DNA of 54,750 nt. Source: Polyangiaceae bacterium (GTDB taxonomy: Bacteria; Myxococcota_A; Polyangia; Polyangiales; Polyangiaceae). A model generated the notes under the pieces. The model was not told where the DNA came from, did no database searches, and was given only the letters and a program-made list of their open reading frames with translations. Positions 1 through 54,750 of this stretch are shown here, piece by piece. Each line of letters begins with the position of its first letter. The first letter of the stretch is position 1. The translations under genes and the position numbers were made by a program. The stretch is from NCBI GenBank assembly GCA_029261965.1, contig JAJDAH010000017.1, positions 32,501 to 87,250 on the forward strand, given 5' to 3'.

Positions 1-840
<840 letters not shown>

Positions 841-887
841 ACTCTCTAAGGCAAACATCGCAGGTGACGCTCGGAGTTCGGGATTAG

Positions 888-958
888 TACGTGAAACCCG
901 AGCTCGACAGAGCTGGGGCTCGGTTCTCCGAGCCCGAAACGAAGAAAGAGTTCACGTA
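888..958 (+). other. 23S-5S spacer with nested inverted repeats (likely processing stem)
   Basis: In the spacer, tacgtgaa (888-895) pairs perfectly with ttcacgta (951-958). Inside lies an 8-bp hairpin, gggctcgg (916-923) with ccgagccc (928-935) around a ttct loop. Such nested stems between 23S and 5S are typical RNase processing structures. No tRNA is seen in the spacer. The role is inferred from position; the base pairing is directly visible. Confidence 0.5.
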
Positions 959-1031
959 TGCAAGCGCGCTCGAAAGCGTCTCGTCACCGAGACGCCGTGT
1001 TCTCGAGCATCTAGCTAGGACGCCCAAAAGA

Positions 1032-1148
1032 TTCCGGTGGTGACGTCGAGGAGGCCATACCCGATCCCATCCCGAACTCGGAAGTCAAGCTTCTCAGAGC
1101 TGATGGTACTGCACGGGCAACTGTGTGGGAGAGTAGGACGCTGCCGGG
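1032..1148 (+). rRNA. rrf: 5S ribosomal RNA
   Basis: The segment starts ttccggtggtgacgtcgagg and contains the conserved cccgatcccatcccgaactcggaagtcaag core and the ...tgtgggagagtaggacgctgccggg 3' half, about 117 nt in all. It lies about 190 bp after the 23S end and just before a double terminator. Ends were placed by pairing of the terminal stem ttccggtg / cgctgccgg and may be off by a few bases. Confidence 0.93.
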
Positions 1149-1160
1149 CTAAATGCCTAA

Positions 1161-1190
1161 AGGGCCCCAGGAAACTGGGGCCCTTTTTTT
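1161..1190 (+). terminator. Intrinsic terminator 1 of the rrn operon
   Basis: The hairpin agggcccc-aggaaact-ggggccct is followed by a run of seven T. It lies 12 bp after 5S rRNA and is the first copy of a tandem pair; the second copy starts about 43 bp later with nearly the same sequence. Confidence 0.9.
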
Positions 1191-1205
1191 GTCCATAGAC
1201 CGCGC

Positions 1206-1232
1206 GGCCCCAGGAAACCGGGGCCCTTTTTT
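1206..1232 (+). terminator. Intrinsic terminator 2 of the rrn operon (tandem copy)
   Basis: The hairpin ggcccc/ggggcc (1206-1211 with 1220-1225) is followed by a T run. The stem, the T tract and the trailing gtccatagaccg are repeated from terminator 1 (1191-1202 and 1233-1244), so this is a roughly 43-bp tandem duplication. It would back up termination of strong rRNA transcription. Confidence 0.85.
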
Positions 1233-1351
1233 GTCCATAGACCGGCGCGGCCGCGTCTCTCACGGCGGGACGCGAGCGGCTTCACCAAGCGTTTACCGTG
1301 GAAATGACGCTCGTTGGGCCAGTCTTGGTTCGAGCGCTAACGTTGCCCCCG

Positions 1352-3706
1352 ATGCGGCCGTGGTCGAAGGTGGCACTCGGGCTGGCGGGCGCTGCCGTGC
1401 TCGGGAGCGCGGCCATGGCGGCCTCGCTCGAGCCGATGGTGCGTTCGCGGATCGCCGCACGGGCCGAGGGCCTCGGTCTCGAAGTCAGCGTTGGCTCGGT
1501 CGATGCTGGTTGGTTCCGCGTGCATCTCGGCAACGTCAAGGTAAGCCCCGTGGGCGTCCGCTCGGTCGGAGCGCACTTGGGCCACGTCCGGGTCGACATC
1601 GGTGCTGCGTTGAATGTGCGTCGCGTCACAGTGGAGGGCGGCGAGATCACGGTCGATGGTACGCCGGACCTCGTCGGCGAGCAGGTCGACGCCTGGCGAG
1701 CGTCGCGGCCGAAAGCGGACGCGGCGAACGAGTCGGCCACCGGCTCTGGACGGGTAGAGGTCAAGGGCGTGCACGTGGTTTGGAAAGACGCTTTCGAGGG
1801 GTCGGCGCCGATCCACGTTTGGGGGTCGAGCTATCGGCGAGATGGCGATAGCGAATTTTTGGGAGCCGACCTGGTGCGCGCGGCGCACGGGGGCGCTTCG
1901 TTCGACGTGCACGGTGCCGAAGCGGAGGTGCGCCGCGGTGCCGACGGCCGCGAGCTCGAACGGGTTCGGGCGAGCGAGGCGACGATTCGAATTCGGCTCG
2001 ATTCGTCCCCGATAGAGCTGCTCTCGGATCCGACAGCCCAAGAAGCGCCGGGGCCGGGATCGGAGAGGGCGCCCGAATCCGGCCGTCCACCAAAAGGGGG
2101 GGTCGCGGCGACCCATCCCGGTAAGCGGATCCGCGCGGCGTTTCGCAAGCTTGCTCGCGCCGCTTCGCTCGGGCTGGCTCCGGGGTCGGTGGTGGAGCTC
2201 GATGGGTTGCGAGTCGAGATTCGTCACGGCGAGCAATCACTCAACGTGGGGCCGGGGCAGCTCAAAGTGTCCCGTCAGCTCGAGAGTGTCGAAATGGGTT
2301 TCGTGCCGGGTTCGGGGGAGCAAGAGACGCCGCTCGAAGCGAACCTGGAGGTTCCGATCGGCGACGGGCCTGTTTCGGTTCGAGTCGGCGGCGGGCCGGT
2401 GAGTCTCGCTGCGCTCGGGGTTCGCGAAGGGGACATGGGCCTCATGAAGGTTCCCGAGGCGAGCATTGCCGCCGAGCTCGACGCCAAGCTCGCCGCGGAC
2501 GGCACGACGGTTGCGGTGGCTGGGGAAGGCACGTTGAAAGATGTGGCGGTGCAGCAAGAGTGGATAGCGGGGCAGCCAGTGTCGGGAATCGAGCTCGGTT
2601 GGCGAGGCTCGGGCGACCTCGCGCTCGATGGAAGCCACATCGCCGTCGAGAGTCTCGAGCTTCGGCTCGGGCAAGTGAAAGCGACACTCAGCGGGGCGCT
2701 CGATCGAGTCGGCGACGAGTTCTCGCTCCGCTTGAAAGGCGGTGTGCCGCTAGCCGCGTGTCAACAGATGGTCGAATCGCTTCCTGCGGGGCTGGCGCCA
2801 CTGCTCACCGGCGTGCGCATGGCCGGTACGTTTTCGATCGACGGTGAGCTCGAAGTCGATACGCGCGCGCTAGGGAAGATGAAGGTGTCGTCGACCACGT
2901 CGAACGAGTGTCGCGTCACGGCGGTCCCGGAGCCGATTTCACCGGCGCGATTCCAGAGCCCATTCTCTCGCCAGGTGGTTGGCGCCGATGGCGTGCCCAC
3001 GGCACACACGTCCGGTCCGGGCGCACCTGGGTGGGTGCCGTTGTCGAACGTCTCGCACCACATGGAGACCGCGGTGCTCATCTGCGAGGACGGGCGCTTT
3101 TTTCGTCACCAGGGGTTCGACGAAGAGGCGATTCACAATTCGATTCGCGAGAACGTCAAGCAGCGATCGTTCGTGCGCGGGGCGAGCACCATCAGCATGC
3201 AGCTGGCGAAGAATCTCTACCTGAAACGCGAGAAGACGCTCTCTCGCAAGCTCCAGGAAACCGTGCTGACGATGCTGCTGGAGCAGTCGCTGAGCAAGCG
3301 TCAGATGATGGAGCTTTACCTCAACGTCATCGAATACGGTCCGGGGATCTATGGGATTGGCCCGGCCGCGCGACACTATTTTGGCACGCACCCCGCGGCT
3401 TTGACGCTCGGCCAATCTCTGTACATGGCTTCGATCTTGCCAAATCCACGGCAGCAGCACTTCGCCGCCGGCGGGCAAGTCACCGGCGGATGGGCCAACT
3501 ACCTCCGAAAGCTGATGAAGATCGCCCATCGAATCCACCGCATCGACGACGAAGAGCTCGACTATGCGGTGCGTGAAATCGTCACGTACCAAATGGCGGA
3601 GTCCCCGCGACTACCCCCCGAAGCCGGAGAATTCCCCGCTGACGTGATCGACGATGGTGCGCTGTTCGGCTCTCCACGCCAGCGGTTCGAGCCCGGCGAG
3701 CTCTGA
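1352..3706 (+). CDS. AsmA-like / GT51 peptidoglycan glycosyltransferase fusion protein
   Basis: The C-terminal ~200 residues are a family 51 lipid II glycosyltransferase: CEDGRFFRHQGFD with the presumed catalytic Glu near residue 579, GASTISMQLAKNLYL, and the ELYLNVIEYGPGIYGI segment. There is no penicillin-binding transpeptidase domain. The N-terminus has one membrane anchor (residues ~5-25, VALGLAGAAVLGSAAMAA). About 500 residues of beta-rich, repeat-like sequence follow that resemble AsmA/DUF748-type proteins, such as GLGLEVSVGSVDAGWFRVHLGNVKV. The protein would polymerise glycan strands in the periplasm. The start is uncertain: GTG 1298 and ATG 1304 are in frame, but ATG 1352 gives the cleanest signal anchor. 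The enzyme domain is clear; the AsmA-like assignment is by pattern only. Confidence 0.85.
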   Translation: MRPWSKVALGLAGAAVLGSAAMAASLEPMVRSRIAARAEGLGLEVSVGSVDAGWFRVHLGNVKVSPVGVRSVGAHLGHVRVDIGAALNVRRVTVEGGEITVDGTPDLVGEQVDAWRASRPKADAANESATGSGRVEVKGVHVVWKDAFEGSAPIHVWGSSYRRDGDSEFLGADLVRAAHGGASFDVHGAEAEVRRGADGRELERVRASEATIRIRLDSSPIELLSDPTAQEAPGPGSERAPESGRPPKGGVAATHPGKRIRAAFRKLARAASLGLAPGSVVELDGLRVEIRHGEQSLNVGPGQLKVSRQLESVEMGFVPGSGEQETPLEANLEVPIGDGPVSVRVGGGPVSLAALGVREGDMGLMKVPEASIAAELDAKLAADGTTVAVAGEGTLKDVAVQQEWIAGQPVSGIELGWRGSGDLALDGSHIAVESLELRLGQVKATLSGALDRVGDEFSLRLKGGVPLAACQQMVESLPAGLAPLLTGVRMAGTFSIDGELEVDTRALGKMKVSSTTSNECRVTAVPEPISPARFQSPFSRQVVGADGVPTAHTSGPGAPGWVPLSNVSHHMETAVLICEDGRFFRHQGFDEEAIHNSIRENVKQRSFVRGASTISMQLAKNLYLKREKTLSRKLQETVLTMLLEQSLSKRQMMELYLNVIEYGPGIYGIGPAARHYFGTHPAALTLGQSLYMASILPNPRQQHFAAGGQVTGGWANYLRKLMKIAHRIHRIDDEELDYAVREIVTYQMAESPRLPPEAGEFPADVIDDGALFGSPRQRFEPGEL

Positions 3707-3707
3707 G

Positions 3708-4178
3708 CTACTTTTTTCCCAGAGCGCGAAGCTCGCCGAAAAAAGATCGCAGTTGGGCAGCGGCCTCTTCGGCCAGTACGCCGCCCGTGACATCGAATCG
3801 GTGATTCAGCCGGTCGTCGACGCCGATCGAATAGCGACTTTCGATGGCGCCGGCTTTTGCGTCGGCTGCGGCGTAGACGAGTCGGCCAATGCGCGCGTTG
3901 ACGAGGGCCCCAGCGCACATCGCACAGGGCTCGAGAGTGACATAGAGCGTGGTTGCTTCGAGGCGCCATTGTCCGAGAGTTCGAGCGGCAGCGCGGAGTG
4001 CGACCATCTCGGCATGCGCGGTCGGATCCTGATGGTGCTCGCGCTCGTTCCTTCCCCGTCCAAGCGGCTCCCCCTTGGCGCTCACGATGACGCAACCCAC
4101 GGGCACGTCGCCGAGCTCGCTCGCCCTGGCTGCCTCGCTGAGGGCTTCGCGCATCCACCGTTCGTCGTGCAGGCTCAT
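3708..4178 (-). CDS. tadA: tRNA-specific adenosine deaminase TadA
   Basis: This is a cytidine-deaminase-fold protein with the zinc and catalytic motifs HAE (proton-shuttling Glu) and PCAMC, plus the conserved GDVPVGCVIV and LEPCAMCAGALVNARIGRLVY stretches of TadA. It deaminates A34 of tRNA-Arg(ACG) to inosine; that tRNA gene is at 11187-11260 in this window. Start at ATG 4178 gives MSLHDERWMREA, matching the family N-terminus; an in-frame GTG at 4211 would add 11 residues. It is convergent with the GT51 gene, with stop codons almost touching (3706/3708). Confidence 0.93.
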   Translation of the reverse strand: MSLHDERWMREALSEAARASELGDVPVGCVIVSAKGEPLGRGRNEREHHQDPTAHAEMVALRAAARTLGQWRLEATTLYVTLEPCAMCAGALVNARIGRLVYAAADAKAGAIESRYSIGVDDRLNHRFDVTGGVLAEEAAAQLRSFFGELRALGKK

Positions 4179-4455
4179 GGGGCGAATTGCAGAGCTCGTG
4201 ACGGGCTGCACCGGGGCTTGCCGTGCGGCCGCGCCCGGCCCAGTGGGACCCGACCCGCCGGTTGCGTCCGCGAGGCCCTGAGGGGCCCTGACAGCCAGGA
4301 ACCGGGGATGATGCGCATGGGTGCAGTGTACTCCCCGCTCCTTGGTCGATTTCCCCGACCGCGCAAAGCCCTTACTCGTCGCCCCCTTGCATCGATCCGG
4401 ACAAAAATCGCGAACATTTGCGTGCGATTCTGACCGCTTGCGGGTACACCTCGCC

Positions 4456-4475
4456 AGGGCCCGCGGGGCCCTTTT
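4456..4475 (+). terminator. Terminator-like hairpin in the leader of the next gene
   Basis: Perfect 7-bp arms agggccc (4456-4462) and gggccct (4466-4472), loop gcg, then TTT. It ends only 5-10 bases before the strong AAGGAGG ribosome-binding site of the gene at 4494. It could be a terminator of upstream read-through or an attenuator of that gene; the sequence does not say which. The rest of the 4212-4455 gap holds another GC-rich hairpin near 4277 and nothing else I can name. Confidence 0.5.
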
Positions 4476-4493
4476 GGCTAAGGAGGCTGCGCA

Positions 4494-4847
4494 TTGAAGG
4501 CACGACCATCATTCGCAAAGAGGCAAAAGGAGCGCGCTCGCCAGGAGCGTAAGCAGATCAAGGCCGAGAAGCGCGCGCAGAAGAAGCTCGAACCCAACGA
4601 GAAGCGCGCTGACGGCGAAGAGGATCCCGACATTGCGGGCATCGTCCCTGGCCCTCAGCCGCTGCCTTGGGACGACGAAGAGGACGAAGACGAGGACGAT
4701 TCCAACGCCAACGGCGACGGCGAAGGCGCCGCGGCGAAGCCCGCCGCGAAGGGCGAAGGCGCCGCGGCGAAGCCCGCTGCGAAGGGCGAAGGCGCCGCGG
4801 CGAAGCCCGCTGCCAAGGGCGAAGGCGCCGCGGCGAAGCCCGACTAG
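4494..4847 (+). CDS. Small basic/acidic low-complexity protein with GEGAAAKPAAK repeats
   Basis: The 117-residue protein starts with TTG 4494 behind a consensus AAGGAGG (4480-4486). Residues 1-40 are strongly basic and coiled-coil-like (MKARPSFAKRQKERARQERK), a pattern I recall from short hypothetical proteins in deltaproteobacterial genomes. Next comes an acidic stretch (DDEEDEDEDD), then four copies of an 11-residue Ala/Lys repeat similar to histone-H1-like tails. There is no signal peptide or membrane helix. It may bind nucleic acid, but no function is established. The gene at 4864 follows closely. Confidence 0.75.
   Translation: MKARPSFAKRQKERARQERKQIKAEKRAQKKLEPNEKRADGEEDPDIAGIVPGPQPLPWDDEEDEDEDDSNANGDGEGAAAKPAAKGEGAAAKPAAKGEGAAAKPAAKGEGAAAKPD
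4720..4845 (+). repeat. 33-bp in-frame tandem repeat, about 3.8 copies
   Basis: The unit ggcgaaggcgccgcggcgaag plus cccgccgcgaag is repeated at 4720, 4753, 4786 and 4819 with only a few single-base changes. It encodes GEGAAAKPAAK. Near-identity at DNA level points to recent expansion and likely length variation between strains. Confidence 0.9.
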
Positions 4848-4863
4848 ATCGCGAGCTCGGTCT

Positions 4864-5349
4864 TTGGCGACCACAAGGACGTTCACTGTGCATCTCGCCC
4901 GTGCGGGCGAGTCGACGATGGGCGCCATCGAAATCCCGTTCGATCCAAAAGAGGTCTTCGGGAAGATCCGCGCGCCGGTCCAGGTCGCGATCAACGGCCA
5001 CACCTATCGGAGCACGATTTCTCGGATGGGTGGTCAGACCTTCGTGCCGCTTCGTCGAAGCAACCGCGAAGCGGCCGGCGTCGAGCTCGGGCAGAAGATT
5101 CGGGTGAAGCTCACTCTCGACGAGGCCCCGCGGGTCGTGAAACCACCGACGGACTTCGTCAGAGCCATGAAAAAGAAGCGGGGCGCGTGGGAGGGTTGGA
5201 AGCAGCTGAGCTACAGCCGGCAGCGCGACCACGTCGACGCGATCGAAGAAGCCAAGCGGGCGGAGACTCGCGCTCGTCGAATCGTCAAAAGCGTCGAATC
5301 GATTGCCGCTCTGCCCGAGCTAGCAAAGAAGAAGGCGCGAAAGCGGTGA
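4864..5349 (+). CDS. DUF1905 / YdeI-type (OmpD-associated) family protein
   Basis: The 161-residue product has an N-terminal DUF1905 beta-barrel-like domain (TFTVHLARAGESTMGAIEIPF, then VFGKIRAPVQVAINGHTYRSTISRMGG). Its C-terminal helical YdeI-type tail has the typical SYSRQRDHVDAIEEAKRAETRARRI. The family is widespread but functionally poorly defined; some members are linked to bacteriocin protection. TTG 4864 is the only in-frame start that keeps the conserved TFTVHLARAGES strand; GTG 4888 and ATG 4918 would truncate the fold. It lies 16 bp after the repeat protein and overlaps the next gene by 4 bp. Confidence 0.85.
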   Translation: MATTRTFTVHLARAGESTMGAIEIPFDPKEVFGKIRAPVQVAINGHTYRSTISRMGGQTFVPLRRSNREAAGVELGQKIRVKLTLDEAPRVVKPPTDFVRAMKKKRGAWEGWKQLSYSRQRDHVDAIEEAKRAETRARRIVKSVESIAALPELAKKKARKR

Positions 5350-6530
5350 CGAGCGCGACGGCTTCTCTACCGGCGCCCGCTGCCGTCGCGCGGGTTTGGC
5401 CAGGCCGCTTCGCGGAGTTTCTGCTCGTCGGTGGTGCGACCCTCGTCGTGTTTCCGCTCGTGTGGCTCTACAGCCGTGTGGCTGGGCTCGAACCCTCGGA
5501 GCTGACCGTGAGCTGGGTCGCGTTCTACGCAGCCTACGTGATCAACGACCCGCATTTCGCCGTCACCTACCTGCTCTTCTATCGCGACGCGAAGGACCGC
5601 GCGCTCGGGACCGTCTTCGGCACGGTTCAGCGGTGGCGTTATCTCGCCGTGGGTTTCGTGGCGCCGCTCGTGCTCGGAGCGTGGGCCATCACGGCGATCG
5701 CCAGTGCGTCGGCGGAGACCCTGGGCTGGATGATTCAGCTGATGTTTCTGCTCGTCGGGTGGCACTACACGAAGCAGGGTTTCGGTGTGCTGAGCGTTCT
5801 GTCCGCGCGGCGGGGAATTTCTTTTAGCGCGGTGGAGCGGCGCGTGATTTTGGCGCATTGCTACGCCGGTTGGGCCTATGCGTGGGGCCGGCCCTTCGAC
5901 CCCGGCAGCCCGGCGAGCGAGAGCGGCGTCGAGTACACGACCCTGGCTCACCCGTGGGGATTCGAGCTTTTCGCGCTCGTGGCGTTTGCCGCCAGCACCG
6001 TCGCGCTATTTTGGATTCTGGCGAAGAAGCAGCGGAGCGAAGGGCGCTTGCCACTGGGTCCCCTCGCGGCGTTCCTGATCACCGTCTGGGTCTGGACGGT
6101 CTACTCGTCGTTCCACCCGCTGATGATCTACGTGATCCCGGCGCTGCACTCGATTCAATATCTGTACTTCGTGTCGCTCCTCAAGCGAAACGTGGCGCGG
6201 CACGAAGAACGCTCCATGGCGTCGAGCGAGGCGCCTTCCTTCAAGGTGTCGGTGGCCTCTCGGCTCGCGATCCTGGCGGCGACGGCGCTCGGACTCGGCT
6301 GGGTGCTGTTTCACGCCGCCCCCGGCGTTCTCGACGAGCAGGTGGCCCTGCGTGGGTTCAGCCAATCCGCTGACGCGCTCGGCCCGACCCCGTACCTGGC
6401 CGCGTTCGTCGCGTTCGTCAACATCCACCACTACCTCATGGACTGGGTCATCTGGCGTCGAGAGAACCCCGAGACGAAGCATCTCCGTCCGTCGCTTGCA
6501 CGAGGTGCCGAAGCCGCGACGGCTCGCTAG
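5346..6530 (+). CDS. Polytopic membrane protein of unknown function
   Basis: The 394-residue protein is rich in membrane helices, with hydrophobic runs such as FLLVGGATLVVFPLVWLY, AVGFVAPLVLGAWAITAIA, LMFLLVGWHYTKQGFGVLSVL and LAILAATALGLGWVLF, about 9-10 helices. Conserved-looking charged or aromatic clusters sit near helices: NDPHFAVTYLLFYRD, WHYTKQGFG, PALHSIQYLYF and NIHHYLMDWVIWRRE. The many His and Asp residues hint at a catalytic or metal-binding role in the bilayer. GTG 5346 overlaps the preceding TGA, indicating translational coupling. I recognise no named family with confidence. Confidence 0.8.
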   Translation: MTSATASLPAPAAVARVWPGRFAEFLLVGGATLVVFPLVWLYSRVAGLEPSELTVSWVAFYAAYVINDPHFAVTYLLFYRDAKDRALGTVFGTVQRWRYLAVGFVAPLVLGAWAITAIASASAETLGWMIQLMFLLVGWHYTKQGFGVLSVLSARRGISFSAVERRVILAHCYAGWAYAWGRPFDPGSPASESGVEYTTLAHPWGFELFALVAFAASTVALFWILAKKQRSEGRLPLGPLAAFLITVWVWTVYSSFHPLMIYVIPALHSIQYLYFVSLLKRNVARHEERSMASSEAPSFKVSVASRLAILAATALGLGWVLFHAAPGVLDEQVALRGFSQSADALGPTPYLAAFVAFVNIHHYLMDWVIWRRENPETKHLRPSLARGAEAATAR

Positions 6531-6584
6531 CGGACCGGAGCAAGCGGAGCGCCATCGTACGGGGCCGTGCGGAACGTCTTGCGC

Positions 6585-6621
6585 CGACATGTATCGGCAC
6601 TTATGGTGACAATATATGTCG
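6585..6621. promoter_or_regulatory. 37-bp imperfect palindrome over the tetR start codon (candidate operator)
   Basis: Arms cgacatgtatcggcac (6585-6600) and gtgacaatatatgtcg (6606-6621) match as inverted repeats at 13 of 16 positions. The ATG of the TetR gene (6616) lies inside the right arm. TetR proteins bind such palindromes and commonly repress themselves, so this is probably its operator. Confidence 0.6.
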
Positions 6622-7251
6622 CCGCCGACGACCGAGACCGGAGTCGAACGGGATGGTCGTCACGAGCGAGCCCACCGCAGTCGCGAGGCGGTGGTCGACG
6701 CCATGCTCGCGCTCGTGCGCGAGACCGAGGAGCGCCCCACTCCCGAAGCCGTTGCAGATCGCGCCGGGGTCTCGCGGCGCACGGTCTTCCGGTTGTTCGA
6801 GGATCTGGAAGCGCTCGACGTGGCGTGCGTCGAGCGGCAGCAAGCCGAGGTCATCCGGCTCTACCCGCCTCCGATGGATTTCCGTGCTCCGCTCGACGAG
6901 CGCATCGACGCGGTGGTCACACATCGGACCTCGGTCTACGAGCACGTCATGCCGCTTCGTCGCGCCACCGAGCGGTTTCGGCGTGACAGTCCGGCGATCG
7001 AACGGTCGGTCCGCACGTCTCGAAAACAGTTGCGCGAGCACCTGGCAATGCTGTTCGCACGCGAGCTCGACGACTGTGGTGGCGGTCGCGACGAGCTACT
7101 CGGTTCGCTCGAGCTCGTCACGAGCTGGGAAGCGTGGCGCCAGCTGCGCGACGAGCAGAAGTGCTCGGCAAGCAAGGGGCGGAAGCTTCTGCGCGGCCTA
7201 CTCCGGCGAAACTTGAGAAGCAGCGGACGAGGCCGGCCGCCGGCCTGCTGA
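6616..7251 (+). CDS. TetR-family transcriptional regulator
   Basis: The 211-residue protein has an N-terminal helix-turn-helix, residues ~18-62 (REAVVDAMLALVRETEERPTPEAVADRAGVSRRTVFRLFEDLEALDVACV), the hallmark TetR DNA-binding domain. A helical ligand domain of low conservation follows. ATG 6616 is the only reasonable start and has no clear ribosome-binding site; it sits in a large palindrome. It is transcribed in the same direction as the membrane protein ending at 6530, which may be its target; no other target is evident. It is convergent with the MarR gene, with stops 9 bp apart. Confidence 0.88.
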   Translation: MSPPTTETGVERDGRHERAHRSREAVVDAMLALVRETEERPTPEAVADRAGVSRRTVFRLFEDLEALDVACVERQQAEVIRLYPPPMDFRAPLDERIDAVVTHRTSVYEHVMPLRRATERFRRDSPAIERSVRTSRKQLREHLAMLFARELDDCGGGRDELLGSLELVTSWEAWRQLRDEQKCSASKGRKLLRGLLRRNLRSSGRGRPPAC

Positions 7252-7260
7252 ACGCCCGAG

Positions 7261-7836
7261 TCAGTTCGCTAGTCGTGGTTTCGACTCTGGAAGTGGCTCG
7301 TCTGGGGGCTGTTCCGCGTTTTCAGGCAACGCTTCTTCGTCCACGGGCAAGCCGATGTCGGCAGGGGCTGCAGCGTCCGTCGAGAGGATCGGCGCTGCGT
7401 CGATGTCGTCGCCGTCCATCATGCGCACGATCTTCCTGAGGCTCAGCCGGAGAAACTCGCCTTCTTCTTCCGACAAGGTGGCGAGCCGTTGCGCGAACTT
7501 CTCCTGCAGGGCGGAGGGTGCTTCCCGGAGCAGCGCCATCCCGGCGTCGGTGATGGTCACCTTGACGTGCCGACGATCGTCCGGGTTTCGATTTCTCGCG
7601 ACCAGCTGGCGGGCGGCGAGCCGATCCACGATGCCGGTAACCGTCGCGTGACTCAGATCGACCTGCTTGGCGAGCTGGCTCGGGGTCGTATGGCCGATCC
7701 GACCGAGCACGCGGAGGCAAACGAGCTGGGGACCCGTGAGACCGAAAGTGCTCGCGAGATACCGGCTATGAATGTCGATGGCCCGCGTGATTCGCCGAAG
7801 CGAAACCAGGATTTCCTCTTCGAGGTCGTGAGCCAT
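7261..7836 (-). CDS. MarR-family regulator, CosR/EctR-like
   Basis: The 191-residue winged-helix protein has its DNA-binding region in residues ~40-100 (TPSQLAKQVDLSHATVTGIVDRLAARQLVARNRNPDDRRHVKVTITDAG). The N-terminus EEEILVSLRRITRAIDIHSR and the GLTGPQLVCLRVL segment strongly resemble the CosR/EctR branch that controls compatible-solute genes in halophilic and marine bacteria. Divergent placement beside the betaine genes (7987 onward) fits that role. The last ~45 residues are an acidic, Pro-rich tail (PVDEEALPENAEQPPDEPLP) not usual for the family. The subfamily call is from recalled motifs. Confidence 0.88.
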   Translation of the reverse strand: MAHDLEEEILVSLRRITRAIDIHSRYLASTFGLTGPQLVCLRVLGRIGHTTPSQLAKQVDLSHATVTGIVDRLAARQLVARNRNPDDRRHVKVTITDAGMALLREAPSALQEKFAQRLATLSEEEGEFLRLSLRKIVRMMDGDDIDAAPILSTDAAAPADIGLPVDEEALPENAEQPPDEPLPESKPRLAN

Positions 7837-7928
7837 CTATCTCCTCGAAATCCCCCGGCGCATCATATCAGGGAGCTGGCCAGCTGCTCTTGAGCGCTCG
7901 TAAGTGGTGGAAATCAAGCGAAATGTAC

Positions 7929-7961
7929 TCCTTTGCACACTAATTCTTTGAGTTCAAAGGA
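7929..7961. promoter_or_regulatory. Candidate CosR-type operator between marR and the betaine operon
   Basis: tcctttg (7929-7935) and caaagga (7955-7961) form perfect 7-bp arms. Further inner matches extend the symmetry across the 33-bp element. It sits 26 bp before the GSMT start and about 93 bp before the divergent MarR start, where a dual regulator site is expected. No strong -35/-10 pair was identified. Confidence 0.4.
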
Positions 7962-7986
7962 TCAGTGCCGTAAGAGTTAAGGTCCA

Positions 7987-8835
7987 ATGAATTCCCTCGC
8001 AGACAGCACAGCATCAGAGGCCCCGCGGATCTCCCGCTCGCGACTCGAAACCGATCCCATTTCCATCAGGAAAACCGGTCACTACCGGCAGGAGTACGTT
8101 CACGATTTCGTCCAGAAATGGGACGAGCTCATCGACTGGGACGCCCGCGCAAGCTCCGAGGGTGGCTTTTTCATCGAAAAACTGCGCGAGAATGGCGCCC
8201 GGCAGGTGCTCGATGTGGCGACCGGCACTGGCTTTCACTCGGTCCGGCTGCTCGAGGCGGGCTTCGAGGTCGTGAGCGCCGACGGCAGCGCGGAGATGCT
8301 CGCGAAAGCGTTCGAGAACGGTCGACGGCGAGGACACGTCCTGCGCACGGTGCAAGCTGACTGGCGCTGGCTCAACCGCGACATCCATCAGAAGTTCGAC
8401 GCGGTGATTTGCCTCGGCAACTCGTTCACTCATCTGTTCAGCGAGCGGGATCGGCGAAAAGCGTTGGCGGAGTTCTACGCCGTACTTCGGCACGACGGCG
8501 TGCTGATCCTGGATCAGCGCAACTACGACGCGCTCATGGACAATGGCTACTCGTCGACGCACACGTACTACTACTGCGGCGATGAGGTCGAGGTGAAGCC
8601 GGTCCACGTCGACGACGGCCTTGCGCGTTTTCAGTACCGGTTCCCGGACGGCTCGGAATTTCATCTGAACATGTTCCCACTACGGGCCGAGTACACACGT
8701 CGACTCATGGAGGAGGTCGGTTTTCAACGATCCGAAACCTTCGGTGACTTTCAGGAGACCTACCGTGCCGACGATCCCGACTTCATCGTCCACGTCGCGC
8801 ACAAGGCCTACGTCGAGCGGAGCGGGGGCGCGTGA
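7987..8835 (+). CDS. gsmT: Glycine/sarcosine N-methyltransferase (GSMT)
   Basis: The 282-residue class I SAM methyltransferase has the SAM-binding loop VLDVATGTGFHSV (residues ~77-89). It shares family stretches of glycine/sarcosine methyltransferases: FVQKWDELIDWDARASSEG, ICLGNSFTHLF, ILDQRNYD and STHTYYYCGDEVEV. It methylates glycine to sarcosine and on to dimethylglycine, the first steps of de novo betaine synthesis. ATG 7987 follows a modest AAGG. It is translationally coupled to SDMT (4-bp overlap). The CosR-like gene is divergent. Confidence 0.93.
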   Translation: MNSLADSTASEAPRISRSRLETDPISIRKTGHYRQEYVHDFVQKWDELIDWDARASSEGGFFIEKLRENGARQVLDVATGTGFHSVRLLEAGFEVVSADGSAEMLAKAFENGRRRGHVLRTVQADWRWLNRDIHQKFDAVICLGNSFTHLFSERDRRKALAEFYAVLRHDGVLILDQRNYDALMDNGYSSTHTYYYCGDEVEVKPVHVDDGLARFQYRFPDGSEFHLNMFPLRAEYTRRLMEEVGFQRSETFGDFQETYRADDPDFIVHVAHKAYVERSGGA

Positions 8836-9674
8836 CGAGCGCCGCTCCGACATCTCGGGCGGTCGATACTGCACGCGACTACTACGATAGCGACGACGCG
8901 GACCGTTTCTACTCGACCGTCTGGGGCGGCGAGGACATCCACATTGGGATTTACGAGGAACCAAACGGGTCGATCTGCGACGCGAGCCGGCGCACCGTCG
9001 AGCGCCTGGCTTCCACCGTTGGCACGATCGACACATCCACGCGCGTGCTGGATCTAGGCTCGGGTTATTGCGGCGCGGCTCGGTACCTGGCCGGCACCTT
9101 CGGCTGTCATGTCACCGCGCTGAACCTGAGCCAGGTCGAAAACCGTCGGGCGCGAGAGCTCAACGCCGCGGCCGGGCTCGGCGGGCTCGTCGAGGTGCTC
9201 GACGGGAGCTTCGAGAATGTCCAGTCACGGGACTCGTCCTTCGATCTCGTGTGGTCACAGGACGCAATACTCCACAGCGGCGACCGGGATCGGGTGATCG
9301 CGGAAGTGGCACGCGTGCTCCGGCAGGGGGGCAGCTTCGTTTTTACCGACCCCATGCAGTCTGATGATTGCCCGCCCGGCGTGCTCGCGCCGATACTCGA
9401 CCGCATCCATCTCGAGACGCTGGGTTCGCCGGGCTACTACCGCGACGTGGCGGCGCGCCACGGGCTCGAGCTGGTGCTGTTCGAGGACCTGACCGATCAG
9501 CTGACGACCCACTACCGACGAGTGCTCGAGGAGACCGAGGCGCGCCAGGGCGAGCTCACGAGGACGATTTCGAGCGAGTACATCGTGCGGATGAGGCGCG
9601 GGCTGCGCCATTGGGTCGATGGCGGAGTGGCCGGCCATCTCGCTTGGGGCATCGCTCACTTCCGAAAGAAGTGA
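8832..9674 (+). CDS. sdmT: Sarcosine/dimethylglycine N-methyltransferase (SDMT)
   Basis: The 280-residue SAM methyltransferase starts at GTG 8832, overlapping the GSMT stop. Markers are the N-terminal ARDYYDSDDADRFYSTVWGGEDIHIG, the SAM loop VLDLGSGYCGAARYLA, and LVWSQDAILHSGDR. All are typical of SDMT enzymes, which convert sarcosine and dimethylglycine to glycine betaine. Together with GSMT it gives a complete glycine-to-betaine route. Its stop overlaps the transporter start by 4 bp. Confidence 0.93.
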   Translation: MTSAAPTSRAVDTARDYYDSDDADRFYSTVWGGEDIHIGIYEEPNGSICDASRRTVERLASTVGTIDTSTRVLDLGSGYCGAARYLAGTFGCHVTALNLSQVENRRARELNAAAGLGGLVEVLDGSFENVQSRDSSFDLVWSQDAILHSGDRDRVIAEVARVLRQGGSFVFTDPMQSDDCPPGVLAPILDRIHLETLGSPGYYRDVAARHGLELVLFEDLTDQLTTHYRRVLEETEARQGELTRTISSEYIVRMRRGLRHWVDGGVAGHLAWGIAHFRKK

Positions 9675-11185
9675 GGCAGAACAAGCACCTCGCGATCAGC
9701 CCGCCGGTCTTCTTGACCTCTGCGGGCGTACTGCTTGCTCTCATTGCGTTCGTAATCATCGATACGGCGCGAGCTTCGGCGCTGTTTGCGGACGCGCTCG
9801 ATGGCATCGTGTCCTCTTTCGGGTGGCTCTACGTCTCGGCTGTCGCGTTCTACGTCGCCTTTGCTGTCTGGATTTCGTTGAGCCGCGCTGGCGAGTTGCG
9901 GCTCGGGCGCGACGACGAAAAACCGGAGTTCAGCACGCTCTCGTGGTTCGCGATGTTGTTTAGCGCTGGAATGGGGATTGGCCTGGTCTTCTACGGCGTC
10001 GCGGAGCCCATGATGCACTACCGGTCCCCGCCCAGCGTGGATGGGCAGAGCGCAGAGGCGGCGCGCATGGCGCTTCCGATCACGTTCTTCCACTGGGGGA
10101 TCCACGCTTGGGGCATCTACGTGCTCGTGGCGCTCGCCATCGCCTTCTTTGCGTACCGCAAAGGTCTGCCGTTCGCCCTTCGCTCGTGCTTTCACCCCCT
10201 GCTTGGTGAACGCGTACATGGTTGGGCCGGTCACAGCATCGACATCCTGGCGGTTGTCGCCACGCTGTTCGGGCTGGCCACGTCGCTTGGCCTGGGCGCC
10301 ATGCAGATCAGCGCCGGGCTCGCGCGGCTGTTCGGTGTGCATCACGGTTTGTCGACGCAGCTGATCATCATCGCAGTCGTCACCGCGGTAGCGACGCTCT
10401 CGTTGGTGACGGGCATCAAGGGGGGGATTCGTCGGCTCAGCGAGCTGAACCTCGGTTTGGCGACCCTCCTCATGCTCTTCGTGCTTTTTGTCGGTCCGAC
10501 GACGTTCATCATTCACTCGCTGGTCGAAGGCGTCGGTGGCTACGTCGAGGTGATCGTCACGCGAACTCTGCGGCTCGGCTTGTTCAGCGCCCCCGAGGAG
10601 AAGTGGACGAAGGCGTGGACGCTCTTCTATTGGGGCTGGTGGATCGCCTGGGCACCGTTCGTCGGGATGTTCATCGCCCGCATTTCTCGCGGTCGGCGAA
10701 TTCGGGAGTTCGTGCTCGGGGTTCTTCTCGTGCCGACAGCCGTAGGCGTGGTCTGGTTCAGCGTTTTCGGCGGCACCGCGCTCCACCTCGAGCGCACGTC
10801 CGGGCTCATCGGCGATGCGGTCGCCGCGGACGTGTCGACGGCGCTCTACGTCGTGTTGGAGCAACTCCCCTTGGCTGGGGTCACATCCGTCCTCGCCGCT
10901 CTCGTCGTCGCCGTCTTCTTCGTCACATCTTCGGACTCGGCCTCCTTCGTCGTCGACATGCTCGCGTCCGGCGGCGAGCCGAATCCACCGGCGTGGCAGC
11001 GGGTGTTCTGGGCAACGGGCGAAGGAGCCTGTGCAGCGGTGCTGCTCTATGCCGGCGGCAAAAAGGCGCTCACGGCGCTTCAAGCAGCGTCGGTCAGTGC
11101 CGGGTTGCCGTTGTGCATCTTGCTGCTCGCGATGGCGTACTGCCTGGCCGTGGGACTGCGCCGCGAGCTTCGTGAAGCGAAGTGA
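9671..11185 (+). CDS. BCCT-family betaine/choline/carnitine transporter
   Basis: The 504-residue secondary transporter has about 12 membrane helices. Signature segments are SAGMGIGLVFYGVAEPMMHY (the Gly-rich unwound helix of Na+-coupled BetP-type proteins) and the aromatic box YWGWWIAWAPFVGMFIAR. The domain order and length fit BCCT carriers without the long BetP-type tails. GTG 9671 overlaps the SDMT stop; the frame is open far upstream, but that part overlaps SDMT and is not coding. In this operon betaine is the most likely substrate, imported in osmotic stress. Confidence 0.93.
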   Translation: MRQNKHLAISPPVFLTSAGVLLALIAFVIIDTARASALFADALDGIVSSFGWLYVSAVAFYVAFAVWISLSRAGELRLGRDDEKPEFSTLSWFAMLFSAGMGIGLVFYGVAEPMMHYRSPPSVDGQSAEAARMALPITFFHWGIHAWGIYVLVALAIAFFAYRKGLPFALRSCFHPLLGERVHGWAGHSIDILAVVATLFGLATSLGLGAMQISAGLARLFGVHHGLSTQLIIIAVVTAVATLSLVTGIKGGIRRLSELNLGLATLLMLFVLFVGPTTFIIHSLVEGVGGYVEVIVTRTLRLGLFSAPEEKWTKAWTLFYWGWWIAWAPFVGMFIARISRGRRIREFVLGVLLVPTAVGVVWFSVFGGTALHLERTSGLIGDAVAADVSTALYVVLEQLPLAGVTSVLAALVVAVFFVTSSDSASFVVDMLASGGEPNPPAWQRVFWATGEGACAAVLLYAGGKKALTALQAASVSAGLPLCILLLAMAYCLAVGLRRELREAK

Positions 11186-11186
11186 G

Positions 11187-11260
<74 letters not shown>

Positions 11261-11345
11261 TGAGGGACGCGATCCATACCACGTCGGGTGCCCTGGCAAG
11301 CTCGAAAGTGCCCCCGCGAAAGACCGGGACCCGTAAGCTCGCGAC

Positions 11346-12185
11346 ATGTCCGGGGACGCTCCCATCACGCTCTGCGGGTCGCTTTCGCTGCATCCGGTTC
11401 CCCTCGGAATGCGGATGCACAACGCCGGCTATCAGGCCCTCGGCCTGCCCTACACGTACGTCCCGTTCGCTTGCCGCGAGGATGGCCTCGAAGCGGCGCT
11501 CGGCGGCATGCGCGCCCTCGGCATCCGAGGTTTCGGCGTCAGCATGCCGTTCAAGATTTCGATCATGCAGCACCTCGACGAAATCGACGAACTGGCGGGT
11601 CGCATCGACGCGGTCAACACGGTGGTCAACGACGACGGCAAGCTCTCGGGCTACAACACCGACGCTTGGGGCTCCGCGCTCGCGCTCCAGGAGGCGACGC
11701 CTCTCGCCGACAAGCGTTGCCTGCTGATCGGTGCCGGAGGTGCCGCACGGGCGGTCGCCTACTCGTTGACGGCGCGCGGCATGAAGCTCGACGTGGCCAA
11801 TCGTTCGCTCGATAGGGCCGAAGCGCTCGCCGCGGATGTCGAGCGGGCATCGTCGCATCCGGTAGGGGCTCGGCGGCTGGGCGCCGTCGACTCGCTCGAA
11901 GGTTACGACGTGTTGGTGAACGCCTCTTCGGCCGGGATGACCGAGTACGGCGCCGACAGCCCCATCTCGTCGAGGCTGCTCGGACCCCGTTTGGTGGTCA
12001 TGGATATCGTCTACAAGCCGATTCGGACGCGCCTCATCGAGGACGCGGCGGCCGCGGGAGCCCAGACGGTGCACGGTGGCCGCATGCTGCTCCACCAGGC
12101 CTGCGGGCAGTTCGAACTCTACACTGGCCGGCCCGCGCCCATCGAGGCCATGAATCGCGCCCTCGAGGCCGCGATCGGCAACTAG
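11346..12185 (+). CDS. Shikimate dehydrogenase-like protein (SdhL type)
   Basis: The 279-residue protein has the AroE two-domain fold: N-terminal substrate domain with VSMPFK (Lys70), AVNTVVND and GYNTDAWG (Asp106), then an NADP Rossmann loop GAGGAARAV (~128-136) and the C-terminal CGQFELYTGRPAP. The usual shikimate-binding HSxSP motif is replaced by HPVPLGMRMHN. That change and the RALGIRGFGVSMPFK block match the SdhL branch (as in Haemophilus HI0607) rather than classical AroE, so substrate and activity may differ. If the genome has no other aroE, it could still serve the shikimate pathway. ATG 11346 is supported by length. Confidence 0.82.
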   Translation: MSGDAPITLCGSLSLHPVPLGMRMHNAGYQALGLPYTYVPFACREDGLEAALGGMRALGIRGFGVSMPFKISIMQHLDEIDELAGRIDAVNTVVNDDGKLSGYNTDAWGSALALQEATPLADKRCLLIGAGGAARAVAYSLTARGMKLDVANRSLDRAEALAADVERASSHPVGARRLGAVDSLEGYDVLVNASSAGMTEYGADSPISSRLLGPRLVVMDIVYKPIRTRLIEDAAAAGAQTVHGGRMLLHQACGQFELYTGRPAPIEAMNRALEAAIGN

Positions 12186-12381
12186 TCCTCTGGATCCGCG
12201 ATCACTGCCTGCCGGCGAGAATTCGTCGCGAGGTCAGGGGCTGGCCAGATGTCGCAAACTTTGCGGGCTTCTGAGCCGAGCGCGACACCAAAGCCGCACC
12301 ACCGTGTCTCGTGTTTTGTGGCGCCCCGCGGCACGGGTCGTATCCTTTCGATATCAATAAGAAAAAACAGCGGTGTCAGAA

Positions 12382-12397
12382 TGGCACGTTCACTGCT
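12382..12397 (+). promoter_or_regulatory. Sigma-54-like promoter element
   Basis: TGGCAC (12382-12387) is followed after 5 bases by CTGCT (12393-12397). The -24 GG and -12 GC doublets are 10 bases apart, as required for RpoN. The only deviation from TGGCACGN4TTGC[A/T] is C for T in the right half. No protein gene follows on this strand, so it may drive a non-coding RNA; it could also be a chance match or part of a REP-like hairpin. Confidence 0.4.
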
Positions 12398-12407
12398 TTA
12401 GGTCCCC

Positions 12408-12612
12408 CCGTACTAGGTCGCGCGGTGGGCGCGGCGCTTGTCTTTCGGCGGCTCCCGCCGCTGCCGACTCCGCTTCAGTTTTTCCAACACTCGCGAATGG
12501 GGCGGGTGGTGGTTGCTTAGAACGACTCGACTTCCTTAGTTCTTTTCGGCTTCTCTTATCTTCTTCTTCTCTTCCTAGACCCCTCGGGCCCGCGTCCTTG
12601 GGGTCTTTGTGT
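12408..12612 (+). ncRNA. Candidate small RNA (hypothetical)
   Basis: This inferred transcript runs from ~11 bases after the sigma-54-like element to a terminator-like hairpin, about 200 nt. It contains a GC-rich hairpin near 12451-12468 (ggcggctcccgccg) and an unpaired pyrimidine-rich 3' half. There is no direct evidence of transcription; the prediction depends on the promoter and terminator calls. Confidence 0.25.
12578..12612 (+). terminator. Terminator-like hairpin
   Basis: Arms agacccc (12578-12584) and ggggtct (12601-12607) enclose a 16-base GC-rich loop and are followed by ttgtgtttt. The T tract is interrupted and the loop long, so strength is uncertain. Confidence 0.4.
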
Positions 12613-12716
12613 TTTGTCCGACAACGGTTTGGGCCGCGGGTTCATTCCTCGGACGCATTTCCGCGGCAAGCCCTTGGGCGGGGGCCCGTCTGTCTGTGCT
12701 CGGGAAGCGGCCCCAG

Positions 12717-12767
12717 TCCTCTGCGGTGCCAGGTCCTCTGCGGTGCCAGGTCCTCTGCCGTGCCAGG
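12717..12767. repeat. 17-bp tandem repeat, three copies
   Basis: tcctctgcggtgccagg occurs at 12717, 12734 and 12751, the last with one change (gccgtg). It lies just past the 3' end of the P460-like gene on the opposite strand. No function can be assigned. Confidence 0.9.
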
Positions 12768-12771
12768 GCCC

Positions 12772-13401
12772 TCAGTCGGTGCCGGCGTCTCGCGAGGGCC
12801 GTCGACGCCCGAGGCCGAAGAGCTGGTCCGCGACCCCTTCGGAGTGACAACGCTGGCAGAGGTCGAGGGCGCCGCGCTCCTGGACCGCCCCTGTGGCCTC
12901 GGCCACGAGGTATTCCCAGCCGTCCCGAGTCTTGTGCATGGCGAAGACCGGGCCTGGGTTTCCGGTTTTGTCGTCTCGGTGGAACTTCGCGACCCACGTG
13001 CCTACTGGCAGCGCCATCCCCGTCACCAGCGTCTGGTATTCCGCTCTCGACGCCGGGCTCACGTGCACGTCCACCTTCCATGTTCCCCCGGCGTGACCTG
13101 CCGAGAGGAACGGTTCGGCGTTCACCGGTGGCCAGTCTGCCACCTCGCCGAAGTTCGTCCATGCCGGTGGCGGCGGGCTGGGTTTTGGCGCGGCTGCCGA
13201 CTCCGCGTAGCTAGCGGTAGACGCGCCCGGATACTCGGGTGGGGTCGCATCACACGCGATGACGAGGGTGGCGAGGAGAAGTCGGCTTCGAGCGCGGCCC
13301 CTCCGAGCGTGGTAGCTAGCCGAGTGAGCGATGAGGTCGATTATCCGGTTTGAGGGCTGCGCGAAAGGCGTAGCGCTTCTCTCGTTACTCGTCGGTTGCA
13401 C
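12772..13401 (-). CDS. P460-like haem-binding lipoprotein with CxxCH (start uncertain)
   Basis: The minus-strand frame shows a lipobox-like signal (SRLLLATLVIAC), a low-complexity linker (SAAAPKPSPPPP) and a ~120-residue domain resembling cytochrome P460-type proteins (VGTWVAKFHRDDKTGNPGPVFAMHKTRDGWEYLVAEATG). It ends with one c-type haem motif, CQRCH. It would be a membrane-anchored periplasmic redox protein. No ATG, GTG or TTG occurs in any frame for ~90 bases before the lipobox. The nearest in-frame start, GTG 13401, gives an overlong n-region and overlaps the divergent gene at 13331. It may be a broken gene, use a rare start, or carry an unseen frameshift. Confidence 0.5.
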   Translation of the reverse strand: MQPTSNERSATPFAQPSNRIIDLIAHSASYHARRGRARSRLLLATLVIACDATPPEYPGASTASYAESAAAPKPSPPPPAWTNFGEVADWPPVNAEPFLSAGHAGGTWKVDVHVSPASRAEYQTLVTGMALPVGTWVAKFHRDDKTGNPGPVFAMHKTRDGWEYLVAEATGAVQERGALDLCQRCHSEGVADQLFGLGRRRPSRDAGTD

Positions 13402-14248
13402 GGCGATGCCGGAGCCAAAAGCCCAGGTCGGTGGAGGCACGACCGAGCCCGTAGCCCCGTCGCCGGCCTCTGTCGCGGAGGAAGAGGAAAGCGAGGCGCC
13501 GCCGCCTATCCCGCGAGTGTCTCGCGGCGGATGGCTCGGTGTCGAGTACGGCAGCACGGGAGCGAAGGAGCCCGGTGTTCGACTGACCGGGGTCATCCCG
13601 CGATCGCCGGCAGCGAAGGCGGGACTCCGGCCGGGCGACGTCGTCATTCAGATCGACGGTCAGCCCGTGAGTCGACCTTCGGATTTGGTGCGCTTGCTGT
13701 CGGTCAAGAGCGCGGGGGATCGAGTGGGCATCGTCGTTCAGCGCGGTCCGGATCAGCGACTTCTTGCCGCCGAGCTCATCGGTCGTCCCGACCGTGATCG
13801 AATCATGCGCATGGCATTCGTCGGGGCGAAGGCCCCGGCATTCGCCGAGCTCAAGCCCGTTCAGGGGACCGTGCCGGAAACGCTGGGGGCGTTGCGGGGC
13901 AAGGTCGTCGTGCTCGAATTTTGGGCGACCTGGTGTCCCGTTTGCCCTGCGCTCGTACCCGACATGAACCGATGGCATTCGACCTACGCCGCTCAAGGGG
14001 TCGCCGTCGTCGGTGTCACCGTCGATCCGGTGCTGATGGCCTCTCGAACGGCAGCGCAGCTCGAGATGAAATATCCCGTCCTCAGTGACGAGACTGGAAA
14101 AACGACCGAGTCCTACCGGGCGACGGCGCTTCCACTCGTGTTTGTGATCGACAAGACCGGAACGGTGCGGGACATGATGATTGGCTATGATTCCGTCAAG
14201 CTGCCCGAGCTCGAACAGCTCGTCGGCCGGCTGGTCGACGAGGGCTGA
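13331..14248 (+). CDS. PDZ-thioredoxin (TlpA-like) fusion lipoprotein
   Basis: The 305-residue exported protein starts with a lipoprotein signal (ALLSLLVGC) and an acidic Pro-rich linker. A PDZ domain follows (~65-150, GVIPRSPAAKAGLRPGDVVIQIDGQPV), then a TlpA/ResA-type thioredoxin domain with WATWCPVC (Cys202, Cys205) and the cis-Pro segment ALPLVFVIDKTG. It probably reduces or isomerises disulfides of periplasmic clients, with the PDZ domain binding them. The neighbouring haem lipoprotein suggests a cytochrome-related role, but that is inference. Confidence 0.88.
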   Translation: MRSIIRFEGCAKGVALLSLLVGCTAMPEPKAQVGGGTTEPVAPSPASVAEEEESEAPPPIPRVSRGGWLGVEYGSTGAKEPGVRLTGVIPRSPAAKAGLRPGDVVIQIDGQPVSRPSDLVRLLSVKSAGDRVGIVVQRGPDQRLLAAELIGRPDRDRIMRMAFVGAKAPAFAELKPVQGTVPETLGALRGKVVVLEFWATWCPVCPALVPDMNRWHSTYAAQGVAVVGVTVDPVLMASRTAAQLEMKYPVLSDETGKTTESYRATALPLVFVIDKTGTVRDMMIGYDSVKLPELEQLVGRLVDEG

Positions 14249-14290
14249 GCCGGCTTTCAGCTTCAATTCCGTCCGGTCGCGCGGTAAGCC

Positions 14291-15832
14291 GTGCCGGTCG
14301 AAATGAAGGACGAAGAGCTCGAAAAACTGCGCGGCCGAATCGAACGCGGGGGCGCGGAAAAGTACCATCAGAAAAACGCGGCCCAAGGCAAGCTCTTCGC
14401 GCGCGAACGGATTCGCTTGCTGCTCGACGACGATTCGTTCGTCGAGGACGCCAAGCTCGCGAATGCGAGCGCCGCGGACCTCCCGGCGGACGGTGTCGTC
14501 ATCGGCGTTGGAAAGTTGGACGGTCGGGTCGTCGCCGTGATGGCGAACGACTCGACGGTCAAAGCTGGCTCTTGGGGAAGGCGGACCGTCGAGAAAATTC
14601 TTCGTATTCAAGAGACGGCGAAGGATCTCGCTTGTCCGCTCTTCTATCTCGTGGATTCCGCCGGCGCGCGCATCACCGACCAGGTGGAAATGTTCCCAGG
14701 GCGCCGCGGCGCTGGACGCATCTTCTACAACCAGGTCGCGATGAGTGGACAGGTGCCTCAGATCTGCCTCTTGTTTGGACCGTCGGCGGCCGGCGGCGCC
14801 TACATTCCCGCGTTCTGCGACGTGGTGGTGATGGTCGACGGCAACTCGAGCATGTATCTCGGTTCGCCTCGCATGGCCGAGATGGTGATCGGGGAAAAGG
14901 TGACCCTCGACGAAATGGGCGGCGCGAAGATGCACACCTCGGTGTCCGGGTGCGGTGACGTGCTCGTGAAGACCGAGCAAGAGGCGATCGAGTTCGCGAA
15001 GTCCTACATCGCGTTCATGCCGCAGAGCTTCGAGAGCGAGCCTGGAGCAGTTGCGCCTCGGCCGAGAAAGGCCGAGCAGAAGCCGCTCCAAGAGGTGATC
15101 CCGGTCGACGAAAACAAACCCTTCGACATGAGGCTCGTCATCGACGCGATCATCGATGAGCGCAGCCTGGTCGAGATCAAGAAGCGGTTCGCCAAAGAGA
15201 TGATCACCGCGTTTGCTCGGATCGACGGTCGGGCCGTGGGGATCGTCGCGAACCAGCCGCGCTACCTCGGAGGCGTGCTGTTCGTCGATAGCGCCGACAA
15301 AGCGGCGAGGTTCATCTGGCTGTGCGACGCCTTCAACATTCCGCTCTTGTACCTGGCGGATGTGCCGGGGTTCATGATCGGGACCAAAGTCGAGCGGCAG
15401 GGCATCATCCGTGCGGGGGCGAAGATGATCGCGGCGGTCAGCGAAGCCACCGTGCCGAAGATCAGCGTCGTCGTCAGAAAGGCTTACGGCGCTGGGCTCT
15501 ACGCGATGTGTGGTCCGGCGTTCGAGCCCGATGCGTGTCTCGCTTTGCCCACGGCGTCGATCGCCGTCATGGGTCCCCAGGCTGCGGTCAACGCCGTCTA
15601 CTTCAACAAGATCCAAGAGGTGGCTGAAGGGCCCGAGCGCGAAGCCTTCGTGGCGAAGCTGCGCGACGAGTACCGCGAGGACATCGACTTGCAGAAGCTC
15701 GCCGGCGAGCTGGTGGTGGACGACGTGATTCCCTTCGAAAGTCTTCGCGCCGAAGTCTCGTCGAGGTTCGATAGATACGCCCAAAAGTCGGAGCGCCGAC
15801 CGAACAAGAAGCATCTCGTCCCACCGGTGTGA
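14291..15832 (+). CDS. Biotin-dependent acyl-CoA carboxylase, carboxyltransferase (beta) subunit
   Basis: The 513-residue protein has the two crotonase-like halves of PccB/AccD-type carboxyltransferases. Evidence includes YLVDSAGARITDQVEMFPGRRGAGRIFYNQ, FGPSAAGGAYIPAFCD, NQPRYLGGVLFVDSADKAARFIWLCDAFNIPLLYLADVPGFM and KAYGAGLYAMCG. It transfers carboxyl from carboxybiotin to an acyl-CoA. The acyl chain cannot be told from sequence; the sequence is closer to propionyl-, methylcrotonyl- or medium-chain types than to AccD. GTG 14291 is 42 bp after the lipoprotein. The biotinylated alpha subunit is not in this window. Confidence 0.92.
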   Translation: MPVEMKDEELEKLRGRIERGGAEKYHQKNAAQGKLFARERIRLLLDDDSFVEDAKLANASAADLPADGVVIGVGKLDGRVVAVMANDSTVKAGSWGRRTVEKILRIQETAKDLACPLFYLVDSAGARITDQVEMFPGRRGAGRIFYNQVAMSGQVPQICLLFGPSAAGGAYIPAFCDVVVMVDGNSSMYLGSPRMAEMVIGEKVTLDEMGGAKMHTSVSGCGDVLVKTEQEAIEFAKSYIAFMPQSFESEPGAVAPRPRKAEQKPLQEVIPVDENKPFDMRLVIDAIIDERSLVEIKKRFAKEMITAFARIDGRAVGIVANQPRYLGGVLFVDSADKAARFIWLCDAFNIPLLYLADVPGFMIGTKVERQGIIRAGAKMIAAVSEATVPKISVVVRKAYGAGLYAMCGPAFEPDACLALPTASIAVMGPQAAVNAVYFNKIQEVAEGPEREAFVAKLRDEYREDIDLQKLAGELVVDDVIPFESLRAEVSSRFDRYAQKSERRPNKKHLVPPV

Positions 15833-15902
15833 GCCGGACGGCGCGGCGATGTAGGGAAAAAACCCCCGATCCGGATGGGCCTTTCGATCGTAGGACGCGT
15901 GG

Positions 15903-15931
15903 TTGAAACCGAAGCGTTCGCCCGCTTAACT
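15903..15931 (+). promoter_or_regulatory. Possible sigma-70 promoter for the lipoprotein gene
   Basis: TTGAAA (15903-15908), a 17-base spacer and TTAACT (15926-15931) lie 49 bp before the strong ribosome-binding site of the next gene. The -10 hexamer is poor (3 of 6), so confidence is low. Confidence 0.3.
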
Positions 15932-15980
15932 CGTGAGGTCTGAGAGGGCGACGGAAGCCACTCCCTCCTAGGAGAAATTG

Positions 15981-16427
15981 ATGTTCAAGCTTGGCAGTAT
16001 TGTTTCTATCGGCGCGATGGCGCTGTTCACTTTGGGTTGCAGCGACAGCTCCGGCGACGACGGCGGTACTGCCGGAGCCCCGGGCACCGGTGGCGGAACG
16101 AGCACCGGCGGCGCTGGCGGTGGGGGCGGCGGTACGACCGGTGGCGCACCGGTCATCAACTCCGTGACCTGGACCCCTGCATCCGGCTGCATGGCCATGA
16201 CCGCCGGCGACTTCACGATCGCGGTCGACGCGACGGATCCCGACGGTGACACGCTCAGCTACTCCGGCATGGTGACGGGTTGCACCGGATCGATCGATAG
16301 TGCCTCGGCCACGCTGAATTGCCCGAACTTCAGCCCGTACCCGGGCTCGGTCACCGTCAGCGACGGGACGAACGATACGAGCCTGCAGTTCATGCTCGAG
16401 CCGTGCGCTCCGGGCATGGCGCCCTGA
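15981..16427 (+). CDS. Small lipoprotein with Gly-rich linker and Ig-like domain
   Basis: The 148-residue protein starts at ATG 15981 behind AGGAG (15970-15974). The signal ends in ALFTLGC, a lipobox. A Thr/Gly linker (~25-55) leads to a single Ig/PKD-like beta domain (PVINSVTWTPASGCMAMTAGDFTIAVDATDPDGDTLSYSG) with four Cys that could form two disulfides. Such single-domain lipoproteins are common in Myxococcota. No function is known. Confidence 0.82.
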   Translation: MFKLGSIVSIGAMALFTLGCSDSSGDDGGTAGAPGTGGGTSTGGAGGGGGGTTGGAPVINSVTWTPASGCMAMTAGDFTIAVDATDPDGDTLSYSGMVTGCTGSIDSASATLNCPNFSPYPGSVTVSDGTNDTSLQFMLEPCAPGMAP

Positions 16428-16532
16428 TCCGGCTCCACACGGCGTGCCGGCGCATCCGTGCGTCGGCTTCGGCATCGCCGATCGCGGGCGTAGCCGGGTG
16501 TTCTGGATCACCCTGCTAAGCTCAGGGCACTC

Positions 16533-19001
16533 ATGAACGCTCGGTGGACGACGATGGCGAGCGTCGCGCTTTTGGCGCTCGCCGCGCCGGCTCACGCCGA
16601 CGTGAGGGGCCAGGCGGTCGTGTCGGCGATGGCGTCGACGGGGGTTCGAGGGACGCCGTTCGCGGTCGCCGGCACCTCACGCATTCCGCTCGTCGTCGAA
16701 ACGCCCGGCGCGGCGTCCGGCGACGCTCCGGGACTCGTTTTCACCTCCCGTCGGTTTGCCACCCTGGTCGCCACTGCCGACGAAATCGAGGCGCTGTCGG
16801 CGCAGCACCCCGACTGGAGGTTCAGCTGGTCGCCTCCTCGGCACACGCTGCTCGACCAAACGGCGATGTGGGTCGGGTCCACGACCTTCCACGAGCGGAC
16901 CGGCAATGCGGGCCAAGGCGCTCTCGTTGCCATCATCGACACCGGTATCGATCCGGCCCACGGCGATTTTCGCGAGGCCGACGGGTCGACCCGGATCGCG
17001 TGGCTCATCGACTTCTCGCGGCCACCCCGTGGATCGCATCCCGAGCTCGAAGAACGCTACGGGTGCACGGGCGAGGGGCGCCAGTGCGCCATCTTCTCGC
17101 GCGCGGACATCACCCAAGTTCTCGGTAGCAACGTCGCAGGCGATCAGCCGCGCGACGTGTTCGGACACGGGACGCACGTCGCGTCGCTCGCCGTGGGCAA
17201 CGGCCAGTCGATGCGTACGCCGTTCTTCATCGGGAGCGCGCCCGAAGCGGACCTCGTCGTGGCGCGAGTGACCCGAGGCGCCTCGAACTCCATCCTCGAT
17301 GGCGACATCCTCGTCGCCACGCGTTTTGCGTTCGATCGAGCCGACGAGATGGGCCTGCCGATGGTCGTCAACCTCAGCCTCGGGAGCGATTTCGGCCCCC
17401 ACGACGGCAACTCGTCGCTCGAGCGCGGTCTCTCGGATTTCGTCGGCGCCGAGCACCCCGGCCGGGCCGTCGTCGTTGCCGCCGGCAATAGCGGAACACT
17501 CTTCGTGGAAACCGAGGGTCAGTTCCCCGAGCCACTCGGAAGTCACACCGAAGTGCACGTGACTCGGTCGTCGAGCGTGCGGGTCCCGATTCTCACGCCA
17601 AACGTCGATTCGGCGCCGAACCAAGGCACGGTGTTCATTTGGCTGGCGTTCGGTCAGTCCGACCAGATCTCGGTCGGGCTCGATGATCGCCGCGGCAAGT
17701 GGGTCGCCCCTCTGGCTCCAGGAGAAGCGAGGGCGTTCGATCGAGACGGCCTGACCGCGACCATCTTCAACGGCTCCGAGAAAAAAAACAGTCCGGTTCC
17801 GAGCGGTTCAGCTGGGGCTGCGGTCGTGCTGACCGGGCAATGGCCCGCCGGAGAGACGTTCGCGGTACGGCTCGAGGGCAAAGGAAACGTGGGCGTGTGG
17901 GTGCAATCCGAGGGAGATTTCTCGGTGGCTGGAGGCAACGCGTTGGTCCCTCGGGCGACGAAGCAGGGCACGATCAACGTCCCCGCTTCTTCTCCTGCGC
18001 TCATCGCCGTGGGCGCGACGGTCAATCGGGACACTTGGTCGACCCACAACCGCAAGCGCGTGACTCTCGAGAGCTCCGTGCCGGACGCGATGCCGTTCTT
18101 CAGCTCCTCCGGGCCGAACGCTCTAGGCGTGATGAAACCCGACATCGTTGCTCCCGGTGTTTTCTTGATCGGTGCGATGGGTGTCAACGCCGATCCGCGC
18201 GAGAACGCGGGCGGTGTTTTCGAGGGCATCAATGCTTGCCCGGACGGCGATCAATGCCTGGTGGTCAGCGATACTCACGCCGTCACCAGCGGAACTTCGA
18301 TGGCTGCGCCGGTCGTCGCCGGTGCTGTTGCGCTCTTGTTCGCCCGCGATCCGACCCTCACACAAGACGAGGTGCGCGCGCTGCTTCAGGCTGGCGCCCG
18401 TCGCCCGACCGGTATGATTCCGGTCGAGCAGCAACTCGGTCCCGGGGCGCTAGACCTGCTCGGCACTTTGACGGTGATGGACTCGGAGCAATCTCCGATC
18501 CGCAAAGATCCCGTCGAGGAAGAAAGTTGGGTCGCGCTCAGCCAATCGTTCGCGCGACCCGGCGGGCGGCCGCTGTTTGGCACCGTGGAGCTGCGGGGCG
18601 CCGACGGCGCAATCGCGGATGGTTTCGATGAGAGTCGGCTGAGGCTCGAGGCCGAGCCCGCGATCGTTCATTCGAGCCTCACGAGGGTCGCCCCGGGTTT
18701 GTGGCGGTTCGAGCTCGCCGCCCCCGGTGGCACCGGGGGTCAGAGGATGAGCGTGCGGCTGCTTTTCGACGGCGCGCTCTTTCTCGAACGAGACGTGCCC
18801 ATCGCGGTCGACCAAGCCGCCGCGGAAGTGGGCTTCGCCTCCCGTGGCGGCTGCACGATCGTGGCTCCGCGCTCGGCGCCCGCGATCCCTTGGGCCGCCT
18901 GGTTTCTAGCCGCCCTCGGAATCACAGTCGCGCGAGGTAGAGCGTGTGTCCGTGTGGCTCGAACGGCGCGACGTCGGGGTCGAAAGGGTGGGCGAGGGTG
19001 A
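16533..19001 (+). CDS. Subtilisin-like (S8) serine protease, surface-anchored
   Basis: The 822-residue secreted protein has a Sec signal ending near ALAAPAHA and an S8 catalytic triad: Asp136 in AIIDTGID, His212 in GHGTHVASLA and Ser589 in SGTSMAAPVVAGA. The long insert between His and Ser resembles large multi-domain subtilases. The C-terminus has RGGCTIV, a Pro-rich gap, a membrane helix and an Arg-rich end (TARRRGRKGG), like a divergent MYXO-CTERM sorting tail. It likely degrades proteins outside the cell, possibly in predation. The last 80 bp overlap the convergent gene. Confidence 0.92.
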   Translation: MNARWTTMASVALLALAAPAHADVRGQAVVSAMASTGVRGTPFAVAGTSRIPLVVETPGAASGDAPGLVFTSRRFATLVATADEIEALSAQHPDWRFSWSPPRHTLLDQTAMWVGSTTFHERTGNAGQGALVAIIDTGIDPAHGDFREADGSTRIAWLIDFSRPPRGSHPELEERYGCTGEGRQCAIFSRADITQVLGSNVAGDQPRDVFGHGTHVASLAVGNGQSMRTPFFIGSAPEADLVVARVTRGASNSILDGDILVATRFAFDRADEMGLPMVVNLSLGSDFGPHDGNSSLERGLSDFVGAEHPGRAVVVAAGNSGTLFVETEGQFPEPLGSHTEVHVTRSSSVRVPILTPNVDSAPNQGTVFIWLAFGQSDQISVGLDDRRGKWVAPLAPGEARAFDRDGLTATIFNGSEKKNSPVPSGSAGAAVVLTGQWPAGETFAVRLEGKGNVGVWVQSEGDFSVAGGNALVPRATKQGTINVPASSPALIAVGATVNRDTWSTHNRKRVTLESSVPDAMPFFSSSGPNALGVMKPDIVAPGVFLIGAMGVNADPRENAGGVFEGINACPDGDQCLVVSDTHAVTSGTSMAAPVVAGAVALLFARDPTLTQDEVRALLQAGARRPTGMIPVEQQLGPGALDLLGTLTVMDSEQSPIRKDPVEEESWVALSQSFARPGGRPLFGTVELRGADGAIADGFDESRLRLEAEPAIVHSSLTRVAPGLWRFELAAPGGTGGQRMSVRLLFDGALFLERDVPIAVDQAAAEVGFASRGGCTIVAPRSAPAIPWAAWFLAALGITVARGRACVRVARTARRRGRKGGRG

Positions 19002-20328
19002 CGCCACCGATGTTCGTCCCGACGATGAGCACGGCGCGGGCCCCGGAGAGGTCGACGATTTGCCGTTCGGCTCGAGTCGCGCGCTCTTCGTAGACGACGT
19101 CGATTTCTCTGAGAGCAGCGCCGTCCGGGCCGATCAACGTGGCGCGCCACTTGAACGCTACCGGCGGCTCCCAGGAAGCCCGGAACGCCAACGAAGCGCC
19201 GGCGGGCACGTCGTCGAGCTCGAGCCAAACGTAGCTCGAGCCCGTCGGTTCGATGGGGCGAGGCATCGCGAGATTGCGAGGAAGCGACGAGAACTTCACG
19301 TGCCAATCGAACCGGACGTTTCCGAAGGTCCCGGCCCAACCCAGGGTCGGTAGATGCATGCCGTCGTCGCGCTCGCCGACGAATGCGCGGCCGAGCGCGA
19401 ATCCCCCGAGCACGTCACCCACGTTTTGGGTCGCGAGCGAGCGTCTGAGCACGTCGAACACGTCGGGCTCGTTGTTCCAAGTGGCGGCTTCGGGCGGAGT
19501 TTCGTTCACCGCGAGGCTGAGCAGGAACGTCGCCAGCTCGCCGGGCGAGCCTCGCCCCAGACGGTGCTCGAGATAGTCGAACCACATGGCGGCTCCTTCC
19601 GCGCGCCGATCCCGGTCGCGGGTCAGCGTCGCCAGATCGGGTCGGCTTTGGAAATCGTCGATGGCTTCGTAGTCGAGGCCGGTGGGCCACCCCGTAGCCA
19701 GCCACAGATGTGTGGCGAACGCTCGTCGTACGAAAGGTGTCATTCCGGCGTCCAATCCGAGGGCGCTCGCCTCGGCGACGCAGGTCGTCGCCGCGCGCTC
19801 GAGCTCTGGGTGCTCCTCGAACCCGAGAACACAAAAGCCCGGGGCTTGGTCGAACGGGCCGAGTCGCTCGGCGTCGGCGAGCACTTCGAATGAGTGGGGA
19901 GCGCCGCTATCCAGGTAGAGATCGAGTTGATCGCCTCCGCCGCGGCCATCGTCACCGAGGGGTGCGGGAAGGCCGACGGCGAAAACGAGCTTCTCGTAGG
20001 CGACTTCGAAGGCTTCGAGGGTTCGGAGGGCGGTCGCCGCTGGGGCTCGTCCGCGGTGAACGCAGACGGGTCGCCGGGGGCTACACGCTGGCGCCTCTTG
20101 CGAGGCTGGACGGGCGCTCACCGTGCGAGGCGGACCAGTGGGAAGCGAGGGATCGAGCTCGACCTCGGGTACCGGGGCCGGTGGAGATGACGGCAACAGG
20201 CCTTGGGCTTGGGCCACGGTGGTCAGCGTGAGGCCGCCGGTCACGAGGCCAGCAGCGAGGGCGAGCTTCACGAAGCGAGTCAGCCGGGCCCGGGCGAAAA
20301 ACGACGCGGATTTGACAGGTTGGCTCAC
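18922..20328 (-). CDS. Secreted protein of unknown function
   Basis: The 468-residue protein has a long signal peptide (FVKLALAAGLVTGGLTLTTVAQAQ) and a Pro-rich linker. A globular region follows with DDGRGGGDQLDLYLDSG, a Cys pair region (GFCVLGFEEHPELERAATTCVAEAS) and HLWLATGWPTGLDYEA, which faintly recalls secreted metalloprotease-like proteins but has no HExxH. The C-terminal ~130 residues look like a beta-sandwich (SSYVWLELDDVPAGASLAFRASWEPP). It starts with GTG 20328, close to the promoter of the divergent operon. Its stop is inside the protease gene. Confidence 0.8.
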   Translation of the reverse strand: MSQPVKSASFFARARLTRFVKLALAAGLVTGGLTLTTVAQAQGLLPSSPPAPVPEVELDPSLPTGPPRTVSARPASQEAPACSPRRPVCVHRGRAPAATALRTLEAFEVAYEKLVFAVGLPAPLGDDGRGGGDQLDLYLDSGAPHSFEVLADAERLGPFDQAPGFCVLGFEEHPELERAATTCVAEASALGLDAGMTPFVRRAFATHLWLATGWPTGLDYEAIDDFQSRPDLATLTRDRDRRAEGAAMWFDYLEHRLGRGSPGELATFLLSLAVNETPPEAATWNNEPDVFDVLRRSLATQNVGDVLGGFALGRAFVGERDDGMHLPTLGWAGTFGNVRFDWHVKFSSLPRNLAMPRPIEPTGSSYVWLELDDVPAGASLAFRASWEPPVAFKWRATLIGPDGAALREIDVVYEERATRAERQIVDLSGARAVLIVGTNIGGVTLAHPFDPDVAPFEPHGHTLYLARL

Positions 20329-20342
20329 TCGTCGCCTATACT
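20312..20342 (+). promoter_or_regulatory. Probable sigma-70 promoter of the 20379-21976 operon
   Basis: TTGACA (20312-20317) and TATACT (20337-20342) are both near-consensus, with a 19-base spacer. The element overlaps the start of the divergent gene. A small GC hairpin (20355-20371, ccgggc/gccccgg) lies between it and the ATG at 20379. Confidence 0.5.
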
Positions 20343-20378
20343 GGCATAGGATTACCGGGCAAAAGCCCCGGGGTACAA

Positions 20379-20939
20379 ATGGCTCAGCCTCGATTCGACC
20401 CCTCGCAGAGCGTGAAGTTCGATCTGACGCGTGGTGCCGTCAGCCTCGAGGGTTCGGCCTCGAATGTGGTCGTGCCTCAGCAGGCGCTCTTGGACCTTTG
20501 CCGGCAGGCCGGGGACGAGGCGCTTCGTGACTTTGGTCGCAAGATCGGCACCGAAGCCGGATGGCGAGCTTCTGGAAGGCTCATCGATGGCCCGACGCGA
20601 GCGAGTATTCCCGCGGTCGTCGAGCACCTCGGCGGGAATCTGGCGTTGCTCGGTCTCGGCAATCTGAAGGTCGAGCAATGGGGCAAGGCGCTCGTGTTCG
20701 CCGTAGGCAACGCTCCGCCCGGAGATCACGGCGCCGTGCTTCTCGGAGCGGTGCTCGAGGGCGCTCTGCAGCGCGCGATGAGTCGCGACTTGCGAATGGT
20801 CGTGCTCGATCGGGACGACCAGACCGTGCGTTTGCTCGCCACTAGCCCGATGACCGCCGACAAGGTTCGCGGGTGGCTGGCCGCTGGTTCGTCGTGGGGT
20901 GACGCTTTGACCAAGCTCAATGCCGGGGGGGATGCATGA
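20379..20939 (+). CDS. Unknown cytoplasmic protein, first gene of a two-gene unit
   Basis: The 186-residue soluble protein is predicted mixed alpha/beta. It has VVPQQALLDLCRQAGDEALRDFGRKIGTEAGWRASGRL followed by SIPAVVEHLGGNLALLGLGNLKVEQWGKALVF. The pattern is weakly reminiscent of V4R-like small-molecule-binding or heterodimerising scaffolds, but I cannot assign a family. There is no signal peptide or catalytic signature. ATG 20379 lacks a good Shine-Dalgarno. Its stop overlaps the next start (ATGA), implying equal expression and perhaps a complex with that protein. Confidence 0.8.
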   Translation: MAQPRFDPSQSVKFDLTRGAVSLEGSASNVVVPQQALLDLCRQAGDEALRDFGRKIGTEAGWRASGRLIDGPTRASIPAVVEHLGGNLALLGLGNLKVEQWGKALVFAVGNAPPGDHGAVLLGAVLEGALQRAMSRDLRMVVLDRDDQTVRLLATSPMTADKVRGWLAAGSSWGDALTKLNAGGDA

Positions 20940-21976
20940 GCGTGCAAGACAAGGTGAGCGCGCTCGAAGGGCTGCTCGACCGGGTGCGCCGAAACGCGGC
21001 GAAACCGCGCGCCGCCGCGGCGGCTCCGCCATCGGCCGAGCCCGCGCCTCCACGGCAAGCCGCGCCTCCACCGCAGGTTGCCCCACCACCGCAGGAGCTA
21101 GAGCTCAGCGGCGGTGGCGACGTCGACGACTTGCTCGACGCCCCGCCCATCAGCTCCGGTCCGCGCTCCGACATGGAGACGATGGTGGCCAACCCCGAGG
21201 AAGAAGCCGCGCTCGCGGCCGATGACGGGGCGGGGGACGACATCATCGACATGGACATCGACGACTTCGGCGAAGAAGTCGATGTCGAGATCGACGTCGA
21301 ATCACCGGCGGCAGAAGCGGCCGACGTGGAAGTGTCCATCGACTTCGACGACGACGAGCCACCCGCTTCGTCGAAGCGTCCGATCGTGGACGAAGCCGCG
21401 GATTTGGCAGAACGCGAAGTCCCACTCAAGACGCCTCCGCCGGAGTCCGGACGCCAGGTCGCAGTGGCGCCGATTTCCGAGGCGGCCGTGCCGAGCATCG
21501 AGCAGCTAGGGGCGACCGTCCAGCTCGAGTCGGATGGATCCGGCGTCGACGATTTGTTGGAAGCGGATCTGAACGCGACCCCCGGTCAGGTCGACGGCCC
21601 GCGACCGCAGATGCCGACGATGGAGCAACTCGGCGAGACGATCGAGCTTAGGGGCTCCGACGCACCCGACGCCCACCTCGAACTCGATGCGCCCGAGGAC
21701 GAAATCGGCGAGGACGCGCCGGACGAGCTGGAGGCGGCCATTCCCTCCGGCGCTGGTGGCGGAGTGTACGACGACAGCCTGGCCCCTCCGCCCGAGGCGA
21801 AGGAGGAGCTGCAACGCCACCTCCAAACCGAGCGGTCGGCGTCCGGTGCTCCGGCAGCGGGTCCCGAGGTAACGTCGCGCCCGGCGATCGACATCGATCC
21901 GACAGAGTTCACCGTCTCGACGACCGACGACGACAGCTCGTTCCTCGCCGCCCTCGAAGCGTCGCTGTCGTTGTAG
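20936..21976 (+). CDS. Acidic, mostly disordered protein with repeated EQLG motif
   Basis: The 346-residue protein begins with a short amphipathic helix (VQDKVSALEGLLDRVRRNA). Pro/Ala-rich and very acidic regions follow. Two similar blocks are visible: VPSIEQLGATVQLESDG followed by DDLLEADL, and MPTMEQLGETIELRGSD followed by DAHLELDA. A related DDLLDAPP lies near residue 65. The tail is a hydrophobic-acidic peptide (DDDSSFLAALEASLSL). It looks like a scaffold carrying short docking motifs. It is coupled to the preceding gene by ATGA and convergent with the kinase gene (stops 4 bp apart). Function unknown. Confidence 0.82.
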   Translation: MSVQDKVSALEGLLDRVRRNAAKPRAAAAAPPSAEPAPPRQAAPPPQVAPPPQELELSGGGDVDDLLDAPPISSGPRSDMETMVANPEEEAALAADDGAGDDIIDMDIDDFGEEVDVEIDVESPAAEAADVEVSIDFDDDEPPASSKRPIVDEAADLAEREVPLKTPPPESGRQVAVAPISEAAVPSIEQLGATVQLESDGSGVDDLLEADLNATPGQVDGPRPQMPTMEQLGETIELRGSDAPDAHLELDAPEDEIGEDAPDELEAAIPSGAGGGVYDDSLAPPPEAKEELQRHLQTERSASGAPAAGPEVTSRPAIDIDPTEFTVSTTDDDSSFLAALEASLSL

Positions 21977-21979
21977 CCC

Positions 21980-22882
21980 TCAGCCGTCGCTTCGCTCGAC
22001 CGCGTCGAGGGGAGTGCGAAGCGCATCCCAAGCATCCTGCGCGTTGTCGTAGCGATCGTCAGGTTCTCGACACACCGCGCGCAAGAACCACGCGTCGAGC
22101 TCGGCGGGGATCAGCAGCGGCGAGCCAATCTCGCCGACACGCTTGCTGGGTTTTTGGATTGGGTGCCGCATGAGCTCCATCGCCAGGTCCATCATCGAGC
22201 TGCGGCTGTCCGCATGGAGCCAGTACAAGCGCCCGGCGAGGATGTAGAACACGAGCAAACCGAGCGCCCAGACATCGGTGCGTGGGTCTGGCTGATAATC
22301 GCTCATGCCCTGTTCGGGCGCGGACCAGAGCGGCGTGCCGAGCCCCGCGGCGGTCAACGAAGCCTTGTTGTCGGCGTACGCCCGCTTGGCGATTCCAAAG
22401 TCGAGTACCTTGAGCACCGTGTTGCCATCGCGTTCGGCAGCAAAGATGTTTTCGGGCTTGAGATCGCGGTGCACGATACCCGCAGCGTGCGCGCTGATCA
22501 CGGCGGAGAACAGCTCGGAGAGCATCTGCTTCGCGCGGTCGAGGGCCGGGGCGCCCGCGACTTTGACGAGCTCGCTCAAGGTCTGCCCTTCGAGCCGCTC
22601 CATGACGAGCCACGGGGTGCGAGAATCTTCGTCGAAGCCGGTGTCGATGGTCTGGACGATGTTCGGGTGGCGCAGCTGCGCGCTCAGTCGGGCTTCGCGT
22701 TCGAAACGGTGGAGCGCTCGCGGATCGGAGTCGAAGAGATCGTAGTTCATCGCCTTGAGGGCAAGCTCACCGCCGTCCCGCAGGTCTTCGACACAGTAGA
22801 CCGCGCCCATGGCTCCGGCTCCAATGCGCGCGACGATCCGGTAGCGATCGTTGAACACGTAGCCCGGGCCGACGACGGTCAT
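21980..22882 (-). CDS. Soluble Ser/Thr protein kinase (PknB-like catalytic domain)
   Basis: The 300-residue protein is almost only a Hanks-type kinase domain. It has the Gly loop GAGAMGAVY (21-29), Lys43, Glu63, the catalytic loop HRDLKPEN (138-145), DFGIAK (161) and APEQ. All catalytic residues are present, so it is probably active. There is no membrane helix or sensor domain; regulation must come from partners. The start ATG 22882 overlaps the miaA stop by 4 bp, so it is the last gene of an operon with mutL and miaA. Confidence 0.93.
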   Translation of the reverse strand: MTVVGPGYVFNDRYRIVARIGAGAMGAVYCVEDLRDGGELALKAMNYDLFDSDPRALHRFEREARLSAQLRHPNIVQTIDTGFDEDSRTPWLVMERLEGQTLSELVKVAGAPALDRAKQMLSELFSAVISAHAAGIVHRDLKPENIFAAERDGNTVLKVLDFGIAKRAYADNKASLTAAGLGTPLWSAPEQGMSDYQPDPRTDVWALGLLVFYILAGRLYWLHADSRSSMMDLAMELMRHPIQKPSKRVGEIGSPLLIPAELDAWFLRAVCREPDDRYDNAQDAWDALRTPLDAVERSDG

Positions 22883-23787
22883 CCTGGATTCAGGGTAGTT
22901 CCAGGTCGGATCCAGTCAACTCGTTCATCCCGCAGCCACGATCGTTGCTTGCGCACGAACGCACGCGTCGCTTGGGTGACTCGTTCGAGCAGACTCTCGC
23001 GGTCGATGACGGGTCCGGCACGAACGGCTTCGGCGACTTGGCGATAGCCGATCGACTTCATGGCACGAGCTTCGGCAAAACCGTCGTTCATGAGCGACTC
23101 GACTTCTTCGATCCAACCACTGTCGAGCATCTTGCTCGCTCGAGCTTCGATGCGCTGGGCGAGCTCCTCGCGGGTGCGCTCGACCCCGACGAGACGAGCG
23201 TCGTAGCGCGGCGCCCGGAAGCCGTGCTCGGCCTGTACGTCGCTCATCGGGCGCCCGGTGAGCTCGTGCACCTCGAGCGCCCGGCTCACGCGGACCAGAT
23301 CGTTCGGGTTCAAACGCTCTGCGCTTTTGGGGTCCACCTGTTCGAGCTGCCGATGAAGTGCCGCTCGCCCGTCGCGTTCGGCAATGGTGCGGTGCCGATC
23401 ACGAATGGTGGTGTCCGCCGGGGGGGCGTCGGCCAGCCCGAAGAGCAGCGCGCGAACCCAGAGGAACGTTCCTCCACATACGATAGGCACCCGGCCACGC
23501 GATCGAATCATTTCGATTTGCTGCGCAGCAAGCTCGGCGAACGCTGCGGCATCCATCGGGTCGAGGGGGTCGACGACGTCGAGAAGGTGGTAAGGCACGC
23601 CGCGGAGCTCGGTGGCCGACGGCTTTCCGCTGCCGATGTCGAATCGGCGGTAGATCTGGACGCTGTCGGCGTTGACGACCTCACCTCCGAAGTCGCGGGC
23701 GAGCTCCAGGGCCAGCTCGGTTTTCCCCGACGCGGTCGGCCCGACGACCACAATCAGCGTGCCGTCCGCGGCGAGCGTCTCTTCCAT
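22879..23787 (-). CDS. miaA: tRNA dimethylallyltransferase MiaA
   Basis: The 302-residue protein has the P-loop GPTASGKTELALELA, the substrate stretch DSVQIYRRFDIGSGKPS, the GGTFLWVRALLFGL block and IEEVESLMNDGFAEARAMKSIGYRQ, all typical of MiaA. It adds the dimethylallyl group to A37 of tRNAs reading UNN codons. The length is normal. It lies 9 bp after mutL, the classic mutL-miaA order seen in many bacteria, and overlaps the kinase gene. Confidence 0.95.
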   Translation of the reverse strand: MEETLAADGTLIVVVGPTASGKTELALELARDFGGEVVNADSVQIYRRFDIGSGKPSATELRGVPYHLLDVVDPLDPMDAAAFAELAAQQIEMIRSRGRVPIVCGGTFLWVRALLFGLADAPPADTTIRDRHRTIAERDGRAALHRQLEQVDPKSAERLNPNDLVRVSRALEVHELTGRPMSDVQAEHGFRAPRYDARLVGVERTREELAQRIEARASKMLDSGWIEEVESLMNDGFAEARAMKSIGYRQVAEAVRAGPVIDRESLLERVTQATRAFVRKQRSWLRDERVDWIRPGTTLNPG

Positions 23788-23796
23788 TTCGGAAGT

Positions 23797-25605
23797 CTAC
23801 CTTCGGCCGACCTGCCGCTCGAGCTCGGCCCAGCTCGTGTAGGTCACGACGGGACGGCCGTGGGGGCAATGTCCGGCGAAGTCGGTGATGTCGAGAGAGC
23901 GCAGGAGGTGCGTCGCTTCGTCCGCCGTCAGCGGATCGCCTGCGCGAATCGAACCGTGACAGGCCATCGTGGCGAGCGCGCGATCGACGGCGTCCGAAAA
24001 GGCGCGTCCGCCCGTACGGGTGATCTCGGCGAGCAAGTCGCGCACCATGCGCTCCGGGCTCGCCCGGTGCAGGAGCTTGGGCACCGAGTGCACGCTCACC
24101 AGCTCGGTCCCACGGACCCTCACGTCGAACCCGACTCGCGCGAACTCTTCGCCGTGCTCTTCGAGCATCTCGCTTTCGAGCGGTGTGATGTCGAAGGTCA
24201 GCGGAAACAGCATTGCCTGCGAAGCGATGTCTTTCGATTCGTAGGCTTTGCGCAATCGGTAGAAGTTGACGCGCTCGGCCGCCGCGTGCTGGTCCAGCAC
24301 GTAGAGCCCGTTGTCCCCCTCGCAGATGAGGTACGTCTGACGAACCTGGGCAAGGAAACGAAGGCTCGACCACGGCACCGCCGGCTCTTGCTCGAGCCGG
24401 GCGTGTGAAGAATCGCGGACGGCAAAAACCAACGGATCTTTCGATGGGATGCCGGGGGCGTCCGAGCGGGCCGAGGCGCCGTCCGCGGCAGTCGGGGAAG
24501 CGGCGGGTTGAGCGGCGATCCTCGCGACTGGGGCTGCTCCCGCCGCGGGCTCACTGGGCGCCGCCGCTGCTGTTTGGGGTTGGTTCTTGGGAGACCACTG
24601 TGAGCGCGGCGGAGCGGGAAGCGAAAACGCCGAGGAAAGCGCCAACGAGAGCACCCGGTAGAGAGCATCGGAGACCGCCCGGGGATCCGCGAATCGCACC
24701 TCGGCCTTTTGCGGATGTACGTTGACGTCGAGTAGTTGGGGCGCGATGTCGAGATAGACGACACCACGCGGGTAGCGTCCGCGGTCCAGTACGCTGCCGT
24801 AGGCCTGGGCGACGGTGTGCGCGAGGGCGCGGTCGCGAACCGGGCGCCCGTTGACCAACAGTCGCAACCCACCCGCGCCGCTTCTCGCGCGTTCGGGTCG
24901 AGACAGGAAGGCTTCGACCGTCAGCGGCCCCCGGTCGCCACGGCAAGCAGCAAGCTCTTCGCCCGACAGCGCGCTCTTGACGCGATGCTCGCGGTCGGGT
25001 GCGCGCAGCCATTCGCGCACCCGACGACCATCGCGCGTCAGGGTGAACGTCATTTCCGGTCGAGAAAGAGCCGCGGACTCGACGACGTCGGTCACGTGCC
25101 CGGATTCGGTACCGCTCGAACGGAGGAACTTTCGACGAGCGGGGACGTTGTAGAAAAGGTCGCGCACCTCCACCGTGGTGCCCAGAGGTGCGCCGACCGG
25201 ACGCGCCGCGGCTTCGCTTCCGCCATCGACGGAGACTTCCACGCCTTCGTCATCGTCGGCCGTCCGTGTGCGCACGACGAAGCGGCTCACCGAGGCGATG
25301 CTCGGCAGGGCCTCCCCACGAAATCCGAAAGTCTCCACGCACCCGAGCTGTTCGAGCGTGTGGATTTTGCTCGTCGCGTGTCGCTCGACCGAAATCGAAG
25401 CGTCTTGCTTCGACATGCCCCGACCGTCGTCGATGACCGCGATTCGCTTGATTCCGCCGCCCTCGATTTCGACTTCACACCGCGTGGCGCCCGCGTCTAT
25501 CGAGTTCTCGACCAGCTCCTTGACGGCGCTTGCCGGGCGCTCCACGACCTCGCCCGCAGCGATTTGGCTCGAGAGACTGGGCGGTAACCGTTGGATCGAC
25601 CCCAT
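23797..25605 (-). CDS. mutL: DNA mismatch repair protein MutL
   Basis: The 602-residue protein has an N-terminal GHKL ATPase (IAAGEVVERPASAVKELVENSIDAGA, DDGRGM, GFRGEALPSIASV), a Pro/Ala-rich linker (~350-405) and a C-terminal dimerisation domain. The latter has LDQHAAAERVNFY and CPHGRP, related to the nuclease motifs of endonuclease-type MutL. In DQHAxxExxxxE the final Glu appears as Tyr. MutL links mismatch recognition by MutS to strand removal. ATG 25605 lies 9 bp after the upstream membrane-protein gene. Confidence 0.95.
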   Translation of the reverse strand: MGSIQRLPPSLSSQIAAGEVVERPASAVKELVENSIDAGATRCEVEIEGGGIKRIAVIDDGRGMSKQDASISVERHATSKIHTLEQLGCVETFGFRGEALPSIASVSRFVVRTRTADDDEGVEVSVDGGSEAAARPVGAPLGTTVEVRDLFYNVPARRKFLRSSGTESGHVTDVVESAALSRPEMTFTLTRDGRRVREWLRAPDREHRVKSALSGEELAACRGDRGPLTVEAFLSRPERARSGAGGLRLLVNGRPVRDRALAHTVAQAYGSVLDRGRYPRGVVYLDIAPQLLDVNVHPQKAEVRFADPRAVSDALYRVLSLALSSAFSLPAPPRSQWSPKNQPQTAAAAPSEPAAGAAPVARIAAQPAASPTAADGASARSDAPGIPSKDPLVFAVRDSSHARLEQEPAVPWSSLRFLAQVRQTYLICEGDNGLYVLDQHAAAERVNFYRLRKAYESKDIASQAMLFPLTFDITPLESEMLEEHGEEFARVGFDVRVRGTELVSVHSVPKLLHRASPERMVRDLLAEITRTGGRAFSDAVDRALATMACHGSIRAGDPLTADEATHLLRSLDITDFAGHCPHGRPVVTYTSWAELERQVGRR

Positions 25606-25614
25606 CTGTCGTCC

Positions 25615-26205
25615 TCAATACTCTTCGTCGGCGCTCGGTTCGGGGGGGGCCAACGCCTCGCGGACCGAGCGGCGGGTGAGAGCGAACGCGCTCAAGCCGA
25701 GCGCGGCGAGCTCGGCGGCGAGCTTGACCCGGAATATCCACCAGGTCGACGTCGGCGAGATCGGCGACGACTTGGGGCTCGCGGCCGCCAGCGCGTCGAA
25801 GATCGCCTGACGGATGGGTTCGCGGAGAACGAACCCCAGGCCAGCGAGGATGGCACTCGCGGTGATCGCCTGGAGCGCGAACCCCGCCGACGCGCGTCGT
25901 CCGATGAGAGCGTTGAACCCGACGAGAACGAGGAGGCTGCCGAGCAAGAGCTGCGCGATGCCGATGGGTAGGAGCGTCGTCGGGTGGGCCTGGATCGCCT
26001 GAATGCGAGCCTGGGTGGCTGCGATGGTGATGGCATCCGTCTGCTCGCCGAGCACCCGCGCCCCGGAGAACGGATCTCGAATCAGTTCGATCGTCGCGTA
26101 CCCCTCGTTGAGCGTGTTCAGGCCCACGAGCGACATCACGATGAGTGCCACGCCGAGCAAAATCGGCCGTCGAGGCGGTCTGTCCGCGTGGTCCTCGTCG
26201 GACAT
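25615..26205 (-). CDS. Membrane protein of unknown function upstream of mutL
   Basis: The 196-residue protein has about four membrane helices: PILLGVALIVMSLVGLN, LLPIGIAQLLLGSLLVLVGFNAL, FALQAITASAILAGLGFVL and VKLAAELAALGLSAFAL. Residues ~35-75 would be extracytoplasmic. No conserved catalytic motif is seen. It is first in the run leading into mutL-miaA-kinase; the divergent gene starts 65 bp away. I cannot name a family. Confidence 0.78.
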   Translation of the reverse strand: MSDEDHADRPPRRPILLGVALIVMSLVGLNTLNEGYATIELIRDPFSGARVLGEQTDAITIAATQARIQAIQAHPTTLLPIGIAQLLLGSLLVLVGFNALIGRRASAGFALQAITASAILAGLGFVLREPIRQAIFDALAAASPKSSPISPTSTWWIFRVKLAAELAALGLSAFALTRRSVREALAPPEPSADEEY

Positions 26206-26270
26206 CGCGACAGGATGCCACCTCGAGCCTTGTTCGTCGACGACCGATCTTCACGGAGTACACTCACGCC

Positions 26271-26990
26271 GTGAAGCTCTTTCGCGTAGGGCTCTTGATG
26301 TGCGCTTGGAGGGCGCTCGCGTGCGCTTCGGCACCGCAGGTTGCAACGGCAACACCAGAAGCGCCCGAAGTCGTCGTCGAGCAGCCCAAGCCAGCGCCGA
26401 CAATCGAACGAGCCGATCCACCATCGGAACGAAGCGAAGCGTCCAGCGAGCGGGCGCGGTCGCTTCGCCTCGTGCTGGTCGAAGTGGATCCAGCGCACAG
26501 CATGAGCCCACGCGAGCTCGTCACCGACGGAGATCGACATTTCCACGCCGGCGACTTCGAGGAAGCGGCGGCGTACTTTTTTACCGCCGCCCGGCGTCGG
26601 CCATCGGATCCGGTTGCTCGATTGGCGCTCGGCCACGTTCTGTCGCCGCTCGGGTTCTACGATGAAGCGACAGACTCGATCACCCGTGGCATGGCTCTGT
26701 TCGCGGCGAGCCGCGGCTCGCGCGGACCGACCTGGGGCGAGATGAAGGTCGATCTTCGCGGCTTCTACGCGAGCCGTCGACGCTTCGCGCTGCAACTCCG
26801 GCAGCTCGAGACTTGGGTCGATGAAAACGCTCGGGACGTCAAAGCCACATTCCTCCTCGCCTACACCTATTACTTCTCGGGACGCAGGAGCGATGCCAAA
26901 AAGCTTTTTCGCCGAGCTTTGGCTCTGGACCCGGATTTCGACGAGGCGCTGTATTTTCTGCGGCTGCTCGGCGCGCTCGAAATGACCTGA
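26271..26990 (+). CDS. Exported TPR-repeat protein
   Basis: The 239-residue protein starts at GTG 26271 with GGAG 12 bases upstream. Its N-terminus (FRVGLLMCAWRALACASAP) is signal-like and may be a lipobox (ALAC). A Pro/Glu linker follows, then TPR-like helices (TDGDRHFHAGDFEEAAAYFFTAARRRPSDPVARLALGHVL and YYFSGRRSDAKKLFRRALALDPDFDEALYFLRLLG). TPRs mediate protein contacts in envelope assemblies. The open frame upstream to 26145 overlaps the divergent gene and is not used. Confidence 0.8.
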   Translation: MKLFRVGLLMCAWRALACASAPQVATATPEAPEVVVEQPKPAPTIERADPPSERSEASSERARSLRLVLVEVDPAHSMSPRELVTDGDRHFHAGDFEEAAAYFFTAARRRPSDPVARLALGHVLSPLGFYDEATDSITRGMALFAASRGSRGPTWGEMKVDLRGFYASRRRFALQLRQLETWVDENARDVKATFLLAYTYYFSGRRSDAKKLFRRALALDPDFDEALYFLRLLGALEMT

Positions 26991-27027
26991 TTTCGCACGT
27001 CGGCGGTTCGCGCGTGAGCTAGCGCCG

Positions 27028-27516
27028 TCACGGCCTCGCTTCCGGGGCGGCCGTGTCCTCGGCGCCCAGTCGAATTTGATCAATCCGCCACCGCCCTTCA
27101 ACGAGACGGAGGTCGAGCTCGACCTCTCGCTTGACGTCGAAGTGTCGGTCGCCGCCCTCGAGCAGTGCCGCTTCGGCCCGAGCACTGGCTCGCCCGTCGG
27201 CGCTCACGTCGACCGTGACGTTGCGGAACACGACGTCAGCCGTTCGGTAGCGAGCGGCGTGCCGTCCCACCGCGTCGACCACGCGGGGCCTGGTGGAGAT
27301 CGTGGCCCCCGGCGTCACGAGTCGAACCTGCTCGGTGAGCATGCGCCCCAAGTCGTCCTCGAGCTGGCCTGGCACGCGGGGCTCGCGAGCACGGAGCACG
27401 AGCGCAAGCTCGTCGATCGCCCCGCGCGCGCGTTGCTCGGGCGTAGTCGACCAGACGTACCACGCGCCCGCGACGAGCAAGAGGCCGAGCGCGAAAGCCG
27501 TCCACCGCTTCTTCAC
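27028..27516 (-). CDS. Single-pass membrane protein, NTF2-like periplasmic domain (unknown role)
   Basis: The 162-residue protein starts at GTG 27516 (MKKRWTAFALGLLLVAGAWYVW), giving a clean N-terminal anchor. The rest resembles small NTF2/SnoaL-like folds: RARGAIDELALVLRAREP, RYRTADVVFRNVTVDVSADGRASARAEAALLEGG and EVELDLRLVEGRWRIDQIRLG. Ligand and function are unknown. It follows rpmA by 22 bp on the same strand and may be co-transcribed with rplU-rpmA. The frame extends upstream, but without a better start. Confidence 0.75.
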   Translation of the reverse strand: MKKRWTAFALGLLLVAGAWYVWSTTPEQRARGAIDELALVLRAREPRVPGQLEDDLGRMLTEQVRLVTPGATISTRPRVVDAVGRHAARYRTADVVFRNVTVDVSADGRASARAEAALLEGGDRHFDVKREVELDLRLVEGRWRIDQIRLGAEDTAAPEARP

Positions 27517-27538
27517 GGCGACGTGTCGGTGGGCGCCG

Positions 27539-27802
27539 TCAGGCGGTCTGACCGGGATAAACCGAGACGCGCTTCTTCTTGCGGGTGCGCCACTCGTACG
27601 CGACCGTTCCGTCGACGAGCGAAAACAGGGTGAAGTCCTTCCCCATGCCGACATTGCGGCCGGGAGAAATGCTCATGCCAACCTGGCGAACCAAGATGCC
27701 GCCGGCTCGGATGTCCTGGCCGCCGTAAACCTTGACGCCGCGAAACTGCGCACACGAGCCGCGCCCGTTGCGAGTCGAACCACCGCCCTTTTTATGCGCC
27801 AT
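27539..27802 (-). CDS. rpmA: 50S ribosomal protein L27
   Basis: The 87-residue protein begins [16 protein letters not shown] and has [17 protein letters not shown] and FHPG-equivalent [15 protein letters not shown], all diagnostic of L27. The usual RDSNGQRLG segment reads RGSCAQFRG, a local variation. L27 reaches the peptidyl-transferase centre. It lies 3 bp after rplU, the universal order. Confidence 0.97.
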
Positions 27803-27805
27803 GCT

Positions 27806-28120
27806 TCAGCCCGTGATCCCGGTAATGCGCACCGCCGTGAAATCCTGGCGATGACCTTGCTTGCGTTGGTAACGCTTCCGGCGCTTCAGCTTGAACACGA
27901 TGATCTTTTTCTCGCGACCTTGCTGAACGATTTCGCCTTCGACCTTGGCTCCAGCCACTGTGGGCTTGCCGATTTTCACTGACTCGCCTTCGCCGACCAT
28001 CATGACCTCGTCGAAGGCGACCTTGGCGCCGGCCTCGCCGGCGAGCTTGGCCACGCGGAGCACGTCGCCCTCGCTGACGCGATACTGCTTGCCGCCGGTC
28101 TTGATGATTGCGCTGGGCAT
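27806..28120 (-). CDS. rplU: 50S ribosomal protein L21
   Basis: The 104-residue protein has the N-terminal AIIKTGGKQYRVSEGDVLRV and C-terminal FKLKRRKRYQRKQGHRQDFTAVRI of L21. ATG 28120 gives the conserved N-terminus; an in-frame start at 28162 would add 14 Pro-rich residues unlike the family. It is first of rplU-rpmA. No obvious Shine-Dalgarno is present. Confidence 0.97.
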   Translation of the reverse strand: MPSAIIKTGGKQYRVSEGDVLRVAKLAGEAGAKVAFDEVMMVGEGESVKIGKPTVAGAKVEGEIVQQGREKKIIVFKLKRRKRYQRKQGHRQDFTAVRITGITG

Positions 28121-28205
28121 TGGAGGGGGCGGAAAGGTAGTCGGCGACCTCCGGTCAGGCAAGCCGAGTTGCTCTTGCTCGAGAAAACCTCATAATATCG
28201 GCCTG

Positions 28206-28892
28206 ATGGGCGCGACCTGGAGAGCAGTGGGACCCGGGCTCCTGCTCGCATTGTTCGGGCTGCATTGCGGTCCCCTCGACGACGACGAGGTGTCCGGCGA
28301 TCTCGGGCAGGGGGCATTTGCCTATGGTTGCGTGGATTCGAGCGACCCGGCTTGTCGCGACGGGTTCGACGCCGACGAGTTTCCCAACGGAGTCAGCACG
28401 GGTTCGAGGTTCGAGGTGAGCTTCACCGAGTTCGATCGTGTTTTCGACGACCCCGACGCCGCGCGGGTTTTTCCGGCAGCGCCCGCCTTCATCGCCGAGG
28501 AGGGAACCACTTTCCGGGCCAGAAGCGCCGGCCTGGCGGCGCTTTTGGCCCAACAGCTCAACGGTGGACGGGTCATCGACTTCGTGCACGTTCGCATCGC
28601 CGACATCGTGGAGCTCCGTGTCGTCGAATCAGACGGAGATCCAGTGTCGCTGACGCTCACCGAGGGCGAGCTGCTCGAGCTGAGGGTGTTCGGCGTCGAC
28701 GATGTCGGCACCATGCTGTCGGGCTCGCGTTCCTACGATTGGTCGACGAGCGATTCGCTCGTCGTGGCGCTGGACACGTTGTCCCCGACCGCGCTCATGA
28801 CCGTCCGGGCCGAAGCGGCGGGCCCGGCGACCGTGACCGTCGAGACCGAAGGCGCGACGGCCAGCGTCGATTTTTCCGTGGTGGCGCCGTGA
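28206..28892 (+). CDS. Lipoprotein with Ig-like C-terminal domain
   Basis: The 228-residue protein starts at ATG 28206. The signal ends in LALFGLHC, a lipobox. It has a short Cys-containing segment (AYGCVDSSDPACRDG) and two beta-rich parts; the last (SLTLTEGELLELRVFGVDD...TVTVETEGATASVDFSVVAP) looks like a BIG2-type Ig-like domain. It overlaps the next lipoprotein gene by 4 bp, so the pair is probably co-assembled in the outer membrane. Function unknown. Confidence 0.82.
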   Translation: MGATWRAVGPGLLLALFGLHCGPLDDDEVSGDLGQGAFAYGCVDSSDPACRDGFDADEFPNGVSTGSRFEVSFTEFDRVFDDPDAARVFPAAPAFIAEEGTTFRARSAGLAALLAQQLNGGRVIDFVHVRIADIVELRVVESDGDPVSLTLTEGELLELRVFGVDDVGTMLSGSRSYDWSTSDSLVVALDTLSPTALMTVRAEAAGPATVTVETEGATASVDFSVVAP

Positions 28893-29263
28893 ACCGACTT
28901 CTGTTCCTCGCGTTGCTGCTCCCGGCCTGCGGATCGGGACCGAAGTTCGAGCAACTCGACTACTCGCGGGTTTCCACCGCGCCGAACGTCGTCGATCTCG
29001 AGCCCACCCAGATCCGATTGGCTCACGGTGTGGCGGTGGCTGCCGACATCGACGCTCTCCGTCCCAACGGGAAAAAGCTCGAGTCGGTCGCATTCCAGTC
29101 GAGCGACGAGTCGGTGGTCGGCGTCGCGCGTGGTCCGGATTCGCGATGGGTGTTTTTTGGTGCCGGGCTCGGGCGCACGCAGATTCAGATTTTCTCCAAA
29201 GGCAAACGCAAGGGCCAGATCGAGGCGCTCGTGGTTCGTCAGAGCGAGCTGTCCTCCGACTGA
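28889..29263 (+). CDS. Small lipoprotein, partner of the preceding gene
   Basis: The 124-residue protein starts at GTG 28889, overlapping the upstream TGA. The signal ends in LLLPAC. The mature part is a single Ig-like beta domain (VVDLEPTQIRLAHGVAVAADIDALRPNGKKLESVAFQSSDESVV... RTQIQIFSKGKRKGQIEALVV), similar in style to the C-terminal domain of its neighbour. No known family was recognised. Confidence 0.8.
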   Translation: MNRLLFLALLLPACGSGPKFEQLDYSRVSTAPNVVDLEPTQIRLAHGVAVAADIDALRPNGKKLESVAFQSSDESVVGVARGPDSRWVFFGAGLGRTQIQIFSKGKRKGQIEALVVRQSELSSD

Positions 29264-29324
29264 TTCGACGCGCGAGCGACGTTTCTCGCCCGTCGCTCGG
29301 CGATGGGGTTAACTGGCGCCGCAC

Positions 29325-31541
29325 GTGACCCGGGTTCCCGCTGAAGCGACGTCGAGCAAACGGTTCGGAACGTTCGGTGGAGTCTTCACGCCGAGCATCC
29401 TCACGATCCTCGGCGTCGTCATGTACCTGCGGTTCGGGTGGGTCGTCGGTCAGACCGGGCTCACCACCACACTCCTCATCGTGGGAGTCAGCCATCTCAT
29501 CACGATTGCCACCGGACTCAGCATCGCGAGCATCGCCACGAACCGCACGATCGGAGCTGGTGGCGCCTACTACATGATCAGCCGGTCTCTCGGCGCTCCC
29601 TCCGGAGCGGCGATTGGCCTGCCATTGTTCTTCGGGCAGGCGCTCAGCGTCAGCTTCTACGTCGTCGGATTCGCAGAGTCCGTGACCGCGTTCCTTCCCG
29701 ACGTTCCGCTCAAGGCGATCGCAGCGGTGGCGTGCCTGGTCCTCGCGGCGGTGGCGCTCAAGAGCGCGGCGTTTGCCATCAAAGTTCAATACGTCGTGAT
29801 GGCGGCGATCGGACTCTCGCTCGTCGCGTTTTTCACCGGTCGCGGCCCGAATCCGCCGGAAACGATTCAATGGGTGCGTCCAGCTGGGGGCGAGAGCTTC
29901 GCCACGGCGTTCGCCGTGTTCTTTCCCGCGGTCACGGGGATCATGGCGGGTGTCGGCATGTCAGGCGACCTCAAAGACGCTCGCAAGGCATTGCCGATCG
30001 GCACCATGGCTGCGGTCTTCGTCGGGCTCGTCGTTTACAGCGTGTTCCCGTTCTGGCTTGCGATGAACGCGACCTCGGCCGAGCTCGTCGAGAACCAGCG
30101 TGTCGTTTGGGACATCTCGAGCGTGCCGGCGCTGATCTACGTCGGCGTTTGGGGAGCGACGCTTTCGAGTGCCGTCGGCTCGCTGCTCATCGCACCGCGC
30201 ACGCTGCAAGCGTTGGCCCGCGACGGCCTCATGCCGAAGTTCTTGGGCCGGGGTTCCGGCGAGCACGACGAGCCGAGGCTTGGTGTCGCGGTGACGTTGT
30301 TGCTGGCGGCCGGAGGCATATTTCTCGGCAACCTGAACGCCATCGCGAACCTGCTCACGATGTTCTTCCTCGCGACCTACGGCCTGACGAACCTGGCGTG
30401 TGGGCTCGAACGGTGGGCGGCGAGCCCCGCGTTCCGGCCTCAGTTCCGCGTCCACTGGGGAGTGAGCATCTTCGGCGCGGTGGCTTGCTTCTACGTGATG
30501 AGCATCATCGACCTGCCGTCGATGATGGCGGCTCTCGCGGTGTGCGGCGGCATCTACGTGTGGACCCAGCGGCGAGTACTCGGGACGGCCTACGGAGACG
30601 CGCGCCACGGCATTTGGGCGGCACTGGTTCGCACCGCGCTTCACCAGCTGCGCCGCGCGGAGTTCCACCCCGCAAACTGGAGACCGAATCTCGTCATCAT
30701 GGGCGGCGACATCGAGCGTCGGCCGTACTTGCTCGAGCTGGGCAGCACGATCGTGCAGGACCAAGGCGTCGTCACTTATTTCCAACTGCTCGAAGGCACG
30801 GTCGCCGAGCACGCCGAGGAGCGGCGGCGATTGCTTCGCGCGAGCGAGGGAAAGATCGCCGCCGACTTCCCGACCGTGTTCTACCGCGTGGACGTCGTCG
30901 CGGACCGCTTTCGCGGGATCGTGGCGACTGCCCAGGGTTACGGAATGGGTAGCTTCGAAGCGAACACCGTGATGCTCGGGTGGCCGCATCAGCCAGAGCG
31001 CTACGCGGGATACGCCCAGATGGTGCGAGAGCTCGTGCTTCTGGACCGGTCGCTCTTGCTTATGCACTTCCGGCCAGAAAAGAAGTTCGGGTTCCGTCGT
31101 CGCATCGACATCTGGTGGGGCGGGCTACAGGGCAACGGGGGGCTCATGTTGCTCCTGGCTTTTCTCATCACTGCGCACGACGATTGGCGCGGGGCCCGAG
31201 TCTTCTTGGTGGTCGTCGTCAGCTCCGAGGGCGACCTCGAAGTGACTCGGGGGGCGGTCGAAAGCGTCGTGCGGTCTTCACGGGTCAACGCCACGCCCCG
31301 CATCGTCGTTCGCGAGGGTCGCGCGATTCACGAGATCATGCGCACCGAGAGCGAAAATGCCGACCTGGCGATTGTCGGCACGGCGCTCCCCGATCCGGAG
31401 CATCCGGAGCAGTTCTTCGAGCGCATGAACCCGATCCTCGACGCGCTGCCGACGACGCTCTTGGTGCACAGCGCTCGAAGCTTCTCGGGGGAGCCGGTGT
31501 TGTTCCAGGACGAGCAGGACGCGTCCCGCTCGCCGGACTGA
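29325..31541 (+). CDS. SLC12-like cation-chloride cotransporter family protein
   Basis: The 738-residue protein has an APC-fold transporter of ~12 helices starting with the typical GTFGGVFTPSILTILGVVMYLRFGWVVGQTG. It has IGAGGAYYMISRSLG and the conserved MSGDLKDARKALPIGTM. A ~280-residue cytoplasmic C-domain follows (RPNLVIMGGDIERRPYLLEL ... FRPEKKFGFRRRIDIWWGG ... ADLAIVGTALP), matching the nucleotide-binding-like tail of SLC12 proteins. It likely moves K+ or Na+ with Cl-, or amino acids, and may help osmotic balance alongside betaine. GTG 29325 is 61 bp after the lipoprotein pair. Confidence 0.9.
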   Translation: MTRVPAEATSSKRFGTFGGVFTPSILTILGVVMYLRFGWVVGQTGLTTTLLIVGVSHLITIATGLSIASIATNRTIGAGGAYYMISRSLGAPSGAAIGLPLFFGQALSVSFYVVGFAESVTAFLPDVPLKAIAAVACLVLAAVALKSAAFAIKVQYVVMAAIGLSLVAFFTGRGPNPPETIQWVRPAGGESFATAFAVFFPAVTGIMAGVGMSGDLKDARKALPIGTMAAVFVGLVVYSVFPFWLAMNATSAELVENQRVVWDISSVPALIYVGVWGATLSSAVGSLLIAPRTLQALARDGLMPKFLGRGSGEHDEPRLGVAVTLLLAAGGIFLGNLNAIANLLTMFFLATYGLTNLACGLERWAASPAFRPQFRVHWGVSIFGAVACFYVMSIIDLPSMMAALAVCGGIYVWTQRRVLGTAYGDARHGIWAALVRTALHQLRRAEFHPANWRPNLVIMGGDIERRPYLLELGSTIVQDQGVVTYFQLLEGTVAEHAEERRRLLRASEGKIAADFPTVFYRVDVVADRFRGIVATAQGYGMGSFEANTVMLGWPHQPERYAGYAQMVRELVLLDRSLLLMHFRPEKKFGFRRRIDIWWGGLQGNGGLMLLLAFLITAHDDWRGARVFLVVVVSSEGDLEVTRGAVESVVRSSRVNATPRIVVREGRAIHEIMRTESENADLAIVGTALPDPEHPEQFFERMNPILDALPTTLLVHSARSFSGEPVLFQDEQDASRSPD

Positions 31542-31988
31542 CGGTGAGTGCACTCGCTTCGCCACCTTGTCAGTGGCAGGGGGGTGGCTCGCCGACACAT
31601 TGTCCGGTTTGGTCCGACGGACTGCTGATTTCTCGGCAATGCGGGCGTGGCACGAGCGTTGCACACTCACAACGCATCTGATGTCGCGCGCTGGCGACCG
31701 TCGCGCGCCCCAACGAAAGGAGTCGAGAGCGTCTGCTTTGCCCGGTGGACCTCAATCCCCAAAACCCCATCTGTCGCGGCGGTGCCTCAACGCACCCGAT
31801 TCGCCGCCGCGCCCCATGGCAAGAAGAATCAAGCACCTCCCAACTGCGCGGGGGCTCACGAAGTCGACACGGTCCGGCTAGTGGGCCCCTCGCGTGCACC
31901 CACGAAAAACGGCGAAGTCTTCTTCCGGGCGTTCCGGCCGAGCGTATCGCGCGCGACTCGACCACGATGGCGGTATCCTCGACGGATC
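31542..31988. other. Non-coding gap holding a sigma-54 promoter and long leader
   Basis: The 447 bp contain the RpoN element at 31648-31663 and an isolated AAGGAG (31718-31723). An imperfect direct repeat is visible as cgcgcgccccaacgaaa (31703) and cgcgtgcacccacgaaaa (31890). Frames through the gap are Arg/Pro-rich, without family features, and are not called. Confidence 0.5.
31648..31663 (+). promoter_or_regulatory. Sigma-54 (RpoN) promoter, consensus match
   Basis: TGGCAC (31648-31653), five bases, TTGCA (31659-31663): a full match to the -24/-12 consensus, with GG and GC 10 bases apart. Transcription would start near 31674 and give a ~315-nt leader before the histidine kinase gene at 31989. 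RpoN promoters need an enhancer-binding activator, which is not encoded here. Confidence 0.65.
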
Positions 31989-33968
31989 GTGAGAAAGCCG
32001 GAATCAGACGGAACCCGTTCGATAACGCCGTCGGCAGACGCGTTCCGGACGCTCTTCGAAAGCTCCCCGCAGGGTCTGCAGATTTATCGCGCCGAGAGCC
32101 TCGAAGATCCGGGAGAGCTTCGTTTGCTCGCGCAGAACGCCGCCGTGAGCAAGCTCGTCGGCGTGGACGTGGGTGACAACGTCGGCAAAACGATTCGCGA
32201 GACCGCGCCTCAGTATCTCGAAAGCGAGTTCCCGTCGCGATACCTCGCCGCGATCGTCTCGGGAAAACCCGACCACTGGGTCGTCACGTATCACGACGAG
32301 CACTTTCCACGGGCGGTATGGCGCGCCAGCTTGGTTCCGCTCGACGCTGAGCACGTTGCGGTGGTTTTCGAGAACATCACGGCGCAGCACGACGCCGAGG
32401 AGCAGGTCAGGAAGCGCACGAACGAGGTCGAAAGGGCGAACCTGAAGCTCGAAGCTCTCGCCGCACGGGTCACGGCCAACCTCGACGAAAGCGAGGCGCG
32501 GTTTCGCGCCGTGCTCGATCAGGTGCCGGGGATCGTCTGGACGGCCGATCGCGACCTGGTGATTCAGTCGTCGCGCGGATCCGCGCTTTCGACGCTCGGC
32601 CTGGAGACGGACGAGGTCGTCGGGCTGACGCTTCAGCAGTTCCTCGGAACCGAGGACCCAGAAGATCCTGCGGTTCGTGCCCATGTCGAGGCGCTCGGCG
32701 GATCGCCGCGCGACTATGGCTACGAGATCGGCGGTCGAGCCTACGACGTGAAAGTGAAGCCGCTCACGTCGCCGGACGACTCTATTGCCGGGGTGATCGG
32801 AGTCGCGCTCGACGTCACCGAATACCGGGCACTGCAGGAGTCGCTCCTCAGAAAGCAGCGGCTCGAGAGCGTGGGGCGCTTAGCTGGTGGCATCGCCCAC
32901 GATTTCAACAACTTGTTGACCATCATTTTGAATCAAGCGCACTTCCTGAAAGCGCCGTCGCCGGATGCCGTCAACGCGGCTCACGATGCCGAACCGATCA
33001 TCGAAGCGGCGGAGCACGGGGCCAGACTCACGTCGCAGCTATTGGCCTTCGCCCGCCAGCAAGTGACGCGTCCCGTTCACATTCAGCTCAACGAACACAT
33101 CGAGAAAATGAGCACGATGTGGGATCGCGTGCTCGGTGACGACATCGAGGTCGTGCTCGAGCTCGATGGCTCCCTCGGGACCGTGAGGGCCGACCCCGGT
33201 CAGATCGAGCAAGTGTTGATGAACCTCACGCTCAACGCTCGTGACGCCATGCCGACCGGCGGTCGCTTGAGGATTGGCACGGCGACGGTGAACCTTCCGC
33301 AGGGCAACGCCTTCGACGTGGCGCCGGGTCGCTACGTGAAGCTGGTGGTGGAAGACGATGGCGCGGGCATGGAGGCCGACGTCGTGTCTCGGGCGTTCGA
33401 GCCGTTCTTCACGACAAAAAAGAACGAAGGCGGGACGGGGCTCGGGCTATCGACGGTCTACGGCGTCATCGAGCAGAGCGGCGGGGCGATTCGCATCGAT
33501 TCGGCCGTTGGTCGTGGCACGTGCTTCGAGATTGTCATTCCGGTTTCGCTCGTCGCGGCGGGCTCGGCGGCGGCGGAAAAAAATCCCGGAGTCAGCTCGT
33601 CGTCCGGTGGGACGATCCTCGTCACCGACGACAACCTAGCGGTTCGGCGAGTGACGGTGCGTGGGCTTCAGCGCGCCGGCTACGTCGTGCTCGAGGCCGG
33701 CGGCGGGGAAGAGGCGCTGAGCGTCGTCGCCCAGACAGGTCCGATCGACTTGGCGGTGTTGGATGTGGTGATGCCGGGGATGACTGGCCCCGAGCTCGCC
33801 GCCAAGCTCAGAGAGAAGAGTCCGAAGCTTCCCGTGGTTTACATTTCTGGATACCCTGGCGGAAGCCTCGAGCACGAGTCGGACGCGCATTTTCTGGCGA
33901 AGCCTTTCAGCCCCGTGGCGTTGCTCGAGCTGGTGGAATCGGCGATTCGTGGGAAAGAACCGTCCTGA
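31989..33968 (+). CDS. PAS-containing hybrid histidine kinase with receiver domain
   Basis: The 659-residue cytoplasmic protein has two PAS-like sensor domains (~12-135 and ~165-280) joined by a coiled coil. HisKA follows with GRLAGGIAHDFNNLL (His304), then a HATPase (NLTLNARDAMP, EDDGAGM, GGTGLGLSTVYGVI). A C-terminal receiver has VTDDN and the phospho-acceptor Asp592 in AVLDVVMPGMTG. The architecture suits a soluble sensor of small molecules or redox state passing phosphate internally. GTG 31989 is the best start, giving MRKPESDG. It lies behind a sigma-54 promoter, implying activation by an RpoN-dependent programme. Confidence 0.9.
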   Translation: MRKPESDGTRSITPSADAFRTLFESSPQGLQIYRAESLEDPGELRLLAQNAAVSKLVGVDVGDNVGKTIRETAPQYLESEFPSRYLAAIVSGKPDHWVVTYHDEHFPRAVWRASLVPLDAEHVAVVFENITAQHDAEEQVRKRTNEVERANLKLEALAARVTANLDESEARFRAVLDQVPGIVWTADRDLVIQSSRGSALSTLGLETDEVVGLTLQQFLGTEDPEDPAVRAHVEALGGSPRDYGYEIGGRAYDVKVKPLTSPDDSIAGVIGVALDVTEYRALQESLLRKQRLESVGRLAGGIAHDFNNLLTIILNQAHFLKAPSPDAVNAAHDAEPIIEAAEHGARLTSQLLAFARQQVTRPVHIQLNEHIEKMSTMWDRVLGDDIEVVLELDGSLGTVRADPGQIEQVLMNLTLNARDAMPTGGRLRIGTATVNLPQGNAFDVAPGRYVKLVVEDDGAGMEADVVSRAFEPFFTTKKNEGGTGLGLSTVYGVIEQSGGAIRIDSAVGRGTCFEIVIPVSLVAAGSAAAEKNPGVSSSSGGTILVTDDNLAVRRVTVRGLQRAGYVVLEAGGGEEALSVVAQTGPIDLAVLDVVMPGMTGPELAAKLREKSPKLPVVYISGYPGGSLEHESDAHFLAKPFSPVALLELVESAIRGKEPS

Positions 33969-34001
33969 GCCTGACCCCTCGCGGTCTATGCTGCGCGCCC
34001 G

Positions 34002-34838
34002 GTGAACGACAGAACCTACGTGCTTGGAACCCACCGCGCGGAGCTCGAGCGCCTCGAGCTTCAGCAGCGGATCTGGTCGTCGATGACGCAAAAGTTTCTC
34101 GATCGCCTCGAGATCCGAGAAGGCTGGCGTTGTCTCGACGTCGGGTGTGGGCCGGGTTTCGTTTCGCTCGAGCTGGCACGGCGCGTCGGTGCGCGCGGGC
34201 GAGTGGTGGCCGTCGATGCAGCAGAGCACTGGCTGGCTCATCTCGACGTCGAGGCTCGCTCGGCCGGCCTCGACAACATCGAAACGAGATCGGCGAGGAT
34301 CGAGCAGTTCGAGCACGAAGAGGGAGACTTCGACCTCGTGTTCAGTCGTTGGGTACTGTCGTTCCTCCCCGACGTCGCTTCGGTGGTGAAGCGACTCGGT
34401 AGCCTGCTTCGCCCCGGCGGCGTGCTCGCGATCGAGGACTACAACCACTACGGCGTGTCGCTGTTCCCCGAGAGCGCCGGCTTCGATGCCGCGATCCGGG
34501 CGACACGAGCCCTCTACGCGGCGGGTGGAGGGGACACGTGGGTCGCCGGGAGCTTGCCGGCACATTTTCGCGCCGCGGGGCTCGAAATGTTCGCCTACAC
34601 GCCGACGGTGATCTGCGGTGGGCCAGGTTCCCCGGCCTTCGAATGGGCGGATGCGTTTTTTCCCGCCTTCGTCGATACGTTCTGCGAACGCGGCTTGATG
34701 ACCGACGCGGAAAGGGAGCTGTTCCTCACAGATTGGGCCGAGCGTCGCGCCGATCCGACGAGCGTCTTTTTCTCGCCCACCGTCGTCGACGCCGCCGCAC
34801 GTCGCCCCATGGAAGCCACCCACCCCGCGACCGAATGA
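34002..34838 (+). CDS. Class I SAM-dependent methyltransferase
   Basis: The 278-residue protein has the SAM motif LDVGCGPGFVSLELA (~45-59), an acidic loop after strand 2 (VVAVDAAEHWL) and the post-motif RPGGVLAIEDYNHYG. It is of the general UbiE/arsenite-type fold, but the substrate cannot be read from sequence; the C-terminal ~100 residues are unlike common named families. GTG 34002 lies 33 bp after the kinase gene, possibly one operon. A strong hairpin follows its stop. Confidence 0.85.
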   Translation: MNDRTYVLGTHRAELERLELQQRIWSSMTQKFLDRLEIREGWRCLDVGCGPGFVSLELARRVGARGRVVAVDAAEHWLAHLDVEARSAGLDNIETRSARIEQFEHEEGDFDLVFSRWVLSFLPDVASVVKRLGSLLRPGGVLAIEDYNHYGVSLFPESAGFDAAIRATRALYAAGGGDTWVAGSLPAHFRAAGLEMFAYTPTVICGGPGSPAFEWADAFFPAFVDTFCERGLMTDAERELFLTDWAERRADPTSVFFSPTVVDAAARRPMEATHPATE

Positions 34839-34847
34839 GCGGACTCC

Positions 34848-34875
34848 AGAGATTTGGCCGCCTGGCCGAATCTCT
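34848..34875 (+). terminator. 12-bp perfect hairpin between methyltransferase and promoter
   Basis: agagatttggcc (34848-34859), loop gcct, ggccgaatctct (34864-34875): all 12 positions pair, one as U-G. It is followed by TT of the -35 box rather than a long T run. It most likely ends the upstream transcript, though it could also be a protein-binding palindrome abutting the promoter. Confidence 0.6.
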
Positions 34876-34904
34876 TTGACCACTACATAGTCCTACTCTA
34901 TAGT
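34876..34904 (+). promoter_or_regulatory. Sigma-70 promoter with embedded operator palindrome
   Basis: TTGACC (34876-34881), a 17-base spacer and TATAGT (34899-34904) form a strong promoter. The spacer and -10 box carry an inverted repeat, actacatag (34882-34890) with ctctatagt (34896-34904), 7 of 9 matching. A second small palindrome, tcagg-tg-cctga (34911-34922), lies near the start of transcription. A repressor is expected to bind here, controlling the acyl-CoA dehydrogenase operon. Confidence 0.6.
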
Positions 34905-35019
34905 TATGACTCAGGTGCCTGAATAATATTCGTTTTTTCGCTACTAAGGGCACGTTGACGCTCAGCAAACCCCCGTTTCCGCAGTCTTTTCCTGCGGCTG
35001 CTACTGAAGGAGATTCAAC

Positions 35020-36222
35020 ATGATCTCGTTCGACCCCACCGAGGACCAGCAGATGATCCTCGAGACCGTCGCCGAATTCGCCAAAACCACTCTCGCGCCC
35101 CGAGCGCGCGAGTTCGAGAAGGCGGGTGCAGTCGCCGAGGACGTGTGTCGATCCATCCAGGAAATGAGCCTGGCGATGGCGGCGATTCCGGAAGATCTCG
35201 GTGGCCAGGGCCTCGGCTTGTTGTCGGCAGTGCTCATCAACGAAGAGCTGGCTTACGGCGATCCCGCCGCGCCGTTCGGCATGCCCGGATTCGGCGGCTA
35301 TCTGCTCGCCGCCCTCGAGCTCGGCACGAAGGAGCAAGCTCGAGAGCTGATCGAGCCCTTTGCCGATCCCGAAGCCCACGAACAGTTTGGAGGAATCGCC
35401 TGGAGCGAGAAGAAAGCTCACCCCGAAAGACCGGGCTTTCAAACGACCGCAAAAAAGGACGGCGACTCCTGGGTCCTCGACGGTGAGAAGGCGTTCATCG
35501 GCAACGTCAAACGCGCCAAGACCTTCATCGTGTTCGCTCAGGTCGACGAGGCGGCGGGCTGGAGTGGCCTCGGCGCCTTCGTGGTGAACGCTGATGCGGT
35601 CGAGGTGACCGGCATGCACGAAACTCTCGGCCTCGACTGTGCTGGTTTCGGCGACATCAAGCTCGCGGGCGCAAAAGCCGAAGCGCGCCTCGAGGGCAAT
35701 GGAGACTTCACGAACTCCGTGATCCGGTTCTGGGCGAAATACGGCGTGCTCGTTGCCGCCCGCCAGGTGGGATTGAGTCGTGTGGCGTTCGACATCGCTC
35801 GGGAGTACTGCGACATTCGAAAAGCCTTCGGCAAGCCGATTGGCCACTTCCAGGCGGTGGCGTTCAACCTCGCCGACCGCCACATGGACGCCGAAGCCGC
35901 GCGCGAGCTCGTCCGGCGGGCTGCATGGGCTTGGGACCAGGGGAAAAAAGAAAAACGCGCGCTGTCGTACAGCGCTCAGGCGGTTGCGCAGGCCCACGAG
36001 GTGGCGATGCGCTGCGGCAACGATAGCGTGCAGCTACATGGCGGCGCCGGCTTCATGAGGGACGTCATCGTCGAGAAGTTGATGCGTGACGCCAAGCAAA
36101 TCGGACTCGCCGGGCCCACCGCCGAGCAGATGGATCAACTGCAAGCTGCCGTCGAGCTCGGGGCCGAGCTCGATCCGGCGCTCGTTCTGCCCACGCCGGA
36201 AGTCCAAGCGATCTTCACCTGA
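35020..36222 (+). CDS. Acyl-CoA dehydrogenase-family protein lacking the catalytic Glu
   Basis: The 400-residue protein follows GAAGGAG (35006-35012). It has the ACAD three-domain layout: N-terminal helices, beta domain (WSEKKAHPERPGFQTTAKKDGDSWVLDGEKAFIGN) and C-terminal helices with YCDIRKAFGKPIGHFQAVAFNLADRHMD and QLHGGAGFMRDVIVEKLMRDAK. The usual YEGTxxIQR segment carrying the catalytic base is replaced by IGLAGPTAEQMDQ, so this subunit is probably not catalytic alone. It sits immediately before a second ACAD that keeps the motif. Confidence 0.92.
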   Translation: MISFDPTEDQQMILETVAEFAKTTLAPRAREFEKAGAVAEDVCRSIQEMSLAMAAIPEDLGGQGLGLLSAVLINEELAYGDPAAPFGMPGFGGYLLAALELGTKEQARELIEPFADPEAHEQFGGIAWSEKKAHPERPGFQTTAKKDGDSWVLDGEKAFIGNVKRAKTFIVFAQVDEAAGWSGLGAFVVNADAVEVTGMHETLGLDCAGFGDIKLAGAKAEARLEGNGDFTNSVIRFWAKYGVLVAARQVGLSRVAFDIAREYCDIRKAFGKPIGHFQAVAFNLADRHMDAEAARELVRRAAWAWDQGKKEKRALSYSAQAVAQAHEVAMRCGNDSVQLHGGAGFMRDVIVEKLMRDAKQIGLAGPTAEQMDQLQAAVELGAELDPALVLPTPEVQAIFT

Positions 36223-36289
36223 GGGCTGTCGTCACCGACCCCCGCCCACCGACTCCGACAGCCCGTTAGCCAAGAAGAGAGATAGAGCC

Positions 36290-37510
36290 ATGATCGAGTT
36301 CGAGCTCACCGACAAACAGAACATGCTGCGCGAGACACTCGCCAGTCTCGGAAAAGACGTCATCCGGCCTCAGACCCTCGCCTGGGACCGGCAGAAAGCG
36401 GTCGACGAACAGTTCCTGCGAACCTTCTACACGATGCAGAGTTCGCTACGCGGCCCCGACAATCCGATGGAGGACTTTTACGAGGGAAAGAAGAAGCGTG
36501 ACCCCAGCAAACCGGTTCAGACCAACCGCACCGCCGTGGTCGGCTGCGAGATGCTGGCCTGGGCGGACGCTTCGATCATGCTGAGCTTGCCGGGCCCAGG
36601 GTTGGGTGGCCCGCCAGTGCGCGCCAGCGGAACTTCCGAACAGAAGGAACGCTTCTTCGGCATCTTCAAGAACATGGACGACGAGCTCCGCTGGGGCGCC
36701 TACGGGTTGACCGAGCCCGGCGCAGGGAGCGACGTGGCGAGTATTCGTACGAGCTGCAAGAAGGACGGCGACGCCTACATCCTCAACGGACGCAAGTGTT
36801 ACATCACCATGGGAGGACGCGCGTCGTGGGTCGTCATCTTCGCGACCGTCGACCCGGCCCTCGGCCGCGCAGGGCAGCGGGCTTTTGTCGTGGAGAAGGG
36901 CACGCCGGGTTTCTTCGTCGGCAAGCTCGAGGACAAGATGGGCCTCAGGGCGAACGAAACTGCAGAGCTCGTTCTCGAGGACTGTCGTGTGCCGGTGGCG
37001 AACCTACTTGGAGGCGAAGAGAAGTACGAAACCAAAGAGGGTTTCATGACCGCCATGAAGACGTTCGACGCGACTCGCCCAATGGTCGCGGCGATGGCGG
37101 TCGGCATCGGACGCGCGGCCTACGAATACGCGCGCGACTTCGTCAAAGAAAACTACATGCTCTCACGACCGATCCCGAGATACGCGGCGATTGTCGAGCG
37201 GTTGGCGCGTATGAACCGAAACCTCGAAGCCGCGCGCATTTTGGTTTGGAAGAGCGTGGCGATGGCGGACCATCACCAGCCCAACGCCAAAGAGGCGAGC
37301 ATGGGCAAGGCCCTCGCTGGCCAGGCCGCGATCAACGCTTGCGTCGAAGCGATCGAGATCTGTGGTGCTCACGGATCGTTGAAAACCGACCATGCGCTGC
37401 TCGAAAAATGGTTCCGAGACATCAAGGTGTACGACATCTTCGAAGGCACGGGACAGATCCAGCGCATCGTGATCAGCAAGCGGTTGTTGACGGATTTGAA
37501 GTCGTTCTGA
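36290..37510 (+). CDS. Acyl-CoA dehydrogenase, catalytic partner
   Basis: The 406-residue protein has the FAD/substrate stretch YGLTEPGAGSDVASIRT, the KCYITMGG loop and the C-terminal DIFEGTGQIQRIVISK with the catalytic Glu. ATG 36290 sits 67 bp after the first ACAD; the frame open upstream overlaps that gene and is not used. It oxidises an acyl-CoA to the enoyl-CoA, passing electrons to ETF. With its inactive-looking neighbour it may form a heterotetramer, as in steroid side-chain ACADs of actinobacteria. Confidence 0.93.
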   Translation: MIEFELTDKQNMLRETLASLGKDVIRPQTLAWDRQKAVDEQFLRTFYTMQSSLRGPDNPMEDFYEGKKKRDPSKPVQTNRTAVVGCEMLAWADASIMLSLPGPGLGGPPVRASGTSEQKERFFGIFKNMDDELRWGAYGLTEPGAGSDVASIRTSCKKDGDAYILNGRKCYITMGGRASWVVIFATVDPALGRAGQRAFVVEKGTPGFFVGKLEDKMGLRANETAELVLEDCRVPVANLLGGEEKYETKEGFMTAMKTFDATRPMVAAMAVGIGRAAYEYARDFVKENYMLSRPIPRYAAIVERLARMNRNLEAARILVWKSVAMADHHQPNAKEASMGKALAGQAAINACVEAIEICGAHGSLKTDHALLEKWFRDIKVYDIFEGTGQIQRIVISKRLLTDLKSF

Positions 37511-38249
37511 CGAGCGGCTCGCTCAGCACGAGACGATCTGCGGCGAGTAGCAGGCCGGCGATTCGCTTCGCCACGGCCGGCGTGCGGACGCCGACGGCGT
37601 TCATCGTCCTTGCGTGGTCGACGAGCGCGATCGTCGCCGCACCGGCTCCGACCGACCAGAGACAGGATCTATAGGCGAGGCGGCTCCACGTCGTCGTGGC
37701 TTGCGTGCGAAAGAACTCGACGTGGAACTCGAGGTGGAAGCGCTCGTCGCGCACCATCTCGCCGATGGCCGAGCGGAGCGAGCCGTGGGGCAGGCCGCGA
37801 CGCAGCGAGCCGTAGAACGCTAGCCCGATGATTTCGGCGACCAAGAGGACCAAGAGTTTGAAGCGCACACCGAAGAGCCGGCGTACGACCGTGAAGACAC
37901 GACTCGTCCAATTGGATCTTGCGAGATCGCCGTCGAGGGCGCGAACCATCAACTGGAGCATTCGGGCGTGCCTGCCTTCTTCCCGGACGAACAGCCCGAC
38001 CGAGTGACGGTAGTCGTCGTCGATACCAGGCAAATGAGCGTCCCGGACCTGTTGCACGATGCGCCCCTCTCCGCATTCACCGAGGTGAAAGATCCCGAGC
38101 GATCGGATGAGAAGTTCGCGGGCGTGGTCCTCGAACATGTCGGCGCAGGGGCGAATCATCGGCAATGGCCGATGGCGTTGAGATTCGAAATGCGAGCGCC
38201 AGCTCGTCCAGCTCGGCTTGCTAGTCTCGGGATCTTCGATTGAGTTCAT
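37473..38249 (-). CDS. Diiron ferritin-like protein
   Basis: The 258-residue, four-helix-type protein has two E...ExxH half-sites: Glu61 (GECGEGR), Glu91-His94 (REEGRHARML), Glu139 (LLVAEIIG) and Glu169-His172 (RDERFHLEFH). This is the ligand set of ferritin-like diiron oxidases. A hydrophobic helix (KLLVLLVAEIIGLAF) might associate with membrane. Oxygen activation or oxidation of a lipid-like substrate is possible. ATG 38249 is preceded by AAGGAAG. Its 3' end overlaps the ACAD gene by 38 bp, convergent. Confidence 0.82.
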   Translation of the reverse strand: MNSIEDPETSKPSWTSWRSHFESQRHRPLPMIRPCADMFEDHARELLIRSLGIFHLGECGEGRIVQQVRDAHLPGIDDDYRHSVGLFVREEGRHARMLQLMVRALDGDLARSNWTSRVFTVVRRLFGVRFKLLVLLVAEIIGLAFYGSLRRGLPHGSLRSAIGEMVRDERFHLEFHVEFFRTQATTTWSRLAYRSCLWSVGAGAATIALVDHARTMNAVGVRTPAVAKRIAGLLLAADRLVLSEPLVRTTSNPSTTAC

Positions 38250-38446
38250 GGGCTTCCTTTCGATGTCTTCGTTCGTGGGCACCCAGGAAACGCTGACGAT
38301 GAGCAGAACGCGTGAACCGTACGGGGGGCTTCGGGGGAGAAACCGTGCAGGCTCCGGGTTCAATACGAGGCGGTTTGGTGCAAAGCGGTGAACAAAGGGG
38401 TAACCTTTTGTCTGGCGGCGTGCGCACTACGGTCGGGAGGTGACTC

Positions 38447-39796
38447 GTGATTCGACGCATCGACTTGGTTCTGTTTTCGGCCCTCACGTTGGCTACGAGC
38501 TCGCTCGCCCACGCTCAAGGCGCGTCCTGCGGCACGGAAATCTGCCCGTCGGTTCCGCCGCCCCCCGCGTGCAAGACCGTCAACGAGAACTTCACCGACA
38601 TCGGATGCCCGCCGGACTTCGATGCGGATCCCGATCTCGAGTTCTGCTTCGAAGACAGTGTGCCGAGCGGCAGCAGCTTTCCGAGCCTGGACGGGAACGA
38701 CGATCAAATCTTCGTGCTCGGCAGCGACAGCCGGCAGCAAGATTGCGGCATCGTCCGTGTGAAGGAGACCGGCTACTACGCCATCTTCGACTCGGAGCTG
38801 AGCGAGAGTTGTGCGGACCAGCTCGACGAGACCGGCTACTTGACGGTGCACAACGCCTGCAACGGTGACGGGTACGCGACCACGCGGAACGTGGGCGAAC
38901 GGTTCTTGGTGCCGGACCAGGACAACACCGGTGCTGGATGCACGGCTGACTCCGAGTGCGATCCCGATCAGGTTTGTCGCGAAGGAAACAACCACGGAAA
39001 TTGCTGCGTGCCGGCGGAGCCGGTGTTCATGGGCACGTTCCTCTTGGTGGAGGGCGAGGACAACGTCATCTGCATCAATCACTGGTGTCAGGAGTGGGAG
39101 GACTTGGCGGCTCAGGACCCCGCGACCTACGAGGACGTGTTCGTCCACGACACCGATGATGCGTCGAACAACTGCGTGTCCGCAGACTCGATTCATTTCA
39201 AGATCGCCGCGACGACGGTCGCCTGCCGGCAGGAGGGCTTCCTTCAGCAGTGCGCGGGCGGTTGCGACAACGGGGAGTGCAAACCTCACCCTTGCGTCGA
39301 GGCTAATTGCCCGGATTTCTGCCGGATGGATTCGACCGGAGCGGTGCAGTGTCTCGACACGAACCCGTGCAACGGATTCGTCTGTGAGCACGGCTGTGCA
39401 TTTGGACTGTGTTTGCAGGGGCCGGATGCTCGGGGCGAGGACCGGGACATGGATGGCTTCGTGGACGTGAGCGACTGCGATGACACCGACGCCGACGTTA
39501 ACCCCGGAGAGTCCGAGGTGTGCGGCAACGGCAAGGACGACAACTGCAACGGGCAAATAGACGATTGCGGAGGTCCCGTGTTCACCGATGGTGGCCTCAG
39601 TCCAACCGTGGATGGGGGAGGCAATCCGGCGGGGAGTGATGGCGGTGCGGACCCGGGCAGCGACAGCAGCTGCGGGTGTCGCGCGGTCGGTGGAGAGGAC
39701 GCTTCGCTCGGAGGCCTCGGCTTGTTGTGGATGTCGGTCGTCGCTGCCCGCTGGAGTCGCCGTCGTTCTCGCGGACCAGGCCCCCGACCCAGGTAG
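38447..39796 (+). CDS. Cys-rich secreted protein with MopE-like motif and MYXO-CTERM tail
   Basis: The 449-residue protein starts at GTG 38447 behind GGGAGG (38435-38440), with a signal ending LAHAQG. It is rich in Cys (over 30) and has a DRDMDGFVDVSDCDDTDADV repeat, a MopE-type Asp-rich calcium-binding-like motif with NGKDDNCNGQIDD. The C-terminus has SCGCRAVGG, a helix (GLGLLWMSVVAARW) and RRRSR, a clear MYXO-CTERM sorting signal. It is surface-anchored or released; ligand unknown. Confidence 0.88.
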   Translation: MIRRIDLVLFSALTLATSSLAHAQGASCGTEICPSVPPPPACKTVNENFTDIGCPPDFDADPDLEFCFEDSVPSGSSFPSLDGNDDQIFVLGSDSRQQDCGIVRVKETGYYAIFDSELSESCADQLDETGYLTVHNACNGDGYATTRNVGERFLVPDQDNTGAGCTADSECDPDQVCREGNNHGNCCVPAEPVFMGTFLLVEGEDNVICINHWCQEWEDLAAQDPATYEDVFVHDTDDASNNCVSADSIHFKIAATTVACRQEGFLQQCAGGCDNGECKPHPCVEANCPDFCRMDSTGAVQCLDTNPCNGFVCEHGCAFGLCLQGPDARGEDRDMDGFVDVSDCDDTDADVNPGESEVCGNGKDDNCNGQIDDCGGPVFTDGGLSPTVDGGGNPAGSDGGADPGSDSSCGCRAVGGEDASLGGLGLLWMSVVAARWSRRRSRGPGPRPR

Positions 39797-39812
39797 ATGT
39801 GAGCGCCGGCCC

Positions 39813-41735
39813 ATGGGGGATTCGACTGACGGTGAGTTCGGCGACGAGCTCGAGGAGCAGACGCGGGTCGACCGCCGCCGCTATCGAACCGAGCCCCCAC
39901 TGAATCCGCGGGCAGAAGTCGAAGAAGAGCCGCCGAGTCTTCCGCCACCCCCGTCGTCGGACGAGCCCCCGAGCGTTCGAAGTCCGCCGAGCGTCGGCGA
40001 AACGACGAGCGAGGCCGATGATCTCGACGGGGATCGGCCGAGCGAAGCGACGATTCGTCACGCCAGTTTGGGGGCACCGACCCAGGCAGATTTTGGCTCG
40101 AGCACGATTACCTCCGCTGGAACGTCGACGATCTTGTCGCACGACGCGCTCGTTCAGGAGCGGCGCCTCCAGGGTCTGAACGGTCTGAAAATGACCGTCG
40201 TCATCGCGCTTCTCTGCGGCGCGGCGCTTCAATTTTCCCGGGTGCGCACGCCGACCCACTATTACGCCACCGCGGCGATCCTGCTGCTCGCGGTGGTGGC
40301 CAGTTGGCAGTACGTTCAGCTCCGCCGGGGTGCCACGAGTGCCGTGTCGAATTCGAGCGCGCTCGTCGGTGTGGCTTCGGCGTTCGTCACGATCGCGGCC
40401 ATCGCGCACGTCGGGGTGCTCTCGCCGGTCTGCATCGTTCTGGCCGTGAGCGTGTACTTCTTCGGGCTGAGTGACATGCAGGGGCGCGCATGGCTCGTGT
40501 ATCTTGCGTCGGCGTTGGGCTACGCATTTGTCGCCGGCCTGGCGATCGCCGGCGTTCTGCCGCTGACAAAATCGGTGTTGCCGCTGGCGGAAGAGAACAT
40601 TCGCGGAGTCGTCATTTTGGGCGGTGTGGTCGAGGTCGTTCTAGCCGGCACGTTCGCGCTCGCGCGGATGGGGAGAAAAACGACACTCCAGGCCATGGAG
40701 CAGCTCGAAAGCGCTCGGCGGGAGATCCGCCAGCGCGAAGCGCTGCTCGAAGAGGCAAGAGAGGAGCTCGACCGAGCGCTCGACGTCGGCAAGGTCGGTC
40801 GTTTCACCGGTCAAGACGTCGGACCGTACATCGCTCACGAGGTCATCGGCCGAGGCGGCATGGGCGAGGTGTACCGGGCCATCGATCGTCAGAACGGCGC
40901 GGAGCTCGCGCTCAAGATTCTTCATCCGCAGTTGCAAGACGACGAAGATCACGTGCGGCGATTCTTCCGCGAAGCCAAGATCTCGAGCGACCTTCATTCG
41001 CCGAACATCGTCGAGGTGCTCGGCAGCGGGCACGCCGCGGACGGGTCTCCGTACTTGGCCATGGAGCTCTTGATCGGCGAGAGCCTGGCGCAGCTGTTGC
41101 GGCGACAGCGACGCCTGAAGGTTCGTGACATCGCCACGCTGGTGTCGCAAATCGCTCAGGCGCTCACTGTCGCGCAAGAAGCCGACATCGTTCATCGCGA
41201 TCTCAAGCCGCAGAACCTGTTTCGGACCAAAAACGGCGTGTGGAAGGTCCTCGATTTCGGGGTCTCCAAGATCGTCGGGGCTTCGGTCACCCTCGCGGGC
41301 GGAGAGATCATCGGTACGCCGAGCTACATGTCGCCGGAGCAGGCTCGCGGCCTCGCCGTCGACCACCGCTCGGACGTTTTTTCGTTGGGTTCGATCGTGT
41401 ATCGCGCCTTCACCGGGCGCCCGGCGTTCTACGCGCCGGATCCGATCGCCGTCTTGTACAACGTGATGGAGTCGATGCCCGTGCGCCCGTGTGAACTCGT
41501 CAAGGCCGACACCGACATCGATTTGGCGCTTGCGCTGGCCATGGCCAAAGATCGCGAGCGGCGGTTGCGTTCGGCCACGAGCTTCGCCGCCGCGCTGCAC
41601 GATGCGGCGAGAGGCGAGCTCGACGATCGCCTCCGTGAGGCGGCCCACGCGCTCTTGCACCAGTTTCCTTGGGCGGCCGAGGCTGTCGACGCCGAGGCGA
41701 TGAGTGAGCGCCCGCCGCCCGCCAGCATGAAGTAG
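39813..41735 (+). CDS. Membrane Ser/Thr protein kinase with six N-terminal helices
   Basis: The 640-residue protein runs in this order: an acidic Pro/Ser-rich N-tail (1-125), six membrane helices (126-285), a coiled coil (~290-325, QLESARREIRQREALLEEAREELDRA), then a Hanks kinase domain. The kinase has GRGGMGEVYRA, Lys368, HRDLKPQN (461), DFGVSK (481) and SPEQAR, all intact. This reverses the usual PknB order and resembles a receptor with a 6-helix membrane sensor. ATG 39813 is chosen because it gives an uninterrupted N-tail. Confidence 0.92.
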   Translation: MGDSTDGEFGDELEEQTRVDRRRYRTEPPLNPRAEVEEEPPSLPPPPSSDEPPSVRSPPSVGETTSEADDLDGDRPSEATIRHASLGAPTQADFGSSTITSAGTSTILSHDALVQERRLQGLNGLKMTVVIALLCGAALQFSRVRTPTHYYATAAILLLAVVASWQYVQLRRGATSAVSNSSALVGVASAFVTIAAIAHVGVLSPVCIVLAVSVYFFGLSDMQGRAWLVYLASALGYAFVAGLAIAGVLPLTKSVLPLAEENIRGVVILGGVVEVVLAGTFALARMGRKTTLQAMEQLESARREIRQREALLEEAREELDRALDVGKVGRFTGQDVGPYIAHEVIGRGGMGEVYRAIDRQNGAELALKILHPQLQDDEDHVRRFFREAKISSDLHSPNIVEVLGSGHAADGSPYLAMELLIGESLAQLLRRQRRLKVRDIATLVSQIAQALTVAQEADIVHRDLKPQNLFRTKNGVWKVLDFGVSKIVGASVTLAGGEIIGTPSYMSPEQARGLAVDHRSDVFSLGSIVYRAFTGRPAFYAPDPIAVLYNVMESMPVRPCELVKADTDIDLALALAMAKDRERRLRSATSFAAALHDAARGELDDRLREAAHALLHQFPWAAEAVDAEAMSERPPPASMK

Positions 41736-41744
41736 CTTCGCTCG

Positions 41745-42548
41745 GTGTCCGACTTCCATCGTCGTTATGGCCCCTGGGCGCTGGTCGCGGGCGCGTCGGA
41801 AGGTTTGGGCGAAGAGTTCGTGCGACAGCTCGCCTGGCGAGGGATCGACGTGGTGGCCCTGGCCGAAAAACCCGAACCGCTAGCGCAGGTCTGCGAGGGC
41901 ATTGCGGCGTCCCATGGCGTGGCCGTTCGGTCAGTCGTGGCGGATCTGCGTGACGCAAACGCAGCGGACGTCGTTCGACGCGAGACCCGCGACATCGATG
42001 TCGGTCTCGTGGTCTACAACGCGGCCCATGCCGAAGTCGGTACGTTCGTCGAACAGTCTCTCGAGTCGAAGCTCGCGACAATCGACGTGAACTGCCGCGG
42101 ACCCGCGCGCCTCGTGCACGAGCTCGCGCCCCGTCTCGTCGAACGAGGTCGTGGCGGAATCATCCTGTTGTCCTCGATGGCAGGCCGGCAAGGCACGCCG
42201 CTCGTCGCCACCTATGCGGCGAGCAAGGCCTTCAATCTGGTGCTCGCGGAGTCGCTCTACGAGGAGCTTCGACCCCGGGGTGTCGACGTGCTCGGGTGGT
42301 GCCCCGGCGCGACCGACACGCCGGGATACCGCAGAAGTCGACCTCGGGACGACGGGTTCTTCGCGCCTCCAGTCATGGCCGTGCAGCCGGTGGTGCGGGA
42401 GGCTCTCGAAGCGCTGGGGCAACGACCGAGCGGCGTCGCCGGCGGCGCGAATCGTCTGAGCTCGATGCTCCTCGGCGCGATGCCTCGACGCTGGGCGGTC
42501 GGCATCGTCGGCCGCGCGATGAATCGTCGATACCCCCGCGACTCGTGA
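41745..42548 (+). CDS. Short-chain dehydrogenase/reductase
   Basis: The 267-residue protein has the Rossmann loop GASEGLGEEF and NAA motif, plus the catalytic Ser-Tyr-Lys set in SSMAGRQGTPLVATYAASKAF, so it is an active-looking NAD(P)-dependent oxidoreductase. The C-terminal basic/hydrophobic tail (SMLLGAMPRRWAVGIVGRAMNRRYP) is typical of lipid-acting SDRs. The substrate is unknown. GTG 41745 is 9 bp after the kinase gene. Confidence 0.88.
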   Translation: MSDFHRRYGPWALVAGASEGLGEEFVRQLAWRGIDVVALAEKPEPLAQVCEGIAASHGVAVRSVVADLRDANAADVVRRETRDIDVGLVVYNAAHAEVGTFVEQSLESKLATIDVNCRGPARLVHELAPRLVERGRGGIILLSSMAGRQGTPLVATYAASKAFNLVLAESLYEELRPRGVDVLGWCPGATDTPGYRRSRPRDDGFFAPPVMAVQPVVREALEALGQRPSGVAGGANRLSSMLLGAMPRRWAVGIVGRAMNRRYPRDS

Positions 42549-42573
42549 GCTTCGATGCGGCTAGACTTGGCGG

Positions 42574-43050
42574 CTAAACGAGCGTGAGCTCGAGGTACTC
42601 CGCGTCAGGCTCGGGGTTTTCGCAATAGGCCTCGATTCGTACGAAACCCATCGACAAGTACATGCGCAGCGCAGGCTTCAGTCGTCGCAACGTGTCGAGG
42701 CGCATGCGTTGGTATCCCCGGCGTTTTCCTTCGTCGACGATGGCGGTGGCCAGCGCGCGACCAGCGCCGCTCGTTCTGCCCTCCGGTCGAACGTACAGTC
42801 GCTTCATTTCGCAAATTTGTTCGTCCAGCTCTCGTAGTCCCACGCACCCGACGATGCGCCCATTGGCTTCGGCGAGAAGGAGCTCTCCGCGAGGCGGCGC
42901 GTACCGGCCGGGGAGCGCTCGGAGCTCGGCATCGAATTCTTGGTGGCCCAAATCGATGGCCAACTCTTCGGCAAACTCCTGAAACAGAAGCCTCACGGTG
43001 TGAAGCTCGTCGCTCGACCGCGCTACTCGGATCCGCACAGACGAATTCAT
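42574..43050 (-). CDS. GNAT-family N-acetyltransferase
   Basis: The 158-residue protein has the GNAT core: VGCVGLRELDEQICEMKRLYVRPEGRTSGAGRALATAIVDEGKRRGYQRMRLDT, with the acetyl-CoA-binding R/Q-x-x-G-x-G/A loop as GRTSGAG, and a final YLSMGFVRIEAY. It acetylates an unknown small molecule or protein amine. ATG 43050 is chosen by family length; upstream frame extension overlaps the divergent SDR region. Confidence 0.85.
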   Translation of the reverse strand: MNSSVRIRVARSSDELHTVRLLFQEFAEELAIDLGHQEFDAELRALPGRYAPPRGELLLAEANGRIVGCVGLRELDEQICEMKRLYVRPEGRTSGAGRALATAIVDEGKRRGYQRMRLDTLRRLKPALRMYLSMGFVRIEAYCENPEPDAEYLELTLV

Positions 43051-43213
43051 CCCCCGTTCCGCCGGCTTAGCCGAATGGGCGGAAAGACGCGAGAACATGG
43101 CTCGCCGCGTGCGGAAGACGCTTGACCGCGCTCCGGGTTCGGTCTTTGTTCTTCGCCGCGTTCGAAAGAAACCAATTGGTTCCGGGCAACGCACGCCACG
43201 AAGCCGCCGTCCG

Positions 43214-44008
43214 ATGATTCTCGACAAGTTCCGACTCGATCAGCGTGTAGCGGTCGTCACGGGTGCGGGTCGGGGCATCGGCCGGGGTGTCGCGCTCGGC
43301 CTCGCCGAAGCGGGGGCCGACGTCGTGTGCGCCGCGCGCACCGGCGCGGAAATCGACCGCACGGCGGCGGAAGTCCGTGCCCTCGGGCGCCGAGCGCTCG
43401 CGGTGCCCTGCGACGTGACCGAAGGCGGCGATCGAGAACGTCTCGTGGAAGCTGCAATGAAAGAGCTCGGTCGAATCGACGTGTTGGTGAACGTGGCGGG
43501 CGGCACCGCGCCGAGCTCCGCCCTCAAGACGACGGAGCGCATGTTGGCGGAGGCCTTTCACTTCAACGTCTCGAGTGGGTTCTTGCTCAGCCAGCTCGTG
43601 GTCCCTCACATGACTGCCGGGGACGGGGGTTCAATCGTCAACATTTCTTCGGCGATGTCCCGCGTGGTCGACAAGTGCTTCGTCGCCTATGGCGCAGCCA
43701 AGGCGGCGCTCAACCACATGACACGACTGATGGCGCACGAGCTCGCCCCGGAGGTCCGAGTCAACGCGCTTGCGGTGGGGGCTGTCGAGACTTCCGCGCT
43801 CGAAGGGCTGATCGCCACCGATGAGCTCAAGGAACGCATGATCGAAAAGACTCCAATGGGCCGGATTGGTCTGCCGGAGGATGTGGCGGCGATCGCGCTG
43901 TATCTGGCTTCGCCAGCCAGTGCTTGGGTCACCGGCAAGGTCTTCGAAGTCGACGGCGGAGCGATTGGCTCCACGATGCCGATGGATCTGACGACATTGG
44001 GGATCTGA
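43214..44008 (+). CDS. Short-chain dehydrogenase (FabG-like SDR)
   Basis: The 264-residue classical SDR has TGAGRGIGRG, DVLVNVAGG and the active-site stretch SSAMSRVVDKCFVAYGAAKAAL with Ser, Tyr and Lys. The C-terminal FEVDGG is typical. It oxidises or reduces a hydroxy/oxo substrate with NAD(P). ATG 43214 matches the family N-terminus (RLDQRVAVVTGAG). It lies 6 bp before the DUF1295 gene. Confidence 0.9.
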   Translation: MILDKFRLDQRVAVVTGAGRGIGRGVALGLAEAGADVVCAARTGAEIDRTAAEVRALGRRALAVPCDVTEGGDRERLVEAAMKELGRIDVLVNVAGGTAPSSALKTTERMLAEAFHFNVSSGFLLSQLVVPHMTAGDGGSIVNISSAMSRVVDKCFVAYGAAKAALNHMTRLMAHELAPEVRVNALAVGAVETSALEGLIATDELKERMIEKTPMGRIGLPEDVAAIALYLASPASAWVTGKVFEVDGGAIGSTMPMDLTTLGI

Positions 44009-44014
44009 CCGAGC

Positions 44015-44872
44015 TTGCTCCGCGCAACCCTGCTGTTCATCGTCGCCTACGTCGTCGCGTTCGGCGCCGCCATAGCCTCCGGTTTCGTCGTCGACGAGCA
44101 TTCACCGATAGTCGTCGCGGCGGTCGCCAACGTCGTCGCCACCATCGTCATATTCGGGTTCAGCCGGGCCATCGACAACTCGAGTGTGTACGACCCGTAT
44201 TGGAGCGTCGTGCCTCCGGCGATCTGCGGCTATTGGGCGCTGTTGCCGGAAGCGGCGGGCGGGCAGCCGCTGAGACAGGTCGTGGTTCTAGGTCTCGTCG
44301 GGATCTGGGGGTTTCGGCTGACGTTCAACTTCGCCCGACGCTGGCAAGGGCTCGCCCACGAGGATTGGCGCTACATCGACCTGAGGAAAAAGCACGGCAA
44401 GGCGTTTTGGGTCGTCAGTTTTCTAGGGATTCACTTTTTCCCCAGCGTTCTCATTTTTCTCGGCAGCGTACCCGTGTTTTTTGCGCTCGGGTCGAGCGCG
44501 CCGCTGTCGTGGCTCGACGCCGGTGCGGCAACGGTGACCGCCGTGGCGATCGCCCTGGAAGCGCTATCGGACCGACAGCTGCACGACTTCGTCCGAAACC
44601 GAAAAAAGCCGGGCGAGATCATACGAAGCGGCCTGTGGCGGTATTCCAGGCACCCGAACTACTTCGGTGAAGCGCTTTTCTGGTTCGGTCTGTTTCTTTT
44701 TGGGCTCGGCTCGGGTGCCCCCTGGTGGACGGTAGTAGGGGCCGTCGGCATTTCGCTCCTGTTGCGTTTTCTCAGCATTCCCATGCTGGAGGAGCGGATG
44801 CAAAACCGCGCAGGCTATGCCGACCACGTGCGGAAGACATCAGCGCTGCTGCTTTGGCCGCCGAGGCGCTGA
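44015..44872 (+). CDS. DUF1295 / steroid 5-alpha-reductase-like membrane protein
   Basis: The 285-residue protein has about seven helices and the DUF1295 hallmarks SVYDPYWSVVP, RLTFNFARRWQGLAHEDWRY, and RSGLWRYSRHPNYFGEALFWFGLFLF near the C-terminus. The family is related to 3-oxo-steroid 4-dehydrogenases and ICMT-type enzymes, but bacterial members lack defined substrates. It begins with TTG 44015, 6 bp after the SDR. The SDR-reductase pairing suggests lipid or isoprenoid metabolism. Confidence 0.85.
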   Translation: MLRATLLFIVAYVVAFGAAIASGFVVDEHSPIVVAAVANVVATIVIFGFSRAIDNSSVYDPYWSVVPPAICGYWALLPEAAGGQPLRQVVVLGLVGIWGFRLTFNFARRWQGLAHEDWRYIDLRKKHGKAFWVVSFLGIHFFPSVLIFLGSVPVFFALGSSAPLSWLDAGAATVTAVAIALEALSDRQLHDFVRNRKKPGEIIRSGLWRYSRHPNYFGEALFWFGLFLFGLGSGAPWWTVVGAVGISLLLRFLSIPMLEERMQNRAGYADHVRKTSALLLWPPRR

Positions 44873-44947
44873 GGAGACGGAAAGTCTCCCGGGGACGACG
44901 CTTTTTCGCGATGCGCCGTGGCGTTTTCCGGGATACTGCGCCGCAAG

Positions 44948-45550
44948 ATGAAACGCCGCAACGTGCTGACCACTGCCGCCACCGCGCTGACCACGATCGC
45001 TCTCGTCGCGACGATGGGCGCTTGTGAGGAACCGAAAAAAACCGAGCCGAGCGCTAAGCCGAGTGCCGTCGCGCCAGCGCCTCCCCCCGAGCCGGAGAAG
45101 CCGCTCAAGATTCGACCTCTTCGAAACAACAAGCTCGACATCAAGCTCAACGACGAGCGTCGTGCGAAGATCGAAAAGGCCATTCCGGACGCATTGGGTT
45201 TCATCCCCGCCGCAGAAATCGAAGCCAAGATCCACAAGAAGAAGCTCGAGGAAGAAGAGCCGGCGCTCGAGGCTTTCGACAAGGAAGCCAAGGGCAAGTG
45301 GCTGCTTTTCGTGGGCAACATGATCAAGATGACCGATTCGGGATTCGAAATGGCCGTCTCCTACACGCCGCAGGCCGAAGGCGATCCGATGGGCATGAGT
45401 CGAAAGTTCTTCATGGTCAGCATCAGCGACGTAAAGGGCTACGAGAAGTCGAAGTTCAAGGATGGCGAACGCGGCGTCGTGCTCGCGAAGTACGCCGGGG
45501 ACAAGAAGGCTTCTCCAGCTTACGAGGTCATCGAGCTCGAGCACTGGTAG
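44948..45550 (+). CDS. Lipoprotein of unknown function
   Basis: The 200-residue protein starts at ATG 44948. Its signal is MKRRNVLTTAATALTTIALVATMGAC, then a Pro/Lys linker. The C-terminal ~130 residues include LGFIPAAEIEAKIHKKKLEEEEPALEAFDKEAKGKWLLFVGNMIKMTDSGFEMAVSYTPQ, a charged helix followed by a beta-sheet. There is no recognisable family. It is placed directly in front of the ABC ATPase (stop and start adjacent). Confidence 0.8.
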   Translation: MKRRNVLTTAATALTTIALVATMGACEEPKKTEPSAKPSAVAPAPPPEPEKPLKIRPLRNNKLDIKLNDERRAKIEKAIPDALGFIPAAEIEAKIHKKKLEEEEPALEAFDKEAKGKWLLFVGNMIKMTDSGFEMAVSYTPQAEGDPMGMSRKFFMVSISDVKGYEKSKFKDGERGVVLAKYAGDKKASPAYEVIELEHW

Positions 45551-46360
45551 ATGCCGTCGGCGGCGCCTGTCCTCCGCGTAGCGGGCATCTGTGTCCGTCG
45601 AGAAGGCAAAACCATCCTGGATGACGTCGATTGGTGCGTCGAGCACGGGCAACACTGGGTCCTGATTGGCGCGAACGGGTCGGGCAAGACGAGCCTGCTC
45701 AACACGCTCACGGCGTACCTTTCTCCGACGCGAGGCTCGGTCGAAGTGCTCGGTCATCGGTACGGTGAGACCGACTGGCGCGAGCTGAGAAAGAGCATTG
45801 GTATCGTGACGACCGCGGTGCCGACCCTGATGCCAGCGGGGGAATCGGCACTTCGAGTCGTGCTGAGCGGCACCGAGGCCATGATCGGTTTCTACGGCGA
45901 GCCCCAGGCGGACGCGCTCGAGCGAGCGAGACAGATTCTCGCCCAGGTCGAGTGTACCGAGCTCGAATCCAGGCCCTGGCGTGTGCTCTCGCAAGGCGAG
46001 CGTCAGCGGCTGCTCATCGGCCGCGCGCTCATCGCAGATCCACCGCTCTTGATCCTCGACGAGCCGTGCGCGGGTCTCGATCCCGTTGCCCGCGAGCGCT
46101 TCCTGGACTTCCTAGGCCGTTTGGGAAAAAAGCTCGACGCACCGACGCTCGTGTTCGTCACTCACCACGTCGAAGAAATCATCGACGTGTTCACGCACGT
46201 GCTGTTGCTTCGAGCGGGCCGCGTGCTGGCCGCGGGGCCCAAGTCCGAAGTGCTGACGAGCGACGGTTTGGCCGAGGCGTTTGCCACGTCGGTCGAGCTC
46301 GAAGAAAAGGAGGGGCGATACGTTCTTCGGGTCGAGCCGAACGCCGAGGTCATCTCGTGA
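45551..46360 (+). CDS. ABC transporter ATP-binding protein (no permease in window)
   Basis: The 269-residue ATPase has Walker A GANGSGKTS, signature LSQGERQRLLIGRA, Walker B LLILDEPCAG and switch His in FVTHHVEEI. It resembles the ModF/YlmA type, an ABC subunit without a genomically linked permease. It starts in the base after the lipoprotein stop and overlaps the PpiC gene by 4 bp. It may power an unlinked permease. Confidence 0.9.
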   Translation: MPSAAPVLRVAGICVRREGKTILDDVDWCVEHGQHWVLIGANGSGKTSLLNTLTAYLSPTRGSVEVLGHRYGETDWRELRKSIGIVTTAVPTLMPAGESALRVVLSGTEAMIGFYGEPQADALERARQILAQVECTELESRPWRVLSQGERQRLLIGRALIADPPLLILDEPCAGLDPVARERFLDFLGRLGKKLDAPTLVFVTHHVEEIIDVFTHVLLLRAGRVLAAGPKSEVLTSDGLAEAFATSVELEEKEGRYVLRVEPNAEVIS

Positions 46361-47235
46361 CCGCTCTGGGGCGATCGCCGACCGTGGTGCTGGCGGTTGG
46401 TGCGACGATTGGTGTGCTGATGGCGGCCTACGGCATCGCGAGGCCGTCGATCGAACATCGGGACGTGCCGAAGGGCGCGGTGGCCGTCGTCAACGGTACC
46501 GCGATCACCACCGTCGACTACCAACAAGCGCTCCAGGCCTTGAAGTCGGACCGGAAACGACAGTCCCTCGAGCCTGGTGACCGTGAACGAGTGCTCGAGC
46601 GACTCGTCGACGAGGAGCTGTTGCTCCAACGCGCCCTCGCTCTCGACATCCCACGCCAGGATGGAAAGATTCGTGCCTCGCTCACGAGAGCGATGATCGC
46701 GTCGATCGTAGGCGAGGTCGAGGAGGCGCCTCCGTCGGAAGCCGCGCTCGAGGCGCACTTCGAGGCTCATCGTGACTACTTTCGTCAGCCGACATTGCTC
46801 GAGGTCGAGCAAATCTTCTTTTCGACGGCCGGGGACGGTGGCGCGCCGGCCCTTGGGCGCGCGCAGGCGGCGACGGGACGCTTGAAGGCCGGCGAGTCTT
46901 TCGAAGACGTCGCCCGCGACGCCGATTCGCCCCCCGTGGCTCTGCCCCGCGGACTTCTGCCGCTCGGGAAGCTCGTGGACTATCTCGGCCCGACTGCAGC
47001 GCGCACGGCCTCCGAGCTCGAAGGCGACGGGGCGAGCGGCCCCGTGCTGAGCGGCGACGGGTACCGGCTCTTGCGTGTCACCGCGAGGAGCGGAAGCGCG
47101 CCGGCGTCGTTCACCGACGTGCGCGAGCAGGTAGCGGTGGACTACCGACGCCGCGCGGACGACCGGCGATTGCGCGAGTACCTCGAGGGGTTGCGTGCCG
47201 AAGCCGAGCTTCGTCGCCCGAAGGAAGCTCCTTGA
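46357..47235 (+). CDS. Membrane-anchored PpiC-type peptidyl-prolyl isomerase
   Basis: The 292-residue protein starts at GTG 46357 with one N-terminal anchor (VVLAVGATIGVLMAAYGIA). A SurA-N-like chaperone helix bundle follows (AVVNGTAITTVDYQQALQALKSD ... LERLVDEELLLQRALALDI), then a parvulin-like region (RQPTLLEVEQIFFST ... ARDADSPPVALPRGLLPLG). The latter is degenerate, so catalytic activity is doubtful. It would help fold periplasmic or membrane proteins, plausibly the adjacent HupE and DUF3604 proteins. Its stop overlaps the hupE-like start. Confidence 0.85.
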   Translation: MTALGRSPTVVLAVGATIGVLMAAYGIARPSIEHRDVPKGAVAVVNGTAITTVDYQQALQALKSDRKRQSLEPGDRERVLERLVDEELLLQRALALDIPRQDGKIRASLTRAMIASIVGEVEEAPPSEAALEAHFEAHRDYFRQPTLLEVEQIFFSTAGDGGAPALGRAQAATGRLKAGESFEDVARDADSPPVALPRGLLPLGKLVDYLGPTAARTASELEGDGASGPVLSGDGYRLLRVTARSGSAPASFTDVREQVAVDYRRRADDRRLREYLEGLRAEAELRRPKEAP

Positions 47236-48398
47236 TTCGGCTCATCGGCGTTTTGCTCGCGCTGGCCCTGGTACTGGGCGCGACGACCGCCGAGGCCCAC
47301 CAGCGCAACACGTCGTATTCCTCTTTTTGGATCGACGAGTCTGGCGCGCGCGTCGTTCTGCGCGCGCCAACTCGCCAGCTCACCAGTGGCGGCAACTCGC
47401 CCGCGGTCGAGCTATCGATCCATGCTGAATCGCTCGTCATGCTGGCGGACGGGCACCCGTGTTTGCCCGTCGCCGGCAGCGGCAGACCGGTAGCCTCCGC
47501 GCCCGGGTGGACCGCGCGAACCTGGCGAGTCGAGTGTGGGTCCGGGGTGAGGAGCATCGAGAGTCGCATGAGCCAAGCGGCGCCAGGGAGACTTCACTTC
47601 GTTCGCGTTCGCCGCGGCCAGAAGGTGTCCGAGACCGTTCTCACCGGCAGCACGAGCACGTGGATCCTCGAAGAAGGTCGCGCCGAGCGCGTCGGAGGAA
47701 CGAGTTTCTGGGGCTTCGTGCAGCTCGGCGTGAAACACATCCTCTCGGGCTACGATCATCTGGTCTTCCTGCTGGTGCTCGTCATTGCGAGCCTTTCGGT
47801 TAGCCAGGTGGCCTTCTTGGTGACCGGTTTCACGATTGGGCACAGCGTGACCCTCGGCCTCGCGGTTGCCGGAAACGTTTCCCCCGACGTGAAGACGGTC
47901 GAGGCGTTGATCGGGGTGTCGATCGCCGTGGTCGCCGTGGAAAACGTGTGGTCGATTGGTTCCCGCGGACCATGGATCCCCCGAATCGCCGGCGGTGCGC
48001 TCGCCTTGCTCGCTGGGGCCGTGTTTCTCCGAGAGCGCGTGGTGCCGTGGGCGTTCGCCGGCGTCGGGCTCTTCACCCTTTGCTATTTCGCGCTGCTGTC
48101 TCGCTCGGAGCATTCCGAGCGTCTGCGGTGGGGCGTTGCAGGCCTTTTCGGGCTCGTGCACGGATTCGGATTTGCGGCGTCGCTTGGGGAGCTCGACATG
48201 CCGGCGGGGAGGACCGCCGAGGCGCTCTTTGGCTTCAACACGGGAGTCGAGCTCGGGCAGCTCGTGGTCGTTCTTGCCATTTGGCCTCTGCTTTTGCTGG
48301 TGCGGCGGCGAGCGGGCCAGGAGGCGCTGCTTGGCTGGGGCTCTGCCGCGGCGCTCAGCGTCGGTATCTTCTGGGCGCTGACGCGCACGTTTTCCTGA
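47232..48398 (+). CDS. HupE/UreJ-family membrane protein with periplasmic N-domain
   Basis: The 388-residue protein starts at TTG 47232 and has a signal (LGATTAEAHQ). A ~130-residue beta-rich periplasmic domain follows, then six to seven helices. The membrane part has the HX5DH metal motif of HupE/UreJ (KHILSGYDHLVF) and a second motif GLVHGFGFAAS. Family members are nickel or cobalt permeases; the long N-domain here is unlike classical HupE. Metal transport or a metal-dependent membrane function is likely. Confidence 0.87.
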   Translation: MIRLIGVLLALALVLGATTAEAHQRNTSYSSFWIDESGARVVLRAPTRQLTSGGNSPAVELSIHAESLVMLADGHPCLPVAGSGRPVASAPGWTARTWRVECGSGVRSIESRMSQAAPGRLHFVRVRRGQKVSETVLTGSTSTWILEEGRAERVGGTSFWGFVQLGVKHILSGYDHLVFLLVLVIASLSVSQVAFLVTGFTIGHSVTLGLAVAGNVSPDVKTVEALIGVSIAVVAVENVWSIGSRGPWIPRIAGGALALLAGAVFLRERVVPWAFAGVGLFTLCYFALLSRSEHSERLRWGVAGLFGLVHGFGFAASLGELDMPAGRTAEALFGFNTGVELGQLVVVLAIWPLLLLVRRRAGQEALLGWGSAAALSVGIFWALTRTFS

Positions 48399-48438
48399 GC
48401 CCGCCGAACAGCGTCGGGGTGTGACACAATCACGGCCA

Positions 48439-50739
48439 ATGAAGCGCTGGCTCGCGCGTATAGGCATCACCCTCGGCGTGCTCGTCGTGTTGCTCGCGAT
48501 CGGCGGCTACGTCGTCTACTCGGGCGGCGCTCTCGAAGGTCCGGGGAAAATCGAGGGCAAGGCTCTCCCTCCGGAGGCCGTGGCGGCACGGGTGAAGCTC
48601 CAACGGGACGCCGCGCCCGAAAAGGCCAAACAGATCCTGTTCGGCGATTTGCACGTGCATACGACCTTCTCGATGGACGCGTTCTTTCGCAGTCTGCCGA
48701 TGGTCAATGGCGAGGGCGCCCACCCGCCCGCGGATGCGTGCGACTTCGCCCGGTACTGCTCGCAACTGGACTTCTTCAGCTTCAACGACCACGCCGAGGC
48801 GCTCACGCCGGAGCACTGGCAGGAGACCAAGGAGACCGTTCGGCAGTGCAACGCGCTCGCCGGGGATTCGGAGAATCCGGATCTCGTCGTGTTTGCGGGC
48901 TGGGAGTGGTCGCAGGTCGGCCTCGTCGCCGAAAAGCACTACGGCCACAAGAACGTGATCTTTCGCGACGAGGCCGACGACCAGCTCCCCCGACGCACGA
49001 TCGCCGCGCCGGGCCAATCGAGGCAGGCGCTCCGCGGCGGCGGTCAGGGGGCCCCACGCAACGTGCGCGCGCTTCTCGTGCCGTTGCTCGAGTTCTCCGA
49101 GCGCCAGCGCTACCTCGACATCGCCAAGCTGCAGCGCTCGGCCATGTCCGTTCCCGATTGCCCCACTGGAGTCGACTCGACGAAGATCACCGAGCGCTGT
49201 CACGAAGAAGCCGAGACGCCCCGAGAGCTGTTCGAGAAGCTCGAGCAGTGGGGCTTGCCGACCCTCGTCATTCCTCACGGCACGACCTGGGGCCTCTACA
49301 CGCCCCCGGGCTACAGCTACGACAAGCAAATAGCCCCCGAGCAGAACCATGCGATGCAGAGCCTCATCGAGATTTACTCTGGCCACGGCAACTCGGAGGA
49401 ACATCGCGCGTGGCGCGAGGCGCTGAACGAAAACGGACAGCTCACCTGTCCGGAACCGACGGAAAACTACGAACCCTGCTGTTGGCGTGCCGGAGAAATC
49501 ATTCGCTCGCGCTGCGGTGACGCGCCCGTCGACGAGTGCGAGAAGCGGGTGAAAGACGCCAGAGCCAAGCATTTGGCCGCGGGCATGGCTGGCCACTTGA
49601 GCGTGCCGGGCCACGACATCGAGCAGTGGGGCAACTGCGGACAGTGTGAGGACTGCTTCCTGCCGACGTTCGACCACAAGCCGGGTGGAAGCGTTCAGTA
49701 CATCATGGCGAAGGGCAGCTTCGCCGAGGGTCGACCGCCGGCCTACGCGCCGATGGGGTTCATCGGTTCGAGCGACGTGCACACCGCGCGCCCAGGTACG
49801 GGGTACAAGGAGTTTGCTCGACGCCGAATGGCGGACGCCTCGGGGCCCAAGAGCGCCGAATGGCGCGAGCGGCTCGCCGGCCGCGAGCTGCCGGGCCCAA
49901 AACTGCCGGAGTCATACGACGTGGATCCGGTCAAGCTCGCGCAGCAGGGGGTTCCGCCCTTCGCCATCCCCAACTTCGAGCGGGCGGCGTCATTCTTCAC
50001 GACCGGCGGGCTCGTCGCAACGCACAGCACCGGAAGGAGTCGAGGCGACATTTGGGATGCGCTCCAGCGTCGGGAGGTCTACGCGACGAGCGGCGAGCGC
50101 ATCTTGCTTTGGTTCGATCTCGTCACCGACGCTGGGACGCGCCCCATGGGCTCGAGCCTGAGCCTCGGGGTGCCGCCCAGGTTCAAGGTGCGCGCGGCCG
50201 GCGCGTTCGAGCAGAAAGCGGGTTGTCCCGAATGGACCACCGCGGGCCTCTCCAAGGAACGCACGCAGCATCTATGCGCGGGAGAGTGCTACCACCCGAG
50301 CGACAAGCGGCGACCCATCGCCAAGATCGAGGTCGTGCGCATCCGTCCCCAAGTTCGCGCGGACGAATCGGTCACTGAGCTCATCGAAGACGTTTGGAAA
50401 ACGCTCGAGTGTGAGAGTGGACCGGTCTGCGAAGTCGAGTTCGACGACCCGAGCTTCGTCGATGGAGCCCGGAACGTTTACTACTACGTGCGCGCGCTCC
50501 AGAACCCGACGCCGGCGGTCAATGCCGGAAATCTCCGGTGCGAACGCGACGCGTCGGGCAGGTGCACGAACGTGAAACCCTGTTACGGAGATTTCCGCAC
50601 GCCTTACCAAGACGATTGCCTGGCGCCCGCCGCCGAGAGGGCGTGGTCTTCGCCCATTTTCGTACGGTTCGACGCCGAGGCCGCGAAAAAGGCGAAAGCG
50701 GAAGCGGACAACGACACCGACGGCGAATCGAAACCTTGA
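48439..50739 (+). CDS. DUF3604 protein (PHP-like metal-site protein)
   Basis: The 766-residue protein has an N-terminal anchor (LARIGITLGVLVVLLAIGGYVVY) and a large DUF3604 domain. PHP-like metal-ligand motifs are visible: GDLHVHTTFS (His72, His74), FNDHAEA (Asp117, His118), IPHGTTWG (His280) and SSDVHTARPG (Asp446, His448), consistent with a phosphoesterase-type metallocentre. Many Cys are present (CCW, CGQCEDC). The substrate is unknown. ATG 48439 gives a clean anchor; GTG 48421 is possible. It lies 40 bp after the HupE gene. Confidence 0.87.
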   Translation: MKRWLARIGITLGVLVVLLAIGGYVVYSGGALEGPGKIEGKALPPEAVAARVKLQRDAAPEKAKQILFGDLHVHTTFSMDAFFRSLPMVNGEGAHPPADACDFARYCSQLDFFSFNDHAEALTPEHWQETKETVRQCNALAGDSENPDLVVFAGWEWSQVGLVAEKHYGHKNVIFRDEADDQLPRRTIAAPGQSRQALRGGGQGAPRNVRALLVPLLEFSERQRYLDIAKLQRSAMSVPDCPTGVDSTKITERCHEEAETPRELFEKLEQWGLPTLVIPHGTTWGLYTPPGYSYDKQIAPEQNHAMQSLIEIYSGHGNSEEHRAWREALNENGQLTCPEPTENYEPCCWRAGEIIRSRCGDAPVDECEKRVKDARAKHLAAGMAGHLSVPGHDIEQWGNCGQCEDCFLPTFDHKPGGSVQYIMAKGSFAEGRPPAYAPMGFIGSSDVHTARPGTGYKEFARRRMADASGPKSAEWRERLAGRELPGPKLPESYDVDPVKLAQQGVPPFAIPNFERAASFFTTGGLVATHSTGRSRGDIWDALQRREVYATSGERILLWFDLVTDAGTRPMGSSLSLGVPPRFKVRAAGAFEQKAGCPEWTTAGLSKERTQHLCAGECYHPSDKRRPIAKIEVVRIRPQVRADESVTELIEDVWKTLECESGPVCEVEFDDPSFVDGARNVYYYVRALQNPTPAVNAGNLRCERDASGRCTNVKPCYGDFRTPYQDDCLAPAAERAWSSPIFVRFDAEAAKKAKAEADNDTDGESKP

Positions 50740-50773
50740 CCCAAGGCCACCGTCTTCGGTCGGTCCTACGGGC

Positions 50774-51136
50774 ATGAAGCGACTTCTGCTGCCTCTGGTG
50801 GTCTCGTTCGTCGCCGCTTGCGGCCCCCATTCGCCGAAGACGTCGGCGGAGCCAGAGTCGGGACAGACCTTCGAGCAGGCCCTCGGGCTGATGTGCCAGG
50901 TCGATCAGATGGCCGGTCTCGACGCCGACGACGATCCCATCGGCGTCGAAGGAGCCCGGGTCGACTGGATCCATCAAAACGTCGACAACGGTGACGCCAT
51001 CGAGTTGTTCACCCTGATGCGCGTCAAGAGCCACACGGAGCAAGCGGAGATGATGCGGCGCCACACTCAGAAGGCGAACATTGCGGAGTGCGCCTTGGCA
51101 GATACGCTGACCGAGCAAGCCTCTGTGCTCGACTGA
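50774..51136 (+). CDS. Small lipoprotein of unknown function
   Basis: The 120-residue protein has a lipobox signal (LLLPLVVSFVAAC) and an acidic, all-helical mature part (TFEQALGLMCQVDQMAGLDADDD ... AIELFTLMRVKSHTEQAEMMRRHTQKANIAECALADTL) with two Cys that may bond. It is 34 bp after DUF3604 on the same strand, so it may belong to that unit. Not assignable to a family. Confidence 0.8.
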   Translation: MKRLLLPLVVSFVAACGPHSPKTSAEPESGQTFEQALGLMCQVDQMAGLDADDDPIGVEGARVDWIHQNVDNGDAIELFTLMRVKSHTEQAEMMRRHTQKANIAECALADTLTEQASVLD

Positions 51137-51201
51137 GCGGCGGAAGCTCGGATATGCTCGGCGCCCTTCGTCCGTGGGACGACCGGCAAAGGAGCACAGT
51201 G

Positions 51202-51678
51202 ATGAGCAACGCCGAAAAGGCACTCGGGGTTTTCAGTCGGCTGATCGGAAAAGAGGAGGGCGTGAGCGATTGGTTCGAGTTGGACCAAGAGCGCGTCAAC
51301 GCATTCGCCGACGCGACACTCGACCGCCAGTTCATCCACGTCGACCCTGAGATGGCGAAGAACACGCCGTTCGGAGGCACGGTTGCCCACGGCTTTTTGA
51401 CGCTGTCGATGATCCCGTACTTGAGTGCCGGCATCACGCCGGCGGATCCGGCGGCCTACGAAGGCATGGTGATGGCGATCAACTATGGGCTCGACAAGGT
51501 ACGTTTCCCGAATCCCGTGCGAACCGGTAAACGGGTCCGCATGCGTCGCGAGCTGGTTTCCGCCGATCTCAAGCCGCCGAGCCAGATTCAGCTCAAGCAG
51601 AAGTGCACGATCGAAATCGAGGGCGAGGACAAACCAGGCTGCGTGGCCGAGACTTTGTCTCGAATCGTCTACGGGTGA
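51202..51678 (+). CDS. MaoC-type (R)-specific enoyl-CoA hydratase
   Basis: The 158-residue hot-dog protein has the catalytic hydratase-2 stretch [14 protein letters not shown] (Asp41, His46) and [15 protein letters not shown]. It hydrates trans-2-enoyl-CoA to (R)-3-hydroxyacyl-CoA; the product of the dehydrogenases at 35-37 kb would be a suitable substrate class, though linkage is only by genome. It has AAAGGAG 8 bases before ATG 51202 and overlaps glnS by 4 bp. Confidence 0.88.
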
Positions 51679-53945
51679 GTGACGAAACAGAAAGCGCCGG
51701 CCTCGATTTCATCCGCCAGAGGGTCGCCGATGACCTCGCGAGCGGAAAACATCGGAGCGTCGTCACGCGGTTTCCTCCGGAGCCGAACGGATACCTGCAT
51801 ATCGGTCACTCCAAGGCGATTTGCCTGAACTTCGGGCTGGCCAGGGAGCACGGCGGCCAGTGTCGATTGCGGATGGACGACACGGATCCGTCGAAAGAAT
51901 CCTACGAGTACGTCGACGCGATCAAACGCGACATCGAGTGGCTGGGTTTCGAGTGGGACGACGTATTTTTTGCGTCGGACTACTTCGAGAAGCTCTACGC
52001 CCACGCGGTAGCCCTGATCAAAAAGGGGCTGGCCTACGTCGACAGCCTGGACGAAGCCGCCGTGCGCGAATACCGCGGCACGATCACCGAACCGGGGAAG
52101 CCGAGCCCGTATCGCGACAGGTCCGTGGAAGAGAACCTCGACCTGTTCGCGAGGATGAGGGCAGGCGAGTTTTCTGACGGAGAGCACGTGCTCCGAGCCA
52201 AGATCGATCTCGCGGCGGCGAACATGAAGATGCGGGACCCTCCCATCTATCGAATCCGTCACGCCACGCACTACCGGCAGGGAGATGCGTGGTGTGTGTA
52301 CCCGCTCTACGACTTCACCCATTGCTTGAGCGACGCCTTCGAGGGCGTCACCCATTCGCTTTGCACTCTCGAGTTTCAGGACAATCGCGAGCTCTACGAT
52401 TGGGTGCTCGACCACACCGACGAGCCGTGCCGGCCCCGGCAAACCGAGTTCGCGCGGCTCAGCCTCGAGTACACGGTGATGAGCAAGCGGAAGCTGTTGC
52501 AGCTCGTCGAAGACGGTCACGTCGACGGTTGGGACGACCCGCGCATGCCCACGATCTCTGGGCTTCGGCGTCGCGGGCTCACTCCCGACAGCATCCGCAG
52601 GTTCTGTGACCGCATCGGAGTGGCTAAACACAACAGCGAGGTCGAGCTCGCGCTGCTCGAGCACACCGTTCGCGAGGACCTCAACGAGCGCTGCCCTCGC
52701 GTCATGGGTGTTCTTCGGCCGCTCAAGGTGGTGATCGAGAACCATTCCGGCGCGGCCGAGAATCTCGATGCCGCTTACTGGCCGCACGACATCGACAAGG
52801 AGGGGTCGAGACAGGTCCCGTTCTCGCGCGAGCTCTACATCGAGCGCGACGACTTCGCCGAGTCCCCCCCCAAGAAGTGGCACCGCCTCGCGCCTGGCGC
52901 GGAAGTTCGGTTGCGATACGCCTACGTTGTCAAGTGTACTGACGTCATCAAGGACGATGCCGGCGAAGTGGTCGAGCTTCACTGCACCTACGATCCCGAG
53001 ACTCTGGATGCGGCGCCGGCCGACGGACGCAAGATCAAAGGCACGATCCATTGGGTGAGCGCCAAAGAATCCGTCGAGTGCGAAGTTCGCCTGTATGACC
53101 GGCTCTTCTCCGTCGCGCGACCTGGCGCGGACGGCGTCGACTTTCTCGAACAGTTGAACCCGAGCTCTCTCGAAGTCGTGAAGAACGCACGAGTCGAGCC
53201 GAGCTTGCTCAGCACCAAACCCGGGGACCGTTGGCAGCTCGAACGAACGGGATTTTTCTACGTCGATCCGGATTCGAAGCCCGGGGCGCCGATTTTCAAT
53301 CGAACGGTGGCGTTGCGCGACTCGTGGTCGAAGCTCACAGCGAAGAAAGCTGCGTCGGCGGCGGCGAAGCCGAAGAGTCCGGGGTCGAGCCAGAAAGCCG
53401 CGCCGAAGCCCCGCCAGGTGCTCGGCGACGAAGCCAAGGACCTCGTCGCGCGTCACGGCATCGGCGAAGACGAGGCGCGCCTGATTTCCGAGGAAGCGGT
53501 TCTCAAGACATTGTTCGACAGTGCCCTCCCGGCGACGTCGAATGTCACCGGTCTCGCCGCGCTTCTCGTCAACGACGTGCGTCGAGAGCTCAAGAAGGAA
53601 GCCAAGCTCCCGTTCGGGGGCTCGAAGCTCGCCGAGCTCCTGAATCTCGTAGAAGACGGGACGATCTCGGGTCGCACCGCCAAGGACGTGTTTGCCGAAA
53701 TGGCTCGGAGCGGCGAAAGGCCCAAGAAGATTGTCGAAAGTCGAGGCCTCGCGCAGCTCGGTGACGCCGCCGAGCTCGAATCGGTGGTCGCCCGAGTGGT
53801 CCTCGAGAGCGCGGATCTCGTGAGTAGGTATCGCGCGGGGAATCGCAACCTTCTCGGGGCCCTCGTGGGGCAGGTCATGAAGGCCACGGGTGGCCGAGCG
53901 AATCCACGCGCCGTCAACGAGATGCTCCGCCAGAAGCTCGGCTGA
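51675..53945 (+). CDS. glnS: Glutaminyl-tRNA synthetase with C-terminal YqeY-like domain
   Basis: The 756-residue protein has the class I HIGH motif (YLHIGHSK, 42-45), the KMSKS-type VMSKRK and GlnRS-type signatures ([53 protein letters not shown]). After the anticodon-binding barrels comes an Ala/Lys/Pro linker and a ~150-residue helical GatB/YqeY domain ([50 protein letters not shown]). The same extension is known in Deinococcus GlnRS, where it aids tRNA-Gln binding. GTG 51675 overlaps the MaoC stop. Confidence 0.95.
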
Positions 53946-54064
53946 GCGAACCGGAGGTGGCAGCGCGGAGAGCCGCGCCCGGGGCCTCGAACGATCACCT
54001 ACGTCCTCCCGCTCGCCGCGTTCCAGTCATTGACGCACCTAGGCCCGAGGGCTTACTTTACGGA

Positions 54065-54106
54065 ATCATGCGAATCGCCGATTGGGTGCCGTGCGACTCG
54101 CATGAT
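54065..54106. repeat. 9-bp inverted repeat with 24-base loop
   Basis: atcatgcga (54065-54073) and tcgcatgat (54098-54106) are exact inverted copies between glnS and the last gene. There is no T run, so it is not a clear terminator; it may be a regulator site or RNA hairpin. Nothing else was found in the 283-bp gap. Confidence 0.5.
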
Positions 54107-54228
54107 GGGATAGACGGCGTATAGGCTCTCGCGACTGCTCGCTCCTGTGCCCGCCGACGTCAGGGGAAACCTGACGGTCCAGCGAAAAACCGCGTAGGCC
54201 GCAACATCCTCCAAGAACCGACCGACCA

Positions 54229-54750
54229 ATGCGATTTCTTCCCACTTGTGCCGCGACGCTTTTACTCGCGGCAGGCACGTTTCTCGGGTGCTCCTCCTCC
54301 TCGTCGACCCTCGAGGGCAGCGGGGTTTCGGGATGCTCTTTTTCTCCTGATTGCGGGAGCTGTGAGAGTTGTTTCGACCGGTGCCTGTGCGGGGGGACGG
54401 ACGAAGCGACTTGCCTCCAGGCTTGCGGCGACCGCGACAGTGGGGTCGGGCTACCCTCGAATGGCGGAAGCGGCGGTGGCTCTGGCTCGGGCGGGTCCGG
54501 CGGTTCGAGTGGGTCTGGCGGCTCGAGTGGGTCTGGCGGCTCGGGTGGGTCTGGCGGCTCGGCCCTGTGCACCGACACCTGCGAGACGCCCGACGATGGT
54601 GATTGCGACGACGGCGGCCCCGGCTCGGATTTTTCGGGATGTGAGCTCGGGACCGATTGTACGGATTGCGGACCCCGAGGAGGCAGTTCCGGTGGCGGCT
54701 TCTTGGGCCGCTCGTGCATCTCGTCGGGGAGTGACGAATGCGGTCCGGAT
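54229..54750 (+). CDS. Gly/Ser-rich lipoprotein, 3' end beyond window
   Basis: An open frame from ATG 54229 to the window edge (174 codons, no stop) encodes a lipoprotein: signal RFLPTCAATLLLAAGTFLGC, then a Cys-rich motif (CSFSPDCGSCESCFDRCLCGG). A Gly/Ser linker of tandem GGSSGS units follows and more Cys-rich sequence (CTDTCETPDDGDCDDGG). The style matches lipoproteins of Polyangia. Partial; no function assigned. Signal and repeats support the start. Confidence 0.82.
   Translation, partial: MRFLPTCAATLLLAAGTFLGCSSSSSTLEGSGVSGCSFSPDCGSCESCFDRCLCGGTDEATCLQACGDRDSGVGLPSNGGSGGGSGSGGSGGSSGSGGSSGSGGSGGSGGSALCTDTCETPDDGDCDDGGPGSDFSGCELGTDCTDCGPRGGSSGGGFLGRSCISSGSDECGPD
54499..54561 (+). repeat. 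18-bp in-frame tandem repeat, 3.5 copies
   Basis: ggcggttcgagtgggtct recurs at 54499, 54517 and 54535, followed by half a unit (ggcggctcg), with one or two changes per copy. It encodes the flexible Gly/Ser linker of the last gene. Confidence 0.9.

Follow-up and report, generated by a model that had tools for sequence, protein, structure and literature searches.

A functional link between the PpiC-like chaperone, the HupE/UreJ-2 permease and the DUF3604 protein that are encoded side by side in a Polyangiaceae bacterium is strongly supported: the three are co-inherited across genomes and their genes are linked in several orders. We think it somewhat probable that they form one periplasmic enzyme-maturation unit for DUF3604. 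No paper on this trio was found among the matches listed from open PubMed Central, and none there combines DUF3604 with HupE or names PF13795; DUF3604 and anglerases appear in one paper each, the former in a Chlamydia transposon study.

The locus and its neighbors

In the window (the whole stretch of 54,750 nucleotides that was analysed), checking the ORFs bears out the single strand run of the preliminary description (Table 1): the PpiC ORF starts with GTG and overlaps the end of an ABC ATPase ORF by 4 bp; the HupE ORF starts with TTG and overlaps PpiC, again by 4 bp; and the DUF3604 ORF, which has an in-frame GTG at 48421, starts with ATG 40 bp past HupE.

Table 1. Genes of the trio in the window, with positions counted from its first nucleotide.
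Feature	Position	Strand	Length	Pfam
PpiC/SurA-like chaperone, N-terminal membrane anchor	46357..47235	+	292 aa	PF13145 + PF13624
HupE/UreJ-2 permease (HupE_UreJ_2), N-terminal anglerase-like (Ang-1-like) periplasmic domain	47232..48398	+	388 aa	PF13795
DUF3604, membrane-anchored Cys-rich predicted PHP metallohydrolase, C-terminal Ig-like domain	48439..50739	+	766 aa	PF12228

The orphan ABC ATPase and the two lipoproteins previously noted around the trio are present. As parts of the system they were rejected: in 40 related loci the ATPase gave no tblastn match at E 1e-30, and the lipoproteins, which have no Pfam match, gave none at E 1e-3. Weaker matches to other ABC proteins occur near some trios in tblastn. 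A fourth constant partner was likewise rejected, as no Pfam family occurs in more than six proteins among 96 neighbors of trio loci and 113 of lone DUF3604 loci (96 of 101 and 113 of 135 listed neighbors; proteins of 150-700 aa from genes within 4.5 kb under crude gene calling, with six near-duplicate trio loci dropped and the neighbors of the last lone loci missing).

The three proteins

DUF3604 matches PF12228 in four stretches, with 89.6 bits against a curated Pfam cut-off of 20.4. Its AF2 model (pLDDT 78) has a PHP fold, matching best the two-domain structure 3E38 (Z 14.4 over 222 residues), and also the PHP domains of Pol III alpha (Z about 10) and RNase AM (Z 8.2); Foldseek alone gives a best E of only 5.6e-3. 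The PHP-like ligands pointed out earlier are kept, with H72, H74, E156, H167, H170, H280, H316, D446 and H448 present in 18 of 18 sequences, while D117 and H118 are conserved in all 17 aligned; we take these to be metal ligands by the PHP motif (HxH, DH, E, H, H, DxH), and not by geometry. DUF3604 is a predicted metallohydrolase with a PHP fold, and is also predicted to be periplasmic and probably secreted. It shares fold and ligands with PHP-superfamily hydrolases such as BVU_3505 (3E38), Sb-PDE and the CehA/McbA carbamate hydrolases, among which the carbaryl hydrolase of strain C5pp is periplasmic, but differs from them in its 22 conserved cysteines, counted over the alignment, and in its companion PpiC and HupE genes. 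Assignment to the CehA/McbA metallohydrolases (NF038032) was rejected for the window protein, which matches no NCBIfam family at E 1; NF038032 does match 15 of the 18 sequences aligned for this protein, with a best E of 2.3e-10. DUF3604 as a whole is present in 152 of the 282 genomes of the phylum, and at least eight listed genomes each give more than 40 first-look candidates.

HupE scores 142.2 bits against PF13795 (curated Pfam cut-off 24.5) and comprises a domain at about residues 23-149 and a membrane domain at about 159-387, with HX5DH at 169-176. This motif is required for nickel transport in HupE; it is intact here, as originally described, with H169, D175 and H176 found in 21 of 21 aligned proteins. 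The window protein shares the motif and the permease architecture with the HupE/UreJ nickel permeases of hydrogenase and urease clusters, but has an extra periplasmic domain and a linked PHP-type protein. An AxA pattern suggests a signal peptide at 1-22, which would leave His23 as the mature N-terminus; His23 is invariant in all 21 aligned sequences, and the residue before it is A in 20 and G in one. In the AF2 model (pLDDT 88), residues 23..149 match residues 1..157 of the 9GCE chain with a VIA Z of 8.8 (rmsd 3.2, 120 aligned), although ZrgA (8F1B) scores higher, with a Z of 12.1. The N-domain first noted as unusual can be recognised from its invariant histidine after the signal peptide and its match to 9GCE as anglerase-like, anglerases being Ang-1 and Ang-2 domains carried by HupE/UreJ-2 permeases (Franco Cairo et al., 2025, PMC12537917). 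The window protein has in common with them the PF13795 membrane domain, the invariant histidine, the Ig-like beta-sandwich and a structural match that begins at residue 1 of 9GCE, but its domain is only 12% identical to 9GCE over the aligned part. Sequence searches of the PDB with HupE and DUF3604, singly and as profiles, and an NCBIfam search with the window HupE gave nothing useful. The neighbors that the anglerase paper names for Ang-1 are DUF4198, indigoidine A-like and PfkB proteins; DUF3604, PpiC, isomerase and rotamase are absent from its main text (PMC12537917).

PpiC exceeds the curated Pfam cut-offs for PF13145 (53.2 against 27 bits) and PF13624 (34.9 against 27.2), and a membrane anchor can be discerned by eye in its sequence. 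Like the SurA, PpiC and PrsA chaperones it combines SurA_N-like and parvulin-like domains, but the parvulin part is shortened in some proteins of this type. The parvulin catalytic site carries conserved His and Cys; among 20 aligned sequences of the window type no column has His or Cys in at least 50%, and it is thus plausible that this protein is a folding helper that lacks isomerase activity. It further differs from those chaperones in being inherited with HupE: of the 65 genomes with at least one of the two, 62 have both.

Co-inheritance, linkage and two lineages

The co-inheritance of the DUF3604, HupE and PpiC subtypes is nearly all-or-none, and is strongly supported. Among 282 genomes of the phylum the subtypes occur in 70, 64 and 63, respectively, and 61 of the 71 genomes with any of them have all three; these genomes are related and not independent, so that the significance of the co-occurrence is overstated, and the cut-offs (E ≤3e-28 for HupE, ≤1e-42 for PpiC) were set by eye at gaps among the best places. 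In the window's own family seven of 22 genomes have all three subtypes and 15 have none, and in a second family the figures are six and five of 11. The HupE subtype occupies 65 places in 64 genomes, 63 of which have a single strong place; 23 of the 65 places have no PpiC inside 1.5 kb, and in 21 of these 23 genomes PpiC lies on another contig. Seven of the 70 DUF3604-subtype genomes have no strong HupE, one of them (G131) with a linked divergent trio; G040, scored as PpiC-less, carries a partial PpiC at 1e-34. The type of partner is not strict, since, among 12 hand-picked named genomes that carry the DUF3604 subtype, three (G282, G285 and G287, all filed under Gammaproteobacteria) match HupE of the second type only, at 1e-29 to 1e-32.

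Linked trios occur in Myxococcota, Binatota, Alphaproteobacteria and Gammaproteobacteria. Of the 80 DUF3604-subtype loci retained as the best of 569, counted with no correction for contig ends and with several close relatives among them, 35 have both partners within 6 kb, one has HupE only, four have PpiC only and 40 have neither; a rough estimate, with about one HupE per genome, gives about 0.2 linked loci in 80 by chance, and DUF3604 is therefore found with HupE and PpiC more often than chance would have it, as a neighborhood survey was to establish. The 35 linked named loci read DUF-PpiC-HupE in 26 cases and PpiC-HupE-DUF in two, with opposed strands in seven. The similar neighbors noted for Gammaproteobacteria do exist but are rare: in the class to which Perlucidibaca belongs, four genomes out of 274 have both subtypes, and two of the four (G283, G284) were known before the count.

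A second lineage of the trio pairs canonical PF12228 proteins with their own PpiC and HupE, and has one copy in the window's genome. The same two groups, with support of 100/100, appear in the HupE tree and in the DUF3604 tree, the window DUF3604 forming a divergent branch beside the canonical PF12228 one. Both trees rest on selected loci, 30 that carry A-type DUF3604 and 12 that carry the canonical kind, each labelled by its DUF3604 type; rows that were too short were dropped (five of 43 for HupE, three of 43 for DUF3604), canonical DUF3604 rows fill only about half of the columns, and the sample does not include L163 or L211, at which HupE has second-type scores. Outside first-lineage genomes the second lineage co-occurs only weakly (56 genomes with both, 26 with PF12228 only, 63 with HupE-like only, 67 with neither; p 0.007). 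In the canonical sample at least seven of 20 loci (L237, L242, L246-L250) were chosen after a nearby HupE or PpiC match had been seen; a fairer figure is six of 30, from tool-chosen loci with 1.5-kb flanks.

Horizontal transfer or common descent alone might keep the three genes together, with no joint function, as would suit their patchy distribution across phyla, the relatedness of the surveyed genomes and the mixing of partner types, as at L211, where a second-type PpiC-HupE pair adjoins an A-type DUF3604. This is very improbable, however, as co-retention persists across different contigs, the pattern is all-or-none in two families, each of the two paralogous lineages mostly keeps to partners of its own type, and no Pfam family stays constant around the trio in 96 neighbor proteins.

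A proposed maturation unit for an exported enzyme and competing readings

If the trio is a maturation unit, DUF3604 would be its product, a multi-metal hydrolase of PHP fold, rich in conserved cysteines and tethered to the inner membrane on its periplasmic side. The outer domain of the HupE anglerase-permease would grip a transition metal through its N-terminal histidine and act with the HX5DH-bearing membrane part, while PpiC, membrane-tethered and probably a non-isomerase chaperone, would help the Cys-rich enzyme to fold and to stay open until it receives its metal. PpiC and HupE would be a fixed pair, and one pair could serve several DUF3604 paralogues encoded elsewhere. Sequence, predicted folds, linkage and co-inheritance are what the analysis shows; for the trio itself we infer cell location, metal transfer, chaperone-client contact and hydrolase activity.

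Against a maturation unit stand the half of the 80 loci that have no partner within 6 kb or up to a contig end, the seven DUF3604-subtype genomes with no strong HupE, the mixed partner types, the weak co-occurrence of the second lineage, and the direction of transport: HupE homologues are described in the literature as nickel permeases and uptake systems, whereas an enzyme in the periplasm would have to be loaded the other way. The metals also disagree: in vitro Ang-1 binds copper (Kd 73.6 nM) and then nickel (220 nM), and is slightly destabilised by zinc and manganese (PMC12537917), at a mono-histidine brace formed by His1 with Asn41 as second ligand in 9GCE; the exported PHP phosphodiesterase Sb-PDE, with its putative signal peptide, contains zinc and gains no activity from copper or nickel. 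The preliminary reading, in which HupE supplies the metal of DUF3604, stands in part: co-inheritance and linkage uphold the functional link, and the anglerase-like domain and the PHP fold support metal handling, but given the metals and the uptake direction HupE is only a putative supplier.

The same metal preferences would suit a guarding role, in which the anglerase domain strips copper or nickel so that the PHP centre takes zinc, manganese or iron, in keeping with its zinc-using relative, and HupE removes the wrong metal. We consider this distinctly unlikely, as it leaves the need for PpiC unexplained and as no metal-resistance or efflux family is among the 25 most frequent in the 96 trio neighbors, save two NosD-like matches. 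In a nutrient-acquisition reading metal would flow inward and the hydrolase would serve the permease: DUF3604 would hydrolyse a metal-binding or phosphorus-containing compound in the periplasm, the anglerase domain would trap the freed metal, HupE would import it and PpiC would fold one or both. Co-inheritance fits this equally well, the published anglerase model is one of metal capture and import (PMC12537917), and nickel accumulates in E. coli expressing HupE or UreJ, according to a citing paper. Acquisition is nevertheless unlikely: at least three DUF3604 copies were scored in 37 of 70 genomes, while there is mostly a single strong HupE place, a ratio that better fits one supplier with many clients, and the neighbors of lone DUF3604 genes show no clear metal-uptake theme, being mixed catabolic genes, with TonB_2 and ExbB at four and three of 113 among the 25 most frequent families.

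We tentatively propose that the trio is a dedicated three-part system for maturing exported PHP metallohydrolases, existing in two parallel lineages, with a built-in chaperone and an anglerase-permease that may act as a metal-delivery device for a periplasmic enzyme instead of, or besides, importing metal into the cytoplasm. To our knowledge, few dedicated metal-delivery systems are known for enzymes outside the cytoplasm. Co-inheritance ties together the anglerases, which were named in 2025 with no known client, a dedicated chaperone, and DUF3604, a widespread family with no described function in the searchable literature. If the maturation reading is true, DUF3604 would be the client enzyme of the anglerases, and the trio would exemplify how an enzyme that works beyond the cytoplasm is supplied with metal.

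Conservation of the trio, in several gene orders

The genes for the PpiC-like protein, the HupE_UreJ_2 protein (HupE) and the DUF3604 protein form a conserved association, present all or none also within families. In 282 genomes of the phylum, including the window's assembly, which were surveyed with the window DUF3604, the window HupE and a PpiC profile, the subtype of the window's proteins (A-type; strong matches only, with cut-offs set by eye) is carried by 70 genomes for DUF3604, 64 for HupE and 63 for PpiC; all three occur together in 61 of the union of 71. Counted as both, first only, second only and neither, the pairs give 63/7/1/211 for DUF3604 and HupE, 62/2/1/217 for HupE and PpiC, and 62/8/1/211 for DUF3604 and PpiC; the corresponding Fisher values are too small, owing to the kinship of the genomes. 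The window's family has 7 genomes with all three genes and 15 with none, another family 6 and 5. PpiC lies within 1.5 kb of HupE at 42 of 65 HupE places; at 21 of the other 23, it is on a different contig of the same genome.

The class of Perlucidibaca, which we take to be Gammaproteobacteria, was covered with 274 genomes: 6 carry A-type DUF3604, and HupE is confined to 4 of these 6 (two of the 4, G283 and G284, were known as carriers before the count); the two DUF3604 genomes without HupE measure 1.2 and 1.5 Mb. Twelve hand-picked named genomes with A-type DUF3604 yield strong HupE in 9 and only matches of a second type in 3, these from Gammaproteobacteria records; the exceptions count against a strict association.

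The best 80 loci with this DUF3604 subtype, out of at least 569 encoding a relative, were compared with a profile for each protein of the trio; they have both partners within 6 kb or to the contig end in 35 cases, PpiC alone in 4, HupE alone in 1 and neither in 40; the 35 linked loci represent fewer than 35 events, several being near kin. Their record titles include Myxococcales, Candidatus Binatia, Robiginitomaculum, Caulobacteraceae, Hyphomonadaceae, Perlucidibaca aquatica and a Salinisphaerales bacterium. Their HupE has an A-type score in 31, is shortened in 2 (L159, L200) and second-type-like in 2 (L163, L211). The order is DUF-PpiC-HupE in 26 and PpiC-HupE-DUF, as in the window and locus L107, in 2 (L202, L206); 7 have opposed strands. 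PpiC adjoins HupE in 11 of 16 related loci with no DUF3604 in reach (L114-L129; tblastn), and the two are thus the tighter pair.

In the window, PpiC and HupE overlap by 4 bp and a gap of 40 bp precedes DUF3604; the ORF coordinates agree exactly with the positions, strand and spacing first described. As PpiC overlaps the end of the ABC ATPase ORF, the trio transcript may begin further upstream. The two flanking lipoprotein-like ORFs have no Pfam match and, at E 1e-3, no tblastn match among 40 related loci. A DUF1295 gene lies a few kb from the trio here and in L101, L103, L104 and L106 (four genomes of another family).

Features of the trio locus in the window
Feature	Position	Strand	Remarks
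DUF1295 (steroid-reductase-like) gene	44015-44872		
Small lipoprotein-like ORF	44948-45550		flanks ABC ATPase and trio
ABC ATPase ORF	45551-46360		3' end overlaps PpiC by 4 bp
PpiC-like ORF	46357-47235	+	PF13145/PF13624 above curated cut-offs (Pfam)
HupE_UreJ_2 ORF	47232-48398	+	PF13795 above curated cut-off (Pfam)
DUF3604 ORF	48439-50739	+	PF12228 above curated cut-off (Pfam)
Small lipoprotein-like ORF	50774-51136		flanks ABC ATPase and trio

Predicted folds and metal ligands

Two features noted at the outset, an unusual periplasmic N-domain in HupE and PHP-like metal ligands in DUF3604, hold up: the former matches known folds, and the latter are conserved in the alignment. Structure comparison of the AF2 model (good, pLDDT 88) pairs the HupE N-domain with ZrgA (8F1B) at Z 12.1, with PA4063, and with the copper-bound Ang-1 of a HupE/UreJ-2 protein, 9GCE, at Z 8.8 (rmsd 3.2 over 120 residues; model positions 23..149 against 1..157 of the chain). 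All 21 aligned proteins have His at position 23, following Ala in 20 and Gly in 1; H122 and the Cys pair 77/102 are retained, and position 120 is His in 20 relatives and Arg in the window protein. An automatic check of 36 HupE frames from named loci recovers HX5DH in 34 (the other 2 are pieces from L142) and a clear signal-His pattern in 28.

Such HupE domains were named anglerases by Franco Cairo et al. 2025 (PMC12537917), who report that Ang-1 binds Cu with a Kd of 73.6 nM and Ni with one of 220 nM, and propose a role in metal capture and import. An import unit is a live alternative reading of the trio, as is a metal guard. The Ang-1 neighbours named there are DUF4198, indigoidine A-like proteins and PfkB kinases; DUF3604, PpiC, isomerase and rotamase are absent from the paper's main text.

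PpiC combines SurA_N-like and parvulin-like domains (Pfam); as no His or Cys is conserved among 20 aligned sequences, it is probably a chaperone without isomerase activity.

A sequence search of the PDB with DUF3604 found no relative; its model (pLDDT 78, pTM 0.84) aligns over 222 residues with 3E38, a PHP protein of two domains (Z 14.4), and also with PHP domains of Pol III (Z about 10) and with RNase AM (Z 8.2). The model's N-terminal helix (residues 2-27) and 22 Cys, each shared by 16 or more of the 17 or 18 sequences that are ungapped at its column, suggest a membrane-anchored periplasmic enzyme. The NCBIfam CehA/McbA family matches 15/18 aligned proteins, the window protein not among them. 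Characterised exported PHP enzymes include carbamate hydrolases (PMC8292978) and the phosphodiesterase Sb-PDE, which contains zinc and is DTT-sensitive (PMC5460133).

A second, parallel lineage

Canonical PF12228 proteins are also accompanied by PpiC and HupE, of the second type. One such set, with the window's gene order PpiC-HupE-DUF3604, lies elsewhere in the window's genome (contig C420, L112:6705-10476), and both partners occur in 6/30 tool-chosen canonical PF12228 loci (1.5-kb flanks). Maximum-likelihood trees of HupE (31 A-type, 7 second-type rows) and DUF3604 (30 and 10), built from loci of our own choice, agree in a division into two groups, supported at 100/100 in each. In 17/19 second-type HupE proteins, a His follows a signal-peptide-like stretch, 123-134 residues ahead of HX5DH. 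Lineage matching of partners is not strict: in L211 an A-type DUF3604 adjoins a second-type PpiC-HupE pair, and 3/12 hand-picked genomes also depart from it. Outside A-type genomes, PF12228 and any HupE-like match, with the A-type protein as HupE query, give 56/26/63/67 (p 0.007), a weaker co-occurrence than in the A-type. L163 has an A-type DUF3604 next to a second-type HupE-PpiC pair, plus a second DUF3604; in L206 an A-type trio is followed within a few kb by a second-type PpiC-HupE pair.

A proposed role in enzyme maturation

For each protein of the trio the kind is known, and HupE domains of this type have been described before; among the open-literature matches listed, we found no account of the trio as a co-inherited set or of its two lineages. 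Large DUF3604 expansions occur in families f20, f24 and f35 (e.g. G205, G171, G238), some genomes exceeding 40 first-look candidates (3 or 4 scored per genome), alongside one strong HupE place. Directly upstream of lone DUF3604 genes in L152, L155 and L156 lies a gene of about 1.3 kb, a TolB-like PD40 protein in L156, with which its counterparts in the other loci share 78 and 88% identity; TonB_2 and MotA_ExbB matches among such neighbours hint at a Tol-Pal operon.

On genetics and predicted folds, a role in maturation is most likely. PpiC would hold the Cys-rich DUF3604 chain while it is exported and folded, and the anglerase domain of HupE would present or channel a transition metal to its PHP centre. 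The finished DUF3604 would act outside the cytoplasm, cleaving an ester or phosphoester; neighbours of the trio and of lone DUF3604 genes have mixed catabolic functions and indicate no single substrate. With at least 3 scored DUF3604 copies in 37/70 A-type genomes and a single strong HupE place in 63/64, several DUF3604 paralogues could be served by one PpiC-HupE pair.
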